From: a virus
IMG/VR virus record: IMGVR_UViG_3300025645_000586
Location: 1-20,425 of that record
Direction: 5' to 3' (one strand)
DNA: 20,425 nucleotides
Part shown: positions 1 through 20,425 of the stretch, in pieces
How the letters are laid out: every line of letters starts with the position of its first letter
Position numbering within the stretch: position 1 is the stretch's first letter
Made by a program: the position numbers and the translations under genes
Notes under the pieces: generated by a model
What the model was told of the DNA's origin: nothing
The model's input: only the letters and a program-made list of their open reading frames with translations
Databases searched by the model: none

Positions 1-125
1 TCTTGGGCTGCATCAAGATAGACCTTCATCATTGACTCATCTATTGTAGGCTTAGTCACTTCTAATGGCGGGTGTTGCTTTCGTAGTCTATCCCAGTCTG
101 CTGGTGTTGCGTCATTAATGCTCAT
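1..125 (-). CDS. Partial phage protein with NDATPADWD motif (C-terminus outside window)
   Basis: The first 41 codons of a gene run off the left edge. The start ATG is preceded by a good ribosome binding site (AGAGGA about ten bases upstream). The peptide begins MSINDATPADWDRLRKQH, and the same motif (LNDATPAEWDAATK) occurs near residue 49 of the DUF3310 protein encoded at 12717-13511. In T7-like phages this phrase often stands at the N-terminus of small DUF3310-type or nucleotide-metabolism proteins, so a related protein is possible. Too little is visible to assign a role. It is the last gene here of the run that begins with the Cys-rich protein. Confidence 0.7.
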   Translation of the reverse strand, partial: MSINDATPADWDRLRKQHPPLEVTKPTIDESMMKVYLDAAQ

Positions 126-145
126 CGTCTAATTCCTCTTCTCCT

Positions 146-286
146 CTATATGTTTTCACAACATTCACTTTCACAATCATCGCAGCAATTACAAAGCGTT
201 AAAGAATCACATTCAACAGCTTCATTATAAGGGCAAATGTGTAACGGTTCTGCATCATTTGTACAATTTTCACATTGGTCACTCAT
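146..286 (-). CDS. 46-residue cysteine-rich protein, possible zinc binder
   Basis: This short gene starts at an ATG with AGGAG seven bases upstream and ends 20 bases before the next start. The 46-residue acidic product has ten cysteines (residues 5, 8, 18, 26, 32, 34, 35, 38, 42 and 43) and one histidine at 16. It begins with a CxxC pair (CENC), followed by H-x-C, and ends with a CNCCDDC cluster and a CC pair. The arrangement suggests zinc or other metal binding, but I recognise no family. It is the first gene after the terminator at 308-332, so it is probably read through or expressed from its own promoter. Coding status rests on the clean start, the ribosome binding site and tight packing with its neighbour. 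Confidence 0.65.
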   Translation of the reverse strand: MSDQCENCTNDAEPLHICPYNEAVECDSLTLCNCCDDCESECCENI

Positions 287-307
287 TGCTTTTCTCCTGA
301 TTCGATT

Positions 308-332
308 AAAAACCCCCGTCCGAAGACAGGGG
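308..332 (-). terminator. Rho-independent terminator with UUCG loop
   Basis: On the minus strand CCCCTGTC, a TTCG tetraloop and GACGGGGG form an 8-bp stem with one G-U pair, followed at once by five T residues. It lies ten bases after the stop of the 66-residue gene and would end the ribonucleotide reductase transcript. It belongs to a set of three related terminators in the window that share a CCCCT...GGGG stem and a T-rich tail (the others are at 2872-2899 and 14887-14917). Confidence 0.88.
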
Positions 333-341
333 CTGTGTGGA

Positions 342-542
342 TCACTTACGCTGTTTGACAGGTTTTACAAGACTGCGCCAGCTCTCTAGGAACCGACCGC
401 CTTGTTCTACACCCGTGAGTAGTAGCTCACGAAAACCCTCGGGACCAATAATGCCTCGAACGGATTCAGATTGGACCACGAATGTCTCTCGTGGATTGTT
501 GATTTTAGAAAACTTAAGCTTATATGTAAATAATTGATTCAT
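342..542 (-). CDS. Hypothetical 66-residue phage protein
   Basis: I do not recognise this small protein. It starts with ATG 22 bases after the ribonucleotide reductase stop, with a weak AAGAG ribosome binding site, and ends just before a strong terminator, so it is the last gene of that transcript. The product is basic (many Lys and Arg, ending VKPVKQRK), with a probable N-terminal beta segment (residues 3-11) and a helical second half. No signal peptide or membrane segment is visible. A reverse-strand reading frame of the same length (337-537) overlaps it. The minus frame is preferred because it follows the direction and packing of the operon and stops directly before the terminator. Confidence 0.65.
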   Translation of the reverse strand: MNQLFTYKLKFSKINNPRETFVVQSESVRGIIGPEGFRELLLTGVEQGGRFLESWRSLVKPVKQRK

Positions 543-564
543 AGTATTACTCTTTTATAGTTAA

Positions 565-2424
565 TTAAATTTCGCAAACACCGGCGGTGCAGGATAGCTG
601 TTGATCAGCAGTTGTATTGTCTTCTTTCTCATAGTTAACTAACTTAGAGAAATCAGGGTTGACTGGCTTAGGTAAGTCAGTTGAAGCCTCATAGGGGGTC
701 ATCTTGTAAGTACCCGAGTCATACGGTAAGAAGCTTAAGCCACCTACAATCTCAAAGTTTTCAAAGACCCAATCACCTACACCCCTCCACTCATCTTCAT
801 GGATGCTAACTGTAACACTCGGATTGTGGTCAGTGTAAAACATCTTGTAAGCTTTCCAAATCTCTAGAAATTCGATTGCAGACAAATCATCACGAGTAAG
901 AGAATCTGGACGTTTAATTCCGAATTCAAACACGTGAGCATTGGGGTTGTAAAAGTCTGTAGCACCTTGCACTCCTTCATCAATCAACAGCTGGGTTAGT
1001 GGGTCTTTCTTATCATTACGGACCCTACGGATATACGACTTTGAGTGAGCAGGGTGAATACCACTTGACACACCACATAGTTGACTAACTGTACCAGAAG
1101 GCTTAACAGTAGTAACTGCGGCTGAAGGGTTAACACCAAGAACTTTAGCATACTGAACGTTAGTAGAGTTAGCAAGGTTACGCAATTCAGTTAAGCGACC
1201 TTCAAGACCTTTACTTTTACCGTTAGTAAGTTTGTTATCCATAATACCTGTCATAGACACACCAAGCAATCTCTCTTCTTTAGTGTTGTCTACCCACTTC
1301 TGTCTTAAACCATTTAGTTTGTCGAATGTAGATTGGATAGTACCGATGGTAGCGGCAATCTTAATCTTCTCTTTGAGTGTAACCATAGTATCTTCTGGAC
1401 GGATAATTACTTCACTTAGGTTGCAAAACTGCCCGTCTCGAAGAAGGATTTCTCCACAGGGGTTCGTTCCCATCACGGATGGATCCCGTCCTATCTCCAG
1501 GCACTTTTTCTTTGCGCTGTCCAGATTGAAAATACCACGTTCCCCGCTGCCTGACGCTTTTATTGCTTCCCATTCTTTTGCCCACTCCGCTTCAGTTGGT
1601 TTACCATAATATACTGCACTGTTATTAGCTAGTGCGAACTCACCGTTTTCAATCCACCACTCTCCTGCTTTAGCTTTAGCCATTTCATCATCAGAAAGGT
1701 CTGACAGGCTAATCAAAGCAGAACGTCTAACACCACCTACTACTACAACTTCAGCAATCTTACATACGATAGAATGAGCTTCTACTGTAGTAATCTGCCG
1801 ACCTCTTGCTCCACCAATGATCTTAACAAGATGCTGGTGCAACTCCATCAGAGGCTTAGGTCCACTAGCGCGACCACCAAAGGTCTTCAAGCGGGCACCT
1901 TCAGGTCGAATAGCGCTGTAATCAAAATATACTTCATAGCCTAGACTAATAAGATCACAAGCAACACCTACACTATCTCTCCAGCCTTCTTTACTATCAG
2001 CTATTTTGTAGTGAATCTTCTTACCGTTAAATTGTAATACTTTAGGAAGTTTGCTGATAGACTCATCTTTAACAGAGAAGCCCAAGCCTGTACCATGCAT
2101 GAGAACATACAGTGCCTCGGGGAAGGCATCATAGCTGTCAATGTCCAAGAATGAACAGTTGTAAGCAGCAATGTGATTGTTGTCTAATGCAGGACCAGCC
2201 GCCATCATCACTCGCATGGATGGCACAACGTCTCGGTTTAAGATAGCGTTCTCAATCTTTTCCCAAGGCACTTCTTCATTGTAATTTACTTGTTTCTTAA
2301 AAGCGTTTATAACTCGTGTTACTGTTTCAGGCCAGATCTCTCTGCGGCCTTCTTCTTCGCGCCAACGAGAGTATCTACTTAAGTAGATAAAATTTTCGTA
2401 AGCTGTAAATGGGCGGTATGTCAT
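565..2424 (-). CDS. nrdJ: Class II (adenosylcobalamin-dependent) ribonucleoside-triphosphate reductase
   Basis: This enzyme reduces ribonucleotides to deoxyribonucleotides using a cobalamin-generated thiyl radical and supplies phage replication. The 619 residues fit the monomeric RtpR type (Lactobacillus leichmannii enzyme, 739 residues) but are shorter. The expected cysteines are in place: C90 in AYNCSF and C334 in GQFCNL are the active-site redox pair, C323 in NPCGEI carries the thiyl radical (11 residues before C334, as in RtpR), and C612/C617 in CTAGVC form the C-terminal swinging pair that regenerates the active site. It starts two bases after the dCMP deaminase stop, so the two are co-expressed. 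No small subunit or NrdG activase is nearby, which agrees with class II. Use of an oxygen-indifferent, B12-dependent enzyme is common in marine podoviruses. Confidence 0.95.
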   Translation of the reverse strand: MTYRPFTAYENFIYLSRYSRWREEEGRREIWPETVTRVINAFKKQVNYNEEVPWEKIENAILNRDVVPSMRVMMAAGPALDNNHIAAYNCSFLDIDSYDAFPEALYVLMHGTGLGFSVKDESISKLPKVLQFNGKKIHYKIADSKEGWRDSVGVACDLISLGYEVYFDYSAIRPEGARLKTFGGRASGPKPLMELHQHLVKIIGGARGRQITTVEAHSIVCKIAEVVVVGGVRRSALISLSDLSDDEMAKAKAGEWWIENGEFALANNSAVYYGKPTEAEWAKEWEAIKASGSGERGIFNLDSAKKKCLEIGRDPSVMGTNPCGEILLRDGQFCNLSEVIIRPEDTMVTLKEKIKIAATIGTIQSTFDKLNGLRQKWVDNTKEERLLGVSMTGIMDNKLTNGKSKGLEGRLTELRNLANSTNVQYAKVLGVNPSAAVTTVKPSGTVSQLCGVSSGIHPAHSKSYIRRVRNDKKDPLTQLLIDEGVQGATDFYNPNAHVFEFGIKRPDSLTRDDLSAIEFLEIWKAYKMFYTDHNPSVTVSIHEDEWRGVGDWVFENFEIVGGLSFLPYDSGTYKMTPYEASTDLPKPVNPDFSKLVNYEKEDNTTADQQLSCTAGVCEI

Positions 2425-2426
2425 TG

Positions 2427-2852
2427 TTAATCCTTGGAGTATTGTCTAATAGTAACGCCAGCTTCTTGAAGCACAGCGATACCTTCGTGGGGTGATAGCC
2501 GGAATAAGTCTCTGTAAACTACAGTAGAAATTCCTGACTGAATAATTGAAAGAGCACAATGCACACAAGGAGACAACGTAGTGTATAGAATTGCTCCTTC
2601 AGAGGAGGAGTGTGAACGCGCTATCTTTGCGAGTGCATTGATCTCAGCGTGTATCACGGTGGGGAGGGTTCGACCCTCTTGGTTCTTACATTCGTTATCG
2701 AAACCAGCGGGGGTTCCGTTATAACCATAACCAAGTATGCGGTCTCCTTTAGAGATTACGCATCCGACTTTAGTAGAGCTATCATACGACTGTTGTGCTA
2801 CGCGAGCAGCAATGTCCATCATGAAGGCTTCTTGTTTGTGGAAGTTACTCAT
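2427..2852 (-). CDS. dCMP deaminase
   Basis: This enzyme converts dCMP to dUMP, the substrate for dTMP synthesis. The 141-residue protein has the zinc-dependent cytidine/deoxycytidylate deaminase signature: H68-A-E70, with E70 the proton shuttle, and P95-C96-x-x-C99 as the other zinc ligands. It also has the GYNGTPAGFD loop typical of the ComEB/dCMP deaminase family. It is the first gene after the AAA+ ATPase. A phage-type promoter and a hairpin terminator lie in the 77 bases upstream, so it heads a new transcript with ribonucleotide reductase. The ribosome binding site is weak (ATAGG). No thymidylate synthase is visible here. Confidence 0.93.
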   Translation of the reverse strand: MSNFHKQEAFMMDIAARVAQQSYDSSTKVGCVISKGDRILGYGYNGTPAGFDNECKNQEGRTLPTVIHAEINALAKIARSHSSSEGAILYTTLSPCVHCALSIIQSGISTVVYRDLFRLSPHEGIAVLQEAGVTIRQYSKD

Positions 2853-2871
2853 AGGGATTTGCCTATATTGG

Positions 2872-2899
2872 TTAAAGAACCCCTACTCGGAAGTAGGGG
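2872..2899 (-). terminator. Hairpin terminator or 5' leader stem-loop after promoter copy 2
   Basis: On the minus strand CCCCTACT, a TCCG loop and AGTAGGGG form a perfect 8-bp stem, followed by TTCTTT. It would stop host-type transcription leaving the AAA+ gene. It also lies about 14-33 bases downstream of the predicted start site of the phage promoter at 2905-2931, so the same hairpin would cap the 5' end of a transcript started there. Confidence 0.8.
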
Positions 2900-2904
2900 C
2901 ATGT

Positions 2905-2931
2905 GGTTTCTTCTTTAGAAGGTGTCACTTT
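2905..2931 (-). promoter_or_regulatory. Phage RNA polymerase promoter, copy 2 (SP6/T3-like)
   Basis: These 27 bases are identical to 15551-15577. The minus-strand core is GTGACACCTTCTAAAGAAGA. It resembles the promoters of T7-family polymerases: GTGACAC and the GAAG start region as in SP6 (GGTGACACTATAGAAG), and TAAAG as in T3. The predicted first transcribed base is the G at 2913. The copy overlaps the stop codon of the AAA+ gene and points towards dCMP deaminase and ribonucleotide reductase. The repeat is seen directly; the promoter role is inferred. Confidence 0.72.
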
Positions 2932-4648
2932 AAAACTGGAATGATTTACTCATTTCAGCCTTTAACACCTCTGGCATTGTACGTCTTTTGAGCTCAATCT
3001 CAGCTTTAACCATCTCACGAATGCGCTTGATGGTAGGCTTCTTGGGTTCGAATAGAGCAGCTTGTTGCACTACCTTTAAATCACCCGGAGTCATAAAGTC
3101 ATAAAGACCAAGTTTGCTTTTCTTGAATTGTGGAAAGTACATTTGGAAACACTTCTCAGTCTGCTCTTCATTCATAAACTTAAACTCAGTTTTCAAGAAT
3201 AGTCTACGAAGTATAGCAGGGTCTAAGCCTTCCATGAAGTTAGAAGTACAGAAGAAGATGCCATTGAAGTCATCAAGCTCAGTAAGCAACTGATTTGTAA
3301 AGGTTTTCTGATGCTGACGATCAGCACTATGGCGGCTTCCTGCCATAGAGTCAATCTCATCAATCAACAAGATAGCCCTTTCTTCTTTAGCTTCTTCAAA
3401 GGCTTTGTGTAGATTCTTCTCGCCTTCACCTACGTACTTAGACTGCAGTTCACCATAGGTCTTCTTGATTACTTTCATACCTAGCTCTCTACCAATGTGG
3501 TTAGCTAGCGCACTCTTACCTGTACCGGGAACACCATAGAACAATCCAGTGATAGTCTTTGGACGGTCTGCAATAGGTTTGTCCATTATTGACTTCATTC
3601 TCTCTACCAAGCTCTCAGCAGAAGGTTCAATGTTAACAATAGAAACATCATAAGGCTCTGAGACTAAATCAGCTTGAACCTCATCAGGGACTAGTGAGAC
3701 GACAATGCCTTTACCAAAGACCATTTCAGTTACAGGTTCAACTTCTTGTGTAAACTTTAAGTCTCGGTTTGCACGTTCTCTTGTGGCTATAATCTTTTTA
3801 GCCATGTAGATTATTTCTTCTTTGTTAAACTCAACAGGATTTACTCTTAAAACAATACCGGGAATGTCTTCCCCTTCAAGAGTTACTTTAACATCTTCAC
3901 CTAAAGCCCATTGCTTCTCTGTAGCTGCAGCTGAACCACCTCCACCTGCAAGACTATTGATAAATGAATCGAAAGCAAAGAAGCTCATTTCATCTCCAGT
4001 ATCAAAAGTATCACTTGGTCTATCAGCGCTAACTAAGTAATCATAGAAATAGCTTAACTCTACACCGAACCACTGGATAATAGCATCACTACGCATGTAG
4101 TAATCATAAGCACCTGAATTTAAGAGAGCTTCACCTACGCCCGCAGGGTCGTAAGTGCCATAAGTGCGAGCTATGTGAGTCACACTGCCAGTAGGCTTTC
4201 TCAGTATGCCCGGTCGGAACACTAATAAGTTTTGAATGTAAGGTCCATTTAAGAAATCATTTACTATTTTCGATGCTTCTTTTAAAGACATATTTGGTCC
4301 CTCTTTTATGAGTTTAGCAGCCTCTTCTCGTTCAATTAAGCGCTCAGAGTAATCAAGCAAAAACGCGTGAAACTGCTGCAGTTCTCTTTGTATACCTGTT
4401 TCTTTCCAGCTACCAAAGCCTTTAAGTGAATCACACAGGTCTAAACATTTTTCAGCGTCAAACAGATCTGGTTCATTTTCAAGTAAGTTAACATCCCAAG
4501 GGCTTACACATTGATTAGAATCATCGTGTATTTGAATTAACTTCTTGTAAATTTTATTAGTCCGATTAGACTCTAAGTTAGTGTATCTAGCAATAATGAT
4601 CATTGAAGTTACTAGGGCTTTAAAGCTAACTATGTTGTACTCTGGCAT
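2930..4648 (-). CDS. AAA+ family ATPase
   Basis: The 572-residue protein carries a C-terminal AAA+ module. Walker A is GVPGTGKS (372-379), Walker B is ILLIDEID (426-433), sensor 1 is the Asn in FFCTSN (N470), and arginine-finger candidates are R481/R482 in AILRRL. The pattern is of the classical FtsH/katanin-like clade, which usually forms ring hexamers that unfold or remodel proteins. The N-terminal 340 residues match no domain I recognise. They include a Gly-rich linker near 235-240 and probably recognise a substrate. The gene follows the primase-helicase after nine bases and precedes a promoter and terminator, so it closes the replication transcript. A role in remodelling replication proteins or host factors is a guess from position. 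No protease motif (HExxH) is seen. Confidence 0.85.
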   Translation of the reverse strand: MPEYNIVSFKALVTSMIIIARYTNLESNRTNKIYKKLIQIHDDSNQCVSPWDVNLLENEPDLFDAEKCLDLCDSLKGFGSWKETGIQRELQQFHAFLLDYSERLIEREEAAKLIKEGPNMSLKEASKIVNDFLNGPYIQNLLVFRPGILRKPTGSVTHIARTYGTYDPAGVGEALLNSGAYDYYMRSDAIIQWFGVELSYFYDYLVSADRPSDTFDTGDEMSFFAFDSFINSLAGGGGSAAATEKQWALGEDVKVTLEGEDIPGIVLRVNPVEFNKEEIIYMAKKIIATRERANRDLKFTQEVEPVTEMVFGKGIVVSLVPDEVQADLVSEPYDVSIVNIEPSAESLVERMKSIMDKPIADRPKTITGLFYGVPGTGKSALANHIGRELGMKVIKKTYGELQSKYVGEGEKNLHKAFEEAKEERAILLIDEIDSMAGSRHSADRQHQKTFTNQLLTELDDFNGIFFCTSNFMEGLDPAILRRLFLKTEFKFMNEEQTEKCFQMYFPQFKKSKLGLYDFMTPGDLKVVQQAALFEPKKPTIKRIREMVKAEIELKRRTMPEVLKAEMSKSFQF

Positions 4649-4657
4649 ATTATTTCC

Positions 4658-6304
4658 TTAGAGTTCTGGTTCTTTATTAAAAGTGCTTCCATCTACATAA
4701 CCAAGACGACCTGTCTCTGCTTCATAGTAAGCTCCACCTGCATTACCTGTCTTACCTGTGTATCTTGACTTTAGAACACGAATCTTAATAGTGTTCTTTT
4801 CTCTTTCATCGTTACTTACCATGTTACGAGCAAATGCGATAATCTGAAATGAGACTTGCTTGATAGAGCCTGAGCCTTTAATATCATCCATAGATGGTAG
4901 CTTGCCCTCTTCAAATGCAGTTCCATTTCCGCTTGTCTTTCTTAAGTGAGAGATAACACCTAGCCACACATTGTGTTTCTTACAAATCTTTAAAAGGTCA
5001 CTCATTACCTTATCTACTGCACTATTGACATCGCCTTCTACTTCAGAGGTGGCAATTGTCAAGTGATCGAGAATCAGATACTTACAACCCATAAGACACA
5101 TGGTTTCAATCTTGTCCATTAAGGAACCATCAGATACAGAACCCTGATGATCCAGAAGAACAATACTCCGATCACTAAACACAGCATCAAAAGCTTCTCT
5201 TTTGTCTTCTTGGGATACATCTTCTTTTTCCGTTAAGTTAACTTTCATTTGCATACCGATAAATTTCTCTACAGTATCACCCGGGCCTTCTTCTAATGAG
5301 ATCATGCCTATCTTGTCTTCTGTGGTTTCTTTAAGATGCAAGACAATCTCTTTGATCATCGTACTCTTACCGGAGCCTGTACCAGAGGTAAACAAGTCTA
5401 ATTCACCGAATCGCATACCTTTAGTTAGAGCATTAACACCTTCCATACAAGGAGGGTAAGGGATAGACTCTGTTGCTTCACGCTCTAAGAACTTATCCCA
5501 CAGAGTATCACCTTGGAGAATACCAGAGGGTGACCACGGTTGAGCATCCCAGACTGCTTTAAGGATATCCATATAACCATGTTTGATTAGCTCATCGTTA
5601 GCGTCTTTCTCTTTTAACTTAGCTATCTTTACTTTATCAATACCGACTATAGAACAGGCTTTGTCTAGTGCTTTCTTACCGGCTTCATCGTTGTCAAGCA
5701 TCAATACTACTTCATCAAACTGTCTTACCCAGTCTCTCTGTTCAAGCAGAGCTTTAGTACCACTCGCAGAAGGCAGAGATACCACAGGGTAGACTTGACC
5801 GTACTTCTTCATGGAGGCAGTAGCTACAGCCATAGCATCTAGTTCGCCTTCAGTGATAATTAATCGCTTACCACCATTGAACTTGGATTGACCGAAGAGA
5901 CCCTCAATACCTTCAACTACACGAAAGTCTTTAGGTAATGTTCTGACTTTATAGCCTATAGTCTTATCAACACCATAAGGGTAATAGTGAGAATCAACAT
6001 TGCCATTAACATCTACACCTGCCTTTACTCCAAAGAATTCACATATGTCTTTAGGGATCTGTCGCTCTTTGAAGCCTCTTGTAGAATAAGTGTCTATCTC
6101 AGCGAGAGACACCTTTGAGTAGTTAGAGCCGCTAGGTGCGACAGCTGTGAATCCCTCAGGGGTTTCATTAGGGTTCTTGTGGATAGCATCACAGGCCATG
6201 CATTTCGCGGGGCCTGACTCATAGACAGCTACTGCATCACTTGAACCGCAAGCAACGCATTCACTATGGCCTAAGAAGTTAGACTTTTCTTGTTGCTTCT
6301 TCAT
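4658..6304 (-). CDS. T7 gp4-like DNA primase-helicase
   Basis: This bifunctional replication protein unwinds the fork and makes RNA primers. At 548 residues it is close to T7 gp4 (566). Domains in order: an N-terminal zinc-binding domain with C16/C19 and C35/C38; a TOPRIM primase core with E152 in IITEGELDA and D204-N-D206; and a RecA-like hexameric helicase. In the helicase, Walker A is SGTGSGKST (307-315), the catalytic Glu is in SLEEG, Walker B Asp and His are in LILDH (410-414), there is a sensor His in VISHLRK (H453), and the arginine finger lies in RVLKSRYTGKTG, as in T7. The start ATG follows GAGGAT at good spacing. It would work with the DNA polymerase (9734-12269) and SSB. The zinc domain is complete, so a full-length primase form is expected. 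No internal-start short form is evident. Confidence 0.95.
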   Translation of the reverse strand: MKKQQEKSNFLGHSECVACGSSDAVAVYESGPAKCMACDAIHKNPNETPEGFTAVAPSGSNYSKVSLAEIDTYSTRGFKERQIPKDICEFFGVKAGVDVNGNVDSHYYPYGVDKTIGYKVRTLPKDFRVVEGIEGLFGQSKFNGGKRLIITEGELDAMAVATASMKKYGQVYPVVSLPSASGTKALLEQRDWVRQFDEVVLMLDNDEAGKKALDKACSIVGIDKVKIAKLKEKDANDELIKHGYMDILKAVWDAQPWSPSGILQGDTLWDKFLEREATESIPYPPCMEGVNALTKGMRFGELDLFTSGTGSGKSTMIKEIVLHLKETTEDKIGMISLEEGPGDTVEKFIGMQMKVNLTEKEDVSQEDKREAFDAVFSDRSIVLLDHQGSVSDGSLMDKIETMCLMGCKYLILDHLTIATSEVEGDVNSAVDKVMSDLLKICKKHNVWLGVISHLRKTSGNGTAFEEGKLPSMDDIKGSGSIKQVSFQIIAFARNMVSNDEREKNTIKIRVLKSRYTGKTGNAGGAYYEAETGRLGYVDGSTFNKEPEL

Positions 6305-6314
6305 TTATTATCCT

Positions 6315-6827
6315 CTATTTATTTAAAAGTTTATAGGCTTTAGCTAGGCAAGTCTCCATCTCCTTATGCTCAGTTTTAGACTCTTTAGGGACAAATCGAA
6401 TAGCGGCTATCTGGTTGTTATACCACATACGCTCTCCTTCTGTGTCCCTCTCTGTCATTGTCTGTAAAACCATTTGTAGATAGGCCTCAGTATAGGATAA
6501 CCACGCTCTTGTCTCAAACACACCAAGAATGTGGTACTCGAACGTATCGCCACCTTTGATAGCAGCTTTTACATGCGAGCTGGATGACTTGTACAAGCGC
6601 CACAGAGCAACACCTGTCTTCGTCATAGAGTTCCTTTTAAACGCCCACAGTTGCCTCTTGCCTATATAAGCCATTCCAGTCTTCTTGTTTACCATCAAGT
6701 ATATAAACCCGAATGAATCCGCAAGCTTCCTGTCTTTGCCTGTATAGTTCCAATGACCGAGCTCTTCCTTGAGCTTAGTATCTTTAGGTACATACTTAGC
6801 TTTCTTCTTCAATGTTGGTCGGGCCAT
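6315..6827 (-). CDS. GIY-YIG family nuclease-like protein
   Basis: The 170-residue basic protein has the two halves of a GIY-YIG motif, GFIY at 40-43 and AYIG at 53-56, in the usual spacing. This is the nuclease fold of homing endonucleases, UvrC and some resolvase-like phage enzymes. I chose the third of three consecutive ATGs because GGAGG sits six bases before it. Longer reading from 6857 is possible but would run further into the exonuclease gene. With the chosen start the gene overlaps the exonuclease by 32 bases. It sits between exonuclease and primase-helicase, so it may be a resident DNA-processing nuclease (host DNA degradation or junction resolution, in place of T7 endonuclease I) rather than a homing enzyme. 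That is inference. No zinc finger or DNA-binding tail is obvious. Confidence 0.75.
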   Translation of the reverse strand: MARPTLKKKAKYVPKDTKLKEELGHWNYTGKDRKLADSFGFIYLMVNKKTGMAYIGKRQLWAFKRNSMTKTGVALWRLYKSSSSHVKAAIKGGDTFEYHILGVFETRAWLSYTEAYLQMVLQTMTERDTEGERMWYNNQIAAIRFVPKESKTEHKEMETCLAKAYKLLNK

Positions 6828-7521
6828 CATCATCCTCCAACTTAAAGTGTCCATCACGGGTAGGTAAAATATGGATGAGCGTGCCTGTATGCATTATCTC
6901 TTCCTTCCACTTATCCCCTACTTTTTCATAATAGGCATTAATGACCGCTTGTTTCCTTTCACCAATAGCATGACCTTCTAAGATCTTTAAAGCTTTCTTA
7001 GGGCCAATGCCTCTGAGACCACGGATGTTATCTACACCGTCACCAGTGAGTATCTGTGTCCAGTAGTGAATGTCAGCCTCATCTTCAGTCATATACACAA
7101 ACTTGTTCTTATGAATTAAATAATGAGTACCTTCAATGCACAACAAGTCTTTATCGATTGAAGCTACAGCGAAAGGTATGCCAGCATCACGAGCTTCTTT
7201 GGCCCATATATGGACTAAGTCGTCTGCTTCCATACCATCTGAAGGTTCTGCTAATCCTTCCTCAATTAGATAATTACGCATGTCCATGAAGTAAGGATTG
7301 TTTGCTTTAGACTTATGGCGATTAGGGGTATTCTTATAGTCAGGAAAGAAATCAACTCGAAAGTTATTAGAACCTTGAATAGCTATTTTAACCTCAGTAG
7401 CAAAACATCGCTCTCTAATCTCTTCAATCATTTCTTCAAACCTGTCTACAGCGTCCTCAAAGCAGTTCTTGTTCCAAGCAGAACGAAAAGCTACTACATC
7501 ACCGTCAACAATTAACAGCAT
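6796..7521 (-). CDS. 5'-3' exonuclease (T7 gp6 / FEN family)
   Basis: The 241-residue protein belongs to the flap-endonuclease/5'-3' exonuclease superfamily. Metal-binding acids are in the expected places: D6 and D8 in IVDGD, E98-A-D100-D101 in GMEADD, D123 and D125 in SIDKDL, and D161 and D164 in TGDGVDN. A helix-3-turn-helix DNA-binding element (GLRGIGPKKA, about 168-177) follows. The family helps remove RNA primers and degrade host DNA; T7 gp6 is the counterpart. Its ATG overlaps the stop of the upstream 97-residue gene by one base (TAATG), indicating translational coupling, and its own end overlaps the GIY-YIG gene. Confidence 0.93.
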   Translation of the reverse strand: MLLIVDGDVVAFRSAWNKNCFEDAVDRFEEMIEEIRERCFATEVKIAIQGSNNFRVDFFPDYKNTPNRHKSKANNPYFMDMRNYLIEEGLAEPSDGMEADDLVHIWAKEARDAGIPFAVASIDKDLLCIEGTHYLIHKNKFVYMTEDEADIHYWTQILTGDGVDNIRGLRGIGPKKALKILEGHAIGERKQAVINAYYEKVGDKWKEEIMHTGTLIHILPTRDGHFKLEDDDGPTNIEEES

Positions 7522-7814
7522 TACGAGAAGATCTTACTGAAGAAGCTCTTGACTCGTGCTACAACACCATCAAATGGGTCTGGTGCTAATGCTTTTGCAA
7601 GTGCTTCATCTTTTACTACAGTAGACTTATCAATAGCTTGTTCACGGTCTTTAACTTGAACTTCAGTTTCGACAACGTTGCTAGCAACAAGTGTGGCCAA
7701 GTCTCGTTTATTCATGTTCTTGATACCTTTCTCTTGGTACTTAGAAGCCATACGAATCAGTGCGGCACGGTTGTTGTTCTTGATCAGGGATGCAATTTTA
7801 GTTTCAACGGTCAT
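7521..7814 (-). CDS. Hypothetical 97-residue phage protein
   Basis: I do not recognise this protein. It starts 11 bases inside the MazG gene with AAAGGA as ribosome binding site and ends overlapping the exonuclease start by one base, so it belongs to a tightly coupled run. The N-terminal half is helical and Lys/Arg-rich (residues 1-45, possibly nucleic-acid binding). The last 15 residues (ARVKSFFSKIFS region) form a likely amphipathic helix that could touch membrane or partner proteins. It contains no cysteine. Position suggests a role in DNA metabolism, but no function can be claimed. Confidence 0.75.
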   Translation of the reverse strand: MTVETKIASLIKNNNRAALIRMASKYQEKGIKNMNKRDLATLVASNVVETEVQVKDREQAIDKSTVVKDEALAKALAPDPFDGVVARVKSFFSKIFS

Positions 7815-8106
7815 AATTATTTTCCTTTCGAGTATTTAGTTTAGTTACATTATTTGTGGCGATGTCAGAAAGCTGGATATTGTAGAGAGAAGCAATAGTT
7901 GCTACGTACCATAATACATCTCCTAGCTCGCTTGCTACGTCTTCTTGCTTAGGGTTCTTACGATCACTTCTTAACTCTTTCATACGCTCAGAACACAGCT
8001 CTCCTACTTCGGCAGATAAGCCAATAAATAGAGTGTCGAGACTTGGGTGTTTTGTAGCGAAAGAAATTGCTTCAGCTTGGTATACATCTAGATTACTAAT
8101 CTTCAT
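7804..8106 (-). CDS. MazG-like nucleotide pyrophosphohydrolase
   Basis: The 100-residue protein has the all-alpha MazG/dUTPase-like metal motif: E33-x-x-E36 in GLSAEVGELCSE, followed by E60-x-x-D63 in SELGDVLWYVATIA. These side chains bind Mg2+ in enzymes that hydrolyse NTPs or dNTPs to monophosphates. Phage MazG proteins are thought to adjust host nucleotide or alarmone pools during infection; here the substrate is unknown. It overlaps both neighbours by 11 bases (starts inside the 101-residue gene, ends inside the 97-residue gene), so the three are translated together. The length fits single-domain phage MazG proteins. Confidence 0.88.
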   Translation of the reverse strand: MKISNLDVYQAEAISFATKHPSLDTLFIGLSAEVGELCSERMKELRSDRKNPKQEDVASELGDVLWYVATIASLYNIQLSDIATNNVTKLNTRKENNYDR

Positions 8107-8401
8107 AGATTACCTTTTGAGTATCCCACTCCTCTACGTGTATAGAGCGCTCATCAAGGTACTGAGGAGTTCCCAGTCCTGTTAGCTTTAACTCATAGGA
8201 GTTCTTAGTGCGAGTTCTTATTAGCAGATTACCATTATCGTAATCCATTGATATTACTCCTTGCCGGAGAATATAATCGGGCACTTTGGCTGAATACGAG
8301 GCTGCAACTCTGTAACTTCTGTCTACATAAACACTAGTGAACTCGCCGGTCATTTCTGCCATCATGTCTTCTACTACGATTTCATCATCTGTTAATTTCA
8401 T
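8096..8401 (-). CDS. Hypothetical 101-residue phage protein
   Basis: I do not recognise this acidic protein. It begins MKLTDDEIVVEDMMAEM and appears mostly beta-stranded in the middle (residues 20-75), without cysteine, signal peptide or membrane segment. It starts eight bases after the upstream membrane-protein gene with TAGGAAA as ribosome binding site and overlaps the MazG gene start by 11 bases. Its coding status is well supported by the packing. Any function is open. Confidence 0.78.
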   Translation of the reverse strand: MKLTDDEIVVEDMMAEMTGEFTSVYVDRSYRVAASYSAKVPDYILRQGVISMDYDNGNLLIRTRTKNSYELKLTGLGTPQYLDERSIHVEEWDTQKVIYED

Positions 8402-8409
8402 TATGTTTC

Positions 8410-8658
8410 CTATTTAGTTACATATTTGTAAGCACCGACTGTTGCACCTGCTGTTGCGCAGAGTCCAACGGAAAGTACCGGTAAGGCTGCACCAATGAAT
8501 GCACCTGCTGCACCTGCATAAACAATGTGTTTAACGACAGGCTTCTCCATACTAGTGGTTACAAAGTCCTTGCTGGAGTTTATAAACTTTTGAGTATCTT
8601 CAGAGTTGTAAAAGTTTTTAGCAGATTCAGTTGCTTTGGTGTAGTGTTTTTTAAACAT
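8410..8658 (-). CDS. Small glycine-zipper-like membrane protein
   Basis: The 82-residue protein has a charged helical N-terminal half (residues 1-40, many Lys and Asp/Glu) and then a long Gly/Ala-rich hydrophobic region (about 44-78) with GAAGAFIGAALP and GLCATAGATVGA segments. This looks like one or two membrane helices packed by small residues. The orientation is unclear, but there is no cleavable signal peptide. It lies between the free-standing GIY-YIG gene and the MazG run. Glycine-zipper proteins can oligomerise in membranes. Possible jobs include membrane association of host-takeover factors or a holin-like role, but nothing in the sequence decides. Confidence 0.75.
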   Translation of the reverse strand: MFKKHYTKATESAKNFYNSEDTQKFINSSKDFVTTSMEKPVVKHIVYAGAAGAFIGAALPVLSVGLCATAGATVGAYKYVTK

Positions 8659-8670
8659 ATTATAGACCTA

Positions 8671-9021
8671 TTATTTTATAAAGAAGAGCCGTCTGCTATT
8701 GTAAGCTAGGCTGAGACCTTCCCCGAGCGGGGCACAGGCGGTGGTGGAGCGGTTTAAACATTGACCTTCAAAGTGTTCCCTGTTACCATCTTTCTTAGTA
8801 CCGCCTAGCTCTTTATCGATTGCTTCGAATTCAGCGCGTAGACACCCACCGAGAGTTCGGTGTTCAGATATGGCTTCTAGTGAAATCCATTCGGCATCCT
8901 CGTAACGTTTAGAAGCTCTATGAGCCTTAGTACGTCCAAGGATGTCAGTTGTGGATCCTATGTAAAATTTAAAACCGATGTGACCTTTATGCTTTGAAGT
9001 AATTTTATATACGTAATGCAT
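8671..9021 (-). CDS. Free-standing GIY-YIG homing-type endonuclease
   Basis: The 116-residue protein has a compact GIY-YIG domain filling almost the whole length: YVYKI at 3-7, FYIG at 19-22, the catalytic Arg at R30 in ILGRTKAH, and a Glu in RAEFEAI (E64 or E66) that would bind the metal. This matches Seg/I-Tev-type phage nucleases and the minimal YhbQ-like group. AAGGAT lies upstream of its ATG. It sits in the run just downstream of the intron-split polymerase gene and may be a selfish gene inserted between host-phage genes. The flanking genes (57-residue membrane protein and glycine-zipper protein) are intact. No separate DNA-binding domain is visible. Confidence 0.82.
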   Translation of the reverse strand: MHYVYKITSKHKGHIGFKFYIGSTTDILGRTKAHRASKRYEDAEWISLEAISEHRTLGGCLRAEFEAIDKELGGTKKDGNREHFEGQCLNRSTTACAPLGEGLSLAYNSRRLFFIK

Positions 9022-9039
9022 AAGTATCCTTAATTTGGT

Positions 9040-9213
9040 TTATTCTAAATTCTTAAAGTAAGGATGTGTTCCTTTGAAAATTTTGTAGCATTCAGAATAA
9101 AAATTAATTATTTCTTTCCGTTCTTCCCATAAGATTACTATTGGAATATAGATAGGAGATATTAAAAATAGTCCGATTGCTTTAACAATAAATAAATATT
9201 TTTTCTTCTTCAC
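9040..9213 (-). CDS. Small single-pass membrane protein (GTG start)
   Basis: A 57-residue frame starts at GTG, overlapping the stop of the upstream 161-residue gene by four bases (GTGA), with AAAGGA eight to nine bases upstream. The product begins with four lysines and then has one long hydrophobic segment (about residues 6-29, FIVKAIGLFLISPIYIPIVI), followed by a charged, Tyr-rich C-terminal tail of about 28 residues. Positive residues at the N-terminus predict N-in topology with the tail outside. I recognise no family. The coupled start, ribosome binding site and clean membrane profile support it as a real gene. Confidence 0.68.
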   Translation of the reverse strand: MKKKKYLFIVKAIGLFLISPIYIPIVILWEERKEIINFYSECYKIFKGTHPYFKNLE

Positions 9214-9695
9214 GATGCTTTTCCTTTACTCTCTGTATTTAAGGTACCGTTAAATTGTTCGTCACGATACTTAACCTCATCTTGCATTACTTTGTACAAA
9301 GCTGGGCGCATGTTCCATTGCTGTGTGTCTAAGATAGCCCTAAGGTGATATGGGTTTAAGCCAGCAATTGTGACATATCTCAAAGGCTCGTCACCATCCT
9401 TGCCATAAGTTCCCCACTTGACCACCTCTCTTATCAATCCATGACTATCGTCTGAGGTGACAGTTAGCATTTCCTCATCACCGTTAGCGGAGCATCTAAC
9501 GTAGTCGAACCCACCATCTAGCATATACTCTTTGCCGTTAGCGTCTGTATGCGTAACATAGTCGTGACGATTTTTTGATTCCAGTATTGTCCCGTCAGGT
9601 GTCCGCATTCTACTGCTTAATATTTTTGGCCTTTCTTTTAGGGTGCCGACACTGATGTCGGTAGCATCGTAGTTATCATCAATTAATCTATTCAT
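9210..9695 (-). CDS. Conserved-looking hypothetical phage protein (161 residues)
   Basis: I do not recognise a named family. The protein has a likely globular beta-rich body: MRTPDGTILESKNRHDYVTH, then a GGFDYVRCS segment, then a region rich in acidic and aromatic residues (DSHGLIREVVKWGTYG). The C-terminus is helical and includes DEVKYRDEQF. No catalytic motif can be named. ATG at 9695 is preferred over the GTG one codon earlier. AGGG lies about 11 bases upstream, and an 11-codon frame with a stronger ribosome binding site ends over this start (9688-9723), suggesting coupled translation. It follows DNA polymerase directly and is coupled to the 57-residue membrane protein. Confidence 0.78.
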   Translation of the reverse strand: MNRLIDDNYDATDISVGTLKERPKILSSRMRTPDGTILESKNRHDYVTHTDANGKEYMLDGGFDYVRCSANGDEEMLTVTSDDSHGLIREVVKWGTYGKDGDEPLRYVTIAGLNPYHLRAILDTQQWNMRPALYKVMQDEVKYRDEQFNGTLNTESKGKAS

Positions 9696-9723
9696 CACTT
9701 AATACCCTGCTTGTTAGTTTCAT
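9688..9723 (-). CDS. Possible 11-codon leader ORF coupled to the 161-residue gene
   Basis: After the DNA polymerase stop, AAGGAG followed by ATG nine bases on is the strongest ribosome binding site in this junction. It opens a frame of only 11 codons (MKLTSRVLSDE) whose TAG stop overlaps the next gene's ATG (ATGAATAG). It could be a leader peptide that delivers ribosomes to the downstream start. Alternatively it is a decayed or frameshifted true start of the downstream protein. Confidence 0.3.
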   Translation of the reverse strand: MKLTSRVLSDE

Positions 9724-9733
9724 TACGCTCTCC

Positions 9734-10232
9734 TTAATGAGTTTCATACCAATTATCACCTGACATTGCTTCGCCATCCATACAAGTAACACCAAACAAC
9801 TTAGGTGCTTCTCTGAATGATTCAGCGGCTATTTCCATAGCTCGTTCCACTTGATCCTCTCGTACTGAGAGCTGGAACTCATCGTGATAAAGAACCATCG
9901 GGCGTACATCAATGCCCTCTGCTCTCATCTTGTGCATAGCATATACATAGGCACCTTTACAAGTCACAGCTTCCATGCTTTGAAGCAGGTAGTTGAGAGC
10001 CTTGTGTCCGGAGTCTAGATATATACGTCTACCGTCAATTGCTGGGATGCTTGCCCGTTCCTTACGGTGCTCGCACATCTTGACGATTTCCATAAGGCGA
10101 TCCGTGAGACGTTTGAAGCCGGGAATTGCTGCTGCAAACTTGGCACGGGATTCTCCGCCAGCTTTCTTGTTTCTAACTCCTGTAAGGATGAGACCCAATT
10201 TTTCGAGTCCTGCTCCAAACAGGAAGGCATAG
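9734..10232 (-). CDS. DNA polymerase (family A, T7-type), exon 2: palm/fingers C-terminus
   Basis: This is the 3' exon of the polymerase gene. Joined to exon 1 it encodes residues 456-620. It begins with the rest of motif B (YAFLFGAGLEKLG, T7 YGFLYGAGDEKIG), contains the helix with ALNYLLQSMEA (T7 ALNTLLQSAGA), and ends with motif C HDE in VLYHDEFQL, whose Asp is a catalytic metal ligand. The C-terminus NWYETH aligns with T7 NWAICH. A TTG-initiated frame can be read from 10243, but those first residues are intron sequence, so an independent protein is unlikely. The spliced protein (620 residues) is shorter than T7 gp5 (704). Confidence 0.93.
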
Positions 10233-10905
10233 CAAATGTTCAAAGTGGTTCGTTAAGCCACTCCCGTTCTCTTATGAACTGCTATATGTCACCATATAGT
10301 TCGGACTATATCATCACCTTTCGGTGTTATGCGCTTCCACTCACTTGAGTGTACTCCTTTCGGATAGTCTCTGCACCTTCCAAGTATGTTGCTGCTACCT
10401 TCAGCAACTCAGGGTTGTCTTGAAACAGACCTAAACCCCTATTACAATTGTGACACAATTTACCACGTACAAAGTCAGTGCCGTGTTTATGGTCTAAACA
10501 CAGCTTTTGGGAGTGAGGACCACCTTGCATAGTAAAGCCCTCTAAACCACATATCTGACACTTATCTATTTCTTTAAATTTTAGATAAGCTTTCTTCGTA
10601 TAGTATCCTGCTCTCTTTCTACCTATCATACTCTGAGCGTTACGACATTCTATGCCGCAATAATCTTCTCGCACAGTAGTAGGTTTAAAAAGTGTATCAC
10701 AAAGTTTACAGGGTTTTAATCGGTCTTTTCCAGAACAACCATCACATACAGACTGATTATGAACAAAAGGAGCAAAAGCTAAATTGCATTCTTTACATTC
10801 TTTTTCTTTGTAAGACATAATAAAACTCCTAACTTGGCTTGGCTCAGGATTGTCTCTTACGAGATGTTCCCTGAGTTCACATAATTTAACGTGGACCTAT
10901 TACCA
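10233..10905 (-). ncRNA. Group I intron in the DNA polymerase gene (T4 td-like, IA2-type)
   Basis: This is a 673-nt self-splicing-type intron. The exon end CGTGGAT (10912-10906) pairs over seven bases with the internal guide GTCCACG (10896-10890), with the required U-G pair at the splice site (P1). AUAG next to the guide pairs with the first exon-2 bases CUAU (P10), and the intron ends in G. The core resembles T4 td: CTCAGGGAAC...CAATCCTGAG (P4/P6) around a GUAA-capped P5, AGACTATCC and GATATAGTCC (P7 halves, near 10361-10372 and 10302-10315), CACC-GAAA-GGTG (P8), and CTATATG-GTGA-CATATAG (P9). Splicing restores RNTAKPWIYAFLFGAG, matching T7 motif B. An endonuclease gene occupies the P6-side loop. 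Confidence 0.95.
10327..10818 (-). CDS. Intron-encoded endonuclease VII-like HNH homing endonuclease
   Basis: The 163-residue protein ends in a His-Me finger domain of the endonuclease VII type: C87/C90, LCLDHKHGTDFVRGKLC (D109, H110, H112) and C122/C125, followed by NRGLGLFQDNPELL. The four cysteines bind a structural zinc, and the DH pair is catalytic in the family. The N-terminal half has three more CxxC or CxxxC pairs (C8/C11, C25/C28, C37/C40, C54/C58), probably zinc ribbons for DNA recognition. AGGAG precedes the ATG. The gene lies inside the polymerase intron, and its last 15 codons also encode the intron core (P7 5' half and neighbours). It would cut intronless polymerase genes to spread the intron. 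Confidence 0.9.
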   Translation of the reverse strand: MSYKEKECKECNLAFAPFVHNQSVCDGCSGKDRLKPCKLCDTLFKPTTVREDYCGIECRNAQSMIGRKRAGYYTKKAYLKFKEIDKCQICGLEGFTMQGGPHSQKLCLDHKHGTDFVRGKLCHNCNRGLGLFQDNPELLKVAATYLEGAETIRKEYTQVSGSA

Positions 10906-12269
10906 ATCCACGGTTTAGCAGTGTTACGTTTACAGCCAAGGATGTCGGCGTTCTTCTGATGTACATCTCCATTGATTACCTCATTTGTAAAGTCTTGATC
11001 TTTAATGTAATGACACAAAGCTCTAAACTGGTTACCAGAACTATCGGCACCTACTACCTTGTATCCCCTTTCACAACCGAACAGAGAGCGCATTTGTTTA
11101 CCCCAAGCAGCATCACTACCGGGAACATTAACGACAATCTTGTGACGAGAGCGACCAGTCGGGGTTCCAATAACAAACATATCGCCCCGCAGTCTTCCAT
11201 CATCATCTACGTTTTTAATCCAACCATTTAAGATACCGAGGCGGCTCTTGGTTGTAGTATAAGTATCGATTAGCTTGCCATCTCTACCTAACAAAGCCAG
11301 TGACTCAGAACAGAGCTTAGGTGACTTCTTTTTGAACTCCTTACCAACTTTCTCCCAGTTCCAATCTAAAGGATCCCATCCAATAGAATAAAGGTGGAGC
11401 TTAATGGCATCCATTGATGTGATATCGGGGTATATAAACTCAACACGATTATATTCACCTTCTACCATTCGGGCGCTTGTCTGGCCGTTCTCTGAAGTTA
11501 TCTTGAACCAAGAAGATGTTCTGGCCATATAGCCACCATTTATCTTGAACTCAGGGAACTTCGTCTTTCGATCTAAACACTTAGCCTTCATCTTCATCTT
11601 AGGGTTCATTTCATTTTCAATATCTTCAATCTCGCACTCCATTTCGAACTGAAGTTTGCGAGCAGCATCAATATTGAACACCCAGCCGCCTGCTTGAGCT
11701 TCCGCTGTAAGCTTTGCAACTTCGTGCTCATTACGCATAGATGTGAAAAACATCTTTTTCTTGTCGGGTTCCATGTCCTTCGTGTAGAAGGTCATTTCCC
11801 TTGCTAATAGGCGATACACCTTTTCATTGATGCCAACATCTTCTCGACATCGATGTAACATATCGTCACTATAATTTAGCCAATCTTCATGTTCTGGCTT
11901 CTTCTGCCCTAGGTACTCGCCCCATAAAGCAAGCGCGTGACGTCCATTACCGAAGCGGTCATAGTCAAGCACTTGTGACATAATCATTGTATCTCGAAGA
12001 ATAGTCTTAGGGTTGGGAGTCCAACCAAGCAGCTTCTTCATCAGAGGCAAATCATATGAAAGTATATTATGACCAATTAATTCTTTGGCCGCGTATAGAT
12101 GATCCCACGCTTTCGCTAGTGGTTCCGCTGTGTCCGAGTGGTCACAGAAGATGTACTCTTTACCTGTTTCAAGGTCTCTCGTAACTACCATCCATATGTT
12201 ATCTGCTGCAAGCTTCTTTCCTTGTGTAGAAAGCAAACCATTAGCTTCTATATCCCAGATTAATTTCAT
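10906..12269 (-). CDS. DNA polymerase (family A, T7-type), exon 1: exonuclease and N-terminal polymerase domain
   Basis: This is the replicative polymerase. Exon 1 encodes residues 1-455, the last codon being split (AT from exon 1, C from exon 2). The 3'-5' exonuclease domain has D6/E8 in WDIEAN, the ExoII motif GHNILSYD (66-73), and D144 in CREDV. The usual ExoIII Tyr four residues before D144 is Arg (R140). Motif A is GADSSGNQFRALCHY, with catalytic D409, but Q414 replaces the nearly invariant Glu (T7 E480). Motif B starts RNTAK (K452 equals T7 K522). Reading through the intron without splicing adds about 15 foreign residues and stops at 10857. AGGAG lies seven bases before the ATG. The gene precedes exonuclease and primase-helicase, unlike T7 order. 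Confidence 0.94.
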
Positions 12270-12278
12270 TTATGTCTC

Positions 12279-12524
12279 CTATATTATATGCAAAATAATT
12301 AACTCACCTTGTATATTTGTTTCATACAAGTTCTCTTCCTCCTTACCTATTTTAATTACATGATGACCCACAACCCAATCGAGGTACTTAGGCACTATCT
12401 CTTCATTTAGTTTCATATGAAAGATAGTCTCTGAACGAGTTATGTTATAGGTAATATCAGTAGCTCTTGTTTGGTTTTGAAACAAAGAAACAACTGTATC
12501 GGCAATCACTTTACTTCTATTCAT
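12279..12524 (-). CDS. Hypothetical 81-residue phage protein
   Basis: I do not recognise this protein. Its ATG overlaps the stop of the upstream 71-residue gene (ATGA), and its stop overlaps the ribosome binding site of DNA polymerase (TAGGAG), so the three genes are coupled. The product starts with a helical segment (residues 1-17) and then alternates hydrophobic and polar residues, suggesting beta strands (TDITYNITRSETIFHMKL, HHVIKIG). There are no cysteines, signal peptide or membrane segment. Position suggests an accessory to replication, without direct evidence. Confidence 0.75.
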   Translation of the reverse strand: MNRSKVIADTVVSLFQNQTRATDITYNITRSETIFHMKLNEEIVPKYLDWVVGHHVIKIGKEEENLYETNIQGELIILHII

Positions 12525-12736
12525 TTAAATGCACCTTGGTGTACTAGTTCTTCATAAGTCTTCCACAGCTTCTTGAACTTCAGTTCTCCGATAGAAGACA
12601 AACCTAACAAAGCATTTGCAGTCTTATCGCAGTCTGTTAATTCAGCGTGGAACACCAGATCTATATCATTAATAATAGACCAACAATCCATTATTTGTGT
12701 TTCTAGATCAAACCTATCAGTCGTTGTTTTCAACAT
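12521..12736 (-). CDS. Small conserved phage protein (71 residues)
   Basis: The chosen ATG has AGGAG eight bases upstream. An upstream in-frame ATG (12814) would overlap the DUF3310 gene by about 100 bases and is less likely. The helical product has a pattern I recall from small proteins of many T4-like and T7-like phages: an acidic DINDIDLVF segment, then NALLGLSSIGELKFKKLWKTYEELV. No activity is known for that group. It overlaps the DUF3310 gene by 20 bases and the next gene by four bases (ATGA). Confidence 0.75.
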   Translation of the reverse strand: MLKTTTDRFDLETQIMDCWSIINDIDLVFHAELTDCDKTANALLGLSSIGELKFKKLWKTYEELVHQGAFK

Positions 12737-13511
12737 GAATCTCTCCTGTTTGAACAAACTTAACCAGACAATTAGTGTACCACCGAGCTTTACGAATGTC
12801 TTGCTCATAGTCATCTTTCTTGCCTGCTCGCATTAAATACTTGTATACTTGACCAAATAAGTGAGCTTCAACGCCTGACTTGCCATTTAACATATGTTGC
12901 ATCATTTGCATATATTGCATACCAGGGACTACATCATTATAGTGCTTACCCGATACATAATGATCCACATCTTTTTCTGGATTGTTATCAAATTCAGCTT
13001 CTACATTAAAATCTTCCATTAAAGGGTCACTACCATCAGAACCATAAGGGCACTCAGGTGTCAAGGATTTTGCATACATCCATGTCATATCTTTATCTGC
13101 TTCCATTAAAGGGTCACTACCATCAGAGCCATAAGGGCACTCAGGTGTCAAGGATTTTGCATACATCCATGTCATATCTTTATCACCCATGCTCACTCCT
13201 CTAGCCCAGTCATCAAACTCTTTTTGAACAACAGGGTCTTCGAAGGTCTCTGACCATTTAACTGAACCTTTAAGTTCACGGAGGCCCTTTGCTGCTTTAT
13301 CCATACCTACAGGTTTACTGTGCGCTTTAGTTGCAGCATCCCACTCAGCAGGTGTTGCATCATTTAGCTGACGAGCTGCTTTACCGAACACACTATCTTT
13401 TACACTTATTTTCATATCAGTATCCTTTTGATTGTCTATAAAATCTTGTAGTTCATAACGGTGATAAGGGTTTCTTTTATGCGCTTCATAGAAGTCAGCA
13501 ATGTCTGTCAT
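12717..13511 (-). CDS. DUF3310 (SaV-like) domain protein with NDATPAEWD motif and internal tandem duplication
   Basis: The C-terminal 80 residues match the DUF3310 family: a HYNDVVPGMQYMQ start, then FGQVYKYLMRAGKKD, then DIRKARWYTNCLVKF. These proteins occur in many T7-like phages as a nucleotide-kinase-like annotation of unknown activity. The middle holds two copies of a 28-residue unit (DKDMTWMYAKSL...DPLME) joined by one Ala, coded by an 87-bp near-perfect DNA duplication. The N-terminal part has LNDATPAEWDAATK, shared with the partial gene at the left edge. Translation may start at the first ATG (one-base overlap with the upstream stop) or at an internal ATG at 13415 with AAAGGAT, giving 232 residues (MKISVKDSVFGKAARQLNDA). 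Confidence 0.85.
   Translation of the reverse strand: MTDIADFYEAHKRNPYHRYELQDFIDNQKDTDMKISVKDSVFGKAARQLNDATPAEWDAATKAHSKPVGMDKAAKGLRELKGSVKWSETFEDPVVQKEFDDWARGVSMGDKDMTWMYAKSLTPECPYGSDGSDPLMEADKDMTWMYAKSLTPECPYGSDGSDPLMEDFNVEAEFDNNPEKDVDHYVSGKHYNDVVPGMQYMQMMQHMLNGKSGVEAHLFGQVYKYLMRAGKKDDYEQDIRKARWYTNCLVKFVQTGEIHVENND
13013..13184 (-). repeat. 87-bp in-frame tandem duplication (two copies)
   Basis: The 85 bases at 13013-13097 recur at 13100-13184 with one difference (A in the first, G in the second, in a CAGAACC/CAGAGCC context). The period is 87 bp, or 29 codons, so the reading frame is kept. The one-base divergence implies a very recent event. Confidence 0.95.
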
Positions 13512-13768
13512 TATACATCTCCATTATCGAATATACATTGGTCTTCATAAGGTGCTACATACCTGCGATAGAACTCTAGGTTTGCTCCATTGAGTGCGCC
13601 TAGGATATCATTGCAGTTTTGATAACGCATCTCTGAGTTAGCAAACATTTCCTTAATTAACACGGCGATTAAGTACTGCAACTCGCCTGCTGTCTCAGGG
13701 GGTGAAGCTTCAATTTCCTTTACTAAATATTTAAAGCTAGTACGATCTTCGGATTTAATATATGGCAT
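13511..13768 (-). CDS. Small phage protein resembling DUF6899
   Basis: The 85-residue protein begins MPYIKSEDR and has a central GELQYLIAVLIKEMF segment. It then reads NCNDILGALNGANLEFYRRYVAPYED, a pattern I associate with the phage family DUF6899, whose function is unknown. The ribosome binding site is AAGGAA at good spacing. The stop overlaps the DUF3310 gene start by one base (TAATG), and the deoxyribosyltransferase gene is 11 bases upstream. The family name is from memory of the motif and not checked. Confidence 0.75.
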   Translation of the reverse strand: MPYIKSEDRTSFKYLVKEIEASPPETAGELQYLIAVLIKEMFANSEMRYQNCNDILGALNGANLEFYRRYVAPYEDQCIFDNGDV

Positions 13769-13779
13769 TTTATTATTCC

Positions 13780-14232
13780 TTAAGTATAGTAGGATGCGAC
13801 GGCGTCAAGTGCGTCATCGATGTCATAGAATTTCTCAGTGTAAATTGAATCGAGAAACGGGTGTGGCTTGTCATCTTTATCTGCAATCATTATGATAATT
13901 TTGTTCTTCATATGGGCATACATAAGTTCCATACTTGTTCCAGTGCCTCTGCCTGAAGAACGTCTTACATCCGCTAATACAACTGTGGATTGAGCGATAT
14001 CTTGTAAGTCTTGTTTAAAAATACGCTTAGAGATGTTCATAGACTTAACTTCATCTTCTAAGAACTCACCTACTTGCTCGTGGAAAGCTACACGACGAGT
14101 AGGGTCAAGGGTTTCAATCATCCTATAAGAAAGAAAGGTAGTAGACTTTTCTCTCCACCCTTTCATTTCTTTAATTGATACATCTTCCATTGAACCTGCT
14201 AAATATACATAATTTGTTTTCATAGTATTCAT
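13780..14232 (-). CDS. Nucleoside 2-deoxyribosyltransferase-like protein
   Basis: The 150-residue protein has the features of the deoxyribosyltransferase / DNPH1-like fold: YVYLAGSM at 8-15 (nucleotide-binding loop), a DLQDIAQSTVVLAD segment with the conserved Asp, and GTGTSMELMYAHM with the candidate nucleophile Glu at about E102. The family swaps or removes bases on deoxynucleosides or hydrolyses deoxynucleotides, so it may recycle host deoxynucleotides. ATG at 14232 has GAGGA seven to eight bases upstream. A TTG at 14244 is in frame but less likely. It overlaps no neighbour and follows the DUF6552-like membrane gene. Confidence 0.82.
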   Translation of the reverse strand: MNTMKTNYVYLAGSMEDVSIKEMKGWREKSTTFLSYRMIETLDPTRRVAFHEQVGEFLEDEVKSMNISKRIFKQDLQDIAQSTVVLADVRRSSGRGTGTSMELMYAHMKNKIIIMIADKDDKPHPFLDSIYTEKFYDIDDALDAVASYYT

Positions 14233-14240
14233 ATTAATCC

Positions 14241-14447
14241 TCAATTATTAAAATAAGCGGCTAAAGCCAATATTGCCATAAATGAATTTAAAGCTATTAA
14301 AGGTTTATCACTTTGAGCTACGCCTACATAGATCCAGAATAAAGAACCTACAGAACCTAACAAGAAGTTGTAAGGCATATAACCAAAAGCAGCAACTACT
14401 GCACTGAATATGATTAGGGATGTTGCAATCCATTTAATAGTTTCCAC
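14241..14447 (-). CDS. Small membrane protein, DUF6552-like
   Basis: The 68-residue protein starts at GTG directly after the TAA of the preceding gene. It has about three hydrophobic segments (residues 5-22, 26-44 and 50-66) with METIKWIATSLII at the start, a SLFWIYVGVAQSDKPLIALN middle and a hydrophobic end. This fits the short DUF6552 membrane family seen in phages and marine bacteria, sometimes misannotated as UbiE. No function is known to me. The start relies on coupling to the upstream gene, as no clear ribosome binding site is seen. Confidence 0.75.
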   Translation of the reverse strand: METIKWIATSLIIFSAVVAAFGYMPYNFLLGSVGSLFWIYVGVAQSDKPLIALNSFMAILALAAYFNN

Positions 14448-14624
14448 TTAACAATCTTCTTCTGGTAGTAATAAGTCTTCACGACCGACTGATATACATA
14501 CACTAGCATATTCCTCTACGTGATCAGGGTCGATCTCCCAAGCATACAAGTTAAAAGCGATTCCGTTATCTACATAAAACTGGAATCTTTCGCTACCTTC
14601 ATAATTTTCTAATTCGCTAATCAT
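14448..14624 (-). CDS. Hypothetical acidic 58-residue protein
   Basis: A frame of 58 codons starts with ATG overlapping the stop of the upstream 80-residue gene (ATGA) and ends directly before the next GTG start. The product is strongly acidic (MISELENYEGSERFQ near the start, EEDC at the end). A Tyr-Val/Ile-Ala rich middle section suggests a small alpha/beta fold. Acidic phage proteins of this size are often DNA mimics or host inhibitors, but nothing specific supports that here. Position and perfect packing support it as a gene. Confidence 0.68.
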   Translation of the reverse strand: MISELENYEGSERFQFYVDNGIAFNLYAWEIDPDHVEEYASVCISVGREDLLLPEEDC

Positions 14625-14863
14625 TCATCAATCTCCACTGGTTCGCCCCATCCAAATACAACTAAACTTACAAGTTCATCATCATCAGTCGGGTTTAAAC
14701 CGTCCTGAGTTACTAACCTCCAATCAGCAATAATTTCATCTTCTTCAAGAATATCAAGAAGAGCCATTTGTGCCATAGCTGAGCTTACAGGAATCTCGCT
14801 GACAGTTGTAGATTCATAGGTGTTAAAAAGTTCTGTAATGGTTTTCTCTTTTTCGCGACTCAT
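14621..14863 (-). CDS. Hypothetical acidic 80-residue protein
   Basis: I do not recognise this acidic protein (MSREKEKTITELFNTYEST start, PVEIDE end). The N-terminal half is helical. The C-terminal half carries LVSLVVFGWGEP, which looks like a beta strand and turn. AAGGAA lies upstream of the ATG. It is the first gene after the SSB terminator (14887-14917), so it depends on read-through or an unseen promoter. It is coupled by a four-base overlap to the next small gene. Confidence 0.7.
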   Translation of the reverse strand: MSREKEKTITELFNTYESTTVSEIPVSSAMAQMALLDILEEDEIIADWRLVTQDGLNPTDDDELVSLVVFGWGEPVEIDE

Positions 14864-14886
14864 TAGTGTTTCCTTGTGTTTTGATT

Positions 14887-14917
14887 AAAAACCCCTACAG
14901 AAGTTAATCTGCAGGGG
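14887..14917 (-). terminator. Rho-independent terminator after SSB
   Basis: On the minus strand CCCCTGCAGA and TCTGTAGGGG form a 10-bp stem with one G-U pair and a six-base loop, followed by five T residues and AATC. It lies 11 bases after the SSB stop. Sequence and layout match the terminator at 308-332. Confidence 0.9.
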
Positions 14918-14928
14918 CTGAAAGGTTC

Positions 14929-15426
14929 TTACCATTGATCGTCATCAGAGTCAGTGTCGACAGGCACAACAACTTGAGTTGCTCCTTCGTCTTCAAAGCT
15001 CAATCCAGCTTTAGACTTGTATTCTACAAGGCGTGTTACTTGAATGCCTTTAATACTTGAGCCAGTACCGGTCTTACCATTCATTGTGTATTCATATTGA
15101 TCGATCTGAACATTACCAATAGAACCATTACCAATTATAGTACCGTCTAGGGGCATTAATTGACCATCTACAATAGTAGGTGGCTTACGAGGTGTACCGT
15201 CTCTCATCGCTGCTTTAGCTTTAAGATTTACTTGATAGTACAGACCATCATCATCTTCTTTCGGGGTTACGTTTAATTCACTCTCTTTCCAAGTCTTTGC
15301 TTCGTCTTTTGAACGAGTTCGGATTTGAACTTCCCAATGTGGCTGAGGAGCGTTGAAAGGGTTTACTGGAGAGGCTGGATCAAGTTTAGCCCAGAAGAGT
15401 TCTGCATTACGGATTACGATTGACAT
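14929..15426 (-). CDS. Single-stranded DNA-binding protein (T7 gp2.5-like)
   Basis: The 165-residue protein has the traits of phage SSBs: a likely OB-fold body (residues 1-140, alternating strands, with ELFWAKLDP at the start and a GNGSIGNVQIDQYEY strand pair) and a strongly acidic tail ending in an aromatic residue (VDTDSDDDQW). In T7 gp2.5 the same type of tail contacts polymerase and helicase. It is shorter than gp2.5 (232). It is the first gene after the RNA polymerase and follows phage-promoter copy 1, as SSB follows RNA polymerase in T7. AAAGGA precedes the ATG. It is followed by a strong terminator. Confidence 0.85.
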   Translation of the reverse strand: MSIVIRNAELFWAKLDPASPVNPFNAPQPHWEVQIRTRSKDEAKTWKESELNVTPKEDDDGLYYQVNLKAKAAMRDGTPRKPPTIVDGQLMPLDGTIIGNGSIGNVQIDQYEYTMNGKTGTGSSIKGIQVTRLVEYKSKAGLSFEDEGATQVVVPVDTDSDDDQW

Positions 15427-15518
15427 AGGGTATTTCCTTTAAGTGTTTGAGGTTTGATAATGAGATATTCATTACCTAGTTTTATGTAAGTGTTTTAGTC
15501 TTAAATATACATAACGAT

Positions 15519-15537
15519 AATGTCCCTTATGGGCATT
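15519..15537 (-). promoter_or_regulatory. Leader stem-loop downstream of promoter copy 1
   Basis: The minus-strand sequence AATGCCCATAAGGGACATT folds into AATG-CCC, an ATAA loop and GGG-(A)-CATT, a stem with one bulged A. It begins about 22 bases after the predicted transcription start (15559). Promoter copy 2 also has a hairpin in its first 35 bases, so both phage transcripts would begin with a stem-loop. The rest of the 150-base gap before SSB holds no gene that I see. Confidence 0.5.
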
Positions 15538-15550
15538 AATGTTAGCATTG

Positions 15551-15577
15551 GGTTTCTTCTTTAGAAGGTGTCACTTT
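15551..15577 (-). promoter_or_regulatory. Phage RNA polymerase promoter, copy 1 (SP6/T3-like)
   Basis: Identical over 27 bases to 2905-2931. Minus-strand core GTGACACCTTCTAAAGAAGA, with the predicted start G at 15559. It overlaps the stop codon of the RNA polymerase gene and points at SSB, a place where T7-like phages typically switch from early to middle transcription. Similarity to SP6 (GTGACAC, GAAG) and T3 (TAAAG) promoters supports the call. Confidence 0.75.
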
Positions 15578-17904
15578 TAACAAAATGCGAAATCAGACTC
15601 CATTATCGCATTCAAGTCTAAGTTGCCTTTTGGTGGTAAAAGCTCTAAAGCGTTTACTTGGGTTAGTACATCTTCAAGTGGTTCACTGGTGTAAAAGTCT
15701 ACAAAGGTCTCTCTAACTACTCTAAACATATCACTCATGTCTCCTATATGACAACCGAAGCTGTCGTGAATTACTGTAACAGGAAAGTCACAAGCTACTA
15801 TGGTAGATGTTAAATGAGCCGCATCGAATGAATGAACTAAGTTTGGTGCAGCACCTGTCTTCTGTGCTCTCTTCTCTAGCTTTCTTCTTTCATACGGACG
15901 TATAGTAAGTCGCAGGGTATTAGGTGGGTTATAAAGCGCTTTCGCTTCACCTTTGCCTTTGTACTTAGGTCTACTGCTACCTTCTTTGCAAAACCTAACT
16001 TCTAGCTGTATCTCTTTAGTGGCTTCATAGGCTTGGACCACTGGGAATCCAGTTACAGGAACAGTCCACTTCAAGAACTCACCTTGATCATTAGCTCTTT
16101 CAGCTAGTGTTCTGAACAAGTCAAGCATGGCCGCTGGTCCCTTCATATTAGAAAGTGTGGTGTCCATCAACAAGTCGCCGAAGGGGTTAACCCATCCTTT
16201 CTCTTTGAACTTAAGCTCTTCAGACAGGGTTCGAGTATCATCAAATACTTGCTCTCTTACACCCATCTTAGTAACACCGTAGCCAAGAGTCATCACAGGT
16301 CGCTTCACAGTCTTTCGCTGAAGCTTCTTGTCAGTGGCTAGTCTCATCCAGAATGGGACAAACATGCCCTTAGTTTGCTCACGATTATCCTTACGCCACT
16401 GATCAAGCTCAGCAAATACAGCGTTCTTGTCTTCCTTGGTTACAGTCTTTTCCATCTTAAGTTTAATAGCTGTTACTTCTTTAATAAAGCGGTCAGCATT
16501 AGCTTTTAACTCAGGTGAGATCTCTTCGTACAACTCTGCTAGCGCTTGCCAAGTCTTCTCCGCGACGAACATATAGACGTCTCCGGGAATCTCAGTAGGC
16601 ACAAGGTTAACAAGGTGAGCAACAGTATCATCAAGACTCAAAGCTGTCAGATGTTGTACACCGTTATTAGAACCGTCAATAAACAAAGGTAAAGCACTCT
16701 CGTACTCTTCTATGTTGCCTCCATACTCTAACCTTGTCTGTATGTTAGCCCACTCGAAACAACAAGCCAAGAATGACCACGACTTATCTGCTTTAGTCCA
16801 CCCGTTATTAGTGTAGGGGTCTTCAGCGTAAGCACATATGTCATCCATGTTATCTTGAACCCATTGAGCTCTGCCATCCAGTGTTAACTTGTCTTCACCC
16901 CAGCAGTTTGCTGTGTGAACACCAAGCCAGTAAGCACCTTCTTCTCCTAGGGGTTTCTCATGGTCATACAAGATTAAACCTTTAGCATTATCAGACGACT
17001 GTTCGTGTAGATATGAAGACCCGGGGTATATACGGCCTCTGAAGTCACAATTGTACCTGTGATAAAATTTCTTATCTAGGAAGCCCTCTGCAATCGCAAG
17101 GATCGCATCTGCCTCCAAGTACATACCCTCTCTACTTGGTTTTCTTTCCTCCTTCTGATGTTTAAACGGCGAATCCTTATCCACAACAAACTCACGAGAG
17201 AACACGGTTTCCCTATCTTGTTGTTTTAAAAGGGTTTTATACACAGAGAATACTTTATGATTTATAACGTAACCTGTGTTTTGAAGCTTGTTCAAAGCAT
17301 TAAGCACTATTGGACAGTTGTCCTTAGTGATTTGCTCTAGGGCTTTTGAGTTACCTCTACGGATTAATGTATGCCCGTCTACATGATAGCCTGATTCCCA
17401 GTCAGGTGCGGCGGTAGACCTAGGACTCTCTTCTAACGAAGCCACATCTAACTCAGCCCATAACTCTTCAAACAAAGTCTCATCTAGCATATCAAGGTGG
17501 TAGGTAGCATTCTTAGTTCTGCTAGTGTCCTTTCCGCGTTGATGCATTTTCTCTATGCCTAATAATTTAAATTTGGCTTGAGGCTTGTCTTTATTACAAT
17601 AAGCTTCTAGTATCTTTAAACCAAAATACAAAGAGATCCTAGTTTCATTTTTATCATCTTCTTTTACTCCAATGTTTCTTCTAACTTTATTACCAAGCTT
17701 TATTGCGGTTTCAGTTAGCATGGATCTACTTCTTAACGCCATTAACACTGAGCCAAGAGTCATTTCAACAATCTCAATTACAGTTTCATCCCAGTCCATC
17801 CCTTTCTCTTCAAGGTATTCTGGAAACCACTTATTGTTATTTCTCCCGTCCTTAGTGTCTATCAGGCGTTCTGCCATGCTGTCTATAAGGCGTTGTTTCG
17901 GCAT
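15577..17904 (-). CDS. T7-type single-subunit RNA polymerase
   Basis: This enzyme would transcribe the phage middle and late genes from its own promoters. The 775 residues (T7: 883) contain the catalytic residues in order: D410 in FIDGSNNGVQH (T7 D537), K534 and Y542 in TVKRPVMTLGYG (T7 K631, Y639, same 8-residue spacing), and D714 in VIHDSFG (T7 D812). The specificity-loop region (about 663-680, LRLTIRPYERRKLEKRA) is more basic than T7's. The C-terminus is DFAFC, close to the T7 FAFA foot needed for activity. TAGGAG lies seven bases before ATG. Just upstream is a 34-bp hairpin with T12, so expression seems gated. Promoter copy 1 overlaps its stop codon. Confidence 0.97.
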   Translation of the reverse strand: MPKQRLIDSMAERLIDTKDGRNNNKWFPEYLEEKGMDWDETVIEIVEMTLGSVLMALRSRSMLTETAIKLGNKVRRNIGVKEDDKNETRISLYFGLKILEAYCNKDKPQAKFKLLGIEKMHQRGKDTSRTKNATYHLDMLDETLFEELWAELDVASLEESPRSTAAPDWESGYHVDGHTLIRRGNSKALEQITKDNCPIVLNALNKLQNTGYVINHKVFSVYKTLLKQQDRETVFSREFVVDKDSPFKHQKEERKPSREGMYLEADAILAIAEGFLDKKFYHRYNCDFRGRIYPGSSYLHEQSSDNAKGLILYDHEKPLGEEGAYWLGVHTANCWGEDKLTLDGRAQWVQDNMDDICAYAEDPYTNNGWTKADKSWSFLACCFEWANIQTRLEYGGNIEEYESALPLFIDGSNNGVQHLTALSLDDTVAHLVNLVPTEIPGDVYMFVAEKTWQALAELYEEISPELKANADRFIKEVTAIKLKMEKTVTKEDKNAVFAELDQWRKDNREQTKGMFVPFWMRLATDKKLQRKTVKRPVMTLGYGVTKMGVREQVFDDTRTLSEELKFKEKGWVNPFGDLLMDTTLSNMKGPAAMLDLFRTLAERANDQGEFLKWTVPVTGFPVVQAYEATKEIQLEVRFCKEGSSRPKYKGKGEAKALYNPPNTLRLTIRPYERRKLEKRAQKTGAAPNLVHSFDAAHLTSTIVACDFPVTVIHDSFGCHIGDMSDMFRVVRETFVDFYTSEPLEDVLTQVNALELLPPKGNLDLNAIMESDFAFC

Positions 17905-17927
17905 TTACTGCTCCTAGTTGGTTTAAC

Positions 17928-18037
17928 AAAAAAAAAAAACGTCTAGCCCCCTGTCCTTACAGGTTTTATACAAAACACTAACAGCCCGAGGGCCATCAAT
18001 GTGTTGTATAAAACCTGTAAGGACAGGGGGCTAGACG
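17928..18037 (-). terminator. Very long perfect hairpin with T12 tract upstream of RNA polymerase
   Basis: The arms 17940-17973 and 18004-18037 are perfect 34-bp inverted repeats. After a two-base bulge, three more pairs continue. The loop holds a small GCC-CTCG-GGC stem. On the minus strand the structure ends directly in 12 T residues (17939-17928), giving a very strong terminator for the early transcript. Only 23 bases separate the T run from the RNA polymerase ATG. The long duplex could also be an RNase III site. The 172 bases between genes hold no other feature except the RNA polymerase ribosome binding site. Confidence 0.88.
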
Positions 18038-18076
18038 CTTGCGCGTGGGTGTTTCTTAAACTCAAAGATAATACTA

Positions 18077-18439
18077 TTACCAATCATCGCCATACGAACT
18101 ACTACTGTTACCCTGGATCATCTTGCGCTCAAGGATGGTCAGTTCGATCTGTGCCTTTCGTAGCTCAATGGCTTCCATCGCAAGCGAGTTATCGTACATC
18201 TGAACACAGTTAACGCTTCGACTATTATCGCGACCTAGCTCGATTTTGTAAGCCATGCGCATGCTACCAGTTTGCGTAAAGGGATCAACTTGTGTGCTGA
18301 ACTCCAAAGATTTACCTGAGGATTTGTCTGAGCTACAGCTGTTACCAAATGCGTTCTGGATTTGAACTCGCTCTTCAGCTTGCGCTATTGACGATAAGCC
18401 TAGAACAAATAGTGCTACGAATGTCAGTTTGTTTTTCAT
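18077..18439 (-). CDS. Exported protein with signal peptide and C-terminal helix (120 residues)
   Basis: The protein begins with a clear Sec signal peptide (MKNKLTFVALFVLGLSSIAQA, cleavage after residue 21). The mature part has two cysteines (C35 and C78), which could form a disulfide. It then has a beta-rich section (LEFSTQVDPFTQTG, MRMAYKIELG) and a charged helix (about 85-110, possible coiled coil), and ends SSSSYGDDW. GGAG lies upstream of ATG. It overlaps the preceding exported-protein gene by 65 bases in another frame. No lipobox is seen, so a soluble periplasmic or secreted protein is expected. I recognise no family. It is the last gene before the long hairpin. Confidence 0.75.
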   Translation of the reverse strand: MKNKLTFVALFVLGLSSIAQAEERVQIQNAFGNSCSSDKSSGKSLEFSTQVDPFTQTGSMRMAYKIELGRDNSRSVNCVQMYDNSLAMEAIELRKAQIELTILERKMIQGNSSSSYGDDW

Positions 18440-18758
18440 CTCGTCCTACTCCTTTTAACCGTGAACATACCAAAAGCTTCTTCTGCTCTGTAGCCTTGAA
18501 TTCTATTACAACATGTCTTTCTGAATTTGGAAGCAATTTATAGATCTTTTTTATCGTTCTCCAATCGTTCGACTTAGTCCGATCTTTTTCCCAAACAAAT
18601 ATCTCAAACACTGCTGGGAAAGGGTAGTCGTTTCTGATCGTGTAAGCTTCCTCGTGATATTTGCCAATCGCTTGTACTACCTGGCTTGAAGGAGACATGG
18701 AGTGCCCTAGCGTGAAGCTAGAGCAGACCATGGCCATTGCGATTAAAATGATTTTCAT
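18375..18758 (-). CDS. Exported protein, possibly single Ig-like domain (127 residues)
   Basis: I chose ATG 18758, which overlaps the preceding stop by four bases (ATGA). A Sec signal peptide (MKIILIAMAMVCSSFTLGHS) is followed by about 80 residues with alternating strands (EAYTIRNDYPFPAVFEIFVWEKD, a Trp-containing turn, YKLLPNSERHVVIEF, KKLLVCSRL). This pattern faintly recalls the first domain of PapD-type pilus chaperones, but only by eye. The last 22 residues are coded by sequence that also encodes the next gene's start and signal peptide, so the native C-terminus may be unusual. It lies in a coupled set of three exported proteins. Confidence 0.68.
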   Translation of the reverse strand: MKIILIAMAMVCSSFTLGHSMSPSSQVVQAIGKYHEEAYTIRNDYPFPAVFEIFVWEKDRTKSNDWRTIKKIYKLLPNSERHVVIEFKATEQKKLLVCSRLKGVGRDEKQTDIRSTICSRLIVNSAS

Positions 18759-19339
18759 TGTATGCACTCGACATCATGTTGGATTAAGTACTCTACTTCT
18801 TCTTTTACCGCAGTCGCATCGACTTCAGCGTAACCGCCAAGTTCAAACTTAGTGTTGAATTCGTCAGTCGTGTTAAAGACACCGGATTTCGCTTCAGTTT
18901 CAGTGCTCCAGACGATGCCGCCAATGTCGATGACTGATATAGAGAAGTCGTCTGTAGTCTTACTTGCAACGCCTACAATATTATCAGCGTTATCTACGGT
19001 GGCATTTTTTGCTTGTTTATAATTATACTTGATCTGCGAGGCGACTGTCTTACCAGTTTTGCTGTCTACTAAGGTGCCTACAGGTGTAACCGCGATAACT
19101 TTCTGGCCTTTAGCTTCGATATCAATTGTACCAACCTTTGTAACGATCCAGGTGCCTTTGCCGTCGTAGGCCATAACCGCGGGGGTTACGTTGGTAAACA
19201 AACAGCGGTCTTCAGTTACGAACGTTCCCTTTGAACCGATTTTAGTAGCACTGTCTGGATTAGGTAAAATTGCTGATTGAGCTCCAAAAGATGCCAGGGC
19301 TAATACTGCTGCGAGTGTTTTCATTTTAAAGTTATTCAT
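18755..19339 (-). CDS. Exported beta-rich protein with signal peptide (194 residues)
   Basis: The ATG at 19339 is preceded by AAAGGAAA and starts a Sec signal peptide (MNNFKMKTLAAVLALASFGA, cleavage likely after QSA at 23). The frame extends upstream to 19417, but the signal peptide makes the inner start far more likely. The mature protein is rich in Thr, Val, Gly and Lys with alternating strands (KGTWIVTKVGTIDIEAKG, VIAVTPVGTLVDSKTGKTV, DDFSISVIDIGG), typical of a secreted beta-sandwich. C46 and C192 could be bonded. A pilin-like or surface-subunit role next to a chaperone-like neighbour is conceivable but weak. The stop overlaps the next gene's ATG. Confidence 0.72.
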   Translation of the reverse strand: MNNFKMKTLAAVLALASFGAQSAILPNPDSATKIGSKGTFVTEDRCLFTNVTPAVMAYDGKGTWIVTKVGTIDIEAKGQKVIAVTPVGTLVDSKTGKTVASQIKYNYKQAKNATVDNADNIVGVASKTTDDFSISVIDIGGIVWSTETEAKSGVFNTTDEFNTKFELGGYAEVDATAVKEEVEYLIQHDVECIQ

Positions 19340-19436
19340 ATTATTTTCCTTTAGGATTTTAGTTTGGTTTTTCATAAGGTTTAAAACATTGATTAGTATG
19401 ACTTTTAATTCTTCCATATTAGATACGTACTTTTTC

Positions 19437-19574
19437 TCACTTTTTTGGTTTATTTTTAACTATTTTTCGAGCATTAAAAATAAGCGATTTTTGCTCTTTT
19501 GTCAAAGAAGCCCATTGGTCTGGGGTGAATATTAGATTAGCTTTCTGTCTTAAAGACAAAGATTTAATATCCAT
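19437..19574 (-). CDS. Small basic protein (45 residues)
   Basis: The ATG overlaps the stop of the DUF1289 gene by one base (TGATG), with AAGGAAA upstream. The 45-residue product is basic, ends KNKPKK, and has a helix-turn-helix-like look: SLSLRQKANLIF, then TPDQWASLTKEQKSLIF, then NARKIVK. Such a short basic helical protein could bind DNA, RNA or a host enzyme, but no family is recognised. It is followed by a 97-base spacer before the exported-protein set, in which I see only a possible in-frame extension of the next gene. Confidence 0.62.
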   Translation of the reverse strand: MDIKSLSLRQKANLIFTPDQWASLTKEQKSLIFNARKIVKNKPKK

Positions 19575-19732
19575 CACTTATTTCCTTTTATGTTATTCAT
19601 AATAGTTTTACGCTTTTCTTCACTGTACTTAGACCACATCTTAATATCTTTTAAAGTTCTTTTACAACCTGTACAGGCGTCTCTGTAAATTCTACAGGCA
19701 CTTATACAGGGAGAGCTTGCTGGTTTGTCCAT
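19574..19732 (-). CDS. DUF1289 family protein
   Basis: The 52-residue protein matches the bacterial DUF1289 pattern: SPCISACRIYRDACTGCKRT followed by LKDIKMWSKYSEEKRKTIM. The four cysteines (SPC, C, C-x-x-C with GC-R-T) are the family's hallmark and probably bind a metal. The ATG at 19732 has a strong AAGGAGG ribosome binding site eight bases upstream. The frame opens further upstream (19765) but that part overlaps the preceding gene. DUF1289 proteins are common in proteobacteria, where their function is unknown. Here the gene is likely host-derived and expressed early. It is coupled to the 45-residue gene. Confidence 0.85.
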   Translation of the reverse strand: MDKPASSPCISACRIYRDACTGCKRTLKDIKMWSKYSEEKRKTIMNNIKGNK

Positions 19733-19746
19733 AAGAAAATCCTCCT

Positions 19747-19941
19747 TTATTTGTATGAAGCACAAGAGTCTGTCTTGTTAATAAAGTCTGCACCCTTCTG
19801 TGAAGAAGACAACCGATCTACACAATTGTCATATGTGCCACTTGCCAGTTTAAATGAACCTGATTGTGCTAAAGCTCCAATTATAAAAATAGCGATAACA
19901 GTGTAGATTGAAGCTTTAAGTAGTTTTTTAATAAATTTCAT
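19747..19941 (-). CDS. Membrane-anchored small protein, paralogue A (64 residues)
   Basis: The ATG with AAGG upstream starts MKFIKKLLKAS, followed by one hydrophobic segment (about 12-27, IYTVIAIFIIGALAQ) that acts as a membrane anchor or uncleaved signal. The outer part has two cysteines in YDNCVDRLSSSQKGADFINKT-x-C and ends CASYK. It is a clear paralogue of the gene at 20055-20264: the same MKFIKK start, hydrophobic segment and C-terminal pattern C-x3-LS-x3-KG-x-x-FIN-x3-C-x-x-YK. The cysteines probably form a disulfide in the periplasm. Role unknown; a small envelope protein expressed early could be involved in superinfection exclusion. Confidence 0.72.
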   Translation of the reverse strand: MKFIKKLLKASIYTVIAIFIIGALAQSGSFKLASGTYDNCVDRLSSSQKGADFINKTDSCASYK

Positions 19942-19983
19942 AATAATTACCTTTTTATTTAAGTTAAGAATCTGTCTCATCAG

Positions 19984-20020
19984 CACATGTAGATTAGTTC
20001 ATGTGGACGCCCGAAGGCGT
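19984..20020 (-). promoter_or_regulatory. Two stem-loops between the paralogous genes
   Basis: Two hairpins lie in the 113 bases between the two MKFIKK genes. One is ACGCC-TTCG-GGCGT (20020-20007, 5 bp with a stable UUCG loop); the other is CACATG and CATGTG around ten bases (20005-19984). Neither is followed by a T run, so they look more like mRNA stability or processing elements, or an operator, than a terminator. Confidence 0.45.
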
Positions 20021-20054
20021 TTCGACTTTACTTTCTGTCTACGAAGTATAAGGG

Positions 20055-20264
20055 TTATTTGTACTCGCTACAATAATCTCTGTTATTAATAAACTCTTTA
20101 CCTTTTTCTTCATCAGACAAACTAGCTTTACACCTCTCATACATAGTAAGACTGCTGGTTTTATTAAGTTGTGATCCATCGCCAGGACCTACTATAGCGC
20201 CTAGCACTATAAGGGCTACAAAAATAGCAGTTAAAACTTTAAGTGATTTCTTAATAAATTTCAT
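20055..20264 (-). CDS. Membrane-anchored small protein, paralogue B (69 residues)
   Basis: The ATG is preceded by AAAGGAAAC. The product begins MKFIKKSLKVLTAIFVALIV, with one membrane segment (about 9-26), then a Gly-rich linker (GPGDGSQ) and a C-terminal domain YERCKASLSDEEKGKEFIN, ending CSEYK with two cysteines. The gene at 19747-19941 is its tandem paralogue, with near-identical first 15 bases. No lipobox is seen. Both may be exported small proteins anchored in the inner membrane with a disulfide-held head outside. Confidence 0.74.
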   Translation of the reverse strand: MKFIKKSLKVLTAIFVALIVLGAIVGPGDGSQLNKTSSLTMYERCKASLSDEEKGKEFINNRDYCSEYK

Positions 20265-20317
20265 AATAGTTTCCTTTATTTTAAAAAGTTTGGAGTGGGG
20301 GAGAACCTTGTCAATAC

Positions 20318-20425
20318 TTATTTCACTAGCTTATCGATTTTATTTACGTCCAGCACTCTAACAGAAATTGTGGTGGTCTCCAGGTTGCTGCTTCTGAATC
20401 TCATATCCCGATCCATGGAGTACTC
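20318..20425 (-). CDS. Partial gene: C-terminal end entering from the right edge
   Basis: A frame open to the window edge ends with TAA at 20318 and encodes 35 residues (DRDMRFRSSNLETTT then ISVRVLDVNKIDKLVK). It could be the end of a longer gene or, less likely, a 32-codon gene starting at the ATG at 20416. No motif can be named. The following 53 bases to the next gene include TTGACA (20314-20309), without a convincing -10 box. Confidence 0.5.
   Translation of the reverse strand, partial: EYSMDRDMRFRSSNLETTTISVRVLDVNKIDKLVK

Follow-up and report, generated by a model that had tools for sequence, protein, structure and literature searches.

The viral DNA analysed here (IMG/VR record IMGVR_UViG_3300025645_000586, 20,425 nucleotides, hereafter the window) carries two identical repeats that very probably act as promoters for the phage's own T7-like single-subunit RNA polymerase (RNAP); they are designated P1 (predicted +1 at 15559) and P2 (predicted +1 at 2913). 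Promoter function is strongly supported through sequence comparison with relatives. A first-pass annotation of the window had already read the repeats as the phage's own promoter, pointing along transcription, and this reading gains its support from copies in relatives, concerted change within each phage and covariation between polymerase residues and promoter bases. The kind of promoter, T7-type, is already known; the base word is new.

The repeat pair and its surroundings

The 27 identical bases lie at 15551–15577 and 2905–2931, both on the minus strand, exactly as annotated, and form part of a 36-nt pair with 92% identity. Their 20-base core, GTGACACCTTCTAAAGAAGA, occurs exactly at 15555–15574 and 2909–2928 (minus strand), these being its two copies in the window, and 100 shuffled sequences gave no match with up to three mismatches allowed. 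P1 comprises positions -17 to +6, AAGTGACACCTTCTAAA followed by GAAGAA, at 15554–15576 (minus strand), directly 3' of the RNAP stop codon and ahead of a gp2.5-like single-stranded DNA-binding protein (SSB) gene (14929–15426, minus strand; PHROG 112, 4.1e-12). P2 is the same word at 2908–2930 (minus strand), overlapping by one base the stop codon of an AAA+ ATPase gene (2930–4648, minus strand; PF00004) and preceding a deoxycytidylate-deaminase-family gene (2427–2852, minus strand; PF00383). Both copies thus read with the adjoining minus-strand genes, as annotated; the stop codons, described there as overlapped in both cases, are abutted in one and overlapped by a single base in the other. The deaminase shares 42% identity over 113 amino acids with its counterpart in phage DSS3_VP1, which is reported to be the dCTP deaminase of a deoxyuridine-DNA phage (PMC12697855).

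The repeats had also been presented as the only two long ones in the window, which does not hold, because an 85-nt tandem pair (13013–13184) and a 51-nt inverted repeat (17937–18040) are present as well. The tandem duplication is near-perfect, with a spacing of 87, and lies within the ORF at 12717–13511; the window and the related contig G006 each hold two copies of its 55-nt unit, which was not found in contigs G004 and G012 at up to 14 mismatches. The inverted repeat (minus strand) is 88% complementary, is followed by 12 T and stands just 5' of the RNAP gene, as it also does in G004 and G006. Two-sided changes affect 7 of its 57 predicted pairs, four of them in the main stem, and the structure resembles an exceptionally long terminator or attenuator ahead of the RNAP gene. 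Further 5' of that gene, small ORFs on the minus strand (18077–20264) include three whose N-termini resemble signal peptides by eye (18755–19417, 18077–18439 and 20055–20264); the ORF at 18755–19417 had no PHROG match, and the region is possibly an early region. The DNA polymerase A gene is split by about 673 nt (about 10232–10904, minus strand), an insert absent from G004 and G006, with an exact joint. Within it lie an endonuclease VII-like ORF (10327–10818) and a sub-threshold match to a group I intron (RF00028, E 1.5e-6; 32.9 bits, the gathering score being 50).

Copies of the element in related phages

Within the 20,425-base record, no copies beyond the two were found at up to three mismatches. 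As the source record is itself this fragment, the search for further copies proposed in the annotation could be run on relatives only, and there they were found, between genes and on the gene strand. An RNAP search of viral contigs returned nine loci, six 87–98% identical to the window RNAP and three 39% identical, and among cultured phages the phage collection gave DSS3_VP1 (MN602266.1) as the closest, likewise at 39%. G004 carries ATGACGCCTTCTAAAGAAGA at both places found, and G006 (43.6 kb) carries TACCGCCTTATAAAGAAGA at four. G001 (35 kb), in which head and tail genes but no RNAP match were found, carries three copies of the window's word, one of them with two mismatches. All copies, two in the window fragment, four in G006 and three in G001, are intergenic and on the gene strand. 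In close relatives, the sites follow the RNAP gene, follow the AAA+ gene and precede a PhoH-like gene, with further ones flanking a terminase-like gene on either side and one ahead of a group of lysis-type genes (the last gene names being readings of the sequences); the relatives' copies stand in front of syntenic genes.

A scan of 12 sequences, including the near-duplicates L067/L072 and G009/G011, placed all 47 copies on the gene strand and 42 of them between genes, against an expectation of 0 to 0.23 copies per sequence; the five copies within ORFs comprise four in DSS3_VP1 and one in G012. The gene strand here means the strand of the RNAP gene; for G001 and G013, neither of which gave an RNAP match, the strand of the adjacent genes was taken. 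A degenerate scan of viral contigs yielded 31 stretches, of which 29 were examined together and two (L003 and L004) separately. Nineteen of the 29 loci, on 15 contigs, showed at least five protein matches to the window, G006 or G001, with no site inside a same-strand ORF of at least 60 amino acids; the other ten showed 0 to 2 such matches, with three sites within an ORF. Loci L044 and L048–L050 were rejected as sites because they appear by eye to be coding (V-T-P-S-K-E-D-D). L005 was rejected as a phage of the same type, its exact match lying within an ORF on a contig without relatives of the compared proteins.

More distant relatives have words of their own. De novo searches identified (A/G)ATAGG(G/T)(T/G)(A/G)CGTTAAAG in DSS3_VP1 (13 copies), TA.C(T/C)GACCTTAAAG in L067 (three copies), AAATACTTGACCCTTATG in G011 (five copies) and AAATACTTCGCCCTAATG in G010 (four copies). 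A word also precedes the SSB gene in G010, G011, G012 and DSS3_VP1, with downstream SSB-homologue ORFs at 27867, 17943, 2835 and 46619. In DSS3_VP1, the 13 predicted T7-register promoters are spread over 2241–59215 on the gene strand, three of them in tandem (19201–19345) before a 538-aa ORF. The features listed for 22553–64631 of MN602266.1 include no promoters, and the literature searched, which did not extend to the original DSS3_VP1 paper, yielded no description of promoters of this group. In L067 (7760) and L072 (2160), a promoter word stands about 235 bases ahead of the RNAP gene, which suggests self-stimulation; the window has no copy ahead of its RNAP gene at up to five mismatches.

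The copies change in concert within each phage. Between different places in one genome, identity was 0.936 in the core (-16 to -5) and 0.305 in the flanks (13 pairs); for one place in different genomes, the corresponding values were 0.726 and 0.493 (21 pairs). Only 6 of 20000 within-place permutations reached 0.936. For this comparison, each contig was treated by itself, sites were taken from word patterns, and the second site of G013 was assigned to place P3 by its flank. The copies therefore follow the genome and not the neighbourhood, a pattern that a shared trans-acting reader produces.

The polymerase and its probable recognition code

The presumptive reader of P1 and P2 is the 775-aa T7-like polymerase encoded at 15577–17904 (minus strand; PF00940, 2.1e-80; PHROG 414), in which all six T7 active-site residues considered (D537, R627, K631, Y639, H784 and D812) are conserved. 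A structural model built from 41 sequences reached a mean pLDDT of 88.4, replacing an earlier model from nine sequences (60.5) that was set aside. The predicted fold matches T7 and mitochondrial RNAPs (Foldseek, 3e2e_A, E 9.8e-31) and aligns with the T7-promoter complex 1cez_A over 662 residues (Z 34.5, 3.4 A). The specificity hairpin (codons 622–670; 15895–16041, minus strand) contains an insertion of about 20 residues at about 637–662, and by alignment Q633, E635, T663 and R665 correspond to T7 746, 748, 756 and 758. The annotation had noted an unusually basic specificity loop at about 663–680. The hairpin is indeed enlarged and basic, but the unusual part is the insertion, residues 663–680 forming the returning strand and beyond. 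In the window's clade, the hairpin has about 20 residues more than in T7, T3, SP6, DSS3_VP1, G010, G011 and L067; the specificity hairpin of pelagiphage Kolga contains an insertion of another kind.

To obtain promoter words for more polymerases, we widened the RNAP search, which found 174 relatives, 80 of them kept, and looked for recurring words 3' of the RNAP gene. This covered 69 of the 80 loci, of which seven had too little sequence and 62 were examined. Recurrence of at least 17 of 20 bases was seen on the same strand in 45 of these and on the opposite strand in 14; at 18 or more, the counts were 22 and 0. Four of the 22 recurrences (L091, L105, L115 and L140) look like ribosome-binding or coding repeats, and the others include near-duplicates. 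Most loci gave no word in this search, and in L007 and L010, which carry P1, the best-scoring recurrence was nevertheless another repeat. The covariation set comprised 28 loci, the window and the 27 of the 80 kept loci for which a word could be named (26 in the recurrence table, with L012 outside it); none could be named for L090–L092. The words were chosen by the analyst, from earlier comparisons for L006, L007, L009, L012, L013, L086 and L143, by synteny for L087 and L088, whose short contigs hold no second copy, by likeness to neighbours for L152 (best recurrence 16) and from recurrence for the rest. Registers were likewise set by the analyst on TAAAG, TAATG or TTATG. Loci with RNAPs at least 60% identical and the same word at -13 to -8 were merged, giving 17 lineages.

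In T7 RNAP, R746 contacts -7. The T7 specificity loop reads -11 to -7, with N748 contacting -10 and -11, R756 contacting -9 and Q758 contacting -8 (PMC5937735). We paired each of 577 RNAP columns with each of nine bases, 5193 pairs in all, leaving out T7, T3 and SP6 and ranking the pairs uncorrected for shared ancestry. The pair 758 x -8 ranked first (R-C in eight of the 17 lineages, K-A in four and Q-T in two, together with D-G, H-A and W-G) and 746 x -7 ranked second (R-C in ten, Q-T in three and Q-A in two, together with E-G and D-G). Neither had been preconceived, whereas the idea of 748 x -11 predates the scan and came from L087/L088 and T7/T3/SP6. That pair came 50th overall and second among the 577 for its base, with E-C in seven lineages, K-G in three, R-G in one, and K-T, N-A, N-T, Q-T, V-A and W-T in one each; its exceptions are K with T (L013), N with A (L094) and N with T (L150). 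In repeats with two seeds, 758 x -8 ranked 1 and 2, 746 x -7 ranked 3 and 4, and 748 x -11 ranked 11 and 23 of 5193, the last again second of 577 for its base. The pair 756 x -9 was not recovered by the scan (126 of 577 for its base; 963 and 618 of 5193 in the repeats).

Information summed over the three pairs came to 4.65, a value that none of 20000 permutations reached; they averaged 1.83 and went no higher than 3.32. When the window's clade was removed (12 lineages), 758 x -8 ranked fifth and 746 x -7 seventh of 5121, and 748 x -11 dropped to 227th overall (19 of 569 for its base). Most of the top 15 pairs in the scan involve columns outside the hairpin, and three hairpin columns appear in the top 20 of the repeats. 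Among the phages left out, all three fit at 746 (R-C); at 748, T3 (D-C) and SP6 (R-G) fit, and T7 has N-G; at 758, T7 and T3 have Q-T and SP6 has S-A. Specificity-loop residues at 746, 748 and 758 thus match bases within -11 to -7, three of the four T7 specificity residues examined covarying with the expected bases.

Two relatives provide a near-isogenic natural swap. The L087 and L088 RNAPs differ at 35 of 775 residues, and the 180 bases around P1 differ at six: -13 to -11 read ACC in one and GTG in the other, and the remaining three are -17, which is the second position of the RNAP stop codon, the final position of the preceding codon and one base further upstream. All compared DNA 3' of -11 is identical. 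Of the 35 amino-acid differences, 11 fall in the 50-residue hairpin, several within the insertion (Fisher p 3.5e-6 against unchanged residues and 0.018 against synonymous changes, with hairpin limits set once the clustering was visible). One of the 11 is E to K at the T7-748 position, which accompanies a C-to-G change at -11. Comparison of the window with L006, L007 and L009 gave no significant enrichment of amino-acid changes in the hairpin. We tentatively suggest, at less than even confidence, that the clade's enlarged hairpin may, unlike the T7 hairpin, read bases further upstream than -11, at about -13 and -12 and perhaps as far as -15, and that promoter identity has spread upstream. The L087/L088 swap would then alter a recognition code of greater width, and this clade would offer a ready-made collection of distinct polymerase-promoter pairs.

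Proposed transcription and alternative readings

Binding, start sites and timing at P1 and P2 are what we infer from these comparisons. The RNAP would dock on double-stranded -17 to -5, its specificity hairpin reading about -11 to -7, with E635 facing C at -11, R665 facing C at -8 and Q633 facing T at -7. TAAA at -4 to -1 would be melted, and transcription would start on the G at +1 of GAAGAA. P1 would drive the SSB gene and the genes behind it, and P2 the deaminase and ribonucleotide reductase genes. The resulting leaders would soon fold into stem-loops, as predicted for both the P1 leader (15427–15559, minus strand; noncoding and A+T-rich) and the P2 leader (2853–2913, minus strand; stem 2880–2899). 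Across 17 sites of the window's clade, 36-nt stretches had their lowest mean folding energy, -8.3 kcal/mol, when starting 10 nt past the predicted start, compared with -5.7 at offset 0, -6.8 at offset 20 and -2.1 to -4.3 elsewhere between -80 and +80. The 13 DSS3_VP1 sites gave -9.7 at the start, -9.3 from 10 nt before it and about -3.2 to -6.2 elsewhere, several of these leaders pairing from their first bases on. Such folding agrees with that of T7 leaders. Some individual leaders folded no better than shuffles, for example those at G001 10403, G014 98 and 1871, DSS3_VP1 2257, and L072 4931 and 8065.

The annotation had described the repeats as a new SP6/T3-like type, with GTGACAC taken as the SP6 element and separated from TAAAG by four bases more than in SP6. 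GTGACAC, TAAAG and GAAG are literally there, and SP6 promoters carry GTGACACTATAG, but we consider this hybrid highly improbable. In T7 register, TAAAG occupies -4 to +1 and GTGACAC -15 to -9, with no insertion needed, whereas SP6 has GTGACAC at -11 to -5 followed by TATAG, an arrangement that the window word lacks. Nor is GTGACAC conserved, as it becomes ATGACGC and ATACCGC in relatives with RNAPs 98% and 88% identical. A residue-base rule learned outside the clade, with T7, T3 and SP6 included, agrees with 12 of 15 pairs in T7 register and with 4 of 15 in SP6 register; seven other shifts gave 3 to 8. Identity in T7 register to T7 phi1.1A, T3 phi1.05 and SP6, with words taken from their records, was 12, 11 and 12 of 23, so SP6 is not singled out. 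The words of distant relatives share one layout with T7, with ATA at -15 to -13 and TNNNG at -4 to +1; the window has GTG and G004 ATG at -15 to -13, and L133 and L153 also lack ATA. As in T7-type promoters, the element has a conserved word from -17 to +6 in the standard register, with G at +1.

Two further readings would dispense with the polymerase. The small hairpin that CTTCTAAAGAAG can form just past stop codons, with stem-loops behind it, could mark an RNA element at gene ends, either a terminator or an RNase processing site; for 31 of the 47 copies an upstream stop codon is no more than 14 nt away, and leader stem-loops are predicted. The closing C-G pair of this mini-hairpin is, however, lost in the G006 type (CTTATAAAGAAG, all four intergenic copies), on which ground we rejected CTTCTAAAGAAG as a hairpin or terminator, and distant words such as AATAGGTTACGTTAAAG have the T7 register in common but not the hairpin. 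An RNA element would also leave the covariation with RNAP hairpin residues unexplained, and we judge it very improbable. Repeated intergenic words can equally be operators, and the site could belong to another phage or host regulator or be a host sigma-type promoter, independent of the phage RNAP; sigma-70-like matches in the window are at chance level (42 against 44.6 expected). That possibility appears remoter still, as the word changes with RNAP lineage and specificity-hairpin residues covary with it. A role of P1 as primary replication origin, as in T3, would be compatible with its being a promoter, and we regard this addition as conceivable though unlikely. T3 phi1.05 (5642–5664) starts 12 bases past the RNAP stop (5630) and is followed by the annotated primary origin (5682–5758); P1 is similarly placed, in a 180-nt region with 68% A+T against 59% for the window. 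The argument rests on position and composition, and noncoding DNA is often A+T-rich.

With P1 and P2 read as promoters of the phage's own polymerase, the useful part is the series to which they belong, in which many uncultured phages have related polymerases and different words, together with one near-isogenic swap. In these relatives, polymerase and password change together, which helps in reading how such enzymes recognise DNA, and the natural series, with its covariation and swap, makes a recognition rule for single-subunit polymerases testable on natural variation. It also offers new polymerase-promoter pairs and would aid the calling of promoters and transcription units in uncultured phages.

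Comparison with known systems

The closest parallel is the T7/T3-type promoter of Autographiviridae, with which the element shares a 23-bp layout, a hairpin-read segment at -12 to -5, TNNN at -4 to -1 (TAAA here), G at +1, a place after the RNAP gene and before other genes, and the covariation of 746, 748 and 758 with -7, -11 and -8. It differs in having GTG at -15 to -13, positions that read ATA or TTA in T7 and in most of the relatives. The window RNAP has the larger hairpin, by about 20 residues, in a shorter protein (775 versus 883 aa), and a related contig carries structural genes similar to those of the Naomviridae phage DSS3_VP1. The SP6 promoter shares the letters GTGACAC and GAAG and the G at +1, but in the window GTGACAC is displaced upstream by four bases, and other members of the clade do not keep it; SP6 RNAP has R at the 748 position, where the window has E.

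DSS3_VP1 resembles the window in its RNAP (39% identical), in homologous SSB, exonuclease, primase/helicase, DNA polymerase and deaminase genes, and in its T7-register words on the gene strand, one of them 48 bp ahead of the SSB homologue; its word is another one and its hairpin lacks the insertion. The window's replication genes and the G001 head and tail genes match those of DSS3_VP1 at about 31–45%. Another study has named phage RNAP-promoter pairs from genome sequences and tested them in vitro, recognising promoters, by the same approach, as repeated words upstream of genes (PMC13029058); the polymerases described there are near Vibrio phage JSF35 and SP6-like phages, and not the window's clade.

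Follow-up and report, generated by a model that had tools for sequence, protein, structure and literature searches.

A mobile cassette of three overlapping genes for putatively exported, two-cysteine proteins is exchanged between unrelated phages

What is the function of three small, overlapping genes with predicted export signals that stand next to the RNA polymerase gene of a T7-like phage? They lie in a 20,425-nt stretch of viral DNA (positions 1 to 20,425 of IMG/VR record IMGVR_UViG_3300025645_000586), which we call the window. An earlier note, made from the sequence alone, had described three successive genes joined by a four-base and a 65-base overlap, and both the ORFs and the overlaps were found where it had placed them. 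All are on the minus strand: gene 1 (P0001, 194 aa) at 18755..19339, gene 2 (P0002, 127 aa) at 18375..18758 and gene 3 (P0003, 120 aa) at 18077..18439, with a T7-type RNA polymerase (RNAP) gene (15577..17904, minus strand; PHROGs match phrog_414) directly downstream. Genes 1 and 2 share ATGA (18755-18758); genes 2 and 3 share 65 nt (18375-18439), in which the 21-residue signal peptide of protein 3 is overprinted on the 3' end of gene 2 and the C-terminus of protein 2. Direct reading of the sequence revealed a ribosome-binding site, AAAGGA, 5' of the ATG of gene 1. Across pairs of copies of the trio, dN/dS was 0.02-0.24, indicative of purifying selection. Because independent phages under such selection preserve both the reading frames and their overlaps, the three ORFs are real genes.

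Signal peptides were scored with a simple n/h/c-region scorer as a stand-in for SignalP. Signal-like N-termini were found in 6 of the 35 genes of the window, and five of these six sit among the seven genes upstream of the RNAP gene, namely the trio and two genes for small two-cysteine proteins. Shuffled versions of the trio proteins equalled the real score in only 1/2000 to 7/2000 cases, which bears out the Sec signal peptide previously proposed for each protein (about residues 1-23 in protein 1). Upstream of the trio on the same strand, the scorer predicted a small exported or membrane-anchored two-cysteine protein at 19747..19941 and a small exported one at 20055..20264, which by eye looks like a paralogue of the former. 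Together with the lipoprotein gene described below, these genes make the region around the trio appear strongly envelope-directed. A 52-aa DUF1289 protein, seen here in a phage, is encoded at 19574-19732 (minus strand; E 1.4e-15), and similar ORFs are present in four relatives of the window phage (L021-L024).

The mature part of each trio protein contains exactly two cysteines: C46 and C192 in protein 1, C98 and C118 in protein 2, and C35 and C78 in protein 3. The pairs are conserved in every relative examined, and all 18 tabulated proteins have exactly two mature cysteines in matching places, a pattern suggestive of disulfides. The C-terminal part of protein 3 probably forms a coiled coil. 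The model of protein 2 is a six-strand Ig-like sandwich, predicted as a single domain, with a mean pLDDT of 61 (mostly 65-84 in the core), whereas that of protein 1 (pLDDT 34.5) was too poor for its fold to be judged. The earlier note had called all three mature parts beta-rich with paired cysteines; the cysteines were confirmed throughout, the beta-richness for the protein 2 model only.

A faint likeness of protein 2 to PapD-type domains and of protein 1 to pilins had also been proposed. The top Foldseek matches of protein 2 include DraB, Caf1M and CfaA at non-significant E values of about 0.02-0.06; the best PapD-family match (E 0.02, TM about 0.47) did not stand above other Ig domains, and the list mixes in transglutaminase and GH2 Ig domains. 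No gene-2 member matched PF00345 (PapD_N) or related Pfam models at E values up to 5-10, and protein 2, with 127 aa including the signal peptide and one domain in the model, does not have the two-domain build of PapD. Among the ORFs of the window, L001, L003, L021 and L023 (partial records), no usher gene was seen. What stands of the PapD hint is the Ig-like fold with chaperones among its top matches. For protein 1, no profile match to pilins was obtained; a weak likeness comes from its counterpart in Vibrio phage 51E28.1, which to our own reading looks pilin-like, and from counterparts whose two cysteines lie one within the first third of the chain and the other at the C-terminus. These features would suit interference with pili or other surface structures, in which protein 1, as a pilin-like decoy, and the chaperone-like protein 2 jam a host pilus or beta-sandwich structure, so that a receptor is removed or pilus functions are blocked. 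With neither a Pfam pilin nor a Pfam PapD match, and with only non-significant fold matches, we regard such interference as unlikely.

Sequence searches of Pfam, PHROGs, NCBIfam, PADLOC and PDB assigned the trio to no significant annotated family. Weak matches to YtxH, to GxGYxYP, to UPF0182 in Rhodococcus plasmids and, for protein 3, to an antibody VH chain (E 0.017) were set aside as chance. No relative turned up when 84,980 genomes of bacteria and archaea were scanned with patterns from proteins 3 and 1, a method that detects close relatives only. Since the libraries searched gave neither name nor function, and no description of such a three-protein set was found in the open-access literature, the suggestion that this is an undescribed system is supported.

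Scanning IMG/VR, we found six contigs with close copies of the cassette (L001-L004, L006 and L007). The DNA identity to the window is 91-97% in L001-L004 and L006, and 88% over the last 314 nt in L007. The exchanged block (18078..19344, minus strand; 91-97% identical to L001-L004) has sharp borders, starting 5 nt before the first ATG and ending at the last stop codon. The phages around it are far more distant: core proteins of the window and L001 (RNR, primase-helicase, SSB, polymerase, exonuclease and endonuclease) are 27-46% identical. The insertion sites also differ. In L001-L004 the cassette is located between the SSB and DNA polymerase genes; in the window it is located before the RNAP gene. 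L010-L013, with a polymerase that shares 81% identity with that of L001, have an empty SSB-polymerase site, the gap being about 85 nt in L011-L013 and 175 nt in L010. The L001-type phages resemble cobaviruses, the L001 RNR having 66-72% identity to its counterparts in Roseobacter and Lentibacter phages; no RNAP gene was seen in the L001-type contigs, all of which are partial.

Relatives at the window's own site were found by a scan with the window RNAP. L021, with an RNAP 98% identical, carries a diverged allele of the trio there: proteins 1, 2 and 3 are 27%, 43% and 36% identical to those of the window, between flanks with 92-96% DNA identity, and genes 2 and 3 likewise overlap, by about 62 nt. 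In L022-L024 (RNAP 88% identical) the cassette is absent, and a hairpin and the RNAP gene come straight after the 47-aa gene that precedes the site. The two phage types share samples: metagenome number 3300025652 belongs to both L001 and L022, and 3300025645 to both L003 and L023. Clearly, the trio is a module that is mobile between unrelated phages and swaps alleles, and gene 1 is its most variable member. That protein 1 changes most between alleles would suit a part whose target varies.

Mobile accessory genes that are present or absent and swap alleles are also common in the arms race, and the target of the trio could be a periplasmic or outer-membrane defence or stress response of the host, which it would neutralise. 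The early-type promoter before the L001 cassette (see below) would agree with such counter-defence, but no defence target is known and the identical pattern fits exclusion of rival phages; we therefore give counter-defence a low probability.

The hairpin between cassette and RNAP gene (17937..18040, minus strand) has a 49-bp stem followed by a T tract (-87.2 kcal/mol, z -14). It is kept in L021-L024, where four pairs are changed on both sides and 7 of 45 are disrupted in one relative or more; a search of IMG/VR for one arm of the hairpin gave no exact copy. As it is also present in relatives that lack the cassette, it belongs to the site and not to the mobile block. For the same reason, and because it does not stand beside the copies in L001 and L003, we rejected this inverted repeat as a transposon or integron end.

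Small ribozymes are further elements of these regions. A type II hammerhead (Rfam RF02276) was found at 19974-20026 of the window (minus strand); its score of 30.9 bits, with an E value of 6e-5 that refers to the short stretch scanned, is below the gathering score of 37, and 5x shuffled sequence gave no match. Further copies are present in L021 (4459-4513, 4927-4979 and 5655-5707), L022 (4592-4646) and L023 (7946-8000). They sit between small genes, three of them in L021 alone. Stem I differs between copies in both of its strands (CACATG/CATGTG versus TATAGG/CCTATA), and the stability of the plain MFE fold is nothing out of the ordinary. Type I-like hammerheads with a CTGATGA..GAAA core occur in L001 (6390-6446; also in L004) and L012 (21723-21802). 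The one in L001, placed between the SSB gene and the cassette promoter, forms a three-way junction in the MFE fold and scored 23.5 bits with RAGATH-1-hammerhead, below gathering. Elsewhere in the window (9734-12269, minus strand), the DNA polymerase gene is split into two ORFs, with a 163-aa cysteine-rich, HNH-like ORF (10327-10818) between the halves; by our own reading this is perhaps a homing endonuclease insertion.

The trio had been placed in the early region of a T7-like phage. The T7-type RNAP gene does follow directly, but in L021 and L023 the stretch matching the trio region comes after tail and lysis genes on the same strand, so early expression in the window phage is putative. In the L001 lineage, a promoter module, AAATGAAATAA(A)GTG-TTGACA-N16/17-TATAAT, precedes small genes in many copies in L001 (consensus matches at 160, 832, 1187, 6484 and 11139), L011 (14106-16844) and L013 (13423-16895). 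One copy stands before the cassette in L001 (6484-6512), and likewise in L004; another precedes the L001 lipoprotein gene (11139). The module looks early-type, which suggests early expression of the cassette in this lineage. No promoter of its own was evident at the window cassette, and a scan of L003 likewise gave none. Such a many-copy module in cobavirus-like phages is a possible seed for gene shuffling.

A second recently exchanged stretch lies at the end of the window. Positions 20299..20425 (minus strand), comprising the 3' end of a lipoprotein gene and the -35 half of an L006-type promoter, are identical to L006 4983-5109 at 126 of 127 positions, and the match breaks inside the promoter spacer. 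The complete gene encodes a 325-aa orphan lipoprotein with a glycine/proline-rich linker that is common to both phage types (L001 11196-12173; L006 4113-5090); the window contains just its 3' end. A match of the lipoprotein to JetB (E 0.0012) was set aside as chance. As the promoter is many-copy in the L001/L011 lineage and the window has only a fragment of it, the lineage of the window most likely received the gene from an L006-like phage.

Employing tblastn with protein 3 of L021, we obtained weak matches in Vibrio phages, and a trio was seen around those matches. The carriers are 1.081.O (L029; a T4-like Schizotequatrovirus, with the host given as Shewanella in its record), 2.275.O (L030), D479 (L031) and 51E28.1 (L032; trio genes SIPHO067v1_p0041-0043). 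The trio thus recurs in T4-like and jumbo Vibrio phages and in the 83-kb phage 51E28.1; 18 further records of the 83-kb type matched at the same place. The gene order is 2-3-1 in 1.081.O, 2.275.O and D479 and 1-2-3, with overlaps, in 51E28.1. We built HMMs of the mature parts from one phage group alone and ran them on 2920 six-frame ORFs. Podophage-only HMMs found gene 3 (E 1e-7) and gene 2 (E 0.011) of L029; Vibrio-only HMMs found gene 3 (E 4e-8) and gene 2 (E 2e-4) of L021, and the window members at 0.03-0.05. These profile matches support homology of genes 2 and 3 between podophages and Vibrio phages. For gene 1 no profile match linked the two groups among the same ORFs, and its putative counterparts were assigned by architecture: position, size, signal peptide, and one cysteine at residue 36-52 with another at the extreme C-terminus. 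In 51E28.1, genes 2 and 3 were assigned mainly by order, size and cysteine pattern, and protein 3 lacks a clear signal peptide in its annotated form. The family phrog_37374, of unknown function, was matched by protein 3 of the Vibrio-phage relatives L029-L031 (E 1e-5 to 9e-7), but for the window protein the PHROGs search reported no such match.

The Vibrio phages bring in the control of lysis time as another role, by which the proteins would resemble periplasmic antiholins or lysozyme inhibitors; T4 RI and Sp are examples of such proteins. Exported proteins with two cysteines are in keeping with it, the D479 trio lies two genes after rIIA/rIIB (annotated as lysis inhibitors), lysis genes are found upstream of the trio stretch in L021, and gene 1 of L030 weakly matches the T4 spackle family (E 0.013, in the signal peptide region only). 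On the other hand, there are three proteins and not one, the close relatives L022-L024 keep their lysis genes without the trio, and the podophage trio adjoins the RNAP or polymerase gene; such a role seems quite improbable to us. Less probable still is a structural role, in which the proteins would be virion decorations or parts of a phage-specific structure on the cell surface. An exported beta-rich protein with a chaperone-like partner would fit, but Sec export is unusual for virion proteins, and the trio is distant from head and tail genes and absent in close relatives.

We prefer superinfection exclusion at the envelope, to which we give a probability of about 0.4. The three genes are one horizontally mobile phage cassette, and the three Sec-exported two-cysteine products would probably assemble into a complex, either in the periplasm or at the infected cell's surface. 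Protein 1 would be the fast-changing part that faces outward or towards the target. Protein 2, with its predicted single Ig-like domain, would serve as a periplasmic partner or chaperone of protein 1, PapD-like in its working, which does not imply membership of the PapD family; protein 3 would be a second conserved partner. Because the end of gene 2 also encodes, in another frame, the signal peptide of protein 3, proteins 2 and 3 are probably made together. Both the complex and the chaperone role are suggested by sequence and the protein 2 model. Made during infection, the complex would act at the envelope against competing phages, either masking a receptor or stopping DNA entry. The repeated gain, loss and exchange of trio alleles among co-occurring phages would then be accounted for. 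Counting against it, close copies turned up in just six further contigs of IMG/VR, neither PADLOC models nor named exclusion proteins matched the trio, the fold matches of protein 2 are not significant, no profile links gene 1 of the podophages to that of the Vibrio phages, and the annotated protein 3 of 51E28.1 shows no clear signal peptide. More speculative, and somewhat unlikely as a whole, is that an undescribed, minimal and self-contained, usher-less set of subunit, chaperone and partner, common to T7-type, cobavirus-like, T4-like, jumbo and 83-kb Vibrio phages and exchanged among phages, arms the cell surface against rivals, with protein 1 alleles setting the specificity.

The trio links an unannotated operon to a module found across at least four very different phage groups, and since cultured Vibrio phages are among the carriers, its function is testable now. 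Its recent exchange between unrelated phages is a natural record of traded genes. If the trio excludes rivals, virulent marine phages compete via a common, swappable multi-protein envelope system.

Among known systems, PeSLs are described in PMC4503421, where Arbiol 2010 and Comeau 2014 are cited, as units of promoter plus stem-loop by which small early genes of T4-type phages are shuffled. Going by that account, there are similarities: small genes of the L001/L011 lineage, including the L001 cassette and lipoprotein gene, follow a repeated host-type promoter, a stem-loop stands before the L001 lipoprotein gene (11090-11155), and the window has acquired one half of such a promoter. Measured against the same account, the carrier is not T4-type, and the exchange borders of the cassette are at ORF ends and not in the promoter.

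With chaperone-usher systems, the trio has in common the predicted Ig-like protein 2, with its DraB/Caf1M/CfaA fold matches, and a protein 1 that may be pilin-like; it differs in that protein 2 has one domain and not two, without a PapD_N match, and no usher was seen.

Closer in kind are envelope-acting morons. T5 Llp is a moron of this type that acts in superinfection exclusion. Ltp of S. thermophilus phages (PMC3952083) and SieA of P22 (PMC11436027) are envelope superinfection-exclusion proteins as well. These are single proteins, several of them prophage-encoded, whereas the trio is a conserved three-protein set, no lysogeny gene was seen in its phages, it has no sequence match to them, and exclusion by it is putative. 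Like them, it consists of small proteins that are, judging from their signal peptides, exported or membrane proteins; it was recently acquired by horizontal transfer, is mobile and is dispensable to the phage backbone; and in one lineage it has its own promoter. In kind, the trio resembles the envelope-acting morons.
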